Origin: Alphaproteobacteria bacterium
GTDB taxonomy: Bacteria > Pseudomonadota > Alphaproteobacteria > Caulobacterales > Hyphomonadaceae
Direction: 5' to 3'
Assembly (NCBI GenBank): GCA_018830285.1
Contig: JAHJSB010000024.1
Location: 46,461-110,460 of the forward strand
Length of the DNA: 64,000 nucleotides
The translations under genes were made by a program, and so were the position numbers. The notes below the pieces were generated by a model. It saw only the letters and a list, made by a program, of their open reading frames with translations. It did no database searches and had not been told where the DNA came from. Positions 1 to 64,000 of the stretch are shown one piece after another (positions within the stretch are counted from its first letter, which is position 1; each line of letters begins with the position of its first letter).

Positions 1-1407
1 CGCTTGCACCGTCTCACCGGCCTTGGCCGCGACGAAATTGGCAATGAAGCCAAGGGCTTGTCCGACAAGATCGCCGACCTGCTCGATATCCTGCGGTCGC
101 GCCCGCGTATCCGCGAGATCATCAAGGCCGAACTCAACGACGTGAAAGAGAAGTTCGCCGTTCCGCGTCGCTCCGCATTCGCGATGGGCGGCATCGACAT
201 GGAAGACGAGGACCTTATCGAGGTCGAGGACATGGTCGTCACCGTCACCCATGGCGGCTATGTGAAGCGTACGCCGCTCTCGACCTACCGGACCCAGCAT
301 CGTGGCGGCAAAGGCCGTTCGGGCATGTCGATGAAGGACGAGGATTTCGTGGTCAAGCTGTTCTCGGCGACGACCCATACCGAGATCCTGTTCTTCTCCT
401 CGGCCGGCATGGTCTACAAGGAGAAGGTCTGGCGCCTGCCTGTCGGCGGGCCGAACTCGCGCGGCAAGGCGCTGGTCAACATCTTCCCGCTGGCCGCCGA
501 CGAGCGCATCGAAAGCGTCATGCCCCTTCCGGATGACGAAACGGCACACGAAGTGCTCGACCTCATGTTCGCCACCCGCTCCGGCACTGTCCGCCGCAAC
601 AAGCTGGCAGACTTCACCCGCGTCAACCGCAACGGCAAGATCGCCATGAAGCTCGACGAGGGCGACGGTATCGTTTCGGTCAAGATCTGCTCCGAACGCG
701 ACGACATCCTGCTCACCACAGCGCTCGGCCAGTGCATCCGCTTCCGGGTGACAGACGTGCGCGTGTTTGCCGGGCGCAACTCGACCGGCGTGCGCGGCAT
801 CCGCCTTGGCGCCAAGGACGAAGTGATCTCGATGGGCATCCTGCGCCATGTCGATGCCTCGTCGGAAGAGGCGCGCGCCTATCTCAAGCATGCTTCGGCC
901 ATGCGCCGGGCCGCGACAGGCGAAGAAGAGGAAATCAGCGAGGACGATGCTGACGAAGCCATCGCCGAAACAGCGCTGAGCGCCGAGCGGATTGCCGAAC
1001 TGGGCGCCGCTGAGGAATTCATCCTCACGATTGCCAATGACGGCATGGGCAAACGCTCGTCTGCCTATGATTACCGAACCACGGGACGCGGCGGCAAAGG
1101 CCTCGTCGCCCAGAACATCTGGGGCCGGGACAAGAAACAGGGGCCAACCAAGCAGGTGTCGCAGTCCTTCCCGGTCAATGATGGCGATCAGGTCATGCTC
1201 GTCACCGATGCCGGCCAGCTGATCCGCACGCCGGTCGACCAGATCCGCATCGCGGGTCGCTCCACGGGCGGCGTCTGGGTCCTGCGCACGGCCGAGGGCG
1301 AGCACGTTGTTTCTGTTGCGCGTCTTGTAGAAGACGCTGAAACCGATATGGATGAGGCTGACAATGGTGGTCCGGTGGAAACCGGCACACCTGACCCACA
1401 AGAATAG
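1..1407 (+). CDS. gyrA: DNA gyrase subunit A, C-terminal part (5' end outside window)
   Basis: Reading frame open from base 1; GyrA C-terminal beta-pinwheel repeats (VTVTHGGYVKRTPLSTYRTQHRGGKG, RGGKGLVAQNIW, TDAGQLIRTPVDQIRIAGRSTGGV). Confidence 0.95.
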   Translation, partial: RLHRLTGLGRDEIGNEAKGLSDKIADLLDILRSRPRIREIIKAELNDVKEKFAVPRRSAFAMGGIDMEDEDLIEVEDMVVTVTHGGYVKRTPLSTYRTQHRGGKGRSGMSMKDEDFVVKLFSATTHTEILFFSSAGMVYKEKVWRLPVGGPNSRGKALVNIFPLAADERIESVMPLPDDETAHEVLDLMFATRSGTVRRNKLADFTRVNRNGKIAMKLDEGDGIVSVKICSERDDILLTTALGQCIRFRVTDVRVFAGRNSTGVRGIRLGAKDEVISMGILRHVDASSEEARAYLKHASAMRRAATGEEEEISEDDADEAIAETALSAERIAELGAAEEFILTIANDGMGKRSSAYDYRTTGRGGKGLVAQNIWGRDKKQGPTKQVSQSFPVNDGDQVMLVTDAGQLIRTPVDQIRIAGRSTGGVWVLRTAEGEHVVSVARLVEDAETDMDEADNGGPVETGTPDPQE

Positions 1408-1423
1408 GCAACAGGGGGCGCCA

Positions 1424-1921
1424 GTGCATCGTATCGGACTTTACCCGGGAACATTCGATCCCCCGACCAATGGGCATATCGATATTTTCGGACGGGCAAT
1501 GAAACTCGTCGATACATTGGTCATTGGCGTGGCGATCAACGAAGCCAAGAAGCCGCTTTTCTCGCTCGAAGAGCGCGTAAACATGGTCAAGGCCGAATGC
1601 GCCCATTTCAACGGGCCCGGGCTCGCTGAAGTGAAGGTCATGCCGATGCATGGCCTGCTCATGAAGTTTGCCGAAGCGTGCGGCGCGCAGATGATCCTGC
1701 GCGGACTTCGGGCCGTTCAGGACTTCGAATACGAATTCCAGATGACGGCGATGAACGAGCAACTGAATCCCGACATTGAAACCGTGTTCCTGATGGCCGA
1801 TGTTAGGCACCAGGCGGTCGCATCGCGGCTCGTGAAGGAAATTGCGAGCCTCGGCGGCGATATATCGCCTTTTGTTAGCCCTGACGTGAAACGCGCCCTC
1901 ATGGAGAAATACGGTAAATGA
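1424..1921 (+). CDS. coaD: Pantetheine-phosphate adenylyltransferase
   Basis: MHRIGLYPGTFDPPTNGHIDI nucleotidyltransferase motif; GTG start at 1424 in frame with the 1352..1921 ORF. Confidence 0.93.
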   Translation: MHRIGLYPGTFDPPTNGHIDIFGRAMKLVDTLVIGVAINEAKKPLFSLEERVNMVKAECAHFNGPGLAEVKVMPMHGLLMKFAEACGAQMILRGLRAVQDFEYEFQMTAMNEQLNPDIETVFLMADVRHQAVASRLVKEIASLGGDISPFVSPDVKRALMEKYGK

Positions 1922-2823
1922 AGCTCGCAACTTTGGTGGTGGCCGCCTCCGCCCTTTCGCTGGGCCTGATGTCGCACGCGGATACGCCGACTCCGGTTGC
2001 GGCTGACGAGGCCGCTACCGCCCCGGCGATGACGGTCGAAGCGGCGAAGGCCGACACCGTAAACTGGCGCGCGGTTGACCCGGAACGCCTGTTCATCTTC
2101 AAAACCAACAAGGGCCGCGTCCTGATCGAGGCCTTTCCCGAAGTTGCGCCCAAGCACTACGCCCAGTTTACCGCGATCATCCGATCGGGTGATCTCGACG
2201 GCACCAGTTTCCACCGGGTGATCAATGGCTTCATGGCGCAGGGCGGCGACATTTTCGCGCTCAAGGGCCGCGAATCCGGCCTGCCGGATATTCCGGGCGA
2301 GTTCACTTTCCGCCGCAACCCGGTCGAAATGCCTCTCGATTCCAGCTTTGGCCCGCTCGATTCCGCCAAGAACGGTTATGTGAACGGCTTCCCGATGGTG
2401 ACGCAGGCCTCGTTTTTCGCTGAAATGTCCATGGACGGCATGGTCGAAAGCTGGATCCCGCATTGCCGCGGCGTCGTATCGACCGCCCGCACGTCGGATC
2501 CAAATTCCGCCAATTCGCAATTCTTCCTGATGCGTGACACCTCGCACCATCTCGACAAGGAATACACGGCCTGGGGCCGCGTCGTTGAAGGCGAAGATGT
2601 CGTTCTCGCCATCAAGGCCGGCAAGGATGCGCTGAATGGCGAAGTCGCCCTTCCAGACGTCCTGATGTCGGCACAGGTCGCCGCCGACCTGCCCAAGGCA
2701 GAGCGCCCCAACGTCTGGGTCGAACGCACGGACGGGCCCGTCTTCACGGCGAGTATCGCCGATGTCGCCGAAGGCCTGGACGTGTGTGAACGTCCGTCGG
2801 TTGCAGCCGTCGTCGAACACTAG
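1918..2823 (+). CDS. Cyclophilin-type peptidyl-prolyl cis-trans isomerase with signal peptide
   Basis: FHRVINGFMAQGGD and ANSQFFLM cyclophilin motifs; ATGA overlap with coaD; N-terminal hydrophobic leader. Confidence 0.88.
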   Translation: MKLATLVVAASALSLGLMSHADTPTPVAADEAATAPAMTVEAAKADTVNWRAVDPERLFIFKTNKGRVLIEAFPEVAPKHYAQFTAIIRSGDLDGTSFHRVINGFMAQGGDIFALKGRESGLPDIPGEFTFRRNPVEMPLDSSFGPLDSAKNGYVNGFPMVTQASFFAEMSMDGMVESWIPHCRGVVSTARTSDPNSANSQFFLMRDTSHHLDKEYTAWGRVVEGEDVVLAIKAGKDALNGEVALPDVLMSAQVAADLPKAERPNVWVERTDGPVFTASIADVAEGLDVCERPSVAAVVEH

Positions 2824-2854
2824 CCGCCAGGCGCCTTCAGCGGGCACAGTGAGC

Positions 2855-3919
2855 ATGATGCCCGTGAACCTCGCCGACTTTCATTTTGACCTGCCCGAGC
2901 AGCTGATCGCGTTGCGACCCGCCGACCCGCAGGATTCTGCGCGGCTGCTGGTCGTGCATGGCGACGGCCGGATTGAAGATGCCAGCATCCGCGACCTGCC
3001 GCGCTATCTCTCGCCCGGCGATGTGCTCGTGTTCAATGATACGCGTGTCCTGCCAGCGGCCTTGAAGGGCGTGCGACCGGCGCGCGACGAGGCGGGCGCC
3101 GATGTTGCCTGTGACGTGAACCTGGTCGAACGCGTGGACGACCATACGTGGCGCGCGCTCGCCCGGCCCGGCAAGCGCCTGAAGCCCGGTGACACGATCC
3201 GCTTCGCCGAGGGCTTTTCGGCCACGATCACGCAGCGCATCGACGGTGGCGAGATCGAACTCGCGTTCTCGCTGTCCGGCCCGGAACTGGAACAGGCGCT
3301 CGACGCGCATGGCGCCATGCCGCTGCCGCCGTATATCGCGCGTCGCCGCCCTGCCGATGCGCGTGACCGGGAGACATACCAGACCAGTTTTGCTGGCGAG
3401 GACGCCGCCTCGGTCGCCGCGCCCACGGCTGGCCTGCACTTTACGCCGCGTCTTCTGTCGGAACTCGATACCGCCGGCCTGCAGCGCGAGACGGTTCGGT
3501 TGCATGTTGGTCTCGGTACGTTCAAGCCGCTCGAAGACGCGCAGATCGAAGCGAACCGTCTGCACGCCGAATGGCGCCGGCTCACATCGGAAGCCGCAGC
3601 CCGTCTCAATGCCGCCCGTTCCGCTGGACACCGGTGTGTGCCTGTTGGCACAACGGCCATGCGCACACTGGAAAGCTGCACTACACCAGCCGGCACGCTC
3701 GCGCCTGCCACCGGCCCAACGGATATCTTCCTGAAGCCCGGCGACGCCGTGCGCGCCACCGACGCCCTTGTCACCAATTTTCACTTGCCGGGATCCAGCT
3801 TGTTCATGCTGGTCTGCGCACTGATGGGTACGGATGTGATGCAGGCGGCCTATGCCCACGCCATCGCGTCCGGGTATCGCTTCTATTCCTACGGCGATGC
3901 CTGCCTGCTGCTGCCCTGA
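2855..3919 (+). CDS. queA: S-adenosylmethionine:tRNA ribosyltransferase-isomerase
   Basis: FHFDLPEQLIALRPADPQDSARLLVV, DVLVFNDTRVLPAAL, APTAGLHFT, VGTTAMRTLES, NFHLPGSSLFMLV. Confidence 0.95.
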   Translation: MMPVNLADFHFDLPEQLIALRPADPQDSARLLVVHGDGRIEDASIRDLPRYLSPGDVLVFNDTRVLPAALKGVRPARDEAGADVACDVNLVERVDDHTWRALARPGKRLKPGDTIRFAEGFSATITQRIDGGEIELAFSLSGPELEQALDAHGAMPLPPYIARRRPADARDRETYQTSFAGEDAASVAAPTAGLHFTPRLLSELDTAGLQRETVRLHVGLGTFKPLEDAQIEANRLHAEWRRLTSEAAARLNAARSAGHRCVPVGTTAMRTLESCTTPAGTLAPATGPTDIFLKPGDAVRATDALVTNFHLPGSSLFMLVCALMGTDVMQAAYAHAIASGYRFYSYGDACLLLP

Positions 3920-3920
3920 T

Positions 3921-3954
3921 AAAAAAATCCCCACGCCTCGGCGCGGGGATTTTT
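3921..3954. terminator. Bidirectional intrinsic terminator between convergent genes
   Basis: AAAAAATCCCC-ACGCCTCGGCGC-GGGGATTTTT hairpin with A/T tracts on both sides, between queA (+) and the 3974 gene (-). Confidence 0.85.
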
Positions 3955-3973
3955 CGATCGGGCCAGATGTTAC

Positions 3974-4381
3974 CTAGCGTATACGGACGACAACGCGGGC
4001 ATCCTTCGCCTCGTATTTACGGCCACGATCATCATGGCAGAACGTGGAATCGTAGCGGACACGCTCACCGTCTTCCCATGTGTACTGGAAGGAATCGTAG
4101 CAATCATATCCGTTGTAGCGGGCGTTCCACGTCTGGTCGCGCCGCACTTCATGGCGCGTATGCCAGCGGTCGGATTCATAGCCTTCATACACGTAGTGCT
4201 GGTGCGAATGGCGTGCGTGTGGATCGTCGGTGCGAACACCCACGCGGGCATCCACGTCTGTTTCGACGTCAACACCGACGCCGAGACCCAGACCCAGTTG
4301 GGCAGTGGCGGGCAGGATGGCGATGCTCGAGCCGATGCCTAGTGCACCTATAATTGCGATATGTTTCAGGGACTTAATCAT
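3974..4381 (-). CDS. Hypothetical secreted protein
   Basis: Start MIKSLKHIAIIGALGIGSSIAILPATAQ (signal peptide); internal start preferred over the longer ORF. Confidence 0.65.
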   Translation of the reverse strand: MIKSLKHIAIIGALGIGSSIAILPATAQLGLGLGVGVDVETDVDARVGVRTDDPHARHSHQHYVYEGYESDRWHTRHEVRRDQTWNARYNGYDCYDSFQYTWEDGERVRYDSTFCHDDRGRKYEAKDARVVVRIR

Positions 4382-4446
4382 TGTCAGCTCCTTGGTGTTG
4401 CGCCCAAAGAACGGTTGGGCTTCCACAAGGTTCCTGACTGCGTTTG

Positions 4447-4935
4447 CTAAGCCTTGGCCGCCAGTGCCCCTGGTCCGCGCAGCTCTTCCATCGTGCGGAT
4501 CGCCTTGGCTGCCGTGATACGGGCCAGGTGCCGGCCCTTCTCGTCGCGCCAGTCGGCTTCCACCAGGCCGGTCGTCTTGCCGCGGCTGACGAGGCGGCCT
4601 TCGATCGTAATCAGGCCGTGCGGCACCGGGCGCAGGATTCGTGTCTGCAATTCCATCGTTGTGAACCACTCGCCGTCTTCCAGCGCGCTGGCCATCGTCA
4701 TCGACACGATATGATCGGACAGGCCCGCCACCCAGCCTCCGAAGACGCGCCCCTCGTTGATGTCGCGTGAGCCGTCATTTGGCCATTCATAAAGGGTGTG
4801 GCCGTAAGAAACCTCTTTCAGCCAGAGGTCGGGCCGGATGCCGAGATTCTTGATACCGGGCGGGAAGTTCCAGGTGCCGTTTTTCAGGCGGGCGAAGAAT
4901 TCTGACTGCTGGGTGGAAAGTTCGGTACGGCTCAT
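4447..4935 (-). CDS. PaaI-like hotdog-fold thioesterase
   Basis: EGRVFGGWVAGLSDHIVSMTMASALEDGEWFTTMELQTRILRPV hotdog pattern. Confidence 0.75.
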   Translation of the reverse strand: MSRTELSTQQSEFFARLKNGTWNFPPGIKNLGIRPDLWLKEVSYGHTLYEWPNDGSRDINEGRVFGGWVAGLSDHIVSMTMASALEDGEWFTTMELQTRILRPVPHGLITIEGRLVSRGKTTGLVEADWRDEKGRHLARITAAKAIRTMEELRGPGALAAKA

Positions 4936-5303
4936 GCGAGGCGGGCTCCGTTGGGTACGTTAGTGTCGGGCGAGAACATCACGATGGCGCCGTCTGCATC
5001 GGGAAACCCGAGCGTCAGCACTTCCGACATGAACTTGCCGATCTGGCGGGGCGGGAAATTGACGACGGCGGCAACCTGTTTGCCGACCAGCGCCTCGGGT
5101 GTGTAATGCACCGTGACCTGCGCTGAACTTTTCTTCACGCCAACGCCCGCACCGAAATCGATCATCAGCCGCAAGGCGGGCTTGTGGGCGCCGTCCAGCG
5201 GGGCGGCTTCAAGGATCGTTCCGATACGGATGTCGATTTCGCGGAAGGTGGCGAAATCGGTTGGCGCCGCAACTGGAGAGTTCGGTTCGTCAGTCAGGTG
5301 CAT
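4932..5303 (-). CDS. csaA: CsaA-type tRNA-binding protein
   Basis: DIRIGTILEAAP...LMIDFG..VGVKKSSAQVT...VNFPPRQIGKFMSEVLTLGF.DADG.IVMFSPD typical of EMAP/CsaA domain. Confidence 0.85.
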   Translation of the reverse strand: MHLTDEPNSPVAAPTDFATFREIDIRIGTILEAAPLDGAHKPALRLMIDFGAGVGVKKSSAQVTVHYTPEALVGKQVAAVVNFPPRQIGKFMSEVLTLGFPDADGAIVMFSPDTNVPNGARLA

Positions 5304-5310
5304 CTCGGGT

Positions 5311-6075
5311 TCAGCACGTCGCGCCGCCATCGACGACCATCATCTGGCCGGTCATGTAGGCACCCGCTGCCGAGGCGAGGTAAACGGCCGCACCGGCGAT
5401 TTCGACCGGCTCGCCGATCCGCGCCATCGGCGTGCCCGACAGGGCGCTTTTGAGGTTTTTCGGGTCTTCCCAGAGAGCGCGCGCGAAATCGGTGCGGATC
5501 AGGCCCGGCGCGATACAGTTCACGCGGATATTGTCCTTGCCGTATTCGGTGGCCAGGTTGCGGGCGAGCTGGAAGTCAGCCGCTTTCGAGATGTTGTACG
5601 CCCCGATGATCGGTGAACCGCGCAGGCCGCCAATCGATGAGACGAGGATGATCGCGCCGTCCTTGCGCTCGCGCATTTGCGGCATGCACATCTGGATCAG
5701 CCAGTGGTTCGAGATGATGTTGTTCTGGAGGACTTTCTCGAACTGGTCATCTGTGATGCCTTCCATCGGGCCGTAATAAGGGTTGGCGGCCGCGTTGCAG
5801 ACAACCACATCGACCTTGCCGAACGCCTTGTTCGTCGCGTCGACCATCGCCTGCAATTCGTTCTTGGACGAGATGTTTGCGGGTACGGCAATCGCGGTGC
5901 CGTCGCCATGCTTCTTGTTGATCGCGTCGGCGACTTCCTGGCAGGGGCCGGGCTTGCGCGAGGAGATCGTCACCTTGGCGCCCTGATCGGCCATGGCCTC
6001 GGCAATCGCCCGGCCGATGCCGCGCGAAGATCCTGTAATGATGGCTGATTTTCCGGATAGATCAAACAGGCTCAT
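5311..6075 (-). CDS. SDR family oxidoreductase
   Basis: ITGSSRGIGRAIAEAMA (Rossmann), NAAANPYYG, VSSIGG...YNISKAA. Confidence 0.92.
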   Translation of the reverse strand: MSLFDLSGKSAIITGSSRGIGRAIAEAMADQGAKVTISSRKPGPCQEVADAINKKHGDGTAIAVPANISSKNELQAMVDATNKAFGKVDVVVCNAAANPYYGPMEGITDDQFEKVLQNNIISNHWLIQMCMPQMRERKDGAIILVSSIGGLRGSPIIGAYNISKAADFQLARNLATEYGKDNIRVNCIAPGLIRTDFARALWEDPKNLKSALSGTPMARIGEPVEIAGAAVYLASAAGAYMTGQMMVVDGGATC

Positions 6076-6132
6076 GGCGCCGCTCCCTCGTGTTTTATGT
6101 CTGGGATGAGGGTAAGGTCTGACGCGCCCTGC

Positions 6133-6151
6133 CGCTAGGGGTTACCTAGCG
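6133..6151. repeat. Perfect 7-bp inverted repeat
   Basis: CGCTAGG-GGTTA-CCTAGCG between two minus-strand genes. Confidence 0.6.
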
Positions 6152-6202
6152 AAAGGCGGGAATTAGGTGACGTCGGGTGTTTTGTGCGGATGCGCCGGGC
6201 GC

Positions 6203-7864
6203 CTAGGTCAGCAGGCTCCATTCCTCGGCCAGGATTTCCGCGAGGCGTTCGGTACGTTTGCGCACGACTTCCGGCGTCCAGGCGTCCTGGTCCATCAGGT
6301 CGCGGGTCAGGGCAAAATCGGCGCCGCCGCCGCCATTGAAATAGACTTCCTTCTTGGCGCGATAGTCGAGCCGGTCGGCCTTCTGGTTCACCTTGTTTGT
6401 CAACAGCACGAAATTGCCGAGCGTGTCGCATTGCTCGCGGCGCTTGGCCGGGTCCGGCCATGTAACCATCCAGTGGCTGTCCTCGTGCACATTGCGCGGC
6501 AGGACATGCTCGACCGTCGCGTCCGATTCCGGGGGTATGGTGAAGCCGCCATCAAGCGCTGCATTGAGCCGCAGCGCCATGGCGCGTCTCTGGCCGAATG
6601 TCGCAAACCGGCCCAGCAGGCGCTCGAGCACCTTGCGGGCTTCGTCCTTCGAGATCGCAAAAGGTCCGTTTTTCGCGAGCAGCGTGCGTTCATTGGTCAC
6701 CGCGTCGCTGACCTTGTTGAAGCGCTTGTTGCGCTGGTCCTTGTCGTGGAGCACCAGCTGGATGACGTAGCCGAGACGTTCGAGGCCGGTAAAGAATTGC
6801 GGTGCGATGGGGGAATCGATCCCACGCTCGACGAGAAACTTGAGGGCAGGCGCACGCCAGCTCTGTTGCTCCAACGCGCGCAACTGGTTGAGCTTGTCGG
6901 CGACAAGGGCGGCGTTCGGGCCGTCGGTCACTTTGGCGGTCGTGATCTGCCGATAGGCGGCGACATAGTTCGGCAGCATGTCGTCAAGGAATTTGCGTGG
7001 GTCGATTTTAGACAGGACGGCCTTCTGGAAACCCGCGACGAGATCGCCCTTGGGCGAGCGGTCATGGATCGCGCGGATCTGGCGCAACAGGTCGTCAAAG
7101 GCGCCGCCGCCGAGAATGGCCTCGTGTTCGGCCCAGCGTTCGGCATAGGTATTGGCTTCCTTGACCGAAAACTTTGCTTTCTGGAACAGCTCGGTCTTGA
7201 TGATGTCGTGTGCGTCGGGTTCCTTGCCGCGCGTGTTGAGCACCCTGAACACCTTGAATCCCTGGTCCTTGTCGTTCACGACGACCCGGACCAGCGCGCA
7301 ACCAGTGACAACTGTATCGGTGAGGGCGCGGCGACGCTCGTCCGGCATCTGCTTCAGCTCCTTCAACAGGGCACTCGCGTTTCCAACCATGCGTTGCTGG
7401 CTGTCGCTTTCGCCCGGCTCGTTCCGGAGCGTCTTTGTTGCGCCAAGGCGCTGGATGGTGTCGCGGAAAAACGCGCCGTCCATATAGTTCAGCGTCAGGC
7501 GCCAGTTGGCCGCTTCTCCAAGCATCGGACGCGCATCATCGGCAATCATGGCGTGCAGCGCTGCGGCGCGCTCCAAGTCAGGTTCGAGGTCTCGAAGAAC
7601 GGCCAGCAGGATGGTCAAGGTGGTCAGGCGCTGCTGCCCGTCGACAATCTCCACCATTCCGGACTCGGCGCCATTCACAAGAACGATCGCGCCTATGAAA
7701 TGCGGGATGCTGCTATCGGTTGCTTCGGCAAGGTCGCCGAGCAGGTCGAGGGCTTCGCGCTCTCCCCACGAATAACTACGCTGGTAGGGCGGCATGCACA
7801 GGCGTTCTCCCTGTCCGAATAAACCGCTTAGCGAGCTCTCCTGAGCTCGTACGCCTAGGTCCAT
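6203..7864 (-). CDS. DUF262 and DUF1524 (HNH) domain protein, GmrSD-like
   Basis: N-terminal PPYQRSYSW..EIVDGQQRLTTLTILLAVL (DUF262); C-terminal TVEHVLPRN...LGNFVLLTNKVNQKADRLDYRAKKEVY (DUF1524 HNH). Confidence 0.85.
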   Translation of the reverse strand: MDLGVRAQESSLSGLFGQGERLCMPPYQRSYSWGEREALDLLGDLAEATDSSIPHFIGAIVLVNGAESGMVEIVDGQQRLTTLTILLAVLRDLEPDLERAAALHAMIADDARPMLGEAANWRLTLNYMDGAFFRDTIQRLGATKTLRNEPGESDSQQRMVGNASALLKELKQMPDERRRALTDTVVTGCALVRVVVNDKDQGFKVFRVLNTRGKEPDAHDIIKTELFQKAKFSVKEANTYAERWAEHEAILGGGAFDDLLRQIRAIHDRSPKGDLVAGFQKAVLSKIDPRKFLDDMLPNYVAAYRQITTAKVTDGPNAALVADKLNQLRALEQQSWRAPALKFLVERGIDSPIAPQFFTGLERLGYVIQLVLHDKDQRNKRFNKVSDAVTNERTLLAKNGPFAISKDEARKVLERLLGRFATFGQRRAMALRLNAALDGGFTIPPESDATVEHVLPRNVHEDSHWMVTWPDPAKRREQCDTLGNFVLLTNKVNQKADRLDYRAKKEVYFNGGGGADFALTRDLMDQDAWTPEVVRKRTERLAEILAEEWSLLT

Positions 7865-7974
7865 TTCAATTCCCCTATACAGCTCTATTCCCTAGCCCTT
7901 GCCAAACCCCATCACAACGCGGGATGAACCGTTGGCAATGTGTTTGGGCAAAAGTGTGACGGGAGAGTAACGGT

Positions 7975-8808
7975 ATGCGTCTTGTGAGATTTGAAATTGA
8001 GGGCGTGACACGCTTCGGCGCCTTGCGGGCCGACTCTGTCGTCCCGCTTGTTGGCGACACGATGGCGGCTGCATTGAAGGCCGAAGCGTCGGGCGATCCT
8101 GTCCCCTTGAGTGAAGTCACCCTGCTTGCGCCGGTCGCGAAGCCGGGCAAGATTCTCGGTATCGGCGTCAACTATGCGGCGCATGCCGCAGAGAGTGTCA
8201 GCTTCATCGATACGAAGAAACCTGACGTCCAGAAATGGTTCAACAAACAGGTGACCGCGGTGAACGGCCCCTATGCCGACGTCCACTTGCCCAAGGTGTC
8301 CGAACAACTCGACTATGAAGGCGAACTCGTCGTGATCATCGGCAAGCATGGTCGCCACGTACCGCGCGAGCGCGCGTTCGAGATCGTTGCTGGCGTGACC
8401 ATCGGTTGCGACTATTCGGTGCGCGACTGGCAACGCGCCAGCCAGACCATGATCATGGGCAAGGGGTTCGACACCCATGCGGTATTCGGCCCCGCCATTG
8501 TCACCCTGGACGAGATCGATGACCTGTCCGCACTCGAGCTGCGCACGTTCGTCAATGGAGAGTCGCGCCAGGTCGGATACGTTCGCGACCAGATCCACGA
8601 CATCGCCGCACAGATAGCGCATCTCACGGCGGCGTTCACGCTGGAGCCGGGCGATGTGATCTTCACCGGCACCCCGGCCGGGGTCGGGGCCGGCCACACG
8701 CCGCCGAAATGGTTGAAAGTAGGTGATCGTGTCCGCGTCGAAATCGACTGTCTTGGTTTCATTGAGAACGAAATCGTAAGGGAACCGGGTGAGATCGTCA
8801 TCTGGTAG
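7975..8808 (+). CDS. Fumarylacetoacetate hydrolase family protein
   Basis: ILGIGVNYAAHAAE, DYEGELVVIIGK, GVTIGCDYSVRDWQ, LEPGDVIFTGTPAGVG. Confidence 0.92.
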   Translation: MRLVRFEIEGVTRFGALRADSVVPLVGDTMAAALKAEASGDPVPLSEVTLLAPVAKPGKILGIGVNYAAHAAESVSFIDTKKPDVQKWFNKQVTAVNGPYADVHLPKVSEQLDYEGELVVIIGKHGRHVPRERAFEIVAGVTIGCDYSVRDWQRASQTMIMGKGFDTHAVFGPAIVTLDEIDDLSALELRTFVNGESRQVGYVRDQIHDIAAQIAHLTAAFTLEPGDVIFTGTPAGVGAGHTPPKWLKVGDRVRVEIDCLGFIENEIVREPGEIVIW

Positions 8809-8824
8809 ACTGGAGCTTCCTTGC

Positions 8825-9565
8825 ATGCGAATCATCATCCTGCTTGCGAGCCTCGCATTGGCGGCTTGCGGCGGACCTGCCACCCCCTTGCCACCCCCAG
8901 ACTCCCCCGGCTCCCACATCACCAGCACGGACTTCGTACTGCTGCCCTGTGGACCGGTGACGGTCCCGAATCCGTGCGTTTTGGTGATGGCGGGCGGAAA
9001 GCGTGTCCTTTTTGGCACACCCGCCGGTGTGGCAGTGGACATGCCCCCGGAACACCTGCGGAATCTCGATGCGGTGATGCTGTTTTCGCTACGTGGTGAC
9101 GACATTGAAGGGCTCGACGACATACGCAATGCCAGCTGGCGGGCCGGCCATGAAACACCCCTGCGAGTCTCCGGCCCGGTCGGGACGAGCGAGGTCCTGT
9201 CCGCCATCAACAAGGCCTATGAAGTGTCGGATTCCTTCACCTTTGTCGAACAGGCTCCGGCAGGCGGATTTAATGCAGCCGTCCTGAGGCCGCTGCCGGG
9301 TGAAAATGACACCAAGACTCGGGTCTACGACACGGGCGACCTCGTCGTCACGCATCTGGTGAATGATACCGGGCGAGTCGGTTACTGGATTGATTATAAT
9401 GGGATTCGTCTCGTGCTCGAACCGTGCGGCATGACCCAGGCAACGCAGTTTTCGGGAGAATCACGCCTGACCGTGGCCTGCCAGAACAGCGCGCTGACCT
9501 GGCCCGTTGATGAGGTCGTCTTTGTCGACCGGGGCGTGGCTGAAAGTGGTCATGAAGCGCCATAA
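8825..9565 (+). CDS. Putative lipoprotein with degenerate metallo-beta-lactamase (RNase Z-like) fold
   Basis: Lipobox LALAAC; RVLFGTPAGV...LRNLDAVMLFSLRGDDIEGLDDI..ETPLRVSGPVGTSEVL resembles RNase Z-like MBL proteins but without the HxHxDH motif. Confidence 0.55.
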   Translation: MRIIILLASLALAACGGPATPLPPPDSPGSHITSTDFVLLPCGPVTVPNPCVLVMAGGKRVLFGTPAGVAVDMPPEHLRNLDAVMLFSLRGDDIEGLDDIRNASWRAGHETPLRVSGPVGTSEVLSAINKAYEVSDSFTFVEQAPAGGFNAAVLRPLPGENDTKTRVYDTGDLVVTHLVNDTGRVGYWIDYNGIRLVLEPCGMTQATQFSGESRLTVACQNSALTWPVDEVVFVDRGVAESGHEAP

Positions 9566-9807
9566 AGCGACGGAGCCCCGCATCGCTGCAGAGCCCCGTT
9601 CTCCCCCGAGATTGCCCCCGCTCCGGCCAATAAAATGGCCGCGGACCAGTGCAACTCGATGACCTCCGGGTATCGCCGCCCTTAACCTTTGTCTAGTCTT
9701 TGAAGACGTGTCATGAGTGTGACTCAAAACGTCTGTGATCTTGATGCAACGGTGGGCCGCAACGGGATTGTCGGAGATGGCAAATCAGGCCATTTCCACG
9801 CAATTCG

Positions 9808-9832
9808 TTAACCAATTGGCCATATCTGTTAA
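9808..9832. promoter_or_regulatory. TTAACCAA-N11-TGTTAA candidate regulatory site (CtrA-like)
   Basis: TTAACCAATTGGCCATATCTGTTAA, 31 bp upstream of the EAL gene; same motif and spacing recur at 46650. Confidence 0.4.
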
Positions 9833-9862
9833 GGTTGATGGATTGAACTGGGTGCTGAACGT

Positions 9863-11092
9863 ATGACTTTTGTCTTGTTCCTGCTGTACATCGCAATAGG
9901 TAGCGGCGTCGGCTATGGCGTTAATGCCTATGGAGGTCTCAGCCTGCCGCTGTCGATCGCCAGCGGGGCGATCGTATCGGTGATTCTCGCCCAGATTCAT
10001 GTTCTCTCCGCCAGCAGTCGCTCGCGTCAGCAGCTTGACGAGCGAATGGACCAGGTCGAGCGCCGGAATCGCGATACGGCAGAACGCGTCGACGTCATCG
10101 ACGCGCGAACCGAAGCCGTTGAAGCGACCGTGAAACATGAACTGACCGAGCGCCGCGACGCGCTGGTCTCCGAGATGAAGCAACTCGAAGGCCTGATCGA
10201 CCGGTTGTCGCGCAGCTTCGAATCGAAACTGTCAGAGCCGTCCATCGTATCGGCAGTCGCACCGCAGGAAGATGCCGTGCTGCGTGACGTGAAGGATGCG
10301 CTGAAGGACGGCCGGGTGGACCTCCACCTCCAGCCCATCGTTTCACTGCCCCAGCGCCGCGTGTCATTCTACGAAGGTTTTACGCGCCTGCGCCGCCCGG
10401 ATGGTTCACTGATCCTGCCGGCTGAATTCCTCGATGCGGGCCGCCGCGCCAACCTGATGGGCATCATCGACAATTTCACATTGTTCCGCTGCGTCCAGAT
10501 CGTGCGGCGTCTGGCCGAACGTGACCGCCGCGTCGGCGTGTTCTGCAACATTGCGGCATCGTCCCTGGAAGACGCGGCCTTCTTCCCGATGTTCCTGAAA
10601 TTCATGACCGAGAATCGCGACCTGTCTGGTGCAGTGATTTTCGAAATCCGCGCAGACCAGTTTGAGACGCGCTCGCGCACGATGCGGGATAATATGGATC
10701 GGCTCACGGCGCTTGGCTTCCGCTTCTCGATCGACCACGCAACAGACCTGTCGCTCGACCTGCCACGCCTTCAGGCTGCCGGCGTCCGCTTCGTGAAAAT
10801 GAACGGCACGACCCTGATCGACCAGTTGCGCGATCCGCACGGTGCGCGGCCCGTCTCGTCAATCAATCGCCGGGTTGGTGGCGAAGAAGTCAGTGCCGTA
10901 TTTTCTCGCTATGGCGTCACGGTGATCGCGGAAAAAATCGAGGACGAAGCCAGTGTCGTCGAGATTCTCGAATATGACATCCCTTACGGCCAGGGCCACA
11001 TCTTCGGTGCTCCGCGTCCGATCAAGGCCTCCCTCATGGAAGAGACCGCCCCGCCACAGGCACTTGTCGAGCGCCTGTCCAGCTTCGGCTGA
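9863..11092 (+). CDS. tipF: EAL-domain protein with N-terminal TM and coiled coil, TipF-like
   Basis: N-terminal hydrophobic segment(s), coiled coil (RQQLDERMDQVERRNRD), C-terminal EAL fold (VDLHLQPIVSLPQRRVSFYEGFTRLR, GQGHIFGAPRP). Confidence 0.65.
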   Translation: MTFVLFLLYIAIGSGVGYGVNAYGGLSLPLSIASGAIVSVILAQIHVLSASSRSRQQLDERMDQVERRNRDTAERVDVIDARTEAVEATVKHELTERRDALVSEMKQLEGLIDRLSRSFESKLSEPSIVSAVAPQEDAVLRDVKDALKDGRVDLHLQPIVSLPQRRVSFYEGFTRLRRPDGSLILPAEFLDAGRRANLMGIIDNFTLFRCVQIVRRLAERDRRVGVFCNIAASSLEDAAFFPMFLKFMTENRDLSGAVIFEIRADQFETRSRTMRDNMDRLTALGFRFSIDHATDLSLDLPRLQAAGVRFVKMNGTTLIDQLRDPHGARPVSSINRRVGGEEVSAVFSRYGVTVIAEKIEDEASVVEILEYDIPYGQGHIFGAPRPIKASLMEETAPPQALVERLSSFG

Positions 11093-11161
11093 CCAATCGG
11101 CATCATTTCGCCCCAATCTCTGAGCTTAATGTGCCTGTCCGGTTGAGATGGGAGTAGATCT

Positions 11162-11671
11162 ATGCGTCTGATTGCCTTGCCTTTTTCCCTGTTCGCATTT
11201 GCTTGCGCGGCAACGGCGCAGACACCGCCCGACGTGCTGACCGTCCGGGCCATCCTGCCTGATCCGCAGGAGTTCGAGGTGCCGCCTGACCTTGAAAAGA
11301 TCGAAGATCATTCTGTCATCCTGCTGGACCTGACCATGTCGGTCGAAGCCTATCCGTCGTTCGAAAATGCCGACGGCACTTACTCAGGGCTGGACGGCGA
11401 CTGTGAATTCGGCCCGATGGAGGGGGTGGGTATGATGTCCGTGCCGACCGGGTCCAATCATCTGCTCATGAACATACGTCCGGGGGATCCCACGCAGTTC
11501 GCCGCCAATAGCGTGTCTTGCGAATACATGCCCAGTCTGCAGATCGGCGAGAATATCGGCCAGGTCATGACGGTGCGGGGCTGTTATCTCGCGAACGCGC
11601 ATTCCATCCCGACGGCCACGCTCTATGTGCTCAACCCGCTGCCGGCGAGCGCCTGCGGCCTGACCCAATAG
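11162..11671 (+). CDS. Hypothetical secreted protein
   Basis: Signal peptide MRLIALPFSLFAFACAATAQ; upstream GGGAG. Confidence 0.65.
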   Translation: MRLIALPFSLFAFACAATAQTPPDVLTVRAILPDPQEFEVPPDLEKIEDHSVILLDLTMSVEAYPSFENADGTYSGLDGDCEFGPMEGVGMMSVPTGSNHLLMNIRPGDPTQFAANSVSCEYMPSLQIGENIGQVMTVRGCYLANAHSIPTATLYVLNPLPASACGLTQ

Positions 11672-11719
11672 AGCCGGTCTGGATTGACCCTGCCTGCGGC
11701 GCAGCCTAGGTCGCGGCAC

Positions 11720-12571
11720 ATGACAAAGCTCCAGTTCCCCCAAGGCCTGTCCACGATTGCGCAGGACTATGATTCCATCCTCTGCGACGTATGGGGGGTG
11801 ATCCATAACGGCCGTGCGGCCTTCACCGAGGCCTGCGAGGCGCTGGTGAATTTCCGCGCTCAGGGCGGCCGCGTGTGCCTGATCACGAACGCACCAGTGC
11901 CGAAGGCGCAGGTCATTCGCTATTTTGAGCCGCTCGGTGTGCCATCAGACGCGTTTGACGATTGCGTCTCGTCCGGGGATGCGACGCGCGCTGAACTCAA
12001 GCTGCGCCGCGACAAGACGATCTGGCGGCTTGGATCTGACGACGGCTTCGAACACGACAAGTACCTGTACGATGGCCTCGACCTTAATTTCGTCGACACT
12101 GCCGACGCGGACCTGTTGCTGTGTATTGGCCTGCGTGACCAGGTGAATGACCTGCCGGCGGACTATACCGTAGAACTCAAGCAGGGCGTTGACCGCGACC
12201 TGCCGATGATTTGCGCCAATCCGGACAAGCAGGTGCGTGTTGGCGGCAAACTGTATTGGTGCGCCGGCGCGCTGGCCGAGATTTACGAAGAATTGGGTGG
12301 GACTGTTGTCTATCCCGGCAAGCCGCACGCCGCGATTTACCGCCTGGCGGTGGAGCGCCTGCGCGATCTTGGCGCTGAGCCGTCGCGCATACTGTGCATT
12401 GGCGACAGTCCGGCAACCGATGTGCGTGGCGCACGCCTGCAGGGCTATGACAGCCTCTATGTCGGGACAGGCCTGAAGGAACACGGCGCGGACTTCGAGC
12501 AGGAAGTAACCGACCTGCTGGCCGACTATGATGAACAGGCCACTTACGCCATGACGGGCCTAAGATGGTGA
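11720..12571 (+). CDS. HAD-superfamily hydrolase (TIGR01459-like)
   Basis: YDSILCDVWGVIHNG..., CLITNAPVPK, ILCIGDSPATDVRGA. Confidence 0.9.
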   Translation: MTKLQFPQGLSTIAQDYDSILCDVWGVIHNGRAAFTEACEALVNFRAQGGRVCLITNAPVPKAQVIRYFEPLGVPSDAFDDCVSSGDATRAELKLRRDKTIWRLGSDDGFEHDKYLYDGLDLNFVDTADADLLLCIGLRDQVNDLPADYTVELKQGVDRDLPMICANPDKQVRVGGKLYWCAGALAEIYEELGGTVVYPGKPHAAIYRLAVERLRDLGAEPSRILCIGDSPATDVRGARLQGYDSLYVGTGLKEHGADFEQEVTDLLADYDEQATYAMTGLRW

Positions 12572-12628
12572 CGTGGGCATCGCCCGCGTGTAACGAACCT
12601 TTCAGATCAATATCGGAGACCCGAACGC

Positions 12629-13060
12629 ATGAGCGAGTTCAACGGCTACAAGTACGAAGACCTGGATATCGGAATGGCGCACGAAACCGTGCACACGATT
12701 TCGGAAGATGACATCCAGCGGTTCGCAGAAGTGTCGGGTGACTACAATCCCCTGCATATGAACGAAGAATTTGCCGCGAAAACCGTTTTCGGACGCCGCA
12801 TTGCGCATGGCGCGCTGACGGCCAGCTATATCTCCGGCATTCTGGGGAACAATCTGCCAGGTCCGGGTGCCATCTTCATCGGCCTTTCCATGCGCTTCAA
12901 ACGCCCGGTTCATATCGGTGACACGGTGACGGTTCGTGCGGAAGTGGCCGAGAAGCAGGACCGCGGCAACCGGGTGACCCTGAAAGTGGAATGCACTGTT
13001 GACGGCAAACGCGTCATCACGGGCGAAGCCGAAGTGGTTGCGCCGCGCCGGGAGGCCTGA
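12629..13060 (+). CDS. MaoC-like (R)-specific enoyl-CoA hydratase
   Basis: FAEVSGDYNPLHMNEEFA.....RRIAHGALTASYISGILG hydratase motif. Confidence 0.9.
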   Translation: MSEFNGYKYEDLDIGMAHETVHTISEDDIQRFAEVSGDYNPLHMNEEFAAKTVFGRRIAHGALTASYISGILGNNLPGPGAIFIGLSMRFKRPVHIGDTVTVRAEVAEKQDRGNRVTLKVECTVDGKRVITGEAEVVAPRREA

Positions 13061-13998
13061 TGGCCGTTTTTGCCGACTATCGCGGATTGCCTGAGAGTGC
13101 GCGGGGCGCGTCGATAGCGCTCGGCAATTTTGACGGGCTGCATGCCGGGCACCGGGCCGTTATCGATGCGGCCCGCAAGGCCGGGCATGGCAAGTTCTCC
13201 GTCGCGACATTCGAGCCGCCTCCGCGGGCCTACTTCCGGCCGAACGATCCGCCATTCCGCATTTTCCGTCCTGAGCGGCGCAATGCCAGCATCCTCGCCG
13301 AGGGCGCGGATGCTGTGTTCGAATTGCCCTTCAATGGCGAGATGGCGTCCATGACGGATGAAGAGTTTGTGCGGAAGGTCCTCGTCGAGGGGCTGGGCGT
13401 CTCACACGTCTCGGTCGGCTTCGACTTCCGTTTCGGGCGCGGTCGGATGGGTCATGCGGCACGCCTTTCCAGCCTGGGGCGGGCCCTCGGATTCGGCGTC
13501 TCAATTGTCGACGAAGTCCTGGAACTGGGAACGAAAGCCTCGTCAACCGCAACACGGCAAGCCCTGATGGCGGGCGAGCCGGAAACGGCTGCCGAAATTC
13601 TCGGCGACTGGTGGGTCGCTGAAGGCCTGGTCGAATCCGGTGAAAAGAACGGCCGCACGTTCGGTTTTCCGACAGCAAACATCCATCTCAACGACCTGAT
13701 CCACCCGCGCTACGGCGTCTATGCGGTTCGCGCGCGGCTTGAGGGTGAAGACGCGTGGCGCGACGGCGTCGCCAGTTTCGGGCGCACGCCCACGACCGGC
13801 TTGCGCGACCCGTTGCTGGAGACGTTCATTTTCGACTTCGACCAGGATATCTACGGCAAGTGGATGGAAGTGCAGCTGGTGTCGTACCTGCGGCCGGAAC
13901 AGAAGTTCGAGAGCGTCGACGCGCTGATCGCGCAAATGCACAAGGATGCTGCGGAATCGCGCGTCCGACTTCAAGCGGCTGCGTTCCCGCCCAATTAG
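13060..13998 (+). CDS. ribF: Bifunctional riboflavin kinase/FAD synthetase
   Basis: IALGNFDGLHAGHRAVI, GFDFRFGRGRMG, GRTFGFPTANI, YGVYAVR; TGATG overlap with upstream gene. Confidence 0.93.
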   Translation: MAVFADYRGLPESARGASIALGNFDGLHAGHRAVIDAARKAGHGKFSVATFEPPPRAYFRPNDPPFRIFRPERRNASILAEGADAVFELPFNGEMASMTDEEFVRKVLVEGLGVSHVSVGFDFRFGRGRMGHAARLSSLGRALGFGVSIVDEVLELGTKASSTATRQALMAGEPETAAEILGDWWVAEGLVESGEKNGRTFGFPTANIHLNDLIHPRYGVYAVRARLEGEDAWRDGVASFGRTPTTGLRDPLLETFIFDFDQDIYGKWMEVQLVSYLRPEQKFESVDALIAQMHKDAAESRVRLQAAAFPPN

Positions 13999-14067
13999 CG
14001 CCTGATTTTCCCCGAAAACTGATCCTTCCTGGCGGAACCCCGGACCGTCTCCCGTGTTGGAGTCAAT

Positions 14068-14598
14068 ATGCAGAAAGTCATTGTGTCCCTTTGCCTGTCC
14101 GTTGCCGTGCAACTTTGCGCGCTTGCCGAGGCGCCCGACACGCGCATTCGTGCGCCGGACATGCTGGTCGGGTCTGTCGGCGCGGGTGACTTGCACCTGC
14201 TGCTGGATGACATGGAGGCGCGTCTGACCATGACGGGGGTCAATGACCGGCAGGCGCCCTATGTCTTCGCGACGACCAAGCACGGCACACCCTTCGCCAT
14301 CTATACGGCGTGCGCCAATCCGGACGGGACCGATTGCCGAGGGCTGGAATTCCTTGCGGGTATTGATTCCAGACGGTCGGTCGAGGACGTCAGCCAGATC
14401 AGCCAGGCGTATGCCGCCGTATCAGTCTACAATTCTGATACGGAAACGGTGCACATATCGCGCTATGTCATTCTCGACCATGGCGTGACCTGGGCGAACC
14501 TGCTGGAGAATGCCGCCGTGTTCGAGGTGCTGTGCGAACATGTAACGGAAGACCTGTCGGAACAGGGGCCGCAAGCGGCCGAAGATCGCGCCAGATAG
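14068..14598 (+). CDS. Hypothetical secreted protein
   Basis: N-terminal signal-like leader MQKVIVSLCLSVAVQLCALAEA. Confidence 0.6.
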   Translation: MQKVIVSLCLSVAVQLCALAEAPDTRIRAPDMLVGSVGAGDLHLLLDDMEARLTMTGVNDRQAPYVFATTKHGTPFAIYTACANPDGTDCRGLEFLAGIDSRRSVEDVSQISQAYAAVSVYNSDTETVHISRYVILDHGVTWANLLENAAVFEVLCEHVTEDLSEQGPQAAEDRAR

Positions 14599-14805
14599 TG
14601 ACAGCGCTGGCGCCGCCTGCTAGGCGAAAAGCATGGCACGGATACACTGCATTCGAATTAGACGCCCGGCGGCGCACTGACCCGATTTGACGGGGCGGGC
14701 GAAGCCGGGAATTCATGCTGCAGAAAACCATCCAGAAACCCGTGGCAAAGCCATGGGAAACCCGTATCAGACCCATAGATACCGCAAGAAGCCATACAGA
14801 GCCCC

Positions 14806-17800
14806 ATGACCGATTCCCTGACCGACCGCGATTACCGCGACACGCTGTTCCTGCCGACAACCGATTTTCCGATGCGAGGCGGCCTGCCGAAGCGGGAGCC
14901 GGAATGGATTGCCCGGTGGGACGAGATGAAGCTCTATGGCCAGCTGCGCGCGGACGCGAAAGCGCGCGGGGTGAAGCAATGGATTCTCCACGACGGCCCG
15001 CCTTATGCCAACGGGCATATCCACCTCGGCACAGCGATGAACAAGATCGTCAAGGACGTGATCGTGCGCTCGCACCAGATGACGGGTCATGACGCCCCCT
15101 ACCTGCCGGGCTGGGACTGTCACGGCCTGCCGATCGAATGGAAGGTGGAAGAGGAATTCCGGTCGAAGAACCGTGGCAAGGACGATGTGCCGGGCGACGA
15201 GTTCCGCGCCGCCTGCCGCGCCTATGCCGAAAAATGGGTCGAAATCCAGGGCCGGGAATTCCGCGCGCTGGGCATCGAGGGCGAATGGGACAATCCTTAC
15301 CTGACCATGAAGTTCGAGAGCGAGGCGACGATTGTCGCCGAGTTCCTGCGCATGGCCATGCAGGGCGCGCTGGTGCGCGGCGCCAAGCCGATCATGTGGA
15401 GCCCGGTGGAGCGCACCGCGCTCGCCGAAGCCGAAGTGGAATATTACGATCGGAAGGTGCCGGTGATCTGGGTGAAGTTTCCGGTCCTCATCGAAGCCGG
15501 AGACGGGCCAAAGCTGCAGCCAGTGATTGGCGCGAGCGTTGTCATCTGGACGACCACGCCCTGGACGATCCCGGCCAACCAGGCCGTGTCATTCAGCCCA
15601 GAGATTTCTTACGGCCTCTACACGGTGGATGCCGTGATGAGTGAGGAAGAACTGGGCTTCGCGCCATACGCAAGGTCGGGTGAAAAACTGGTCCTTTCCG
15701 ATGCGCTGGCTCAGTCCGTTATGGATGGTGCCAAGGTCAGCGCATTCACGCGGGTGGGTGATATCGATCCGACCGGCTGGACACTCAAGCACCCACTCTC
15801 GGAGATGGATCCCTTCTTCGACAAGCTAATCCCTATGTTGTCTGGCGAGCACGTCACCGCAGATGCAGGTACGGGCTTCGTGCACACGGCGCCGGCGCAT
15901 GGCGAGGATGACTTCAATGTCTGGGTCGAGTCCGGTCACACGACACAGGAAATCCGCCAGATCGTCGATGCCGATGGCTGTTACACGCCGGACGTGCCGC
16001 GCTTTGCGGGCATGGACATCGTTCGCACCAGCGGCAAGAAGCGCGGCGAGCCGGGCAAGGCGAACAATGAAGTGATCGCGGCGCTGGCCGAGAGCGGCAA
16101 CCTGCTGGCGCGCGGCATCACAACGATCCGCGATGCGCACTCCTGGCGCTCCAAGGCGCCGGTGATCCGTCGCGCGACGCCGCAATGGTTCATCTCGATG
16201 GACAAGCCGGGTCCGAACGGCAAGTCGCTGCGCGCGAATGCCCTGGCGGCCATCGACGCGACCGAATTCTTTCCCGCGACGGGACGCAACCGCCTGCGCA
16301 GCATGGTCGAGGGCCGACCGGACTGGCTGATCAGCCGCCAGCGCAACTGGGGCGTACCGATCACGATCTTTGTCGATAAATCTGGCCAGCCGCACACGGC
16401 GGCGCTGCCAGCCGATACGGCAAAGGCGCTAAACGAGACGATCAAGGCAGCGATCGCCAAGGGCGGGGTCGAAGCCTGGTTCGATACGCCGAAAGAGACC
16501 TTCCTGTCCGCGCACGGCATAGACGCCGCTGACTGGGACAAGGTGACGGACGTGCTCGACGTCTGGTTCGATAGCGGCACGACGCATGCCTTTGCCCTGC
16601 GCGAGCGCGGCATCATCGACGCTGAGACGGGGCAGGCCGATCTCTACATGGAAGGCTCTGACCAGCATCGCGGCTGGTTCCAGTCATCGCTTCTGGAATG
16701 CTGTGCGACGCGTGGCATGGCGCCTTACAAGCAAGTGCTGACGCACGGCTTCATCGTTGATTCCGAAGGCAAGAAGATGTCGAAATCGATCGGCAACACG
16801 ATCGAACCGGACCAGATCGCCAAGCAGTATGGCATCGAGATCCTGCGCATCTGGACGGCTTCAGGCGATTATACCGAAGACCTGCGCATCTCCGACGAGA
16901 TCATCAAGGGATCGGTGGAATCCTATCGCAAGCTGCGCAATACAGTGCGCTACATGCTGGGCGCGCTGGAAGGCTATACGGCAGAGGAAGCCATCGCCGC
17001 CGACAAGATGCCCGGCCTCGAGCGCTGGGTTCTGCACCGCCTGTCGGAACTCGATACACAGGTGCGCGCTGCCTATAATGTCTATGATTTCAAGAAGGTG
17101 ATGAGCCTGCTGATCAATTTCTGCGGCGTCGACCTGTCGGCTGTCTATTTCGATATTCGCAAGGACAGCCTCTATTGCGACCCCCGCTTTGAAACGGCGG
17201 AAGCGTGGGACAAGGCGACCGCGGCGTTCGGTAACCGGCGCCGTGCGGCCCGCACGGTGATGGCGGCGGTGCTGGAGCGGCTGCTGACATGGCTTGCGCC
17301 GGTGATGCCGTTCACGATGGAAGAGGCCTTCCTCGAAAGCCACATCAAGGACCGTGCCGCATCTGTGCACCTGCTACAGTTCCCGGATACGCCTTCGGGC
17401 TGGCAAGACGCCGAGCTTGCGGCGCGTTGGGAGAAAATCTTCACCGTGCGGCGCGTCGTGACTGGCGCACTGGAAGTCGAGCGCCGCGAGAAGCGGATTG
17501 GCGCCTCACTGGAATCCTCGCCCCGCGTGCTCATTGCCGACGAGGCACTGATCAAGGCGTTCAAGGGCGAGGATGCAGGCGATCTGTTCATCACGTCGGG
17601 CGCGGAACTGGTGCATTCGTCGGCTGGTGAAGGCGGCGGATTCACGCTGGACGATACGCCCGGTGTGATCGTATATCCTGTCAAGGCCGACGGCGTGAAG
17701 TGCCGGCGCAGCTGGAAGTATTTCGATCCGGCGACCGCGAACCCGTCCTTCCCCGACATCACGCCGCGCGATGCGCTGAGCGTGAAGGCCTGGGACGCCA

Positions 17801-17811
17801 CGCAAGGCTGA
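14806..17811 (+). CDS. ileS: Isoleucyl-tRNA synthetase
   Basis: HDGPPYANGHIHLGTAMNKIVKD (HIGH), GWDCHGLPIEWKVE, GKKMSKSIGNTI (KMSKS). Confidence 0.97.
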   Translation: MTDSLTDRDYRDTLFLPTTDFPMRGGLPKREPEWIARWDEMKLYGQLRADAKARGVKQWILHDGPPYANGHIHLGTAMNKIVKDVIVRSHQMTGHDAPYLPGWDCHGLPIEWKVEEEFRSKNRGKDDVPGDEFRAACRAYAEKWVEIQGREFRALGIEGEWDNPYLTMKFESEATIVAEFLRMAMQGALVRGAKPIMWSPVERTALAEAEVEYYDRKVPVIWVKFPVLIEAGDGPKLQPVIGASVVIWTTTPWTIPANQAVSFSPEISYGLYTVDAVMSEEELGFAPYARSGEKLVLSDALAQSVMDGAKVSAFTRVGDIDPTGWTLKHPLSEMDPFFDKLIPMLSGEHVTADAGTGFVHTAPAHGEDDFNVWVESGHTTQEIRQIVDADGCYTPDVPRFAGMDIVRTSGKKRGEPGKANNEVIAALAESGNLLARGITTIRDAHSWRSKAPVIRRATPQWFISMDKPGPNGKSLRANALAAIDATEFFPATGRNRLRSMVEGRPDWLISRQRNWGVPITIFVDKSGQPHTAALPADTAKALNETIKAAIAKGGVEAWFDTPKETFLSAHGIDAADWDKVTDVLDVWFDSGTTHAFALRERGIIDAETGQADLYMEGSDQHRGWFQSSLLECCATRGMAPYKQVLTHGFIVDSEGKKMSKSIGNTIEPDQIAKQYGIEILRIWTASGDYTEDLRISDEIIKGSVESYRKLRNTVRYMLGALEGYTAEEAIAADKMPGLERWVLHRLSELDTQVRAAYNVYDFKKVMSLLINFCGVDLSAVYFDIRKDSLYCDPRFETAEAWDKATAAFGNRRRAARTVMAAVLERLLTWLAPVMPFTMEEAFLESHIKDRAASVHLLQFPDTPSGWQDAELAARWEKIFTVRRVVTGALEVERREKRIGASLESSPRVLIADEALIKAFKGEDAGDLFITSGAELVHSSAGEGGGFTLDDTPGVIVYPVKADGVKCRRSWKYFDPATANPSFPDITPRDALSVKAWDATQG

Positions 17812-17917
17812 TCGTTCGCGGATTGTTGAGCGGGCGGCGCTCCGGCATTTGTTGCCGGGGCTTTGCTGCGCGTCTAGGTTTCCTCGCAATCATAACAATG
17901 ATCGGGAGGGACAGATT

Positions 17918-18772
17918 ATGAAGTATCTCGCAATTAGCCTGTTTGGTGCGGCGCTGCTGGGCGCGTGTGCGACACCCATTGCAGAGGCACCGGAAGCCGC
18001 GTTTGTCGAGGTGCCATCTGCGCCTTCCGAAGTTGCCGCAGCTGAGACGACTCCGGCAGCGGATATAGTGATCGAGCCAGCGGTCGTTGATGTCGCGGCG
18101 GTGTCCGAGGCGCTTGCCGTTGCAGAAACCCGCTCTGACGAAGACAAGGCGCGCGACGCAGGCCGCAAACCAGCCGAAGTGCTAGCCTATCTCGGTCTCA
18201 AGCCTGGCGACACGGCGGCGGATTTCATTGCGTCGGGCGGCTGGTACACCGAAGTGCTGTCGATCGCGGTCGGGCCGGACGGTACCGTCTATGCCCAGAA
18301 CAGCGAAGCGGCGCTCGCCCTGCGCGACCGGGCCTATGACAAGGCGCTGACGGCGCGGCTTGCCGAAGACCGGCTAGCCAATGTGGTGCGCAAGGACGAA
18401 GTACTGACGGCGCTCACCATCCCGGCTGGCAGCGTGGACGTGGCGCTGACGGGGCTGAATTTCCATGACGTTTACAACGCCTATGGTCCTGAAGCGGCGG
18501 TTGGCTTCCTGTCTGCTATTCGCGGCACACTGAAGCCCGGCGGCGTGCTAGGCGTGATCGATCATGTCGGCGTGTCGGGGGCTGACAACAATGAACTGCA
18601 CCGGATCGATCCGGCCCTTGCGGTCGCGTCGGCCGAGGCGGCAGGTTTCGTTGTTGATATGAACAGCGATATCCTGGCCAGCCCGGCTGACGATCATACG
18701 AAAAACGTGTTCGACCCGGCCGTGCGCGGCCAGACCGACCGGTTCATTCTGAAGCTGACCAATCCTGAATAA
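17918..18772 (+). CDS. SAM-dependent methyltransferase-like putative lipoprotein
   Basis: MKYLAISLFGAALLGAC lipobox; VLAYLGLKPGDTAADFIASGGWYTEVLSIAVGPDGTVYAQN class I MTase motif I region. Confidence 0.75.
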   Translation: MKYLAISLFGAALLGACATPIAEAPEAAFVEVPSAPSEVAAAETTPAADIVIEPAVVDVAAVSEALAVAETRSDEDKARDAGRKPAEVLAYLGLKPGDTAADFIASGGWYTEVLSIAVGPDGTVYAQNSEAALALRDRAYDKALTARLAEDRLANVVRKDEVLTALTIPAGSVDVALTGLNFHDVYNAYGPEAAVGFLSAIRGTLKPGGVLGVIDHVGVSGADNNELHRIDPALAVASAEAAGFVVDMNSDILASPADDHTKNVFDPAVRGQTDRFILKLTNPE

Positions 18773-18874
18773 GACAGCGCGCGGCGTGCTGCATTACGGC
18801 AGGACGCCCGTACAGCCGTCTGAACCTGCACAGAATCGCTTGATCGGCGGGTCGGGGTCTGCAATCTGCACGGC

Positions 18875-19390
18875 ATGAAGTTCAATCCGGCAAATATATG
18901 GGCGCTGGCCCTCGTGCCTGTCGTGATCCTGGCCGATCAGGTGTCGAAATGGCTGATCCTGTCAGAGCCGCGTTTCAATGCGCTGCCCTGTCTGGATGGG
19001 TCTGTTGCCTGCGGCCGGATGGTTGTGCCGGGACCGATTGACCTGAGCATGTTGTGGAACCGGGGAATGAGCTATGGTTTCCTGCAATCCGAAGGGATCA
19101 TGCGCTGGGTGCTCGCCGGCGTGATGCTGGTGATCGCACTGGGATTCCTGGTCTGGTTGCTGCGCGCAGACGGACGCCTGCTCAAACTGTCGCTAGCCCT
19201 GGTTGTGGGGGGCGCTTTCGGGAACCTGATCGACCGGGTGCGTTTCGGTGCCGTGGTCGACTTTATCGACGCCAATGCGCTGTTTTTCCCGTGGGTCTTC
19301 AATGTGGCCGATGCTGCGATTAGTGTTGGTGCGGTCTTGCTGTTTGTCGACCAGTTCTTACTGTCGGGTCGAAAGCAGGCTAAGGCCTAA
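18875..19390 (+). CDS. lspA: Lipoprotein signal peptidase (signal peptidase II)
   Basis: VVILADQVSKW, NRGMSYGFL, GGAFGNLIDRVRFGAVVDFID, FNVADAAISVG. Confidence 0.95.
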   Translation: MKFNPANIWALALVPVVILADQVSKWLILSEPRFNALPCLDGSVACGRMVVPGPIDLSMLWNRGMSYGFLQSEGIMRWVLAGVMLVIALGFLVWLLRADGRLLKLSLALVVGGAFGNLIDRVRFGAVVDFIDANALFFPWVFNVADAAISVGAVLLFVDQFLLSGRKQAKA

Positions 19391-19437
19391 ATATGAGTAT
19401 TAAAACCGAAGCCAACCCGAGGCGAGGACGCCCTATC

Positions 19438-19932
19438 ATGATGAAACCTGTTCTTCTTATTGCAGCTGGGGCTGCCCTGGCAGTCACGAGCGCCTGCAGT
19501 TCCGGCAGTGGCGGCGCGCGTACACCTGACGAGTTTCGCGTCGTGACCAAGGCGCCGCTGATCATTCCTCCGGAATATGCCTTGCGTCCGCCACCAGCTG
19601 GCGGCTCGCTGCCGGCAGAAGTCGATCCGGACCGCACCGAAGTGGCGACCGCTTTTGGTTCGACCGTCGGCAAGGATGCCAGCAAGTCTGAACGGGCCCT
19701 GGTAGCATCGGCTGGCGCGAATGCCGTCAATCCGATGGTGCGCTCGCAAGTCGACTATGAAGAGACCAAGACGATCCGGAAGTCATCCGGAGTCGTCGAC
19801 AAGCTGCTTTTCTGGCGCAAGGAAAATCCGGAAGACCTGGAAGCAGCCCGGGCGGACAACGCCACAGGTGGCGGCGATGTCGTCATCGAAAAGGCCAGCG
19901 GGTCGGCCCGCCTGAAGCTACCGGGAACCTGA
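19438..19932 (+). CDS. DUF3035-type lipoprotein
   Basis: MMKPVLLIAAGAALAVTSAC lipobox; TPDEFRVVTKAPLIIPPEYALRPPPAG. Confidence 0.8.
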   Translation: MMKPVLLIAAGAALAVTSACSSGSGGARTPDEFRVVTKAPLIIPPEYALRPPPAGGSLPAEVDPDRTEVATAFGSTVGKDASKSERALVASAGANAVNPMVRSQVDYEETKTIRKSSGVVDKLLFWRKENPEDLEAARADNATGGGDVVIEKASGSARLKLPGT

Positions 19933-19972
19933 TCACGCCAAACGACGGACACTAGAGACGAATAGAGGAAGC

Positions 19973-21334
19973 ATGCCCATGAAACGGATTATCACCGGAG
20001 GGCTGCTTGCGGTCGCCCTATTGTGCCCGGGCGCAATGGCTGACGCGGCCGCGTGGGCGCCCGAGACCTTCACGCTAGACAATGGCATGGAAGTCGTCGT
20101 GGTGCCTGATCACCGCGCGCCGGTTGTTACCCATATGGTCTGGTACAAGGTCGGCGCTGTTGATGAGGCTGAGGGCAAGTCCGGCCTCGCCCACCTTTTC
20201 GAGCATGTGATGTTCAAGGAGACCGAGAATCTCGGGCCCGAGGAATTCACCACGATCGTGCAGCGTAATGGCGGGCAACTCAACGCCTTCACCAGCTGGG
20301 ACTACACCGCCTATTTCGAGCGCGTGGCCAAGCCGCAACTGGGCAAGATGATGGAGCTCGAGGCTGAGCGGATGGTCAATCTCAAGATCAATGACGATCC
20401 CGAAGGTCCCTTCATTTCCGAGCGCGACGTCGTCAAGGAAGAACGCCGCCAGCGCATCGAGAACAATCCCGGGGCGATCCTGCAGGAGCAGGTGCTGTCG
20501 ACGCTTTGGAAGGGCCACCCCTACGAGATCACAGTGATTGGCGTGATGGATGAGGTCGCGGCCCTGACGCCGGAAGACGGTATGGCATTCTACGAAAAAT
20601 ATTACTCGCCTGAGAACGCAATTCTCGTGGTGGCAGGCGATGTGACGACCGATGAGGTTCGTATGCTGGCCGAGGCGACCTATGGCCAGATCGAGCCGAC
20701 CGGCACAGTGGATGGGACGCGCAAGTGGGCGCCGGTGCCCTTGCTCACCGAGAACGAGCTGATCGTGCATGCCGACCCGAAGGTTCGCCAGCCCAGTTGG
20801 AGCCGGTATTATTCAGGCCTGTCACAGTCACGCCAGCGGCGGGAATCCTACGCGCTTGATGTCGGGCTCTCCGTACTCGGTGGCGGCATGACCAGCCGCC
20901 TCTACCAGGCGCTGGTTGAAGACGAGCAAGTTGCCATCGATGTGAATACATATGCATGGACCACGCTGCACGATGAAGGCCCGGCGATCATCAGTGCGAG
21001 CCCCGTCGACGGAGTGACGCTTGATGAACTCGACACGGCGGTGATGGCAAAGGTCCGTGATATTCTCGCCGGAGGATTCACCGATGCCGAAGTGGCGCGT
21101 GCGCGCAATTCATTGGCTGCCGAGGCAATCTATGGTCGCGACAGCCAATCCGCGATGGCCAACACGTTCGGCTCGACGCTCGCTCTTGGTGGCACGGTGG
21201 ACGAAATTCTGAACTATCCCGACGAGATCCGCTCGATCACCACGGATGAGGCCATTGCCGCCGTGCGCAAGGTGTTCGGTGAAGACCGGCACTATATTGA
21301 AGCGGAACTGGTGCCAGCCGAAGGAGGCATTTGA
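19973..21334 (+). CDS. M16 family zinc metallopeptidase (catalytic-type)
   Basis: HLFEHVMFKET (HxxEH) with signal peptide. Confidence 0.92.
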   Translation: MPMKRIITGGLLAVALLCPGAMADAAAWAPETFTLDNGMEVVVVPDHRAPVVTHMVWYKVGAVDEAEGKSGLAHLFEHVMFKETENLGPEEFTTIVQRNGGQLNAFTSWDYTAYFERVAKPQLGKMMELEAERMVNLKINDDPEGPFISERDVVKEERRQRIENNPGAILQEQVLSTLWKGHPYEITVIGVMDEVAALTPEDGMAFYEKYYSPENAILVVAGDVTTDEVRMLAEATYGQIEPTGTVDGTRKWAPVPLLTENELIVHADPKVRQPSWSRYYSGLSQSRQRRESYALDVGLSVLGGGMTSRLYQALVEDEQVAIDVNTYAWTTLHDEGPAIISASPVDGVTLDELDTAVMAKVRDILAGGFTDAEVARARNSLAAEAIYGRDSQSAMANTFGSTLALGGTVDEILNYPDEIRSITTDEAIAAVRKVFGEDRHYIEAELVPAEGGI

Positions 21335-21335
21335 G

Positions 21336-22727
21336 ATGACATACCTGAAGCTGATCCTCGGCGCAGCAACAGCGATCGTGCTGACCGCCTGCGTCTCCGA
21401 GCCCTTGCCGCCCCCTGCGCAGGAGACCCTCGTCGAGACCGTCTCCGAACCGGAAATGGTCGTCCATGTTCACAAGGGCGATTTCGCCGAAATCCAGCAA
21501 TTCGAAACGCCGGGCGGCGTGTCGGTCTGGCTCGTGTCCGAGCCGTCAATTCCGATCCTGTCGCTGGAAATGGCGTGGAAGGGTGGCGAGACGTCCGATC
21601 CGGAAGGCCTCGAAGGCCTGTCGGACTCGGTCGTCTACAACATGAATGAAGGCGCAGGCGATCTCGACTCGCTGGCATTCCAGACGCGGATGGAAGAGTT
21701 GAACATGAGTTTCGGTTGCTCGACGGGCAATGACTGGACGAGCTGTTCCAGTTCCATGCTGATCGAGAATGCGACGAATGCCATGGACCTGATTGCATCG
21801 GCCTTCGCCGCGCCGCGCTTCGATGACGGCCCGTTCGAACGGTTCCAGCGCGAAAACCTGATCGGGATCAAGCAACGTGAAACGAGCCCGAACTGGTTGG
21901 CCCGTACGGCCATGGCCAACGCGCTCTATCCAGACCATCCCTATGCCCGCCAGACGAGTGTGGATAGCATCTCCGCGCTGACACCGGCGCTCGCACGCGA
22001 ACAGATGCGAAAGCTGATGGTCAAGGACCGGCTACTGGTTACGGCCGTCGGTGCCGTGACGCCGGAGGTGCTCGCACCCATGATCGACAAGGCCGTGGAA
22101 GGCCTGCCGGAGACGAGTGAGATTGACGCCGTGGCGGACATTACGCTGCCTGCGGCATCGGTTGACCCCATCCTCGTCGACCTGCCGCAGCCGCAAAGCC
22201 TGGTCTCGTTTTCCGCGCCAGGACTCAAGCGCACCGACCCGGACTTCTTCACGGCCTATGTCCTTAATTACACGGTCGGTGGCGGCGGCTTCGAAAGCCG
22301 TCTGATGAAGACGCTCCGTGTCGAAAAGGGCCTGACCTATGGCATCTATACCAGCCTGTCGAATTCGGACCATCTCGATACCTGGAGCGGCGGCGGGCAG
22401 ACCAAGAATGAAAGCGCCGGCGAATTCCTTGCGGGCATTCACGACGAACTCAACCAGTTTGTCGCCGATGGCGTGACGCCGGAAGAACTCGACGACGCGA
22501 AGGCTTACCTCACCGGGTCCTATGCTCTGGGCTTTGATTCCAACGCAAAGATTGCCGACCAGATGATGGGCGTGCGCCAGGAAGAGCTCGGCATCGACTA
22601 TTTCGACACGCGCAACGCGAAGATCAATGCGGTGACCCTCGACGATGTGAACCGGGTGGCGAAAGTCTACCTGGCGCCCGACGCTTTTACATTCGTGATC
22701 GTCGGCGAGCCCGAAGGGATAGAATAG
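21336..22727 (+). CDS. M16 family peptidase-like lipoprotein lacking the HxxEH zinc site
   Basis: Lipobox ILGAATAIVLTAC; M16 fold (GGGFESRLMKTLRVEKGLTYGIY) but LSDSVVYNMNEG at the active-site position. Confidence 0.88.
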   Translation: MTYLKLILGAATAIVLTACVSEPLPPPAQETLVETVSEPEMVVHVHKGDFAEIQQFETPGGVSVWLVSEPSIPILSLEMAWKGGETSDPEGLEGLSDSVVYNMNEGAGDLDSLAFQTRMEELNMSFGCSTGNDWTSCSSSMLIENATNAMDLIASAFAAPRFDDGPFERFQRENLIGIKQRETSPNWLARTAMANALYPDHPYARQTSVDSISALTPALAREQMRKLMVKDRLLVTAVGAVTPEVLAPMIDKAVEGLPETSEIDAVADITLPAASVDPILVDLPQPQSLVSFSAPGLKRTDPDFFTAYVLNYTVGGGGFESRLMKTLRVEKGLTYGIYTSLSNSDHLDTWSGGGQTKNESAGEFLAGIHDELNQFVADGVTPEELDDAKAYLTGSYALGFDSNAKIADQMMGVRQEELGIDYFDTRNAKINAVTLDDVNRVAKVYLAPDAFTFVIVGEPEGIE

Positions 22728-23672
22728 TCAGTCCTGGGTCTTGCGCGGTGTCGCAAGGCCCGGCGCTGCGATCCCGCGGACATAGTCCCGGCGGAATTCG
22801 TAGAGTTCGGCCGGGCGTCCGCCCGTGCCGGTCTCGAGCCGCCCGGTGCCGTTGACAAGTCCCGTCTTTTCCAGCGCGCGCCGGAAGTTCTGCGTGTGGA
22901 GCGACAAGCCGAGAATGCCCTCCACGGTGCGCTGGAGCGCCGAGAGCGTGAAGCGCTCTGGCAGTAGCTCAAACACGACAGGCCGGTATTTGATCTTGCC
23001 GCGCAGGCGCGACAGGGCCGTGGCCAGGATGCGGCGGTGGTCGGAGGCCATGGCGGCACCGAAAGCAACAGCGGATTGGGGCAGGCCAGCATCGCGAGCG
23101 CATTCGGCGACAAGCCCGGCTTCATACAGCAGCTCGTATCGCTCCAGCACGCGTTCCTCGACCCACCGGGCACCGTCGAGACCGAAGGCGATACGGGCGC
23201 GGTCGAGGCGCTGCGTGTTGCCGGCAGCCCATGTGTAGAGGTGGGGGGCGAGTTCAGCGTCGATCATTGCGGGGCGACCGTGGCGATGGTCCTCCCAGGG
23301 GAAGTAGCGGTACCATCCGTGCCAGCGGGCCGCGAACCGTGAGTCGGTTGGTGCGGCTTCAGGCATCAGGGCGAGGTAGCCGACGGAGATGACGCGGGCG
23401 GCGGGCAGAGTGTCGGAAAGGGTGGCCTCGGGGGTATCACGGTCCTTGTCGCCGAACGTGTAGAGCTGTTCGACATAACCGAGTTCGAAGCCGGTCTGTT
23501 CCCGCACCCAGCCGCGCAGCGACAGGTCGAAGGTGCGGTGGCGTTCCGGGTCGAACGGGCCGAAAGGCAGGGCGTCTTCGCCAGTGTCGCGCTGGCTGAC
23601 GAGGACAAGCGGCGCATCATCCTCGATGGCAACCATAACGGCAGACAGGCCAATCAGTACAGAATAGGTCAT
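22728..23672 (-). CDS. NrtR-like transcriptional regulator (Nudix-like plus winged helix)
   Basis: Nudix-like N-terminus (LVSQRDTGEDALPFGPFDP...REQTGFELGYVEQLYTFGDKDRD) with C-terminal wHTH (FTLSALQRTVEGILGLSLHTQNFRRAL). Confidence 0.75.
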   Translation of the reverse strand: MTYSVLIGLSAVMVAIEDDAPLVLVSQRDTGEDALPFGPFDPERHRTFDLSLRGWVREQTGFELGYVEQLYTFGDKDRDTPEATLSDTLPAARVISVGYLALMPEAAPTDSRFAARWHGWYRYFPWEDHRHGRPAMIDAELAPHLYTWAAGNTQRLDRARIAFGLDGARWVEERVLERYELLYEAGLVAECARDAGLPQSAVAFGAAMASDHRRILATALSRLRGKIKYRPVVFELLPERFTLSALQRTVEGILGLSLHTQNFRRALEKTGLVNGTGRLETGTGGRPAELYEFRRDYVRGIAAPGLATPRKTQD

Positions 23673-24304
23673 CGCCGTTTACTCATTTCGAAATCATTGT
23701 GCAGTTGCCCGTAGCGCGCAAGGAAAGCTTCCTGCGCTGCGGGCACCGAAAGCGGTTTCAGCTTGAGGCGAATGCCCTCCGGTGGCTTGCCGAACAGCTT
23801 GTTCGATTCTGCCTCGGAGAAACCGGCGAGCTGGACCGCTTCGAACCAGGCCGAGATATGGTCGGCTTTCTTGATCAGTTTCTTTAGCCTGACCGGAGTG
23901 ACCGTCGCCAGTTCGAACCGGATATGGATTGCCTCCTGCAGGCGGGCCTCGATTGACTTGTAGCTTTCGCCGAGCAGCGCCTTGAACGGCGAGATCATGT
24001 CGCCGATCACGTATTCCGGGCTGTCATGCAGGAGCGCTGTCAGGCGATCGCGAGGATTGAGTCCTGGTTCCAGCATGTGGCAGAGATCTTCGACGATTAC
24101 CGAGTGCTCGGCTACCGAAAAGGCGTGGCCGCCCTTGGTCTGGCCATTCCAGCGGGCCACACGAGCGAGGCCATGGGCAATGTCCTCAATCTCGATATCC
24201 ACGGGCGAGGGATGGGCAAGGTCGAGCCGACGTCCCGACAGCATGCGCTGCCAGACTCGAGGATGTTTAACAGAACGCTTCGCTGGGGTGCTCATCCGGA
24301 TCAT
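23669..24304 (-). CDS. HD-domain phosphohydrolase (YfbR-like)
   Basis: FSVAEHSVIVEDL...LTALLHDSPEYVIGDM HD motifs; 4-nt ATGA overlap with the NrtR-like gene. Confidence 0.82.
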   Translation of the reverse strand: MIRMSTPAKRSVKHPRVWQRMLSGRRLDLAHPSPVDIEIEDIAHGLARVARWNGQTKGGHAFSVAEHSVIVEDLCHMLEPGLNPRDRLTALLHDSPEYVIGDMISPFKALLGESYKSIEARLQEAIHIRFELATVTPVRLKKLIKKADHISAWFEAVQLAGFSEAESNKLFGKPPEGIRLKLKPLSVPAAQEAFLARYGQLHNDFEMSKRR

Positions 24305-24470
24305 CTTTAAGCTATTGGTAGCAAGGGTAAAGAAACGGAGGCGATCCGGTTACGAAGTGACCCCATTTCCGCCTTGATCGGCAAATGCCATGTTAAGTCC
24401 TTTGCGGCATAACCATTGCATATAACACGCCAAAGGCCGCCGACGGTATGCGGCCGAGCAAGGAACAGAC

Positions 24471-24620
24471 ATGATCGATTCAATGACACAGTTCATTTCC
24501 GGCCAGACACTGCCATTCTGCGTGTTGCTCGGCGGCTGTATCATTGTCGTCGTCGAAGCCGTTCGCGCCAGCCGTATCGCCCTTTGGGGCGACATGTTCG
24601 CAGAAGACCTCGAAGAATAG
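24471..24620 (+). CDS. Small membrane protein, 49 aa (not in supplied ORF list)
   Basis: Own translation: MIDSMTQFISGQTLPFCVLLGGCIIVVVEAVRASRIALWGDMFAEDLEE*; AAGGA about 7 nt upstream of the ATG. Confidence 0.45.
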   Translation: MIDSMTQFISGQTLPFCVLLGGCIIVVVEAVRASRIALWGDMFAEDLEE

Positions 24621-24652
24621 GTCCTCGTATTCCCATCCGGTCCTGATCAAGC

Positions 24653-24678
24653 GCTCACCCTGAGCGAAGTCGAAGGAT
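24653..24678 (-). repeat. Dispersed repeat copy (GCTCACCCTGAGCGAAGTCGAAGGAT)
   Basis: Reverse orientation relative to the 24721 copy. Confidence 0.8.
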
Positions 24679-24720
24679 AGGGCGCGGGGGAATCCAGACA
24701 TTGCGGGCCGACCGGGTCTT

Positions 24721-24746
24721 GTCCTTCGACTTCGCTCAGGATGAGC
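24721..24746 (+). repeat. Dispersed repeat copy (GTCCTTCGACTTCGCTCAGGATGAGC)
   Basis: Identical to the 44441 copy. Confidence 0.85.
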
Positions 24747-24763
24747 CCCTCGCAAATGCGGGA

Positions 24764-25885
24764 TCAGGCCGTTTTTTCCACAACAACCGTTCCAGCCGAA
24801 TAACCCGCACCGAACGAACAGATCAGCCCCTTGTCGCCGGGTTTGAAATCGTCCGAATATTTGTGGAAAGCGATGATCGATCCGGCCGAGGACGTGTTGG
24901 CATATGTGTCGAGCACGGTGGGACTTTCGTCTTCATTCGCTTCGTGGCCCAGCACTTTCGACGAGATCAGCCGGTTCATGTTGGCATTGGCCTGGTGCAG
25001 CCACATGCGCCGCAGGTCTGCGCCTGAAAGGCCGAGTTCGCCAAGGTGTTCGCCGATCATGGTCGAGACCATCGGCACCACTTCGCGGAACACCTTGCGG
25101 CCCTCCTGGACGAACAGCTTGTCCGGTGAGCCGATTCCTTCCGGCGCAGCGCGATTGAGGAAGCCGAAATTGTTGCGGATATTATTGGAGAACTCGGTCT
25201 TGAGTTTTGTGCCGAGGATTTTCCAGTGTCCGGCTGGCGCGATGCTTTCCTCCTCGACGAGGACTGCGGTCGCGACATCTCCGAAAATGAAGTGGCTGTC
25301 GCGGTCAGTGAAGTTCAGGTGGCCGGAACAGATTTCCGGATTGACCATTAGGACCGATTTGGCGCTGCCGCTGCGGATGAAATCTGCCGCTGTCTGGATG
25401 CCGAACGTCGCCGAAGAACAGGCCACGTTCATGTCGAAGGCGAAGCCACCGCATCCGAGCGCGGCCTGTATTTCAACGGCCATGGCCGGATAGGCGCGCT
25501 GCATGTTGGAAGCCGCGCAAATCACGGCATCAACGTCTTCCGGCTTGCGGCCAGCGCGCTCAAGCGCCTGGCGCGCAGCATGCACGGCCATCTCGGCCAT
25601 GACGGAAATCTGTTCGTTCGGTCGCTCATCAATGCGAGGTGCCATTGTTTCAGGATCGATGATGCCTTCCTTGTCGATCACGAAGCGCGACTTGATGCCC
25701 GACGCCTTTTCAATGAATTCGACGGAGGAGTGCGTTTTCGGATCAACGGTGCCGGCACCGATCTCGGCAGCGTAGGCGAGATTCCAGTTGTCGGCCCACG
25801 CATTGTAGCTTTCGACAAGTTCTTCATTGGAAATCGAATGCTGTGGCGTCCAGAGACCGGTCGCCGAAATGACTGCAGTTTTCAT
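24764..25885 (-). CDS. Beta-ketoacyl-ACP synthase III family protein
   Basis: DMNVACSSATFGIQTAADFI (active Cys), LHQANANMNRLI, YANTSSAGS, GLICSFGAGYSAGTVVV. Confidence 0.9.
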   Translation of the reverse strand: MKTAVISATGLWTPQHSISNEELVESYNAWADNWNLAYAAEIGAGTVDPKTHSSVEFIEKASGIKSRFVIDKEGIIDPETMAPRIDERPNEQISVMAEMAVHAARQALERAGRKPEDVDAVICAASNMQRAYPAMAVEIQAALGCGGFAFDMNVACSSATFGIQTAADFIRSGSAKSVLMVNPEICSGHLNFTDRDSHFIFGDVATAVLVEEESIAPAGHWKILGTKLKTEFSNNIRNNFGFLNRAAPEGIGSPDKLFVQEGRKVFREVVPMVSTMIGEHLGELGLSGADLRRMWLHQANANMNRLISSKVLGHEANEDESPTVLDTYANTSSAGSIIAFHKYSDDFKPGDKGLICSFGAGYSAGTVVVEKTA

Positions 25886-25994
25886 CTTGCCCTCAGGATG
25901 AGCGCGGTGGAGTCCGCACTTCTTACGATAGCCTATTCAATGAGGAAGCTGTAAACCGCGTTGCGCATCGGGTCGAGAGACGAGATGCAAGTGT

Positions 25995-26303
25995 TTACTT
26001 GGGCCCGGTCAGGCCGGACTCAGTCGTTTGCTGTGCTTTGTCTGCGGGAACGCCGTGTGCCTCGATCCTGGCCTGACGATCTTCGGCGTCTTCCTGCCTT
26101 GCCTTGATGCTTTCATCGTCGGCCCGGTCAGCGGCTTCCAACAGCGCGATCTGGGTTTTCATGCAGGAGGCGCGGGCTTCGGGGCCGGGGGAACTGGCGC
26201 ATCGGTTCCAAGCGACCTGTTTACGGTATTCGGGACCTGACGTCGTCGAGCAGGCCGCAAGGAGCGGCAGGCTGGCGAGAACGGTGATGGCGAGACGCTT
26301 CAT
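25995..26303 (-). CDS. Hypothetical lipoprotein
   Basis: MKRLAITVLASLPLLAACS lipobox. Confidence 0.65.
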   Translation of the reverse strand: MKRLAITVLASLPLLAACSTTSGPEYRKQVAWNRCASSPGPEARASCMKTQIALLEAADRADDESIKARQEDAEDRQARIEAHGVPADKAQQTTESGLTGPK

Positions 26304-26305
26304 CT

Positions 26306-26884
26306 TCAGCACTCCTGTACAGCTTTGTGACGCGGGCAAGTTACATCATGGTCATTCACCATGCCAACTGCCTGCGCCCATGCGTAGACAATCGTCGGGC
26401 CGACAAATTTGAAGCCGCGCTTTTTCAGGTCTTTCGACATGGCCGTGGACCAGTCCGTGAACGTCGGGGCCTGGCGAAAGTGCTTCCATGTGTTCACGAT
26501 CGGCTTGCCGCCAACCCAGTCCCAGCAATAGTTGGAAAAGTCTTCCCCCGTGTCGGCCATGTCAAGGAAAGCGCGGGCATTGCCGATGGTTGCCTCGATC
26601 TTCTTCGGGCTGCGAATGATGCCGGGGTTTTGCAGGGCTTTTTCGATGCGCGGCTGTGTCCAGCGGACGAGGCGCTCAGGCTCGAAATCGTCGAATTCCT
26701 CGCGGATCGAGTCCCGCTTGCGCAGGATGGTGATCCAGGACAGTCCGGCCTGCATGCCGTCGAGCTGCAGCTTTTCCCATAGGGCGCGGGAGTCGCGTTC
26801 GGGCACGCCCCATTCCGTATCGTGGTAGCCGCGGTAGATCGCGTCATTCATAGGGGCCCAGGCGCAATAGGGCGCTTCAGTCAT
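26306..26884 (-). CDS. tag: DNA-3-methyladenine glycosylase I
   Basis: CAWAPMNDAIYRGYHDTEWGVPERDSRALWEKLQLDGMQAGLSWITILRKR. Confidence 0.95.
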   Translation of the reverse strand: MTEAPYCAWAPMNDAIYRGYHDTEWGVPERDSRALWEKLQLDGMQAGLSWITILRKRDSIREEFDDFEPERLVRWTQPRIEKALQNPGIIRSPKKIEATIGNARAFLDMADTGEDFSNYCWDWVGGKPIVNTWKHFRQAPTFTDWSTAMSKDLKKRGFKFVGPTIVYAWAQAVGMVNDHDVTCPRHKAVQEC

Positions 26885-27686
26885 TGGCGGCCGTCAGGGC
26901 AATCAGTTCTAGGTCGAGCCAGGACGGGCGGTCGATGGTGACAGGTTGGCCGCCGCAGGTGAAGGCGTGACCGGCGGCTTCGGCGGACACCATGCGGTCG
27001 GTGCGGATCATTGCCAGTCCCGTGGTGCCAGAAACGCTGGTAACGGTGCCAATGGAACCGCCTGCGAGCACTTCGCCTCCACGTTTCAGCCCGGCACCGT
27101 GCACAGGCAGGGTCCGCTTGCGGATCTTGCCCTTGCGTTTCATGCGGCTGGCAACTTCCTGGCCGACGAAGCAGCCCTTCTTGTAATCGATCCCGCCCAT
27201 GACATCCATGTTCACGTCGGTGGGGAAAACCGTCGAAGAGCGGTAGTCGGCGCCCCATTCGGGCACGCCTGCCGCGATACGCTTGGCGTGCCATTCGTCA
27301 TCCGGCATATCGAGGCCGCTTTCGGCCTTCGGCGAGATCGCGCGGTGGGGCAGCTGGGTCGATCGCACATCGACCCAGCTGCCCTCAGTGACCACATCGT
27401 CCAAGAGTTGCTCGATCACGACATCGGAGCGGAGCCGGAACAGTTTGAGCCGGCGTTCGAGATCGTCTGCGGCGTCGCTGTGGACGTCGATGTAGATATT
27501 GTCGAGCGACAGCATGGCGAGATAGTCGGCAATGATCTTGCCCTGCGGCGTGAGCAGCGCGCCGTAGCGCATCTCGCCCGTGTTCCAGTCTTCGACTGAA
27601 TGCGTCACCGTGCGGTCGAGCAGGGCCAGCATGTCCGGACCGGACAGGCGAATGATTGAGCGATTGGGCAGGGTGCGTTTCGACAT
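26877..27686 (-). CDS. ygfZ: YgfZ-type folate-binding protein
   Basis: ALLTPQGKIIADY...YKKGCFVGQEVASRMKRKGKIRKR. Confidence 0.92.
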   Translation of the reverse strand: MSKRTLPNRSIIRLSGPDMLALLDRTVTHSVEDWNTGEMRYGALLTPQGKIIADYLAMLSLDNIYIDVHSDAADDLERRLKLFRLRSDVVIEQLLDDVVTEGSWVDVRSTQLPHRAISPKAESGLDMPDDEWHAKRIAAGVPEWGADYRSSTVFPTDVNMDVMGGIDYKKGCFVGQEVASRMKRKGKIRKRTLPVHGAGLKRGGEVLAGGSIGTVTSVSGTTGLAMIRTDRMVSAEAAGHAFTCGGQPVTIDRPSWLDLELIALTAAND

Positions 27687-27695
27687 GCGCCTAAC

Positions 27696-28256
27696 CTAGT
27701 GGCCGCTGCCCTGTTTGTCAGTGCCTTTCCACGCCGCGTAGATTCCGGTGGCGAGGCCACTTTTTAGGAGCGAACCGATCAGGAAGGGCACAACGCCTGC
27801 TGCGAAGGCGGTTTCGGCGCTGACAAAGCCCGACAGCCAGGCCCAGCCAAGCGTCAATACGAGGGCGTGAAGGCCGAGAAAGCCGGCAAGGCGCAGGCCG
27901 TGGGCAGCGAGACGGTCACCCTTTGGCAGGTGGCCGGCGAGGAAAGCAGCTAGCGGGAAGGCAGCAAGATAACCGGCTGTCGGACCGGCAAAGGCGACAA
28001 GTCCGGACTTGCCGTCGGCCAGCACAGGCCCGCCGGTCATCGACACGGCCAGCCATGAGAGGACGATGGCGGCCCCCATGCGCGGGCCCAACAAAGCGCC
28101 CATCAGCAGGACAACCATTGTTTGCAGCGTTATTGGCACCGGGTACATCGGGACCGAGATATAGGAGGATGCCGTCAGCGCAGCGACCCCGAGCAGGCCG
28201 ATGGTGAGTGGACGCAGGGCAGAAGGGTTAGTGGTCCGGGCGCTGGCGAGTTTCAT
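27696..28256 (-). CDS. bioY: Biotin transporter BioY
   Basis: VPMYPVPITLQTMVVLLMGALLGPRMG; GPTAGYLAAFPLAAFLAG. Confidence 0.93.
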   Translation of the reverse strand: MKLASARTTNPSALRPLTIGLLGVAALTASSYISVPMYPVPITLQTMVVLLMGALLGPRMGAAIVLSWLAVSMTGGPVLADGKSGLVAFAGPTAGYLAAFPLAAFLAGHLPKGDRLAAHGLRLAGFLGLHALVLTLGWAWLSGFVSAETAFAAGVVPFLIGSLLKSGLATGIYAAWKGTDKQGSGH

Positions 28257-28368
28257 GGCGATTCCTGTCTCTGTTCAGCGCGGTTTGTGCGGTGCAGCAC
28301 GGGTGAGGTCAAGCGCTGCGGCAGCGTCACGGGATGACAGGCCCGGCAAGCGGTAGCATATAGGGACC

Positions 28369-29709
28369 ATGAACAAGACATTTGACCTGATCCTGCGTGG
28401 CGGCACTGTCGTCACTCCCGGCGGCGAAGCCCGCGTTGATATTGGCGTGCGCGGCGAGCGAATTGTGGAAATCGGCGACCTGTCAGCCGCCAGTGCGGCT
28501 GAGACTTATGAAGCCGGCGGGCTGCATATCCTGCCGGGCGTGATCGACAGCCAGGTCCATTTCCGCGAGCCGGGCCTCGAATGGAAGGAAAACCTGGAGT
28601 CAGGCGCGCGCTCGGCGGCGCTGGGCGGCGTGGTGGCCGTGTTCGAGATGCCGAACACGAACCCGTCGACGACAAGCCCCGAGATGCTGGCCGACAAGCT
28701 CAAGCGGGCAAAGGGGCGGATGGATATCGACCACGCATTCTATGCCGGGGCGACGCATGATAATGTCGGCCTGCTGGCCGAGATGGAACGGACGCAGGGC
28801 TGTTGCGGTGTGAAAGTGTTCATGGGCGCCTCGACCGGCGACCTGCTGGTGCATGATGACGAGGGCGTCGAGGCCGTGCTGCGGGCGATCAAGCGGCGCG
28901 CGGCATTCCACTCGGAGGATGAGTATCGTCTCGCCGAACGGCGCGAACTGGCCGTGACAGGCGACTGGACGAGCCATCCAGTCGTGCGCGATGTCGAGAC
29001 CGCTGTGATGTCGACGCGGCGCCTGCTCAACCTCGCCCGCAAGGTCGGCAAGCGCATCCATGTCCTGCACATCACGACGGCGGAAGAGCTGGAGATGCTC
29101 CGCGATGCCAAGGATGTGGCCAGCGTCGAATGCCTGCCCCAGCACCTGACGCTGGTGGCACCTGAGGCCTACCAGCGCCTGAAGGGCTATGCCCAGATGA
29201 ACCCGCCGATCCGCGAGCAGCGCCATGTCGATGCGCTGTGGCGCGCGCTGAATGCCGGGATCGTGGACGTGATGGGATCGGATCACGCGCCGCACTCGAT
29301 CGAGGAAAAGGCGCGGCCCTATCCCGCTTCGCCGTCGGGTATGCCGGGCGTGCAGACCATGGTACCGATCATGCTGACGCATGTGAACAATGGGAAACTG
29401 TCACTGCAGCGTTTCGTGGAATTGACCAGCGCCGGACCGCAGCGCGTGTTCGGCCTCGCCGACAAGGGACGCATCGCCGAGGGCTATCATGCCGACTTCA
29501 CCGTCGTGGACCTGAAGCGCAAGGAAACCATTACCGCCGAGTGGTCGAAATCGAAATGTGGCTGGACCCCGTTCGATGGGTTCGAGGCGACCGGCTGGCC
29601 GGTGGCCACCATTGTGCGCGGCGGCTTCGTGATGCGCGACGGCGAGATCGTCGCCAAGGGCGGAGGCAAGCCAGTGCGCTTCAACGAAACGCTGGAACCG
29701 CAGGCTTGA
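28369..29709 (+). CDS. pyrC: Dihydroorotase
   Basis: LHILPGVIDSQVHFREPGLEWKENLESGARSAALGGV; GSDHAPHSIEEK. Confidence 0.92.
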   Translation: MNKTFDLILRGGTVVTPGGEARVDIGVRGERIVEIGDLSAASAAETYEAGGLHILPGVIDSQVHFREPGLEWKENLESGARSAALGGVVAVFEMPNTNPSTTSPEMLADKLKRAKGRMDIDHAFYAGATHDNVGLLAEMERTQGCCGVKVFMGASTGDLLVHDDEGVEAVLRAIKRRAAFHSEDEYRLAERRELAVTGDWTSHPVVRDVETAVMSTRRLLNLARKVGKRIHVLHITTAEELEMLRDAKDVASVECLPQHLTLVAPEAYQRLKGYAQMNPPIREQRHVDALWRALNAGIVDVMGSDHAPHSIEEKARPYPASPSGMPGVQTMVPIMLTHVNNGKLSLQRFVELTSAGPQRVFGLADKGRIAEGYHADFTVVDLKRKETITAEWSKSKCGWTPFDGFEATGWPVATIVRGGFVMRDGEIVAKGGGKPVRFNETLEPQA

Positions 29710-30299
29710 GTGTACCGGCCGGTTTGCTGGATGCCCTGAAGGTCCGTTATGCCGAACCGCAGCGACACTATCATACGTGGGCGCATGTCGAGGAGCTGCT
29801 GAAGCATTTTCGCCGCTGGGAATCGCATTTCCACCGCCCCGAACCGGTCCTCTGGGCGCTCTACTGGCACGATGCGATCTACGATCCTGCAGCAGCCGAC
29901 AATGAGGACCAGAGTGCACAGCTGCTGGAGCAGGAGGCCGCCGGCCACCTGCCGCCGGACGACATTGCCTTCGCCGCGAAGATTATCCGGGCCACGGCCG
30001 GGCATAAGGTGCCGGAGGGGCTGACCGGCCCGGATGCAGACGACCTCGCGCTGTTCCTCGACATTGACTTGTCATCCTTCGCCGCGCCCGCGGCGGCCTT
30101 CGCGCAGAAGCAGCACGATATCCGCGCGGAATATGCCTTAGTTCCCGAAGACGTGTACAACGCCGCAAGAAGCGCCATCCTGAAGGATTTCCTTGGCCGC
30201 GAGCGGCTTTACCTGAGCGACCTTGCCCATGCAGAATGGGATGAGGCAGCCCGAGAGAATCTCGCCTGGTCCATAGCCGATTTGGAGGCAGGAGCTTAA
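29706..30299 (+). CDS. HD-domain protein (predicted metal-dependent hydrolase)
   Basis: RHYHTWAHVEELL...VLWALYWHDAIYDP...DNEDQSAQLL; likely TTG start overlapping the pyrC stop; the supplied ORF extends upstream out of frame over pyrC. Confidence 0.72.
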   Translation: MSVPAGLLDALKVRYAEPQRHYHTWAHVEELLKHFRRWESHFHRPEPVLWALYWHDAIYDPAAADNEDQSAQLLEQEAAGHLPPDDIAFAAKIIRATAGHKVPEGLTGPDADDLALFLDIDLSSFAAPAAAFAQKQHDIRAEYALVPEDVYNAARSAILKDFLGRERLYLSDLAHAEWDEAARENLAWSIADLEAGA

Positions 30300-30329
30300 A
30301 AGGCCGCAGGTGTCAGGCCCCGGCGACAG

Positions 30330-30701
30330 TCAGCCTTTCGCGGGCCGGCAAGCCAGGCCAGGCGCCGCGTGGCGTTCGCCGGTGTCGCGGCGCACCAGTG
30401 TGCAAACCCCGTCGTCCAGGACGATGTCGAACGCCACGGGCATGGCTACGCTGTGCGTTTCGAACTCTCCGGGCGGGGGCGGGAGGACAGAGACATGCGT
30501 GGCCGTGGTCAGGTCGGCTGCTGCGATCTCGATATTGGCGCGCCCCAAGGCATCACCGAGCGCGGCTTTCAGGATGCTGATATTGGCAGCATCTGCCGTC
30601 GTTAGCGTCGCGGGTGTTATGTCGGCATGTGTCTGGCAGGCTGGCAGGGCGAACAGGAAAAGGCTGGCGAACATATAGGAAAAGGGCGTGCGTCTGATCA
30701 T
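30330..30701 (-). CDS. Hypothetical secreted/lipoprotein
   Basis: MIRRTPFSYMFASLFLFALPACQTHA; ATGA overlap with the upstream S41 peptidase. Confidence 0.6.
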   Translation of the reverse strand: MIRRTPFSYMFASLFLFALPACQTHADITPATLTTADAANISILKAALGDALGRANIEIAAADLTTATHVSVLPPPPGEFETHSVAMPVAFDIVLDDGVCTLVRRDTGERHAAPGLACRPAKG

Positions 30702-32374
30702 CGGCCGGTACTCCATTTCGTGCGTGGCATGCTCATGTCGCGATTGGTTTCCGAGAGCGATTGCCCGGGCAATTCGAGCGGCGGTCCGTCAGCTGTGGTC
30801 GCCTTGCTCACGCTCATGCTCTGGGGCGACTGGCTTGATACCGGCACGGCCGGGCAGGTGCCATCGAGGCGATGCTGCAGGGCTGCGGCGAGCAGGGCTT
30901 CGCTCGTATCACCGAGTTCCCGGCTGAAATCGTCAGCCACGGTGCAGCCCGGTGCCTTCACGGCAAAGGCATTGGATGAATTTTGCGGTGCGAAACCATC
31001 CGTATAGTCACCGAACCCCTTGTCGTTCACGCCCTGGAACTGGATGCTGTAATAGGTCTCGCCGCAATTGGAGGCCGGATAGAAGCCGAATGGCTTGCCG
31101 CATGTCGTATCCCCGATGAGGACCGCGTCCACATCGACGCCTCTCAGGCCATTGACTAGGGCTTCGCTGGCGCTGCACGTGCGGGCGGTTGTCAGAATAT
31201 AGACGCGGGGAAGGTCGAGGCGTGGCAATGGCTGGCCATCGGTGAGGGAGAAACCGAGCCCTGTCGAATAGAACGGGATCGGGTCATTGAATGCCCCGGT
31301 CACCGGGTTGCGACTGCCAGCAGCAGCATTGAACCGCAATTGTTCGAACGTCCTGTTTTGCGTGCGGGCCGGTCCGGCAACCATGTAGCCGAGCTGGGAT
31401 GAGACGGCGAGTAGGCCGCCACCATTGTAGCGCAGGTCCAGGACCAGGTCGTTGATGCCGGATGCTTTTAGCGACGTGATCGTGTCGGCGATATCCTTTT
31501 CCGATGCAAAGGGACTGAACGTGTTGAACAGGACATAGCCGACCTTGCCTGCCGATGTGTCGATGGTCGAGAAGCGGTTGACAGGCTTGGGAGCTATGTT
31601 GGCCGCAGCCAGCGAGATGGCGCGGTCGGTCGAGCTGCCCGGATCGCGCACAACGAAATCATGCTGTTCGCCGACGGTCTGCGGAGAGAGCGCCCGGTTC
31701 AGCTGGTCAACTTCCGTCTGCGTGCCGGCACCATTGACGACGTCGATGCCATCTATTTGCAGGATGCGGCTTCCCCGCACCAGCTTGGGCTGACCAAGGG
31801 AGGATTCGGATGCAGGCGATCCAGGCTCGGTATAGCGGATGCGAATATCGCGTGGCGGCGTGGACGAAAACACGGCGAACGCGGCGCCATAGCCTGGCAG
31901 GGCGGTGGAATTCCGCTGCTCAAGATATTCTTCTGTCGTCTGATTGAAGTGGAAATCATCCTTGTTTTCGCCAGACGCGGTCGTGGTAAATGTTTTCTGG
32001 GTGTCGAAATAGGCTATCCGGTCGGTGTAGGTGCTCGGGTTCCGGTCCGTAACTTCATCGGGCCACAGGTAGGTTTCGTGCGTCCATGACCGCAACCAGA
32101 ACATTTCCTGCAACAGGGATCCGGCCTGGTCCGGGAAAGCGTTTCCTTCGATGTCCACACCTGTGCGGACGACCTGGCATTTGTCCGCGAAGATGCTTGC
32201 CGAGGCATAAACACCCTGCGTCCAGGTCGGGCCTGCTGCGGCGGGAGGCGGCGGGGGAGGTGGGGGTGGCGATGCGCCGCCGGACCCGCCTCCACCACCA
32301 CATGCGGGCGCAAGTGCGACGGCAGACGCAGCGAGCCAGATTTTCAGGTAAGAGAGGACGCCGTCTTTTCGCAT
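30698..32374 (-). CDS. S41 family C-terminal processing peptidase-like lipoprotein
   Basis: Lipobox ALAPAC, Gly/Pro-rich linker, PDZ-like region, DLVLDLRYNGGGLLAV and TTARTCSASEALVNGL. Confidence 0.85.
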   Translation of the reverse strand: MRKDGVLSYLKIWLAASAVALAPACGGGGGSGGASPPPPPPPPPAAAGPTWTQGVYASASIFADKCQVVRTGVDIEGNAFPDQAGSLLQEMFWLRSWTHETYLWPDEVTDRNPSTYTDRIAYFDTQKTFTTTASGENKDDFHFNQTTEEYLEQRNSTALPGYGAAFAVFSSTPPRDIRIRYTEPGSPASESSLGQPKLVRGSRILQIDGIDVVNGAGTQTEVDQLNRALSPQTVGEQHDFVVRDPGSSTDRAISLAAANIAPKPVNRFSTIDTSAGKVGYVLFNTFSPFASEKDIADTITSLKASGINDLVLDLRYNGGGLLAVSSQLGYMVAGPARTQNRTFEQLRFNAAAGSRNPVTGAFNDPIPFYSTGLGFSLTDGQPLPRLDLPRVYILTTARTCSASEALVNGLRGVDVDAVLIGDTTCGKPFGFYPASNCGETYYSIQFQGVNDKGFGDYTDGFAPQNSSNAFAVKAPGCTVADDFSRELGDTSEALLAAALQHRLDGTCPAVPVSSQSPQSMSVSKATTADGPPLELPGQSLSETNRDMSMPRTKWSTGR

Positions 32375-32612
32375 ATGCACTGTCTCTTCGCTTTGTGACG
32401 CTTCCATCGTGAATTGCAGAGCGTTTAACGTCAAGCAGGCCATGCCGCCAGATCCTCAGGCGAATTTGCGCGCTATCCGGGCGAGTGTACAAAACGTCAT
32501 CTGCAGCCTATCTGGCGTGCGACTTTGCTTTTCGCAAAGCGCTCATGCAGAATGAAAGAAATATCACCGGGATAGGCTCGCGCTTGGCAATGGGAATTTT
32601 TGAGGACTTGTC

Positions 32613-33395
32613 TTGAGCCATCGCAAAGGGCTGAACCGGGAGCTGTTCTGGCTTTACGAGGGGCATGGGCGCGGACCGTTCATCTTCCGCTGGGCCATGC
32701 TCATCTTCGACTTCACGACCATTGCATATTTCCTGCTCGCCCCGTTCGCCGAGCGGGGCCAGCATCATGTCGGCATTGATTACGCCATCGGCGCGGTGAT
32801 CCTGTTCGACCTCGTGGCGCGGTTCTACATCGCCAAGTCGAAACGCAAATTCCTCATGCGATTCCTGCCTTGGGCCGACCTCATCGTCGTCATCACCATG
32901 TTCGCGCCGCTTCTCGTAGCGAACCTCGCCTTCTTGCGCGTGTTAGGGGCGGTGCGGGCGATCCGCGCATTTACCTTCATCCGCCGGGCGGGGAGGATGT
33001 GGAGCTTCGTCTCGCGCCACGAACAGGTGATCGACCGGGTGACCAACCTTGTCGTGTTCGTCTTCATCATGGCGGCGCTGGTCTATGTCTCGCAGGTGCG
33101 GATCAATGAGAGTATCAACACTTATCTCGACGCGCTCTATTTCACAGTGACCAGCCTGACCACGACAGGCTATGGCGACGTGTTGCTGGTGGGCGAGAGC
33201 GGCAAGCTGATTGCCATTGTCATCATGGTGCTGGGGCTGACCCTGTTCCTGCGCCTGGTGCGCGCCATATTGCGGCCGACCGACAAGGTGGAGCATGAAT
33301 GCGAGACCTGCGGACTAACCATGCACGACCCCGACGCCGTCCACTGCAAGCATTGTGGCGCGGTGATCCATATCCAGACAAAAGGCCTGACATGA
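32613..33395 (+). CDS. Voltage-gated-like potassium channel with C-terminal zinc ribbon
   Basis: FTVTSLTTTGYGDVLLVG selectivity filter; C-terminal CETCGLTMHDPDAVHCKHCG; TTG start. Confidence 0.82.
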   Translation: MSHRKGLNRELFWLYEGHGRGPFIFRWAMLIFDFTTIAYFLLAPFAERGQHHVGIDYAIGAVILFDLVARFYIAKSKRKFLMRFLPWADLIVVITMFAPLLVANLAFLRVLGAVRAIRAFTFIRRAGRMWSFVSRHEQVIDRVTNLVVFVFIMAALVYVSQVRINESINTYLDALYFTVTSLTTTGYGDVLLVGESGKLIAIVIMVLGLTLFLRLVRAILRPTDKVEHECETCGLTMHDPDAVHCKHCGAVIHIQTKGLT

Positions 33396-35263
33396 GTACC
33401 TCACACTTACCATTCCGCGACGTGCCATACCTGCCGCTGAAGCTGGAAATCGAACGCCGCCCGGACGGCACGATCTACCTGAATAACGGCCAGCCGTTGA
33501 AACCCTATCCTCCGCACATGCTGGCGCCGCTGGTGAAGTGGGCGGCCGAAGCGCCTGACCGGATCTGGCTGGCTGAACGCGTGCCGGAAGACCCGCAATC
33601 GGACGGCTGGCGCGAGATGACTTTTGCCGAAGGGCTGGAGCGCGTGCGCCGGCTGGCGCAGGGCTTTATCGACGCGGGCGCCGGGCCGGACGCGCCGGTG
33701 ATGATCCTGTCGAAGAATGCGATTGATCATGCGCTGGTCATGTATGCCGCGATGTGGGCAGGCAGCCCGGTCGTGCCCGTGACACCTGCCTACGCGCTGT
33801 TGAGTGAAGACTTCGCGCGCCTGAAATATATCGACCAGCTGACCGAGCCAAAAGTCATCTATGTCGAGGATGGCGCTGAATACCAGCGCGGCCTCGACGG
33901 CATGGGCGTGGGCAACCGGCTGGTGCTCTACAGCCGGAACGAGCCGAAAGGATGTGATTGCGTCAATATCGGTCGCTTTGCCAAGGAGCCGACTGATGCG
34001 GTCGACGCCGCCTACACGGCGCTGAAGCCTGAGACCGTTGCGAAATACATGCTCACCTCTGGCTCCACAGGAGAGCCGAAGGCGGTGATCAACCTGCATG
34101 GCATGGTGGCGGCGAATGCCAAGATGATCCGGTCGGTATGGGACGAGGAAAAGCTGGACGCTATTACGGGCGGACCACAGGTTATGTGCAACTTCCTACC
34201 CTGGAGCCATACCTATGGCGCCCATTCGATCCTGCACAACATGCTGGACTGGGGCGGCACGCTGTATATCGACCAAGGGGCGCCGACGCCGGCGCGCCTG
34301 CCCGAGATGATCCGTAACATGAAGGAAATTTCAACGACGCAGCATACGACCGTGCCGGCCGCGTGGGCGGCTCTGGCGACGGAGCTGGAGCGCGATGACG
34401 AACTGGCGCAATCCTTCTTCAGGCGAATTGTCTGCATGGCATATGGCGGCGCCGCGATGGGGCAGGATATCTATGAGCGTATCCAGGCGGTGGCCGTGCG
34501 TGTGACGGGAGAGCGGATTTCGCTGTCGGCCGGTTATGGCGCAACGGAAACCTCGCCGACTGCGTCGAACGTCCACTGGCCGAACGACGTGATGGGCCTG
34601 ATTGGCCTGCCGCTGCCTGGGAACACGTTCAAGCTGGTGCCGAATGCCGGCAAGCTGGAGTTGCGGGTGAAAGGCGTCAACGTGACGCCGGGATATTATC
34701 GCAACCCCGCGCAGACCGCGGCGGCATTCGATGATGAAGGATATTACCGGCTGGGCGACGCGGTGCGCTTCGTCGATCCGGACCACCCGGAAAAGGGCCT
34801 CGCATTCGATGGCCGCACGGCAGAGGAATTCAAGCTCGCGAGCGGGACCTGGGTGTCCGCCGGTACGGTGCGGGTGCAGGCGGTCGCCGCAACGGGCGGG
34901 GCGCTGTCGGACGCGGTCGTGTGCGGACTGAACCGTGACGAAATCTGCCTGCTCGGATTCCTCAACGAGGCATGGTGCCAGCGGCTGGTTGGTGAGCCTT
35001 TGCCACTGGCGGAACTCGCGCATCATCCGAAAGTCATCGGAGCGGTGAAGGAAGGGCTGCTGGCGCACAACGCGGCGCATCCGAAGGCATCAGCGCGGAT
35101 CGCACGAATTCTGCTGCAGGAGACGCCGCCGCAAGCCGATGCGGGCGAGATTACCGAAAAGGGCTATATGAACCAGGGGCGCACGCTGGACCTGCGCAGG
35201 GATCAGGTTGAACGAATTTACTCGTATTTACCTGCGCCAGACGTCATATTCATCAGTTGTTGA
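33392..35263 (+). CDS. Feruloyl-CoA synthase / AMP-binding acyl-CoA synthetase
   Basis: YMLTSGSTGEPKAVINLHGM, GYGATETSPTA, DGYYRLGDAVRFVD-like; ATGA overlap with the channel gene. Confidence 0.85.
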   Translation: MSTSHLPFRDVPYLPLKLEIERRPDGTIYLNNGQPLKPYPPHMLAPLVKWAAEAPDRIWLAERVPEDPQSDGWREMTFAEGLERVRRLAQGFIDAGAGPDAPVMILSKNAIDHALVMYAAMWAGSPVVPVTPAYALLSEDFARLKYIDQLTEPKVIYVEDGAEYQRGLDGMGVGNRLVLYSRNEPKGCDCVNIGRFAKEPTDAVDAAYTALKPETVAKYMLTSGSTGEPKAVINLHGMVAANAKMIRSVWDEEKLDAITGGPQVMCNFLPWSHTYGAHSILHNMLDWGGTLYIDQGAPTPARLPEMIRNMKEISTTQHTTVPAAWAALATELERDDELAQSFFRRIVCMAYGGAAMGQDIYERIQAVAVRVTGERISLSAGYGATETSPTASNVHWPNDVMGLIGLPLPGNTFKLVPNAGKLELRVKGVNVTPGYYRNPAQTAAAFDDEGYYRLGDAVRFVDPDHPEKGLAFDGRTAEEFKLASGTWVSAGTVRVQAVAATGGALSDAVVCGLNRDEICLLGFLNEAWCQRLVGEPLPLAELAHHPKVIGAVKEGLLAHNAAHPKASARIARILLQETPPQADAGEITEKGYMNQGRTLDLRRDQVERIYSYLPAPDVIFISC

Positions 35264-35310
35264 ATAGTATATTCGGGTAAAACTGCCGGAAACGTCAGAT
35301 TCTTGATGAA

Positions 35311-35339
35311 ATGTATTCGGTCTGTACTTAAGAATACAT
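35311..35339. promoter_or_regulatory. 8-bp inverted repeat with 13-bp spacer, candidate operator
   Basis: ATGTATTC-GGTCTGTACTTAA-GAATACAT in a locally AT-rich intergenic region. Confidence 0.45.
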
Positions 35340-35518
35340 GTGGAGCTGCATGTCCACCTATGGCGGCTTCAGCCAGATCCCCTTTGGCTGGCGGGTGGAT
35401 CGCGAAGCTGTCGGTGTAAACGCCAAGTCTGCTCCGAAGGCGTCGCGATCCGTGCCGCTTTGACCCTCTCTGCGAACGCGCTACACAAGCGCTCAGACAA
35501 TCGAGGGCCGTACCACCA

Positions 35519-37090
35519 ATGACCACTGAACCTGAACGCAATATGACCGGCGCGGAAGCGCTCGTCTCGACGCTTGCCGATCATGGTGTCTCCGCGTGCT
35601 TCGCCAATCCCGGCACGTCGGAAATGCATCTCGTGACCGCGCTCGATCACGAGCCGCGTATCCATTCGGTGCTCTGCCTCTTTGAGGGGGTCGCGACGGG
35701 CGCGGCGGATGGCCATGCGCGCGTGACGGGCGGTCCGGCGATGACCCTGCTGCATCTCGGCGCCGGCTACCTGAATGGCGGGGCGAACATCCACAATGCG
35801 CGCCGGGCCTGGACGCCGATGGTCAATGTGATCGGCGACCATGCCGTGCCGCACCAGCGCTATGACGCGCCGCTGGCGTCCGATATCAGGGGCATGGCCG
35901 GACCGAATTCGGTGTGGATCAAGTCCGCCGACATGGTGGCGCGGGCAGGCGAGTTGGCCGCTGAGGCTTGGGAGGCCAGCCTTTCGCCCGTGCCAGGCCC
36001 AGCTGCGCTGATCCTGCCGGCTGACACGGCCTGGCTGGAGGGCGGAAAGCCAGGCAAGACACGGGCAAGGCCAGTGCTGCATGCGCCGGATGCAGACCGG
36101 GTCGAAGCGGCAGTAAAGGCGGTCAAGGCCGCAGCCAAGCCGATGATCCTGATCAATGGCACGGCGCTGACAGAGGCAGGCCTGGCGACGGCGGCGCGGC
36201 TGAAGGCGGCGGGCGTGCGCGTGATGACGGATACGTTCTTCCCGCGGCAGGCCCGCGGGGCCGGGCGGTTCATTCCGGACCGGATGCAGTATTTTGCCGA
36301 AGGCGCGATGGCAGATCTGGAAGGGTGCGACCTGATGCTGGTAGCGGGCACGCAAGTGCCGGTGGCCTTCTTCGCTTATCCGGGCAAGCCCAGCGTGCTG
36401 GTGCCGGAAGGCTGCACGACAATGATGCTTGGCGGACCAGAAAGCGACAGTGCAGCCATCCTTGGCGCGCTGGCCGATGCACTGGGCGCGAAAGATGCGG
36501 CGCCATTCGCGGTACTCGAACAGCCGGGCATGCCGAGTGGGGGCCTGAACGCGGCAAGTGTCGGACAGTCGATCGCGCGCCACCTGCCGGAAGGAAGTTT
36601 CGTTTCGGATGATGGCGTGTCGAACGGCCTGCCAGCTTTCCTTATGACGCAGAAGGCCCGCCCGCATGACTGGATGATGCTGACCGGCGGCGCAATCGGG
36701 CAGGGTATGCCGCTGGCGCTGGGAGCAGCCATGGCGGCAATGGACAGGAAGGTCCTGTGCCTGACGGGCGACGGCGCGGCGATGTATACAAACCAGGCCC
36801 TTTGGAGCATGGCGCGCGAAGGCGCGAACGTGGTGACGGTCGTATTCGTCAATCACTCCTATCGCATCCTGAATATCGAACTCGCGCGAACCGGAGCCGG
36901 AAATCCGGGGCCGACGGCCAAGAGCATGCTGGAGCTGGACCAGCCAGAGATCGATTGGGTGGCCCTCTCGCAGAGCATGGGTGTGCCGGCCGTGGCGGTC
37001 GATACCGCCGAGGCATTCGACAAGGCGCTGGAGCGGGCATTTGCCGCGGAAGGGCCGCAGCTAATCGCCGCCCATGTGCCGGCGCGGTAG
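35519..37090 (+). CDS. Acetolactate synthase-like TPP-dependent enzyme
   Basis: ALVSTLADHGVSACFANPGTSEMHLVTAL..EGVATGAADGHAR; LTGDGAAMYTNQALWSMAREGANVVTVVFVNHSY. Confidence 0.87.
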   Translation: MTTEPERNMTGAEALVSTLADHGVSACFANPGTSEMHLVTALDHEPRIHSVLCLFEGVATGAADGHARVTGGPAMTLLHLGAGYLNGGANIHNARRAWTPMVNVIGDHAVPHQRYDAPLASDIRGMAGPNSVWIKSADMVARAGELAAEAWEASLSPVPGPAALILPADTAWLEGGKPGKTRARPVLHAPDADRVEAAVKAVKAAAKPMILINGTALTEAGLATAARLKAAGVRVMTDTFFPRQARGAGRFIPDRMQYFAEGAMADLEGCDLMLVAGTQVPVAFFAYPGKPSVLVPEGCTTMMLGGPESDSAAILGALADALGAKDAAPFAVLEQPGMPSGGLNAASVGQSIARHLPEGSFVSDDGVSNGLPAFLMTQKARPHDWMMLTGGAIGQGMPLALGAAMAAMDRKVLCLTGDGAAMYTNQALWSMAREGANVVTVVFVNHSYRILNIELARTGAGNPGPTAKSMLELDQPEIDWVALSQSMGVPAVAVDTAEAFDKALERAFAAEGPQLIAAHVPAR

Positions 37091-37143
37091 GTTCGACAGT
37101 TCGACGTATTGAAGGTCAAGGTTAATGAGGCCACATCAGTTGA

Positions 37144-37491
37144 ATGGCACCCTATCCGACCCCCGAATACGAGAGCGACCAGACAATTGCGCAGAGGCCC
37201 GGAGTGGGACAGATGGCCGGTCGTGTCGTGGTGGGTACCACCAAGGGTACGTTCAAGATCGTGGCCTTCATCCTCAATTTCATTGTTCCGGGGCTTGGTA
37301 CGCTTTTCGTCGGGCGTTTCGGCACCGCGATCATCCAGCTCTGCCTGATCCCCGTGGGCATCTTCCTCGTTCCCGTCAGCGGGATCGGTATACTGGTCCT
37401 GATCGCCAATTGGGTATGGGGCCTCGTGACGGTGGTGCAGGCTTGGCGCCGGCCGCATGTGGTTTACGTGAGGCCTGATCGCACGCGCTAA
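37144..37491 (+). CDS. Small membrane protein (TM2-like)
   Basis: VAFILNFIVPGLGTLFVGRFGTAIIQLCLIPVGIFLVPVSGIGILVLIANWVWGLVTVV. Confidence 0.65.
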   Translation: MAPYPTPEYESDQTIAQRPGVGQMAGRVVVGTTKGTFKIVAFILNFIVPGLGTLFVGRFGTAIIQLCLIPVGIFLVPVSGIGILVLIANWVWGLVTVVQAWRRPHVVYVRPDRTR

Positions 37492-37646
37492 AGCGTTCCC
37501 GGCTTTCCGAGACGCCCCAAATCCCTGTCATGACTAACCGCACGTTTGGGAGAGCGTGCGACTCGATACTTATGCATCACGGCGATTGGATTTGGAAAAG
37601 GCCCGTCCGATCAGCCCCGACTGGACAACCTATTGAAAGATCACAC

Positions 37647-38219
37647 CTAGTCCTCGTCGTCGCCGTGCTGTTCATCCTCGGAAAAGTCGCGTCGGGGGCG
37701 GGCGATGAGCTCGCCGAGGTCTTCTAGGTCGATGAAATGGTCTGCTTCGCGGCGCAGGTCGTCTGAAATCATCGGGGGATTGGAGGCGACAGTAGACACG
37801 ACAGAGACGCGAACGCCTCGCGCCTTCACGGCCTCGACGGCGCGCCGGAAGTCGCCATTACCGCTGAACAGGACGATATGGTCGATGTTCCGGGCGGTTT
37901 CGAGCATGTCGATGGCGAGTTCGACGTCCATGCTGCCGCGGACGCGTTTTCGGCCCTCGCGGTCAGTGAATTCCCGCGCCGGCTTCTTGATGACGTTGTA
38001 TCCATTATAGGCGAGCCAATCGACCAGCGGGCGGATCGGGCTGTATTCGTCGGTTTCCACAAGCGCTGTGTAGTAATTGGCCCGCAGGAGGCGGCCCTTG
38101 CCCTGGAATTCCTTCAAAAGCTTGCGAAAATCGATCTCAAGCCCCACGGCACGGGCCGCTGAATAGAGGTTTGCGCCATCGATAAACAGGGCCAGACGCT
38201 CGTCCTTGTAAAAGGCCAT
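37647..38219 (-). CDS. NYN domain (LabA/DUF88) putative ribonuclease
   Basis: LALFIDGANLYSAARAVG...GSMDVELAIDMLETARNIDHIVLFSGNGDFRRAVEAVKARGVRV. Confidence 0.9.
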   Translation of the reverse strand: MAFYKDERLALFIDGANLYSAARAVGLEIDFRKLLKEFQGKGRLLRANYYTALVETDEYSPIRPLVDWLAYNGYNVIKKPAREFTDREGRKRVRGSMDVELAIDMLETARNIDHIVLFSGNGDFRRAVEAVKARGVRVSVVSTVASNPPMISDDLRREADHFIDLEDLGELIARPRRDFSEDEQHGDDED

Positions 38220-38376
38220 TGGCTTTATTCCTTTGGTGCTTTAGGTTTGCGGCTAATAAAAATGCCGAATTATCTTATATGACTGGCATACTCAGGCTGC
38301 GTTTATGGCGCAATAGCCGGGTTGCGCCTGCTTGCTGCACTGCATATAAGGGTCGGCCTCAAGGAGATTGCCCCCC

Positions 38377-38727
38377 ATGGCCCGTGTTACCGTCGAAGAC
38401 TGCATCCAGAAAGTGCCGAACCGTTTCGAACTGGTCCTGCTCGCGTCGCATCGCGCCCGCATGATCCGTGAAGGTTCGCCTCTGACAATCGACCGGGACA
38501 ATGACAAGGACCCGGTTGTGTCGCTGCGCGAGATCGCGGACGAAACGATCGACTTGAAAGTCGTGAAAGAGGCGATGATCTCGAACCTGCAGGAAGTGCG
38601 GCCAAGTGAGGAAAGCGAACGCGAAGCCGATCGCCTTGCACTCCTGTCCGGCCCTGCGGCCACCGAAGACGACGTCATGCGTGCGTATCAGGCCGAAATC
38701 GAGTCCGGACGCGACGACCGACTCTAG
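38377..38727 (+). CDS. rpoZ: RNA polymerase omega subunit
   Basis: [30 protein letters not shown]. Confidence 0.96.
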
Positions 38728-38735
38728 GGGCCCCC

Positions 38736-41000
38736 ATGGACGGCAGCGCCCTTTCCGCAAAGGACAAAGGGGCTGGCGATGCAGCTGGCACGATAGATTC
38801 GACCGAAAATCAGGCCGAGCTGCGACACGTGCTGTCGCGCGAAGAGCTGATCGCAAAAGTACGCGCCTATCACCCGCGCGTGAAATCCGAGCTGCTCGGC
38901 GCGGCTTATGACTTCGCCAAGCTGCACCACGGCACGCAGACACGCGATTCCGGCGATGCCTATTATTCCCACCCCGTGGAAGTTGCGAGCCTGCTGGCCG
39001 ATGTGCGTCTCGATGAGGTGACCATTGTCGCGGGCCTGCTCCACGATGTCGTGGAAGACACAAAGATCGACATTGGCGATATCGAGGTGCGCTTCGGTGC
39101 CGATGTTGCGGAACTGGTCGATGGTGTCACCAAACTCGATGCTCTGGAATTTACCTCCAAGGAATCGGCGCAGGCCGAGAATTTCCAGAAATTCATCCTG
39201 GCGACGACGAGCGACTTGCGTGTGCTCCTGGTGAAGCTGGCTGACCGGCTGCACAATATGCGCACGCTGCACCATCGCAAGAAACCCGAAAGCCGCGAAC
39301 GTACCGCGCGTGAGACGATGGACATTTACGCACCGCTGGCGCGCCGCGTTGGCCTCTACTCGCTCGCCGCCGAGATGGAAGATCTCGCCTTCGAGGAACT
39401 GAACCCCGAGGCGCGTCGCGCGATCCTGTACCGGCAGGAAGAACTGGCTGCCGACAACGCGGACGATCTACAGCGTATCGATGACGACCTGCGGCAGTTG
39501 ATGGACATCGCGGGCATACAGGCCAAGATCAAGGGCCGCAAGAAACAGCCTTATTCATTGTGGCGCAAGCTGGAACGCAAGTCGATTTCGTTCCGTGATG
39601 TGGCCGACCTGTTCGCGTTCCGGATCATCGTGAATGATGTGGACGCGTGTTACCGGGTGCTGGGTGAAGTCCATACGCTGTGGGCCTGTATCCCGGATCG
39701 GTTCCGCGACTATATCTCGGTGCCAAAGCCGAATGGCTATGCCTCGCTGCACACGACTGTGCGTGCTTCGGGCAATCGCCGGGTCGAGCTACAGATCCGG
39801 ACCGAGGCGATGGACCGGACGGCCGAGTTCGGCGTGGCGGCGCACTGGGGATACAAGAACAAGTCCTACGGGTTTGACGTGGATTCGGCACGCGCTGCGG
39901 GCCTTGATCCCAAGGCCAATCTCGAAGCCTTTGCCGAGCTGCTCCAGGATGGTGGAGACCCGAGTGAATTCCTTGAGCACGCCAAGCTGGAAATGTATCG
40001 CGAGCACGTGTTCGCGTTCAGTCCCAAAGGCAAGCTGATCATCCTGCCAGCGGGCGCGATGCCTCTGGATTTTGCCTATGCCGTGCACTCAGCTGTAGGG
40101 GACACGACAATCGGCGCCCGGATAAATGGCGAAGTGAAATCGCTGCGGCGGCCCCTGAAGAATGGCGATGTCGTGGATATCCTGCGCGGCAAGGTCCCGG
40201 CCCCGGTTGTCGGCTGGGAGGCAATGACAATCACCGGGCGGGCACGGTCTGCCATCCGCCGACTCGTGCGCGAGCGCGACCAGATCGAGTTCCGCCGCCT
40301 TGGCGTCGGACTGATCAACCAGGCCCTGCGCCGGGCCGGAATTGACCCAATTGATGTGAAAATGACCCATACAGCCCAACTGGCCGGATTCGAGAACCGG
40401 GAAGATATGGCCGAAGCCGTCGGGAGAGGGCGCATTTCGTCGTCTGACATCATGGAGGCGGCCTTCCCGGGTTATCGGGCGGAACGGTTCGACGATGACA
40501 ACAAGATGCGGCTCGACAGCACGCATGCGCCTTTGCTCGTCTCGGGCGAGGATCTAATGCCGGGCGTGACGCTGCACCTTGGCCAGTGCTGCTGCCCTCT
40601 GCCGGGTGACCGGATCATGGGTGTGCGGGAGCCGGAAAAAGGCCTCGTCGTACACGTCGCGAGTTGTCCGAAACTCGCCGAGTACGACGACCATCCGGAA
40701 CTATGGGTCGACCTGAAATGGACCGAACTGGCCAAGACAGGTGCCGTCGCCGTGGGGCGTATTCGTATCAACGCGGCCAATGAAAAAGGCGTGCTGGCAA
40801 AGCTCTGCACGGCTGTGGCGCAAGCGAATGGAAATATCATACGGATCGCGACAACCGAACGCGGCACGGATTTCACCGAACTGGTGATGGAGATTGAGGT
40901 TGAAGACCTCAAGCGCCTGACGCAGATACTTGCGGCGCTCCGATCGCTGGCCGTGGTGGACCGGGCGGTGCGCGATCAGGAGGTTGAAGATGACGAGTGA
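38736..41000 (+). CDS. rsh: Bifunctional (p)ppGpp synthetase/hydrolase (RSH)
   Basis: HD region ([13 protein letters not shown]...[12 protein letters not shown]), synthetase (YTSLHTTV-like [25 protein letters not shown]), TGS and ACT. Confidence 0.95.
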
Positions 41001-41571
41001 AGACGTGCTGGCGGTGTTTCGCGAGGCAGGCGCCTTGCTTGAAGGGCACTTCATCCTGTCGTCCGGGCGGCGCAGCCCGGTCTTCCTGCAAAAGGCTCTG
41101 GTCTTCTCGCAGCCCGACTTGTCCGAGCGCCTGTGCAAGGCGCTGGCCGAGAAGCTCACCGCGACATTCGGGAAGATCGACGTTGTGGCAGGCCCGGCTG
41201 TCGGCGGCATCATTCCGGGCTACGAGCTGGCGCGACACCTGAAGGCCCGAGCGATCTTCGCCGAGCGTGTTGACGGGAAGCTGGCCTTCCGGCGCGGTTT
41301 TGCGATTGCCGAAGGCGAGCGCGTCCTGATCGCCGAGGATATCGTGACGACGGGCCTGTCATTCCGCGAGACAGTCGAGGCACTGGACCGGCTACCCGGC
41401 GAAGTCGTGGGCGGGGCGTGCATTATCGACCGATCGAATGGCAAGGCAGACGTGGGCTGTGAACTCGTGTCGCTGGCTGCCGTGGCTTTTCCTGACTATG
41501 CCGCCGATGACCTGCCGCCGGAACTGGCCGCCATAGAAGCGGTGAAGCCCGGATCGCGAGGCCTTGCCTGA
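40990..41571 (+). CDS. pyrE: Orotate phosphoribosyltransferase
   Basis: [35 protein letters not shown] motif. Confidence 0.93.
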
Positions 41572-42314
41572 TGGCAGGACGCATACGCCTCGGCGTGAAT
41601 ATCGACCATGTAGCGACGATACGGAATGCGCGCGGCGGCAAGCATCCTGATCCGATGCGTGCGGCCCTGATGGCGACCGAAGCGGGTGCCGACGGGATCA
41701 CGCTGCACCTGCGGGAAGACCGGCGGCACATTCGCGATGACGACCTCGTGGAAATCCGCACGGCCACGCGCCTGCCGATCAACATGGAAATGGCGGCGAC
41801 TGAGGAGATGCTGGACATCGCACTACGGTTCAAGCCGGAGACGGCGATGTTCGTGCCCGAGGAGCGCGCTGAACTGACGACCGAGGGCGGCCTCGATGCC
41901 GCGCGGGCTCACAATCATCTCGCGCATTTTGTGCGCCAGCTGAACACGAATGGCAGCCGCGTTTCATTCTTCATCGAACCAGACATGGTGCAATTGCATG
42001 CGGCCAAAGCGCTGGGTGTGCAGATTTGCGAATTCCACACAGGCCGGTTCGTCGAGTTCATGCAGGCGGGCGAAGACAAGCTCGCCGAGCTGGAACTGGA
42101 TCGCATCCGTAATTGCGCGGAAGAGGCCGTTCGTATGGGGATAGAACCGCAAGCCGGACATGGCCTGACTTTCGACACGGTGACGCCTGTCGCGGCCATC
42201 CCGCAAATTACGGAACTGAACATCGGCCATTTCCTTGTCGGCGAAGCGATTTTCATTGGCCTGTCGGCGGCGATTGGCGAGATGCGCCGCCTGATGGATG
42301 AGGCGCGGGCATGA
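41571..42314 (+). CDS. pdxJ: Pyridoxine 5'-phosphate synthase
   Basis: [48 protein letters not shown]. Confidence 0.97.
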
Positions 42315-42718
42315 TCATCGGGATCGGCAACGACCTCTGCAATATCGAGCGGATCGAAAAGACATTGGCTCGCTTTGGCGAGCGGTTCGAGCGGCGCGTG
42401 TTTACGGGCACCGAAATTGCGCTTGCACGGGGCCGGCACCGCACGGCAGAAACTTATGCCAAGCGGTTCGCGGCGAAGGAAGCCTGCGCCAAGGCATTGG
42501 GCACGGGTGTGCCGAGGCGCGGCGTGCACTGGACCCATCTTGGCGTTGTGAACCTGCCGTCGGGAAAGCCCACGCTGGCCCTTACAGGGGGCGCCGCCAC
42601 GCGTCTCGCCGTCCTGCTTCCCGAGGGCCATGAGGCCGTGATCCACCTGACGATTACAGATGACCATCCGTGGGCGGAAGCCCACGTCATCATTGAAGCC
42701 ATTCCGGTCCTGCCATGA
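42311..42718 (+). CDS. acpS: Holo-ACP synthase
   Basis: [17 protein letters not shown]...[15 protein letters not shown]. Confidence 0.95.
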
Positions 42719-43470
42719 AGTCTGCCCGCCCCAAACGTACCCGCTTGCGCGCCGCCGCCAAGGCCTCTGTTCCGAGCCTCTCGGACGCCCAGGTCAAGAC
42801 GATTCAGGACCGTATTGGCTATCATTTCAAGGACAGGCAATTGTTGGTCCAGGCATTGACGCATCCGAGTGCGATCGCGTCGGCAGACTCGGTGCGACTG
42901 TCCAACCAGCGCCTTGAATTCCTTGGTGATCGCGTCCTGAACCTGCTCATCGCCGAGCGCCTGATCGAGCGTCGCAAGACCGAGAGCGAGGGCGACCTTG
43001 CTCCGCGCCTGAACCGGTTCGTCAAGAAGGGCGCCTGCGCCGAGGCCTTCCGGCACTTCAAGCTGCAGGAATTCATCATCCTGTCTGACGGCGAAATTGC
43101 GTCTGGCGGCAATGAGCGTGAGTCTACCATGGGCGACGCGTGCGAAGCGGTGATCGGCGCGGTCTATCTGGATGGAGGCCTGTCTGCAGCCCGGAAATTC
43201 GTGGTGGCGGGCTGGGCGCACCAGTTTTCGTCGGCCCCCGTAGAAACACGTGATCCGAAGACCCTGCTGCAGGAATGGGCGCAGGCCCAGGGCCTGCCAC
43301 TGCCAAAATATCATGTCGTCAACCGTTCGGGCCCTGACCATGAACCGCTTTATGAGATAGAGGTGCAGGTGCCGCCGCACGGCGAAGCCACGGCCACCGG
43401 ATCCTCCAAACGCGACGCCGAACGCAATGCAGCGGCCCTGCTGCTCAACACCCTGACTGGAACATCATGA
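42715..43470 (+). CDS. rnc: Ribonuclease III
   Basis: [21 protein letters not shown]-terminal dsRBD; ATGA overlap with acpS. Confidence 0.95.
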
Positions 43471-44414
43471 CTGAAACCGAGATCAACCGCGCAGGCTTTG
43501 CCGCCATAATTGGCGCGCCGAATGCCGGGAAATCGACGCTGACCAACCGCCTCGTCGGCGCCAAGGTCGCCATTGTTACGCACAAGGTGCAGACGACGCG
43601 CTTCCCGGTGCGCGGCGTGGCGCAGGTCGGCGATACGCAAATCGTGCTGGTCGATACGCCCGGCATCTTCGTGGCGAAGCGCCGGCTCGACCGGGCCATG
43701 GTCAAGGCCGCGTGGAGCGGCGCGGCAGACGCCGATGCCATCGTGCACCTGGTCGACAGCTCAGCCTGGGTGGCAGACCGGGCTGGTGCTGCAACTGGCG
43801 CGCAGAAGATGTCGATCGCGGATGACCGCCGCGTCATCGCGCAGCTCAAGCTGACCGGCAAGCGCGCCTTCCTGGCGCTCAACAAGATTGACCTGTTCCC
43901 GCATGACCAGGTCCTGCCCGTGATGAGCGAGCTGAGCGACTCAGGCGTCTACGACGAGATATTCATGATCTCGGCCGAAAATGGCGATGGTGTCGACCGG
44001 CTGGCCGCAGCACTTGCCGACCGGATGCCCGCGGGTACTGCCCTGTTCCCACCGGACCAGACGGCGGACCTGCCGATGCGCCTGCTGGCCGCTGAAGTGA
44101 CGCGCGAAAAGCTTCTGCTGCGCATGCACCAGGAGCTGCCTTACCAGCTGATGGTGGAAACCGAGAGCTGGGAAGAGCGAAAAGATGGCTCCGTTCGCAT
44201 TCAGCAGGTGATTATTGTCGGGCGCGAGGGCCACAAGGCCATGGTGCTGGGCAAGAATGGCGCGTCGATCAAGGAGATCGGGCGGATGGCCCGTAAGGAA
44301 TTGATGGAAATGCTGGACCGGCCCGTGCACCTGTTCCTGTTCGTCAAGGTGGACGAAAAATGGCAGGAGCGGCGCGACTCCTATTCCGGCATCGGCCTGG
44401 AGTTTGATGTTTAG
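43467..44414 (+). CDS. era: GTPase Era
   Basis: GAPNAGKSTLTNRLVGAKVAIVTHKVQTTR; VDTPGIF; C-terminal KH. Confidence 0.96.
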   Translation: MTETEINRAGFAAIIGAPNAGKSTLTNRLVGAKVAIVTHKVQTTRFPVRGVAQVGDTQIVLVDTPGIFVAKRRLDRAMVKAAWSGAADADAIVHLVDSSAWVADRAGAATGAQKMSIADDRRVIAQLKLTGKRAFLALNKIDLFPHDQVLPVMSELSDSGVYDEIFMISAENGDGVDRLAAALADRMPAGTALFPPDQTADLPMRLLAAEVTREKLLLRMHQELPYQLMVETESWEERKDGSVRIQQVIIVGREGHKAMVLGKNGASIKEIGRMARKELMEMLDRPVHLFLFVKVDEKWQERRDSYSGIGLEFDV

Positions 44415-44440
44415 GGGCGGGTTTCAGCTGACCGGCGTTC

Positions 44441-44466
44441 GTCCTTCGACTTCGCTCAGGATGAGC
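44441..44466 (+). repeat. Dispersed repeat copy (GTCCTTCGACTTCGCTCAGGATGAGC)
   Basis: Identical to 24721 copy; in era-recO spacer. Confidence 0.85.
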
Positions 44467-44503
44467 GCTACGATAATGATGGAGCCGGGCCGCGGAGACG
44501 AGC

Positions 44504-45235
44504 ATGAACTGGTCTGATGACGGACTGGTCCTTGGTGGCCGACGGTTTGGCGAAGGTGGCCTGATCCTTGATGTGTTGACGAAAACGCGTGGGCGGCGCT
44601 CCGGCCTCGTCTATGGCGGCGCCTCGCGGGCGCGGCGGGCGCAGTATGAGGCGGGCAATACGGTTGCCGTGTCATGGACCGGGCGCCTCGAAGAACAGCT
44701 TGGCCGGTTTGATGTTGCCGAAGCAAGCCGGGAACGTGCGTCGCGGGTGCTGGACGATGCCGGGGCGCTGGCCGCGATATCCGCCGTGACGACGCTGCTG
44801 CGCGGCGCGCTTGACGAGGGCGACGCCGCCGGATCTGCCCTGTATGAGGCAACGACACTCTTGCTTGACCAGATTGAGGCGCAACACATCTGGCCCGTAC
44901 TGTATGTGCGGTGGGAACTGGGCCTGTTGTCGGCGCTGGGCTTCGGGCTCGACCTTGAAGCCTGCGCGCTCAGCGGCGCGAATGACGGGCTGACTCATGT
45001 CTCGCCGAAGACAGGCCGGGCCGTGCGCGGGTCGGAAGCAGAAGACTATGTCAGCCGCTTGCTGCGCCTTCCGGGTTTTCTCGTATCGTCGGAAGCGCCT
45101 GTGGGCATCGCGGACATTGCGGACGGGCTCGCGCTGACCGGCTACTTCCTCGAGGCGCGTGTGTTCAACGGCATGAACCGCGCCGTGCCGCCGCAAAGGG
45201 CGCAGCTTGTGGCGCGGCTCCTGAAGCGGGCCTAG
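44504..45235 (+). CDS. recO: DNA repair protein RecO
   Basis: DDGLVLGGRRFGEGGLILDVLTKTRGRRSGLVYGGASR; position after era. Confidence 0.93.
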   Translation: MNWSDDGLVLGGRRFGEGGLILDVLTKTRGRRSGLVYGGASRARRAQYEAGNTVAVSWTGRLEEQLGRFDVAEASRERASRVLDDAGALAAISAVTTLLRGALDEGDAAGSALYEATTLLLDQIEAQHIWPVLYVRWELGLLSALGFGLDLEACALSGANDGLTHVSPKTGRAVRGSEAEDYVSRLLRLPGFLVSSEAPVGIADIADGLALTGYFLEARVFNGMNRAVPPQRAQLVARLLKRA

Positions 45236-45843
45236 GCGCTGGCGCTGGGCCGGGCGCCGACTTTCTCGTACCAGGCGGTCACGCGCTGCAGCGCCGGGTT
45301 CAGCGGCTGGCCGACGGCTATACCGAAGGTGAGGAAGCAATATAGCATCACATCGGCGAAGGTGAACGTGTCGCCGGCGACATAGGCGCGGCCTGCAAGC
45401 TGGCCATCGAGAAAGGCGAGCTTGTCTTGCGCACAGGCCTTGAGGCCGGCCGCGGCCTCGGGCAGGCAGCGCATCCGGTCCTTGAACATTGGCAGGCCTT
45501 CGGAATAGCGGAATCCATTGGCTAGCGGTTCGATGATGTTAAGGTCGGCCCAGCGGGTCCAGCGGCGGGTCTGGGCGCGGGCTTCGGGTGTGGCCCCGAA
45601 CAGGCTGCCGCCGGGCTGGGTTTCGTCAAGGTATTCGCAGATCGCCCAGATTTCCGTGAGGATGGTGCCATCGTCGAGTTCCAGCGCGGGCAGCTGGCCG
45701 GCCGGATTGGTCTCGAGAAAGGGCGGCTTGCGATTGTCGCCGACCATTATGTCGACCTCTTCCATCGGAAGCGTGATGCCGCGTTCGGCCATGAACATGC
45801 GGACCACGTGCGGGTTCGGTCCGACGGAATTGTAAAGTTTCAT
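45232..45843 (-). CDS. Glutathione S-transferase family protein
   Basis: MKLYNSVGPNPHVVRMFMAERGI...NPAGQLPALELDDGTILTEIWAICEYLDE. Confidence 0.92.
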   Translation of the reverse strand: MKLYNSVGPNPHVVRMFMAERGITLPMEEVDIMVGDNRKPPFLETNPAGQLPALELDDGTILTEIWAICEYLDETQPGGSLFGATPEARAQTRRWTRWADLNIIEPLANGFRYSEGLPMFKDRMRCLPEAAAGLKACAQDKLAFLDGQLAGRAYVAGDTFTFADVMLYCFLTFGIAVGQPLNPALQRVTAWYEKVGARPSASA

Positions 45844-45943
45844 GTGCGTTTCCCTTTGCCTGTCGTGCTGATTTTGCAGCACTTTAGCGAGGATGTGCCG
45901 CAACAGAAGGGGAATCATTGGGGGAAGGGCAAGTCACCTCGCG

Positions 45944-46627
45944 TCACTTGCAGGTCCGGCCATTACCCATGTCGAAGTGGAAATGGTCGCGGTGGGCCGC
46001 ATTGTAGTCCGGGCCGAGCGTGACCGAGAAGATGTCGCAGCCACCCTTGTGCACCCGTTTCAGGAATTTGGCCTCCGGTCCGCCTTGTTTCCAATGGGTT
46101 TTTACGTCGACCAGGCGACCATCCTCCAGGCGGAAGCCGGAAATGTCGACGGCATTGGCATGAGCATGCTCGGAAAGGCGCCCGCTGCCGGCGATATTGC
46201 GGCAGGAAAAGCTGCCATAGGTCTCGATCCGGGCAAGGGGCGAACCGAGGATGTCGACAGCGGCCGGGCGGGCGACATGACGTTCCCAGGTGTAAAGGGC
46301 AGCGGTCTCGGCGCAGGTCATACTGAGGGTAGCTGAGTAGGGAGTCAGGGTGCGGTCGAGGGTCAGCGCGTTGCGCAGGCCGCATTTCTCGCCCTTCGGG
46401 GCATCTTCGAGCGGCGTGTACAGGACCCCGGCCGAATCGAGGGCCGAAAAGCAGGCCTCACGGTGCGTCCGGGCCCGTTCCAGCTTGGCGTGGGTGCCGA
46501 GGCCGAGCTTGTCGGTCAGGTCGATGGGCGCGAACGGGTTGTGGCGCGGCGGGGCCAGCCACAGGAACAGGGCGACCACCAGAAGCGGCACGGTCAGCAA
46601 GACAATCCAGGCCCGAAACTCAGTCAT
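45944..46627 (-). CDS. Extensin-like C-terminal domain protein
   Basis: C-terminal SEHAHANAVDISGFRLEDGR...AAHRDHFHFDMG typical of extensin-like family. Confidence 0.85.
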   Translation of the reverse strand: MTEFRAWIVLLTVPLLVVALFLWLAPPRHNPFAPIDLTDKLGLGTHAKLERARTHREACFSALDSAGVLYTPLEDAPKGEKCGLRNALTLDRTLTPYSATLSMTCAETAALYTWERHVARPAAVDILGSPLARIETYGSFSCRNIAGSGRLSEHAHANAVDISGFRLEDGRLVDVKTHWKQGGPEAKFLKRVHKGGCDIFSVTLGPDYNAAHRDHFHFDMGNGRTCK

Positions 46628-46649
46628 TTGCTTGCGTTTTACCCATTCC

Positions 46650-46674
46650 TTAACCAAACCGCCGTCTTTGTTAA
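46650..46674. promoter_or_regulatory. TTAACCAA-N11-TGTTAA candidate regulatory site (CtrA-like)
   Basis: TTAACCAAACCGCCGTCTTTGTTAA between divergent extensin-like gene and parC. Confidence 0.4.
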
Positions 46675-46748
46675 TGCTGCGCAGGCGCCCGAGTCGGTAT
46701 AGATCCGGTCCTGCACCAGAATGTGGCACGAGATGCAAAGAGGCCAGA

Positions 46749-48983
46749 ATGTCCGACCTGCTTGACGGTGGTCCCGAAGACCGGATCATAAATGAACCCA
46801 TGAGCGAGGCGCTGTCGAAGCGCTATCTCGCCTATGCGCTCTCGACGATCACCTCCCGTGCCTTGCCGGATGTGCGCGACGGCCTGAAGCCCGTCCAGCG
46901 CCGGATCCTGTATGGCATGCGGGAACTGAAGCTTGATCCCGAAGGCGGCTTCCGCAAGTGCGCCAAGATCGTCGGTGACGTGATGGGTAATTATCACCCG
47001 CACGGCGACAGCTCGATCTATGACACGTTGGTGCGCCTGGCGCAGGATTTCAACGTCCGCTACCCGCTCGTCGATGGCCAGGGCAATTTCGGCAATATCG
47101 ATGGCGATAGCGCGGCGGCCTATCGTTATACCGAAGCCCGGATGACCCATGCAGCCGAGCTGCTGCTGGACGGCCTCGGCGAAAACGCGGTCGATTTCCG
47201 CGCCAACTATGCCGAGAATGATGAAGAGCCGGTCGTGCTGCCGGCGGGCTTCCCGAATCTCTTGTGCAATGGCGCCACCGGTATCGCTGTGGGCATGGCA
47301 ACGTCGATTCCGCCGCACAATGCAGCCGAAGTGATCGATGCGGCGCGTTTCCTGATCGAGACACCCAAGGCGACGACGGCTGACCTGATGCAGTTCGTGA
47401 GGGGGCCTGACTTCCCGACCGGCGGCGTGATCGTTGAATCCCACGAATCCATGCTTGACGCCTATGAGACGGGCCGGGGCGGTTTCCGTATGCGCGCGAA
47501 ATGGGAAGTCGAAGATACCGGTCGCGGCACCTACCAGATCATCGTCACCGAGATTCCCTATCAGGTCCAGAAATCGCGCCTGCTGGAGAAGCTGGGCGAA
47601 CTGCTGGAACAGAAGAAACTGCCGCTGCTCGACGATGTGCGCGACGAGAGCGCCGAGGACGTACGCCTTGTCCTGGTGCCGCGCGCCAAGACGGTCGAGC
47701 CGGACGTGCTGATGGAAAGCCTGTTCAAGTCCTGCGACCTGGAAACGCGGTTCAGCATGAACATGAACGTGCTGCACAAGGGTGCGCCACAGGTCATGGG
47801 CCTGAAGGACGTGTTGCTGGCCTATCTGGAGCACCGCCGCGAAGTGGTTGTGCGCCGGGCCGAGTTCCGCCTCGACAAGATCGAGAAGCGCCTGCACCTG
47901 CTCGACGGCTACCTGATCGCCTATCTCAATATTGATGAAGTGATCCGGATCATCCGCGAGGAAGACGAGCCGAAACAGGTGATGATCGCGCGCTTCGGCA
48001 TTTCCGAAATCCAGGCCGAAGCCATCCTGAACCTGCGTTTGCGCGCCCTGCGCAAGCTGGAAGAGATGGAAATTCGCGGTGAGCACACCAAGCTGGTCGA
48101 AGAGCGTGAAGAGCTGGTCAAGCTGATCGGATCGACGCGCCGCCAGTGGACGACCGTTTCCAAGCAACTCAAGGCCGCTCGCGACCAATTGACCGCCGAC
48201 CCGGCGTTGGGCGACCGTCGCGCCGCCTTCGAGGATGCGCCCGATGTTGACCTCGCTGCGGCCCTCGAAGCCTCGCGTCCGAAGGAGCCGCTGACGGTTG
48301 TCCTGTCGGCGCAGGGCTGGATAAGGGGCATGAAGGGCCACGGCCTCGACCCGGATTCCACCAAATTCAAGGATGGCGACGAGCTCTACCTCTCTGAAGA
48401 GGTGATGAGCACGGACAAGATCATCCTCATGGCCTCCGATGGCCGGGCGTTCACGCTGATGGCCGACAAGCTGCCGGGCGGACGCGGACACGGCGAGCCA
48501 ATAAGGCTGTCCATTGAGCTGGAGGACAGCGTGGATATCGTCGCGATGTTCAAGCTAGAGGAAGACCGCAAGCGCGTTATGGCCTCCACCATAGGCTATG
48601 GCTTCGTGGTCGAGGAAAAGGAACTGGAGTCCAACCGCAAGGCTGGCAAGCAGGCCGTGAACACGGGCGAGGGCACGCTGAACGTGTGTATGCCGGTCGA
48701 GGGCGACATGCTGGCCGTGGTCGGCACGAACCGGAAACTGCTTATCTTCCCGCTCGACGAGCTGCCCGAAATGTCACGCGGCAAGGGCAACAAGCTGCAG
48801 GCCTACCGCGGCAAGGACACGCTGGCCGACCTGATGACGTTCGACAAGGAAGACGGCCTGATCGTGATGGCTGGTGGCCGCCACCGCGCCTTCCCGGAAT
48901 GGGAAGAGTGGATTGGCAAGCGCGCCCAGGCCGGCAAGACCGTGCCGAAGGGGTTCCCGCGGACAGGCACGTTCAATGGCTGA
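46749..48983 (+). CDS. parC: DNA topoisomerase IV subunit A
   Basis: RALPDVRDGLKPVQRRILYGMRELKL...GDVMGNYHPHGDSSIYDTLVRLAQ. Confidence 0.95.
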   Translation: MSDLLDGGPEDRIINEPMSEALSKRYLAYALSTITSRALPDVRDGLKPVQRRILYGMRELKLDPEGGFRKCAKIVGDVMGNYHPHGDSSIYDTLVRLAQDFNVRYPLVDGQGNFGNIDGDSAAAYRYTEARMTHAAELLLDGLGENAVDFRANYAENDEEPVVLPAGFPNLLCNGATGIAVGMATSIPPHNAAEVIDAARFLIETPKATTADLMQFVRGPDFPTGGVIVESHESMLDAYETGRGGFRMRAKWEVEDTGRGTYQIIVTEIPYQVQKSRLLEKLGELLEQKKLPLLDDVRDESAEDVRLVLVPRAKTVEPDVLMESLFKSCDLETRFSMNMNVLHKGAPQVMGLKDVLLAYLEHRREVVVRRAEFRLDKIEKRLHLLDGYLIAYLNIDEVIRIIREEDEPKQVMIARFGISEIQAEAILNLRLRALRKLEEMEIRGEHTKLVEEREELVKLIGSTRRQWTTVSKQLKAARDQLTADPALGDRRAAFEDAPDVDLAAALEASRPKEPLTVVLSAQGWIRGMKGHGLDPDSTKFKDGDELYLSEEVMSTDKIILMASDGRAFTLMADKLPGGRGHGEPIRLSIELEDSVDIVAMFKLEEDRKRVMASTIGYGFVVEEKELESNRKAGKQAVNTGEGTLNVCMPVEGDMLAVVGTNRKLLIFPLDELPEMSRGKGNKLQAYRGKDTLADLMTFDKEDGLIVMAGGRHRAFPEWEEWIGKRAQAGKTVPKGFPRTGTFNG

Positions 48984-49392
48984 CACGTTGCAGGGACAGC
49001 GCATCATGGCGCTGTCCCTGCTCGTGCCGGACTATGAGTCCGGGATCGACTTCTTCGTCGGCAAGCTCGGTTTTGTCCTGCTCGAAGACACCGACATGGG
49101 CGGCGGCAAGCGCTGGGTGCGCGTTCGGCCCGAAGGCGGCGGCGTGGAATTGCTGCTGGCGCGGGCCGCGACGGACGAGCAGCTAGCGGCGATTGGCAAC
49201 CAGTCCTGCGGGCGCGTGTTCCTGTTCCTCGAGACCGATGATTTCGACCGGGACCATGCGGCCTATCTGGCCGCGGGCGTGACCTTCCTCGAACTGCCGC
49301 GCAACGAGCCCTATGGCAAGGTGGCCGTGATTCAGGACCCGTTCGGGAACAAGTGGGATTTGATCGAGCCGGTTGCGAACGGCTCGTCCTGA
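48976..49392 (+). CDS. VOC family (glyoxalase/bleomycin resistance-like) protein
   Basis: ALSLLVPDYESGIDFFVGKLGFVLLEDTDMGGGKRWVRVRPEGGG; overlaps parC 3' end. Confidence 0.85.
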   Translation: MADTLQGQRIMALSLLVPDYESGIDFFVGKLGFVLLEDTDMGGGKRWVRVRPEGGGVELLLARAATDEQLAAIGNQSCGRVFLFLETDDFDRDHAAYLAAGVTFLELPRNEPYGKVAVIQDPFGNKWDLIEPVANGSS

Positions 49393-49407
49393 GCGAAGTC
49401 GAAGGAT
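49382..49407 (-). repeat. Dispersed repeat copy overlapping the end of the VOC gene
   Basis: GCTCGTCCTGAGCGAAGTCGAAGGAT, reverse complement of the family with two differences. Confidence 0.8.
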
Positions 49408-49433
49408 GAGCCGCATTTCTAGTGACAAGGCCT

Positions 49434-50183
49434 TTAGTTGGAGAGTCGCTCCAGCACATCACCCATCAGCGGCCCGATCTCGGTGTTCAGCACGAGGTCT
49501 GCATACGGATCCTGATCGGTCGGCTCGCGGTTGACGATGGCGAGGCGGGCACCGTTGCGTTTGGCTTCAATGGGGATGCTGGCGGCCGGATAGACCACGA
49601 GCGAGGAACCGAGCACGAGGCAGAGGTCGCAGAGCAGGGCTTCCTCGGCGGCGAGCGCCATCTTGTCTTCCGGCATGGCCTGCCCGAACGAGATGGTCGC
49701 GGTCTTGATCAGGCCGGTGCAGAATACGCAGGTCAGGTCTTCACCCGCTTCCCAGCGCGGCTTCAGGCTGTCGATCTCGTAGCGCTTTCCGCAGGTGAGG
49801 CAGCGGGCATAGGTCGCGTTGCCGTGCAGCTCGATCACCTTGTTGTCCGGAACGCCGGAATCCTGGTGCAGGTTGTCGACATTCTGCGTGATGACGCTGG
49901 TGACCTTGCCGGCGGCGACGAGCTTTGCCACGGCGAGGTGGCCTGCGTTCGGGCTGGCGCCGACCCAGCCGGCCGAGCGATTGAAGACGCGGGTCCAGGA
50001 TTCGCGGCGCTGGTCGCGCGAGGCGACGAAATCCTGGAAATAGATCGGCGTCATCGTGGACCAGACGCCGCCGGGGCTGCGGAAATCGGGAATGCCGCTC
50101 TCGGTCGAGATGCCTGCGCCGGTGAAAACCATCACGCGCGTTGCAGCGTTGATCATGCGCGCGAGGGTGGCGGCGTCGGACAT
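49434..50183 (-). CDS. cobB: NAD-dependent protein deacylase (sirtuin)
   Basis: VFTGAGISTESGIPDFRSPGGVW; TQNVDNLHQDSG; LHGNATYARCLTCG; FGQAMPE. Confidence 0.94.
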   Translation of the reverse strand: MSDAATLARMINAATRVMVFTGAGISTESGIPDFRSPGGVWSTMTPIYFQDFVASRDQRRESWTRVFNRSAGWVGASPNAGHLAVAKLVAAGKVTSVITQNVDNLHQDSGVPDNKVIELHGNATYARCLTCGKRYEIDSLKPRWEAGEDLTCVFCTGLIKTATISFGQAMPEDKMALAAEEALLCDLCLVLGSSLVVYPAASIPIEAKRNGARLAIVNREPTDQDPYADLVLNTEIGPLMGDVLERLSN

Positions 50184-50268
50184 GCGCCGATGCTACACAC
50201 TTTGCGGGGGCATTCCATAGCCATGTCGCCCACATTTTCAGTTGCCCAGCTTATGGGAGGGCAGGGAC

Positions 50269-50290
50269 GCCCGACTTGCGCAAGACGGGC
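50269..50290. promoter_or_regulatory. 22-bp near-perfect palindrome in the sirtuin/lemA divergent intergenic region
   Basis: GCCCGACTTGCGCAAGACGGGC. Confidence 0.4.
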
Positions 50291-50335
50291 TTGGAAGCTA
50301 CGCGTAGTGTATTGGTTTTTCTGGAGGGACGGCCC

Positions 50336-50899
50336 ATGAGCCCCATTCTAATCATCCTGGCGGCGGTCGTCGCCATCGTCGGCTTTGTCATCCTGATCTA
50401 CAACGGGCTGGTGATGAAGCGCCAGCGGGTCAACCAGGCCTTTGCGGACGTGGATGTTCAGCTGAAACAGCGCCAGAACCTGATCCCGAACCTCGTTGAA
50501 ACCGTGAAGGGCTATGCCAAGCACGAGCAGGAGACGTTCCAGCAGGTGATCGCCGCGCGCAATGCGGCGCAGTCGGCCTCGACGCCTGCAGAAATGTCAC
50601 AGGCCGAAGGCATGCTGACCGGCGCGCTGGGCAAGCTGTTCGCGCTCGCCGAGGCCTATCCGGACCTCAAGGCCAACCAGAACTTCATCCAGTTGCAGAA
50701 CGAGCTGTCGACGATCGAGGACAAGTTGGCCGCAGCGCGGCGTTTCTACAACTCGGCTGTGCAGGACTACAACACGTCGCGCGAGCAGTTCCCCGGCTCG
50801 GTCATCGCGGGCATGTTCAGCTTCGAGTCGCGTGAGTTCTTCGACGTCGGCGTGGAAGGCCGTGAGACCCTGAGCACGCCGCCTGAAGTGAAGTTCTAG
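50336..50899 (+). CDS. LemA family protein
   Basis: IYNGLVMKRQRVNQAFADVDVQLKQRQNLIPNLVETVKGYAKHEQETF. Confidence 0.94.
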   Translation: MSPILIILAAVVAIVGFVILIYNGLVMKRQRVNQAFADVDVQLKQRQNLIPNLVETVKGYAKHEQETFQQVIAARNAAQSASTPAEMSQAEGMLTGALGKLFALAEAYPDLKANQNFIQLQNELSTIEDKLAAARRFYNSAVQDYNTSREQFPGSVIAGMFSFESREFFDVGVEGRETLSTPPEVKF

Positions 50900-50951
50900 G
50901 CAGGCCTGTTTTCCTGTAGGCTGTCCTCGGCTGGGAACGGGAGGACACAAG

Positions 50952-51281
50952 ATGAGACTTTCCTATATCGCTTCGGCATTGGTGCTGGGCGCATGCGCGA
51001 GTTCCGGCGGCGGCTGGAGTGCGTCGAGCTGGGACGGCCTGGTGCCGCAGACAATCGGCACCCAGAATTATGCCTTCCTCGCCGCGCCGATGGCGGGGCA
51101 GGGCTTCAAGCTGAAATTCACGATTCGGACGGGTGGCGACTTTGGCGTGGCCAGCGCCGGGCCACCGTCGGATGCCGAGCTTGAGGAAGCGGCGATTGCG
51201 GCGGCACCGGACGGCTGCGCATTCGTTTCGCTGGAGCGCACACCGGATGGCGGGGCGGAAGCCGCGTATGATTGCGACTGA
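50952..51281 (+). CDS. Hypothetical lipoprotein
   Basis: MRLSYIASALVLGACASSGGG lipobox. Confidence 0.65.
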   Translation: MRLSYIASALVLGACASSGGGWSASSWDGLVPQTIGTQNYAFLAAPMAGQGFKLKFTIRTGGDFGVASAGPPSDAELEEAAIAAAPDGCAFVSLERTPDGGAEAAYDCD

Positions 51282-51305
51282 GAGCGGTATTTAACGTTGT
51301 CCGCA

Positions 51306-51325
51306 GTCCCGGCGTGCGCCGGGAC
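51306..51325. repeat. Palindromic REP-like hairpin
   Basis: GTCCCGGCG-TG-CGCCGGGAC. Confidence 0.65.
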
Positions 51326-51360
51326 CTCAGGCAATTGACGACTGATTCCCGCCGCAAGAG

Positions 51361-51380
51361 ACCCCGGCTTTCGCCGGGGA
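51361..51380. repeat. Palindromic REP-like hairpin
   Basis: ACCCCGGC-TTTC-GCCGGGGA. Confidence 0.55.
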
Positions 51381-51405
51381 TACGGCGTTGAAAAAGCGTG
51401 CGAAC

Positions 51406-51432
51406 CGTTCTTCGACTTTTCTCAGGATGAGC
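51406..51432 (+). repeat. Diverged copy of the dispersed repeat
   Basis: CGTTCTTCGACTTTTCTCAGGATGAGC. Confidence 0.65.
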
Positions 51433-51439
51433 CTCCTGG

Positions 51440-52597
51440 TTAGGCCGAGCGCGCCTTGAACCAGGGCGTGATCCTTGCCAGCGCATCTTCGACTTCCGGT
51501 GTCGAGACGGCGAACGAGAACCGCATGTAGTTGTGACCATTGACCGGGTCGAAATCGACGCCGGGGGCGGTGGCGACGCCGGTGTCCTTGAGTAGCTGCA
51601 TGCAGAAGCCGAGGCTGTCATCGGTGAAGCGCGAAATGTCGGCATAGATGTAGAAGGCGCCGTCTGGCGGGGCGATGCGTTCGAGACCGAGGGCCGGGAG
51701 CGCAGCCAGCATCAGGTCGCGATTGTGCGTATAGGTCCGGACGTGACCTTCGAGTTCGTCACGGCAATCCATCGCGACGAGGCCGGCATGCTGCGACAGG
51801 GACGGCGCGGTGAGGAACATGTTGCCGATATAGGCGGCGGTCCGGCTGGCCATGTTATCGGGCGAGACGATCCAGCCGAGGCGCCAGCCCGCCATGGAGA
51901 AGTATTTCGAGAAGGAGTTGATGACGAAAGCGTCGGCCGTGTGTTCGAGCACGGAGGCCGTGTTCGGGCCGTAGGAGAGGCCGTGATAGATCTCGTCGGA
52001 GATGATGCGGATGCCGCGCTCGGCGCAGACCGCGACGATGGCGGCCAGTTCGGCCTCGGGCAGGATGGTGCCGGTCGGGTTGGCAGGGCTGGCGATGATG
52101 AGCCCGGCCGGGGCCGGATCGAGCGCAGCGATCTGTGCCGCCGTGAGCTGGAACCGGGTCTCCTCGCCGCATGCGATTTCGAGCGGGACGAGGTTCAGCG
52201 CCCGAATCGTGTTGCGATAGGCGACATAGCCGGGGCGGGCTAGCGCGATCTGATCGCCGGGCGCGAAAGCGGATGAGAGAGCGAGGACGAGCGCGGGCGA
52301 CGCGCCGCACGTGATGGCGAGGCGGCGGGGCGTGACTTCGACGCCATAGGTGTCGCCATAATGCTGACAGATCCGGGCCTTGAGCGCCGGGCTTTCCCAA
52401 TAGCCCATGGACTCCGTGTCGAGCACCTTGTGCGCCGTCTCGACGGCCCGTTTGGGCGCGCCGGTGGAGGGCTGGCCGAATTCCATATGGATGATCGAAC
52501 GTCCGGCCGCCTGCAGCTCATGGGCGAGGCGGCTGACGGCGATGGCCTGGAAGGGGGAGACGTCGCCGCTCAATTGGCAGCGAGGCTGGGCAGCCAT
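51440..52597 (-). CDS. Class I/II aminotransferase
   Basis: VSPFQAIAVSRLAHELQAAGRSIIHMEFGQPSTGAP; NSFSKYFSMAGWRLGW PLP lysine motif. Confidence 0.9.
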   Translation of the reverse strand: MAAQPRCQLSGDVSPFQAIAVSRLAHELQAAGRSIIHMEFGQPSTGAPKRAVETAHKVLDTESMGYWESPALKARICQHYGDTYGVEVTPRRLAITCGASPALVLALSSAFAPGDQIALARPGYVAYRNTIRALNLVPLEIACGEETRFQLTAAQIAALDPAPAGLIIASPANPTGTILPEAELAAIVAVCAERGIRIISDEIYHGLSYGPNTASVLEHTADAFVINSFSKYFSMAGWRLGWIVSPDNMASRTAAYIGNMFLTAPSLSQHAGLVAMDCRDELEGHVRTYTHNRDLMLAALPALGLERIAPPDGAFYIYADISRFTDDSLGFCMQLLKDTGVATAPGVDFDPVNGHNYMRFSFAVSTPEVEDALARITPWFKARSA

Positions 52598-54153
52598 GTG
52601 GCCAGGGCCGGGACAGCTGCGACGAGGATGATCATGGCAACCTGCAAGCCGATGAAGGGGACCGCACCGCGCCAGATGTCCATCGTGTCGATCTCGTCTG
52701 GTGCCGCACCGCGCAGGTAGAACAGGGCGAAACCGAAGGGCGGCGTCAGGAAGCTGGTCTGGAGGTTCAGGGCCATCAGGATGGCGAGCCAGACCGGGTC
52801 GAAACCGAGGACGATCAGCGGTGGGGCGACAAGCGGGACGACGACGAAAACGATCTCGATGAAGTCGAGGAAGAAGCCGAGCACGAACATGACAAGCATG
52901 GTCATCGCGAGCGCGCCCCATTTGCCGCCGGGCGCCTGGTGGAGGATGGCGGCGACCATTTCATCTCCGCCATAGCCGCGGAACACCAAGCTGAACAGCG
53001 AGGCGCCGATCAGGATGAGGAAGACCATGCTGGTAATGTGCGTGGCGCTGGTGAGGGCGGGCAGTAGCTGGCGCATCTTGCGAAGGACGAGCAGGCCGGC
53101 AGCGAGGCCCGCGAAGAAGACGAGGCTGGCGAACAGGGTGAGGGCAATGCCAACGGAATTGCCGGCGCTGATCGTCTCGACCCCGGCGCGCAGGTCCATC
53201 GTGTTGCGCAGGAGGAGGATGGCGCCGATGCTGATCAGGCCGGCGAGGATGAGCGGCGAAAGGCGGCTTTTGGCCTCTTCGGCGAGGCGCAGGCCAGCAA
53301 GCAGGACCGCGCCCGCCGCGCCGATGGCGGCAGCTTCCGTGGGTGGGGCGACGCCGCCGAGGATTGCGCCGAGCACCGCGATGATCAACAGCAGCGGCGC
53401 GCCAAGGCCGAACGCGACCTCCTTGAATGTGAGCGGTGCCGTATCCTCGGAGACAGTGACAGGCGGGCACGCCTCGGGCCGGAAGAAGGCGACAGCTGCG
53501 ATGTAGAGGAGATAGAAGACGACGAGCAGCACGCCGGGGATCAGTGCGCCGGCGAAGAGGTCTCCAACCGAGACGACGCCGGAGCCTGCGCCCTTGAGGC
53601 TGGCCTGGCTGGCGGCGTTGGAGACGGCATCGGCGAGCAGGATGAGCACGATGGAAGGCGGGATGATCTGGCCGAGCGTGCCTGAGGCGGCGATCGTGCC
53701 GGTGGCGAGCCTGGGGTCATAGCCCTGACGCAGCATGGTGGGCAGGGCGATCAGAGTCATGGTGATGACGGTGGCGCCAACGATGCCGGTGGAGGCAGCG
53801 AGCAGGGCGCCGACGAGGATGACGGCATAGCCGAGGCCGCCGCGCACGCGGGCCAGCAGGCGGCTGGCAATGTGGAGCAGGTCCTCAGCGACGCGGGAGC
53901 GTTCAAGGATGACGCCCATCAGCACGAACAGGGGCACGGCGACCAGGGTCTGGCTCTGCATGATCGCGCCGCCCTGGATTCGACTGGGAAAGGCGATCAG
54001 GAAGGAGGCCGAGAAGGTGCCGGTGGCGATGCCGATCAGGGCGAACAGGAGCGCCACGCCGCCAAGCGTCAGGGCGACCGAATAGCCAGCCAGCAGGCTG
54101 AGGATCGCGCAGGCGAACATGGCGACGGCGAGGATGATCTCAAATTCCATCAT
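52570..54153 (-). CDS. TRAP transporter large permease (DctM-like)
   Basis: Multi-TM; VPLFVLMGVILERS, GQIIPPSIVLILLAD, FLDFIEIVFVVVPLVAP. Confidence 0.9.
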   Translation of the reverse strand: MMEFEIILAVAMFACAILSLLAGYSVALTLGGVALLFALIGIATGTFSASFLIAFPSRIQGGAIMQSQTLVAVPLFVLMGVILERSRVAEDLLHIASRLLARVRGGLGYAVILVGALLAASTGIVGATVITMTLIALPTMLRQGYDPRLATGTIAASGTLGQIIPPSIVLILLADAVSNAASQASLKGAGSGVVSVGDLFAGALIPGVLLVVFYLLYIAAVAFFRPEACPPVTVSEDTAPLTFKEVAFGLGAPLLLIIAVLGAILGGVAPPTEAAAIGAAGAVLLAGLRLAEEAKSRLSPLILAGLISIGAILLLRNTMDLRAGVETISAGNSVGIALTLFASLVFFAGLAAGLLVLRKMRQLLPALTSATHITSMVFLILIGASLFSLVFRGYGGDEMVAAILHQAPGGKWGALAMTMLVMFVLGFFLDFIEIVFVVVPLVAPPLIVLGFDPVWLAILMALNLQTSFLTPPFGFALFYLRGAAPDEIDTMDIWRGAVPFIGLQVAMIILVAAVPALATWLPSLAAN

Positions 54154-54814
54154 GGCCTCCGGCTTCGCCCTCAATCGGCGCGTCAGCCGGGGGCAGCCCG
54201 CCGGTCAGGCGCAGCGCGGCCTTCAATGCGACAGAGAGACCGGCGCCCATCAGCAGGACTGCGAAGACTGGCACCAGTGTCTTGAACAGGAAGAGGATCG
54301 GCAGGCCGTCGGACTCGCGTGAGCCTTCGAGCAGGCTCCACGAGCGGCTGAGGCCCTGCTCACCGGTGGTGATCAGGCGGAAGCAGATCGGGAAGAGGAA
54401 CAGGTAGGTGCCGACGAGTTCAACCCAGTTGCGGCCCGTTTCGCCGAAGCGGGGGCGCAGGATGTCGACGCGGACATGGGCGTCATCGCGCAGGGCAGCG
54501 GCCGAGCCCAGCATGAACATGGCGGCGAAGGCATAGATGACGATCTCGCTGAGCCAGGTGAAGGACAGACCGAAGGCATAGCGCAGGATCACGACGGCGA
54601 GCTGGGACACGACGAGCAGGAGTGCGCTGAAGATCGCCGCGTTGAGGGCGCCGCCGGACAGCGCGTCGAGCATCCGGATCATTCGGCGGGCGAGACCGTC
54701 GAGCAGGCCCGGAACGGCGATCGCAACCAGGGGGACGAGGAAGAAGGGCAGGCACAGGATTCCCACGACCTTCAGCCAGGCGCCGATCAGCAGGAAAACA
54801 CCGGGATCAATCAT
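54140..54814 (-). CDS. TRAP transporter small permease (DctQ-like)
   Basis: Four-TM pattern, LSFTWLSEIVIYAFAAMFMLGSAAALRDDAHVRVDI. Confidence 0.9.
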   Translation of the reverse strand: MIDPGVFLLIGAWLKVVGILCLPFFLVPLVAIAVPGLLDGLARRMIRMLDALSGGALNAAIFSALLLVVSQLAVVILRYAFGLSFTWLSEIVIYAFAAMFMLGSAAALRDDAHVRVDILRPRFGETGRNWVELVGTYLFLFPICFRLITTGEQGLSRSWSLLEGSRESDGLPILFLFKTLVPVFAVLLMGAGLSVALKAALRLTGGLPPADAPIEGEAGGHDGI

Positions 54815-54827
54815 TTGCCCCGCCAGA

Positions 54828-55937
54828 CTATTTGCCGAGTTCGCGGGCGGGATAATAGGCGCCGTCAGACACCTTGGCCCAGCCACGCATGAGCTTCAGG
54901 CTTGTTTCGAAACTCTCATAGATGCGCTTCTCGATGCCGTCCCTGCCGCTGGCGGCGCGCACGTCATAGGCGGCTTCGGACATGGCCTTGACCACTTCCG
55001 GCGGGAAGGACCGCAGCTTGGTGCCGTGTTCACGCTGCAGAATGTCGAGATAGACCGAGTTCTGGTAGGTGAATTCGCCGAGCGAGGTATGGTTTGTCGA
55101 TTCGCATGCCGCCTTGATGATCGCCTGCTCACCGGGGGTGAGACCTTCCCAGACCTTGAGGTTCATGCCGACGGCGAGGCTGGCGCCCGGTTCATGGAAG
55201 CCCGGACCATAATAATAAGGCGCCTCGCGATGGAAGCCGAGCGAATAGTCGTTCCACGGACCGACCCACTCGGTCGCGTCGATGGAGCCTGTCTGCAGGG
55301 CCTGGTAGATCTCGCCGCCCGACAGGGAGATGGCAGAGCCCCCAAGCGCGCGCAGCACGTCGCCGCCTTGCCCCGGAATCCGCATCTTGAGACCGACAAG
55401 GTCGTCGAGGCTGTTGATTTCCTTGCGGAACCAGCCGCCCATCTGGTGGCCGGTATTGGCACCCTGAATGGCTTTGACACCGAACTGGCCGGACAGCTCG
55501 TCCCAGAGTTCCTGCCCGCCGCCGAAATCGATCCAGCCCATGATTTCCTGCGCGGTCATGCCGAATGGCACGGCGGTGAAGAACGGGAAGGCGCTGGACT
55601 TGGCGGTCCAGTAATACTCGGCACCGTGATACATGTCGGCCGATCCGTTGGCGACGGCGTCGAAGCTCTCGAACGCTGGCACCAGTTCGCCAGCGGCGAA
55701 GACCTTGATCTCCATCAGCCCGTCGGACATGGCGTAGACGCGTTCGGACACGCGTTCGGCGGCGCGCCCCAGGCCCGGCAGGCCCTTCGGCCATGTGGTG
55801 ACCATGTTGAACTTGCGGCGGCTGCGATTGATCTTCGCCGGAGCGAGGATCTTTGCGTCTTCCGGATTGGCGAACGCGGCGGCGGCCCCGGCAACACCGA
55901 GAAGGCCCGCGCCGACGATATTGCGTCGGTTGATCAT
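54828..55937 (-). CDS. TRAP transporter substrate-binding protein (DctP-like)
   Basis: Twin-Arg-like MINRRNIVGAGLLGVAGAAAAFA leader; NMVTTWPKGLPGLG; SADMYHGAEYYW; KMRIPGQGGDVLRALGG. Confidence 0.9.
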   Translation of the reverse strand: MINRRNIVGAGLLGVAGAAAAFANPEDAKILAPAKINRSRRKFNMVTTWPKGLPGLGRAAERVSERVYAMSDGLMEIKVFAAGELVPAFESFDAVANGSADMYHGAEYYWTAKSSAFPFFTAVPFGMTAQEIMGWIDFGGGQELWDELSGQFGVKAIQGANTGHQMGGWFRKEINSLDDLVGLKMRIPGQGGDVLRALGGSAISLSGGEIYQALQTGSIDATEWVGPWNDYSLGFHREAPYYYGPGFHEPGASLAVGMNLKVWEGLTPGEQAIIKAACESTNHTSLGEFTYQNSVYLDILQREHGTKLRSFPPEVVKAMSEAAYDVRAASGRDGIEKRIYESFETSLKLMRGWAKVSDGAYYPARELGK

Positions 55938-55980
55938 GACAAAACCTCCCCAGCGACTCGCCCTGTAATGATGCCAGAGT

Positions 55981-56739
55981 CTATTCGTCGTCTCTTAGCG
56001 TCCGCCACTGGTCGCCGTCCAGCACTTCGAGAGGCTTATAGCGGCGTTTATAGTCCATCTTCGGGCTGCCCTTGACCCAGTAGCCGAGATAGACGTGCGG
56101 CAGGCCCATGTCCTGGGCATGACGAATATGGTCGAGGATCATGTAATGGCCGAGGCCGCGCGATTCCTGTTCCGGGTCGAAGAATGTGTAGACCATCGAG
56201 AAGCCGTCACGCAGGATGTCCGTGATCGACACGGCCAGTAGCGGCGAGTCTTCTGAGTCGCCGTCGCGATATTCGAAGATCAGGCTCTGGACCGGGCTGT
56301 CGCCCACCATCGTCATAAAGTCGCGATAAGTCATCTCGGACATGCCACCCTTATCGTGGCGTGTCTGGACGTAGGTCTTGAGCAGGCGGAACTGTTCGCG
56401 CGTCGCTGCCGCCTCGACCGGGGTGCGGACCAGCGTGGCATTGCGGGCCAGCGTGCGGCGGTCATTGCGCGACTGGACGAACTCCCGCGTCGGCACGCGC
56501 ACGCTGCGACAGGCATTGCAGCGCGGGCAGGCGGGCCGGTAGGCGATGGTCTGGCTGCGCCGGAAACCGGCCTGGCTGAGCGAATTGTGGATCGAGTCGG
56601 CGTCGGAGACGGCCAGGTTGGTGAACGCCTTACGCTCGCGCATTCCCGGCAGGTACGGGCAGGGGCTGGGGTTCGTGACGTAGAAACGTAGCGACCGTTC
56701 GAGCCCTGCAGGCAGGTTTTGGGCATCCGTGAACTTCAT
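55981..56739 (-). CDS. bpt: Aspartate/glutamate leucyltransferase / arginyltransferase (Bpt/Ate)
   Basis: PCPYLPGMRERKAFTNL...GFRRSQTIAYRPACPRCNACRSVRVP; YVYLGYW-like HVYLGYWVKGSPKMDYKRRYKPLE. Confidence 0.94.
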   Translation of the reverse strand: MKFTDAQNLPAGLERSLRFYVTNPSPCPYLPGMRERKAFTNLAVSDADSIHNSLSQAGFRRSQTIAYRPACPRCNACRSVRVPTREFVQSRNDRRTLARNATLVRTPVEAAATREQFRLLKTYVQTRHDKGGMSEMTYRDFMTMVGDSPVQSLIFEYRDGDSEDSPLLAVSITDILRDGFSMVYTFFDPEQESRGLGHYMILDHIRHAQDMGLPHVYLGYWVKGSPKMDYKRRYKPLEVLDGDQWRTLRDDE

Positions 56740-56756
56740 GACTTGCGAGGATACAC

Positions 56757-58601
56757 TTACAGATCAAACCGCCAAGAGGCGAAGACGGTAAAGACACACC
56801 AAAGGACTAAAACGAGCGGCGCGCCAAATTTCATGAAATCGCCGAATTTATAGTGTCCGGGGCCCATCACCAGCATGTTGGTCTGATAGGCGAAGGGTGT
56901 CGCGAAGCTACAATTGGCGCCGTAAATCACTGCGAGGAGGAAGGGCAGCGGGTCATGCACGCCGAGTTCGGCCGCCGCCGACAGGGCGATGGGCGAGAAC
57001 AGGATAGCGGTCGCGGCATTGGTCAGCAGGTTGGTCAGGATGGCGACGCAGAGGAAGATCGCAGACAGGACCGCCAGCGTGCCGTAGGGCGCGGCATAGT
57101 TGACGACGGTGTGCGCAATTGCGGCTGCAGCCCCGGTTTTTTCAAGTGCCATGCCCATGGCCAGGGCCGCGCCGATGACAAGAAAGATGCGCAGGTCGAG
57201 CGACCGGCTGGCCTGGCGGGTGTTGACGCAGCCAACCACGAGCATGGATACGGCGGCCAGGACCGAGGCGTGAAGGATGGACAGGACGCCGGTGGCGGCG
57301 AGACCGACCATGGCGAGGGCAATCACCCGCGACGCGACGGCCCGCGTGGTGAGCGGGATCTCGGTCTGGGACCATTCCAGCAGGATGATGTCGCGGCTGG
57401 CGCGCAGGTCGACAAAGGCGTCGACCGGGCCGCACAGGAGCAGCGTGTCGCCGGATTCAAGGCGGATCTCGCCAAGCTTGGTGCGGATCATCCGGCTGCG
57501 GCGCTGGATGCCGAGGGTGACAGCGCGGGTGAGCCGGCGAAAACCGAGCATCTCGACCGTGCGGCCGACCATGCGCGAGCCGGGCGCGATGACCGCCTCG
57601 GTGAGGGCGAGGGCGCCGGGACGGCTGTTTTCTTCAAGGTCGCCGCCGGCGGACTCCCAGACTTGCTGGAGGAAATCCGGCTGGCGGGCGAGGACGTTCT
57701 GCAGGGCGGCGCGTGTCGCCGCAACAATGACGAGGTCACCGGGCTGGAGGGTGATATCCTCATAGGGTGGGAGGAAGGCGCGTTCGCCGCGCTGGATCAT
57801 GCGGACGGTCATGTCGGGCAGGTCGGCGAACATGCCGGCGACCGGCTTCTTGCCCTTCAGGAAGTGGCCGAACGTGACTTCTATCTGGGCGACGAACTGC
57901 TTGCCGGAGGGTTGCGACAGCTCATCGCTGAGGCCGCGGCGGTTGGGCAGCAGGAATTTCGAGAAAAGCGCGAGGTAGACGAAGCCGGCTCCGGCAAGGA
58001 TCAGCCCCATCGGAGTCTGGTCGAAGAAGCCAAGCGTGCGGCCGTCGATCCGCTCGAACGCCTCGGCGGCAAGCAGGTTGGTCGAGGTGCCGATCAGCGT
58101 GGTCATGCCGGCAAAGATGGAGGCGAAGCTGAGCGGCATCATCAGCTTGGACTGCGAGGCATTCATGCGTTTGGCGATGGCGCTCATGACCGGCAGGAAC
58201 ATGATGACGATGGGCGTATTGTTGACGAAGGCGCTGGTGACGAAGACCGCGAAAAAGGCCAGCACAAGCGTTGTGACCGGGCGCTTCTCATAGCCGCCGA
58301 CGAGTACCTTGGTTGGCCCTTCGAGGGCGCCGGTCTGGAACAGGCCCTGTCCGACGACAAGCAGCGCCATGATTGTGATCAGGGCCGGATTGCCGAAACC
58401 GGACAGGAGTTCGGCTGCGCTGATCGGCGTGCCGTCGGTGCCATAGGCACCAGGTATGGTGAACAGCAGGAGCAAGGCTGCAATGACGCCGATAGAGACA
58501 AGCTCCATCGGCCAGCGGTCCGACATGTAGAAACCAATTGCAGCAAGAACAACCGCGAGGCTTGCCCACATGGGCCAGTGGGCCAGGAAATCAGCGATCA
58601 T
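56757..58601 (-). CDS. SLC13-family permease with RCK/TrkA-C domains
   Basis: Multi-TM; VNNTPIVIMFLPV; TrkA-C repeats (RGERAFLPPYEDITLQPGDLVIV; IRLESGDTLLLCG). Confidence 0.9.
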   Translation of the reverse strand: MIADFLAHWPMWASLAVVLAAIGFYMSDRWPMELVSIGVIAALLLLFTIPGAYGTDGTPISAAELLSGFGNPALITIMALLVVGQGLFQTGALEGPTKVLVGGYEKRPVTTLVLAFFAVFVTSAFVNNTPIVIMFLPVMSAIAKRMNASQSKLMMPLSFASIFAGMTTLIGTSTNLLAAEAFERIDGRTLGFFDQTPMGLILAGAGFVYLALFSKFLLPNRRGLSDELSQPSGKQFVAQIEVTFGHFLKGKKPVAGMFADLPDMTVRMIQRGERAFLPPYEDITLQPGDLVIVAATRAALQNVLARQPDFLQQVWESAGGDLEENSRPGALALTEAVIAPGSRMVGRTVEMLGFRRLTRAVTLGIQRRSRMIRTKLGEIRLESGDTLLLCGPVDAFVDLRASRDIILLEWSQTEIPLTTRAVASRVIALAMVGLAATGVLSILHASVLAAVSMLVVGCVNTRQASRSLDLRIFLVIGAALAMGMALEKTGAAAAIAHTVVNYAAPYGTLAVLSAIFLCVAILTNLLTNAATAILFSPIALSAAAELGVHDPLPFLLAVIYGANCSFATPFAYQTNMLVMGPGHYKFGDFMKFGAPLVLVLWCVFTVFASWRFDL

Positions 58602-58645
58602 CTAGGCTCCGGTGCATCAGCGCGTCCTGATCCCTCTACAGGTTA

Positions 58646-59329
58646 TCAGTCGTGTGTGTGAACCAATATGCTGACCCGCCGGTTGGCTGACAAGTGCGGC
58701 TGGCCCGCATCGAGGGGGCGCGTGTCGGCCAGACCGGTGACCGCGCGGATGCGAACCGGCTCCAGACCGGCCGCGATCAGGGCGCGGCGAGCCTCGTTGG
58801 CCCGGTCAGACGAGAGTTCCCAGTTGGAATAGGTGGTGCCGGTTGCACTGAAGGCGTCGGTATGGCCTTCGATCGAAACAGGTTCGGAAAACTGCGCCAG
58901 AACGCGGCCAGCCGCTTCGGCGAGGGCGATACCCTCTTCCGTGAAGGCGCCGCTGCCCGAATCAAACAGCGGGTGGCGCGCCGAATCGACAAGATCGATG
59001 CGCACGCCATCGGCTTCCCGGGCGAGAACGACGCTGTCGCCGGCCTCGATCAGGCCTGATTGCTGGCTGAGATCGGTAAACAGGCGTCCGGCAGCCGAAT
59101 CAGGCTGGACGGCGGAGGCTTGTGCGGTGGGGCTGGCATTGCTGTTGAAATAGCTGGCGATCTCGTCGCGGCCCTCGGGAGAGATGCCGCTGAGTATCCA
59201 CATCAACAGGAAAAATGCCATGAGCGCGGTGAGGAAGTCGGCATAGGCCATCTTCCAGGTGCCCGCTTTGCGGGCGGGCGCGGCGGGCATTCTGCCCGCA
59301 TATCGCCGAGAGTGAGTGGCAGTTGCCAT
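58646..59329 (-). CDS. motB: Flagellar motor/OmpA-family protein MotB-like
   Basis: APARKAGTWKMAYADFLTALMAFFLLMWIL plug/TM; C-terminal OmpA-like EGHTDAFSATG...NWELSSDRANEARRAL. Confidence 0.82.
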   Translation of the reverse strand: MATATHSRRYAGRMPAAPARKAGTWKMAYADFLTALMAFFLLMWILSGISPEGRDEIASYFNSNASPTAQASAVQPDSAAGRLFTDLSQQSGLIEAGDSVVLAREADGVRIDLVDSARHPLFDSGSGAFTEEGIALAEAAGRVLAQFSEPVSIEGHTDAFSATGTTYSNWELSSDRANEARRALIAAGLEPVRIRAVTGLADTRPLDAGQPHLSANRRVSILVHTHD

Positions 59330-59461
59330 GCGCTCGAAGTCCGATCCTTCTGATCTGATGAGCCAGTCATAGCAGGCTATGGTGAAGGCCACGTCGAAGC
59401 GAAGGGTAGGATTTCGATGAAATTTGATCTACTTCGCGAAGGCATAGCAGGAGAAACGCAG

Positions 59462-60325
59462 ATGGCACGGACGGCATTCCTTGGACTTGGCGTGATGGGA
59501 TTTCACATGGCGGGGCACCTGGCCCGGGCCGGTCACCAGGTCAGCGTGTGGAACCGGACGGCGGCCAAGACCAAGGCCTGGGAGAAGAAGCACAAGGGCG
59601 AGGTGGCCAAGGACCCGGCGACGGCGGCCTTTGGCGCGGAATTCGTTTTCCTCTGCCTCGGCGACGACCCGGACGTGCGGATCGTGTTCGATGCGCTGGA
59701 ACCCAGCCTTGGCGCGGGCATGATCGTGGTCGATCACACGACAGCGTCTGCGGGTCTGGCGCGGGAACTTTTTGAGCGGTGCAAGGCCAAGGGCGCACAC
59801 TTCATCGACGCGCCGATCTCGGGCGGCGAGGCCGGGGCGGTGAATGGCAAGCTGACGATCATGTGCGGCGGCGAGCAAGCGGCGTTCGATGCGGCCGAGC
59901 CGGTGATGGCGGCCTTCGGCAAGAAGATGACGCTGATCGGGGAGAGCGGCGCGGGCCAGCTGGCGAAATCGGTCAACCAGATATGCATTGCCGGTATCGT
60001 GCAGGGCCTCGCCGAAGGGCTGCACTTTGCCGAGAAGGCGGGACTCGATGCGGCCAAGGTGATCGAGGCGATCAGCGGCGGCGCGGCGCAGAGCTGGCAG
60101 ATGGAGAACCGCTGGGAGACGATGGTCGCGGGACATTTCGAGTATGGCTTTGCCGTCGACTGGATGCGCAAGGATTTGCGAATCACGCTGGAAGCCGCGC
60201 GCGAGAATGGTGCGAGCCTGCCGATGACGGCAACGGTCGACCAGTATTATGCCGACGTCCAGGCCATGGGCGGGGCGCGCTGGGATACGAGCAGCCTGAT
60301 CGCCCGCCTGAAGCGGGACACCTGA
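59462..60325 (+). CDS. NAD(P)-dependent 3-hydroxyisobutyrate dehydrogenase-like oxidoreductase
   Basis: MARTAFLGLGVMGFHMAGHLARAGHQVSVWNRT; FIDAPISGGEAGA; GAGQLAKSVNQ. Confidence 0.92.
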   Translation: MARTAFLGLGVMGFHMAGHLARAGHQVSVWNRTAAKTKAWEKKHKGEVAKDPATAAFGAEFVFLCLGDDPDVRIVFDALEPSLGAGMIVVDHTTASAGLARELFERCKAKGAHFIDAPISGGEAGAVNGKLTIMCGGEQAAFDAAEPVMAAFGKKMTLIGESGAGQLAKSVNQICIAGIVQGLAEGLHFAEKAGLDAAKVIEAISGGAAQSWQMENRWETMVAGHFEYGFAVDWMRKDLRITLEAARENGASLPMTATVDQYYADVQAMGGARWDTSSLIARLKRDT

Positions 60326-60329
60326 GGCC

Positions 60330-61331
60330 GTGCGACGCCTCGATATCCACCTGAGCAAGGACGAAGCCTGCGAGACCGTGATCCGGGCGATCAGGGCGGC
60401 AGAGCCGATCGACTATGTCGTGATCGAAACCGAACAGCAGGACCGTTGCCTGATCTCGGTCTTCATACGCGAGGGCACGGGCCAGTCCCTGATGGACAAC
60501 CTGCAGGCGGCACTGGAAGGGCGGGCGGACTGGCGCATCACGGTACTGCCAATCGAGGCGACAGCGCCGAAATTGGAGGAGCCGGAGGGCGACAAGGCCG
60601 CAAAGGCCGAGCAGGCGACGCGGGAAGAAATCTTCTCGGATATTACCGCAGGCGCGCGGCTGGATCGGGATTTCCTCATCATGGTCGTGCTGTCGACGAT
60701 CGTGGCGGCTATCGGCCTGAACTCGGATGGGATCGCGGCAGTTATTGGCGCGATGGTGATCGCGCCGCTGCTGGGGCCGATTCTCGGTTTTTCGATGGGC
60801 GCCGCATTGGGCGATTTCGACCTGCTGAAACGGGGCGGGATCTCGCTGGGCGTGGGCGTCGGGACGGCGCTGGCTTCGGCGTTCCTGATTTCCTTCTTCC
60901 TCCCACTCAACCTGGAAAGCCATGAGCTGATGTCGCGGGCCGAGGTGCGCCTCGACAGCCTCGCCCTCGCCATGGCGGCGGGCGGCGCGGCGGCGCTGTC
61001 GCTGACGCGCGGCAAGGGCGAAGCGCTGGTCGGCGTGATGGTGGCGGCGGCGCTGCTGCCGCCGGCGGCGGCGCTCGGCCTGTTCGCGGGCGGCGGGGAA
61101 TTCGCACTCGCGATGCGGTCGGCCCTGCTGCTCGCGCTGAACGTGGCGAGTCTGATCCTGTCGGCGCTGATCGTGTTCCGGCTGTGCAAAATCCGGCCGC
61201 GCAAGTGGATCGAGCAGAAGAATGCGACGCGGGCAGTTTGGCTGAATGCGGGACTTTCGGCGTTTTTTCTGGTCTTGGCGGTGATGCTGATCCTGCTGCT
61301 GGATCTCGGCGCAAAGGTCCAGATTGGCTAA
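60330..61331 (+). CDS. DUF389 / TIGR00341 family membrane protein
   Basis: DFLIMVVLSTIVAAIGLNSDGIAAVIGAMVIAPLLGPILGFSMGAALGD; GTG start. Confidence 0.92.
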   Translation: MRRLDIHLSKDEACETVIRAIRAAEPIDYVVIETEQQDRCLISVFIREGTGQSLMDNLQAALEGRADWRITVLPIEATAPKLEEPEGDKAAKAEQATREEIFSDITAGARLDRDFLIMVVLSTIVAAIGLNSDGIAAVIGAMVIAPLLGPILGFSMGAALGDFDLLKRGGISLGVGVGTALASAFLISFFLPLNLESHELMSRAEVRLDSLALAMAAGGAAALSLTRGKGEALVGVMVAAALLPPAAALGLFAGGGEFALAMRSALLLALNVASLILSALIVFRLCKIRPRKWIEQKNATRAVWLNAGLSAFFLVLAVMLILLLDLGAKVQIG

Positions 61332-61411
61332 GTGCAGGATATTTTGGACTTTTTGGGCCTGTAGCGATAAGGTGACACCAACTTCCACCTATAAGGACCG
61401 TTTCAACGCCC

Positions 61412-61846
61412 ATGAATGTTGTTTTACCAATTTCTGCTGCCCCGAAAACCCGTGTCGAACGCTATATCTCCACTCTGGATGACAAGCAGCGCAAGGCAGA
61501 ATCTGAAACGTTGCTGGCCCTGTTCGCCCGCGTGACGGACTTGCCGGCTGCGATATGGGGAACCCACAAGGTCGGCTATGGCCGCTATGCCTACACGATG
61601 GATAGCGGACGCAGCAGCGAGTTCATGATCGCCGGCTTCGAGCCCGCGAAGAAGCATATCATCGTCTACCTGTCGCCGGATTTCGAGGATTTCACCGCGC
61701 CACTGGAAACCCTTGGCAAGCACGACAAGGGCAAGTCGTGCATCTTCATCAAGGCGCTGAAAGACGTTAACCTCGAGTCGCTGGAAGAGCTGGTCCGCCT
61801 CGGGATGGCCTCGACCGAGAAGAATTTCAAGACAAGCGAAAGCTGA
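61412..61846 (+). CDS. DUF1801 domain protein (copy 1)
   Basis: AIWGTHKVGYGRYAYTMDSGRSSEFMIAGFEPAKKHIIVYL...GKHDKGKSCIFIK. Confidence 0.82.
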   Translation: MNVVLPISAAPKTRVERYISTLDDKQRKAESETLLALFARVTDLPAAIWGTHKVGYGRYAYTMDSGRSSEFMIAGFEPAKKHIIVYLSPDFEDFTAPLETLGKHDKGKSCIFIKALKDVNLESLEELVRLGMASTEKNFKTSES

Positions 61847-61861
61847 CGCGACGGACGATTC

Positions 61862-62296
61862 ATGGCTGCGGCGGACAATAAGACAAAACCCGCGATTGTT
61901 TCGCCGCATGCCTTTATCTCCGCACTGCATGACGGTCGCCGCAAGCGGGAGGCCGAACGCCTGCTGCCCTGGTTCGAGACCGTCACCGGCCTGAAGGGGC
62001 GTATGTGGGGGCCGTCCATGATCGGTTTTGGCCGGTATCACTACAAATACGATAGCGGGCGTGAGGGCGACTTCATGATGACCGGCTTTGCCCCGCGCAA
62101 GGCGGCGATGACGCTCTACATCATGCCGGGCTACCGCGACATGAGCGAGACGCTCGCCCGGCTCGGTCCGCACAGGACCGGCAAGAGCTGTCTCTACATC
62201 AACCGCCTGGAGTCCGTGGACATGGACGTGCTGGCGGAGATCGTGACGGACGGCGTGGCCTACATGCGCGCGAATTACGAGACATGGGATGCCTGA
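61862..62296 (+). CDS. DUF1801 domain protein (copy 2)
   Basis: MWGPSMIGFGRYHYKYDSGREGDFMMTGFAPRKAAMTLYIM...GPHRTGKSCLYIN, paralogous to copy 1. Confidence 0.82.
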   Translation: MAAADNKTKPAIVSPHAFISALHDGRRKREAERLLPWFETVTGLKGRMWGPSMIGFGRYHYKYDSGREGDFMMTGFAPRKAAMTLYIMPGYRDMSETLARLGPHRTGKSCLYINRLESVDMDVLAEIVTDGVAYMRANYETWDA

Positions 62297-62852
62297 GGCG
62301 GTCGCGACATTCACGCACCGCCTGGCCACGGCGGCGGACATCCCGGCAATTGTCGTGCTGATGCGGGCGTCGATTGCCGAGAACATGAAGGCCTTCCTGT
62401 CAGCCGACGAGATTGTCGCGGCGCAAGAGACGATGGGGCTCGACCAGTCGTTGATCCGTGACGGCACCTATTTCGTGATCGAGACCTTACCGGTCGGCGA
62501 GACCGTAATGGTGGCGTGCGGCGGCTGGGGCAAGCGGCGGACGCTGTATGGCGGTGACCAGACGGCGGGGCGTGATGACTCGCTGGCCGATCCGACCGTC
62601 CATGCCGCCCGCATCAGGGCGATGTACACGCATCCGGACTGGACGCGCCGGGGCATTGGCTCATTGCTGCTGGACCTGGGAGAGGCGGCGGCGCGGGACG
62701 CGGGCTTTCGCACGATCGAACTGGGCTCGACGATTGCGGGCGAGGCGCTGTACCTGGCGCGCGGCTATGCGCCGTTCCATCGCGACGAACAGGTGGCGGC
62801 GAACGGGCAGGTGAAGACCGTGATCCACATGCGCAAGGCGCTTGTCTTATGA
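62289..62852 (+). CDS. GNAT family N-acetyltransferase
   Basis: RIRAMYTHPDWTRRGIGSLLLDLGEAAARDAGFRTIELGSTIAGEALYLARGYAPF. Confidence 0.9.
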   Translation: MPEAVATFTHRLATAADIPAIVVLMRASIAENMKAFLSADEIVAAQETMGLDQSLIRDGTYFVIETLPVGETVMVACGGWGKRRTLYGGDQTAGRDDSLADPTVHAARIRAMYTHPDWTRRGIGSLLLDLGEAAARDAGFRTIELGSTIAGEALYLARGYAPFHRDEQVAANGQVKTVIHMRKALVL

Positions 62853-62881
62853 CTTTTCGTGCCGATTGGGAGATATTGGCA

Positions 62882-63043
62882 CCGCCGCCGGGAGTAACCG
62901 CTCCCGGACGGCGGCGAGGGACGGATCGTCACGACGCAGGAGGTTCTACGCTCCGAACTAGAGTTTGATCGCCCTCGTCTTTCACATCGGCCTGAACGGA
63001 TACAGGGGCTTTGAGGCCCGCATGACAAGCAGAGGCAGGAAAG
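62882..63043 (+). ncRNA. Candidate IS110 bridge RNA (bRNA)
   Basis: 5' hairpin CCGCCG-CCGGGAG-TAACCG-CTCCCGG-(A)-CGGCGG; then CGAGGG...CCCTCG stem enclosing a loop with an inner GGAG/CTCC hairpin; then CAT-C-GGCCT/AGGCC-G-ATG stem with a 20-nt loop containing ACGGATAC. Folded by eye. Confidence 0.5.
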
Positions 63044-63982
63044 ATGACAGACCTTACCATCGGCATTGACGTTTCGAAAGACACGCTCGACGTTCATATT
63101 CATCCAGCGGGTGAGCACCGCCAGTTCCCCAATACACCAACAGGCTTCAGGACCATCGTGAGATGGATCGCGGACCGGCCCGTCGCCCGCCTCGTCTTCG
63201 AGGCGACGGGCCCTTATCACCGCGCCTTCGAACGCGCGATGGGCGAGGCAGGCCTACCACTGTGCAAGGTCAATCCGCGCCAGGCCAAGCGCTTCGGCGA
63301 GGCACTTGGCCAACTGGCGAAGACTGACCGCATGGACGCAGGGATGCTCGCCCGCTTCGGGGCCTTGCTCGAACCGGACGTGCGCCCGGCGCCCTCGAAG
63401 ATCATCAGTGATCTCAAGGACCTGCATGTGGCCCGCACGGCCCTCATCAAGGACCGCACCGCAGCCAAGAACCGGGAAAAATCGCTGCAAAGCCTGTTGC
63501 TGAAACGCCAGTCACGCGAACGCCTCGCCCAGATCGCGCGTCATCTGGAGGCCATCGAAGACAGGATGCTGACCATTATTGAAAGCGACCAGGACCTTGC
63601 CAGAAGGCTTGCCATCCTGGCGTCTATCCCCGGCGTCGCCACACGTTCAGCCTTTACCCTGATCGCCGACATGCCAGAGCTCGGAACTCTCGACAGTCAG
63701 GCCACGGCCGCCCTCTCAGGAGCTGCACCCATGACCCGCCAGTCCGGCAAGCGGACGGGCAAGGCCTTCGTCACCGGAGGCAGGGTGAATGTCCGTCAGG
63801 CCCTGTACATGCCAGCTCTGGTCGCTGCCCGGTTCAATCCGGACTTCGCTGCCATGTACCAGGCCATGACGGCACGCGGTAAACCGCCCAAAGTCGCCCT
63901 CACCGCCATCATGCGAAAACTTATCATCCTCGCGAATGCCCTCATAAAAGCTGACCGGAAATGGGAACCAAGAGTGGCTTGA
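63044..63982 (+). CDS. IS110-family transposase (DEDD/RuvC-like N-terminus, Transposase_20 C-terminus)
   Basis: IGIDVSKDTLDVHIHP; FEATGPYHRAFE; LAKTDRMDAGMLARF; LASIPGVATRSAFTLIADMPELG...ALSGAAPMTRQSGKRTGKAFVTGGR. Confidence 0.95.
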   Translation: MTDLTIGIDVSKDTLDVHIHPAGEHRQFPNTPTGFRTIVRWIADRPVARLVFEATGPYHRAFERAMGEAGLPLCKVNPRQAKRFGEALGQLAKTDRMDAGMLARFGALLEPDVRPAPSKIISDLKDLHVARTALIKDRTAAKNREKSLQSLLLKRQSRERLAQIARHLEAIEDRMLTIIESDQDLARRLAILASIPGVATRSAFTLIADMPELGTLDSQATAALSGAAPMTRQSGKRTGKAFVTGGRVNVRQALYMPALVAARFNPDFAAMYQAMTARGKPPKVALTAIMRKLIILANALIKADRKWEPRVA

Positions 63983-64000
63983 CCAAGACGGATACTCTAG

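What the first reader, a model, noticed from the sequence alone, without database searches (positions are those of the whole stretch)
63988..64000. Putative bRNA guides match the IS right end and the flanking DNA at the window edge
Seen in sequence: ACGGATAC in the second loop (62996-63003) is identical to ACGGATAC at 63988-63995, just after the transposase stop. GAACTAGAG in the 3' arm of the first loop (62955-62963) is the reverse complement of CTCTAGTTC, and the window ends ...ACGGATA-CTCTAG (63995-64000), so all 6 available bases match. These are the strands expected if the left donor guide is sense-identical to the right end and the right target guide is antisense to core plus right flank. 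The two matches abut at a CT dinucleotide, the core used by IS621. Caveat: the match was found by looking for it. A left target guide was not found, and only a weak right-donor candidate was seen (GGCAGGAAAG 63034-63043 against CTTTTCGTGCC 62853-62863).
Basis: partly seen in the sequence, partly recalled or inferred. Interest (0 to 1): 0.8.

Follow-up and report, generated by a model that had tools for sequence, protein, structure and literature searches.

The report
IS110 jumping gene with bridge RNA
The window ends just past one copy of a small jumping gene that carries its own guide RNA (a "bridge RNA"), and comparing copies shows the guide really does spell out where each copy inserted; this is a new, well-documented example of a mechanism described in 2024, not a new mechanism.

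Summary
ACGGATAC occurs at 62996-63003 and 63988-63995, and GAACTAGAG (62955-62963) is antisense to the CTCTAG that ends the window. The window stops at a contig end. Two other contigs of the same genome share its last 141 bases and continue CTCTAG|TTGCG (C31) and CTCTAG|GGGCAG (C46). Synteny in 12 relatives makes C31 the likely neighbour, so the next bases are TTG (predicted: TTC). Unoccupied acetyltransferase genes in two relatives read ...CGCT|CTAG, so CTCTAG is target DNA. Relatives fix the element at CT-62843..63994-CT. Both target guides track their own insertion sites (0 of 20,000 shuffles as good), including a matched one-base change between two genomes. The RNA forms covarying stem-loops. 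The transposase matches IS621/ISCro4 and keeps the DEDD and serine motifs. It is a new member of a known kind. RNA expression and activity are untested.

The parts
62289..62852 (+). GNAT acetyltransferase gene hit at its stop codon; native end is at 62842 (Leu codon CTC split); now reads Leu-Val-Leu-stop into the element
   Evidence: Pfam GNAT; empty sites in G004 and G030 read CGCT|CTAG
62841..62842 (+). left CT core
   Evidence: homology between copies starts here; GNAT homology of empty relatives ends here
62843..63994 (+). IS110-group element body
   Evidence: boundaries from copies with different flanks
62882..62914 (+). bridge RNA 5' stem-loop
   Evidence: fold, covariation
62915..62977 (+). 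bridge RNA target-binding stem-loop
   Evidence: fold, covariation
62929..62937 (+). left target guide TCACGACGC (sense to left flank plus C of the core)
   Evidence: covaries with left flanks across copies; 5 of 7 in this copy
62939..62954 (+). small hairpin between the two target guides
   Evidence: covariation, helix 5
62955..62963 (+). right target guide GAACTAGAG (antisense to CT plus right flank)
   Evidence: covaries with right flanks; matches CTCTAGTT of the C18-C31 junction
62991..63035 (+). bridge RNA donor-binding stem-loop, inner hairpin 63006-63019
   Evidence: covariation, helices 6 and 7
62996..63003 (+). left donor guide ACGGATAC
   Evidence: identical to right end 63988-63995
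63024..63029 (+). right donor guide GACAAG, antisense to 62841-62846 CTTGTC
   Evidence: both invariant in 18 aligned copies
63044..63982 (+). IS110 family RNA-guided transposase, 312 aa
   Evidence: NF033542, PF01548, PF02371; IS621 and ISCro4 chains
63983..63994 (+). right non-coding end
   Evidence: conserved in copies
63995..63996 (+). right CT core
63997..64000 (+). right target flank CTAG (host DNA); continues TTGCG on C31

Best explanation
Window 62841-63996 is a complete IS110-group insertion sequence with CT cores at both ends. Its left non-coding end encodes a bridge RNA with a 5' stem-loop, a target-binding loop and a donor-binding loop. The transposase is inferred to excise the element as a circle joined at ACGGATA-CT-TGTC. 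The donor loop would pair with that junction (ACGGATAC with the right-end side, GACAAG with the left-end side) and the target loop with the host site (TCACGACGC with the left flank, GAACTAGAG with CT plus the right flank). Recombination at CT would then insert it. Shown here: boundaries, variable target flanks, RNA structure by covariation, target guides tracking target DNA, and the empty site. Inferred from IS621: RNA expression, circle formation, serine/RuvC catalysis and strand exchange. This copy sits in the stop codon of a GNAT gene and supplies a replacement stop two codons later.
For: Transposase family; match over residues 6-303 to IS621 and ISCro4, the solved relatives; motifs GIDVS, FEATGPY, KTDRMDA and QSGK present. 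Fixed ends and variable flanks. Target guides match their own flanks better than in any of 20,000 shuffles, also with one copy per guide. In contigs of G014 fetched after the guides had been defined, left flanks CGACTTCG-CT fit guide TGACTTCGC and right flanks CT-CAGCA fit CTCAGCAAC (reverse complement of the guide), while G007 has CTCAGGAAC with flank CT-CAGGA. RNA structure: 96.6% of cells paired, covariation score 0.443 vs 0.181 shuffled (0 of 500), slid versions at most 0.127. Empty sites ...CGCT|CTAG in relatives. The published IS621 architecture is the same (PMC11208160).
Against: The left target guide fits this copy at only 5 of 7 positions. Some copies do not fit their guides (L005, L038, L048, L056; L032 and L055 on the left side). 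Donor guides are invariant, so covariation cannot test them in this clade. No Rfam family matched and no sigma-70-like promoter was found. No expression data. The second copy in this genome (right flank on C46) has no left end in the assembly.
Confidence: 0.95

Rival explanations
1. The matches are chance: an ordinary IS110 element whose 5' leader is a regulatory or untranslated structure, with short coincidental complementarities found by looking.
Against: Guide positions fixed by alignment fit own flanks better than all 20,000 shuffles for both guides; matched one-base change between G007 and G014.
Confidence: 0.02
2. CTCTAG is part of the element's right end, not target DNA, so the right guide pairs with the element itself.
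For: CTAG follows the right end in several copies, including both in this genome.
Against: Other copies carry GGTC, CCAG, CAGG, CAGC, TTAG, CAAA after ACGGATACT; element-free relatives have CT|CTAG at the same place.
Confidence: 0.01
3. A real bridge RNA, but this copy is a relic: the weak left guide means it inserted by a relaxed or older guide and no longer moves to this site.
For: Left guide 5 of 7 here; relative G004's empty site (CAAGACGCT) fits better by eye; [quoted passage not shown]
Against: Transposase gene is intact with all motifs; at least two insertions in this genome share CTCTAG and identical right-end sequence; two mismatches are within the published range.
Confidence: 0.15

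Closest known systems
IS621 (IS110 group) bridge RNA system
   Same: RNA in the left end, 5' stem-loop plus target and donor loops, four guides, CT core, left guides sense and right guides antisense, DEDD and serine motifs; transposase match E 2.8e-34 (PMC11208160, PMC11208158)
   Different: Diverged sequence; different guides and targets; in several family copies the right target guide matches six or more flank bases; activity unproven
ISCro4
   Same: Best match among solved structures (PDB 9t56, E 8.2e-35)
   Different: Its bridge RNA was not compared here; different host
seekRNA of ISEc21 (IS110) and of IS1111-group elements
   Same: Same transposase family, RNA from the non-coding region selects the target (PMC11187229)
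   Different: IS1111 members carry it downstream of the gene; the seekRNA forms studied are shorter

Membership tests
IS110 family | DEDD (RuvC-like) transposase with PF01548 and PF02371 | tested here: met
IS110 family | Residues equivalent to IS621 D11, E60, D102, D105 and S241 | tested here: met
   Motifs GIDVS (7), FEATGPY (52), KTDRMDA (93), QSGK (233); alignment to ISCro4; IS621 residues from PMC11208158. Equivalence by motif, not by structure.
IS110 group (not IS1111) | Long left non-coding end holding the RNA, short right end | tested here: met
   left end 62841-63043, right end 63983-63996; criterion
[quoted passage not shown]
Bridge RNA | Left target guide sense-identical to the left target | tested here: met
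   family test; weak (5 of 7) in this copy
Bridge RNA | Right target guide antisense to core plus right target | tested here: met
Bridge RNA | Donor guides match the element's own ends, core included | tested here: met
   ACGGATAC and GACAAG/CTTGTC present and invariant; no covariation test possible
Bridge RNA | Expressed RNA that binds the recombinase and is required for recombination | not testable with these tools
   needs RNA sequencing, pull-down and a recombination assay
IS110 family | Circular double-stranded intermediate joined right end-core-left end | not testable with these tools
   needs junction PCR or reads

The most novel reading that the evidence does not exclude
Target loops are exchanged as modules between diverged IS110 elements in these bacteria, so that elements are re-aimed by recombination of the loop. 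One degenerate copy (L005 in G015) has a body like the window's element but a target loop like that of a differently aimed element in another species (37 of 38 against 22 of 38 bases).
Probability: 0.25. Interest if true: 0.5.

Novelty: new member of a known kind. Interest (0 to 1): 0.35.

Why it matters
It adds an alphaproteobacterial clade of bridge-RNA elements with about 30 insertions whose guides and sites can be compared, including an empty site and a matched guide/site change, so it is a natural test set for how bridge RNAs are re-aimed. It also shows that bases beyond a contig end can be predicted from a guide (8 of 9 right). The mechanism itself was published in 2024.

Tried and rejected
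(1) Stop-codon targeting: sites CT-CTAG and CT-CTAA look like leucine-stop codons and the left end supplies an in-frame stop, but in most copies that frame is not a long open frame; rejected as a general rule. (3) Plasmid records: no near match. (4) Rfam: no relevant family. (5) Consensus promoter or terminator in the left end: none. (6) C46 as right neighbour of the window: not supported; only C31 is syntenic with the acetyltransferase gene. (8) A degenerate search of this genome for a further unoccupied site found one hit that was not followed. No structure prediction was run because solved relatives exist.

Full report
What was checked. ACGGATAC occurs four times in the window, 0.83 expected. 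CTCTAG is common (5 found, 8.8 expected), so the key match could not be judged from the window alone.

Where the window ends. The window ends at the end of contig C18. Two other contigs of the same genome, C31 and C46, share its last 141 bases and continue beyond. In window orientation they read ACGGATACTCTAG|TTGCGTCTC (C31) and ACGGATACTCTAG|GGGCAGACT (C46). The acetyltransferase gene left of the element and a metal-hydrolase gene carried on C31 (PF10118) lie on the same contig, in the same order and orientation, 1.2 to 13 kb apart, in 12 of the 14 genus genomes with a long match to the acetyltransferase gene; in the other two the match lies 29 bases and 2.3 kb from the contig's start, towards which the hydrolase gene would lie. 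The C46 flank has one good relative, on a contig without that gene.

Element boundaries. Copies in the same genus and in other Alphaproteobacteria start matching at CTTGTCTTATG (62841) and stop at ACGGATACT (63996). Flanks differ. The element is 62843-63994 between CT cores. Relatives of the acetyltransferase gene without the element read ATGCGCAAGACGCT|CTAG (G004) and ATGCGCAAGGCGCT|CTAG (G030), the native gene end in which TAG is the stop. CTCTAG at the window edge is therefore host target DNA, and the element supplied a new stop after Val-Leu.

Protein. The 312-aa product matches NF033542 (IS110 family RNA-guided transposase, 198.9 bits against a cut-off of 140), PF01548 and PF02371, and, over residues 6-303, the solved ISCro4 and IS621 recombinases. 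The DEDD and serine motifs are present (IS621 residues from PMC11208158).

RNA. An alignment of 18 left ends supports a 5' stem-loop, a target-loop stem with a small hairpin inside, and a donor-loop stem with a hairpin inside. 96.6% of cells form standard pairs, 18 of 31 pairs have a change on both sides, the covariation score is 0.443 against 0.181 in shuffles (0 of 500), and slid versions reach 0.127 at most. The structure was taken partly from RNAalifold on the same alignment and partly, for the donor-loop stem, from the single-sequence fold and by eye, so the slid control leans in its favour.

Guides. Positions were fixed by alignment: the right target guide is the nine bases before the inner stem of the target loop; the left target guide is the nine bases after GGATCG, with two more in one subgroup that has a longer arm (an exception made after seeing the sequences). 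Across unique guide/flank pairs the left guide matches its own left flank at 4.79 of 7 positions against 2.97 in shuffles (n=24), and the right guide at 4.23 of 6 against 3.10 (n=22); none of 20,000 shuffles reached these values, also with one copy per guide (n=14 and 11). For the window copy the right flank used was that of C31. Related copies are not independent, so these counts are not exact probabilities. Pieces of G014 fetched after the guides had been defined agreed: guide TGACTTCGC with left flank CGACTTCG-CT; right guide CTCAGCAAC (as reverse complement) with CT-CAGCATG; the sister element in G007 has CTCAGGAAC with CT-CAGGATG. For the window copy the right guide matches CTCTAGTT and misses at the ninth base, and the left guide fits 5 of 7. 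Donor guides ACGGATAC and GACAAG are invariant with the element ends; they fit the model but cannot covary here.

Comparison with what is known. The layout is the one published for IS621: RNA in the left end, left guides pairing with bottom strands, right guides with top strands, the CT core included in each pairing (PMC11208160); RNA-selected targets were also reported as seekRNA (PMC11187229). REP repeats are known IS110 targets (PMC11208160); the CTTCGACTTCG-CT-CAGG site in G007 looks like such a repeat (my reading, not tested). All sequence-level membership features tested were met. Expression, circle formation and activity were not testable. I file it as a new member of a known kind.

What remains open. 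The second copy in this genome has a right flank (C46) but no left end in the assembly. Several copies do not match their guides (L005, L038, L048, L056 among them); L005 is a broken mosaic whose target loop looks swapped. The organism is in the same genus as genomes that appear to be Hyphomonas sp. BRH_c22 and Hyphomonadaceae bacterium BRH_c29, because loci with identical sequence carry those names; this was not tested further.

Noticed in passing
L005 (G015:C32:24635-25790; same sequence as L034, Hyphomonas sp. BRH_c22): Degenerate IS110 copy: body like the window's element, target loop like the differently aimed element of G014 (37/38 vs 22/38 bases), an extra insert of about 37 bases between target and donor loops, and a damaged transposase gene; its flanks do not match its guide.
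   Followed up: partly
C46:31606-31746 and C31:51662-51802 (L002, L003): Two right flanks but only one left end of the element in the assembly; the left side of the second copy is missing or collapsed.
   Followed up: partly
L032 (Pelagibacterium montanilacus): The element is 91% identical in DNA in a differently named genus, which suggests horizontal transfer (not tested on a tree).
   Followed up: no
L007, L017, L188, L189; L049, L054, L056, L067: Sister elements appear to aim at repeated intergenic sequences (CTTCGACTTCG-CT-CAGG; CCCACTTT..ATG-CT-CTAR).
   Followed up: partly
L038, right end: The right end is followed by TGTCTTGCC, so the junction ACGGATACTTGTCTTG resembles the expected circle junction of the element; the rest of the flank is unrelated.
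   Followed up: no
L010/L020 (G019) and G046 copies (L175, L176, L178): A sister subgroup with the same right end ACGGATACT but flanks TCCCACTG, followed in some copies by ACAAGCAGAGGG, which resembles the bridge RNA's own donor-loop 3' arm.
   Followed up: no
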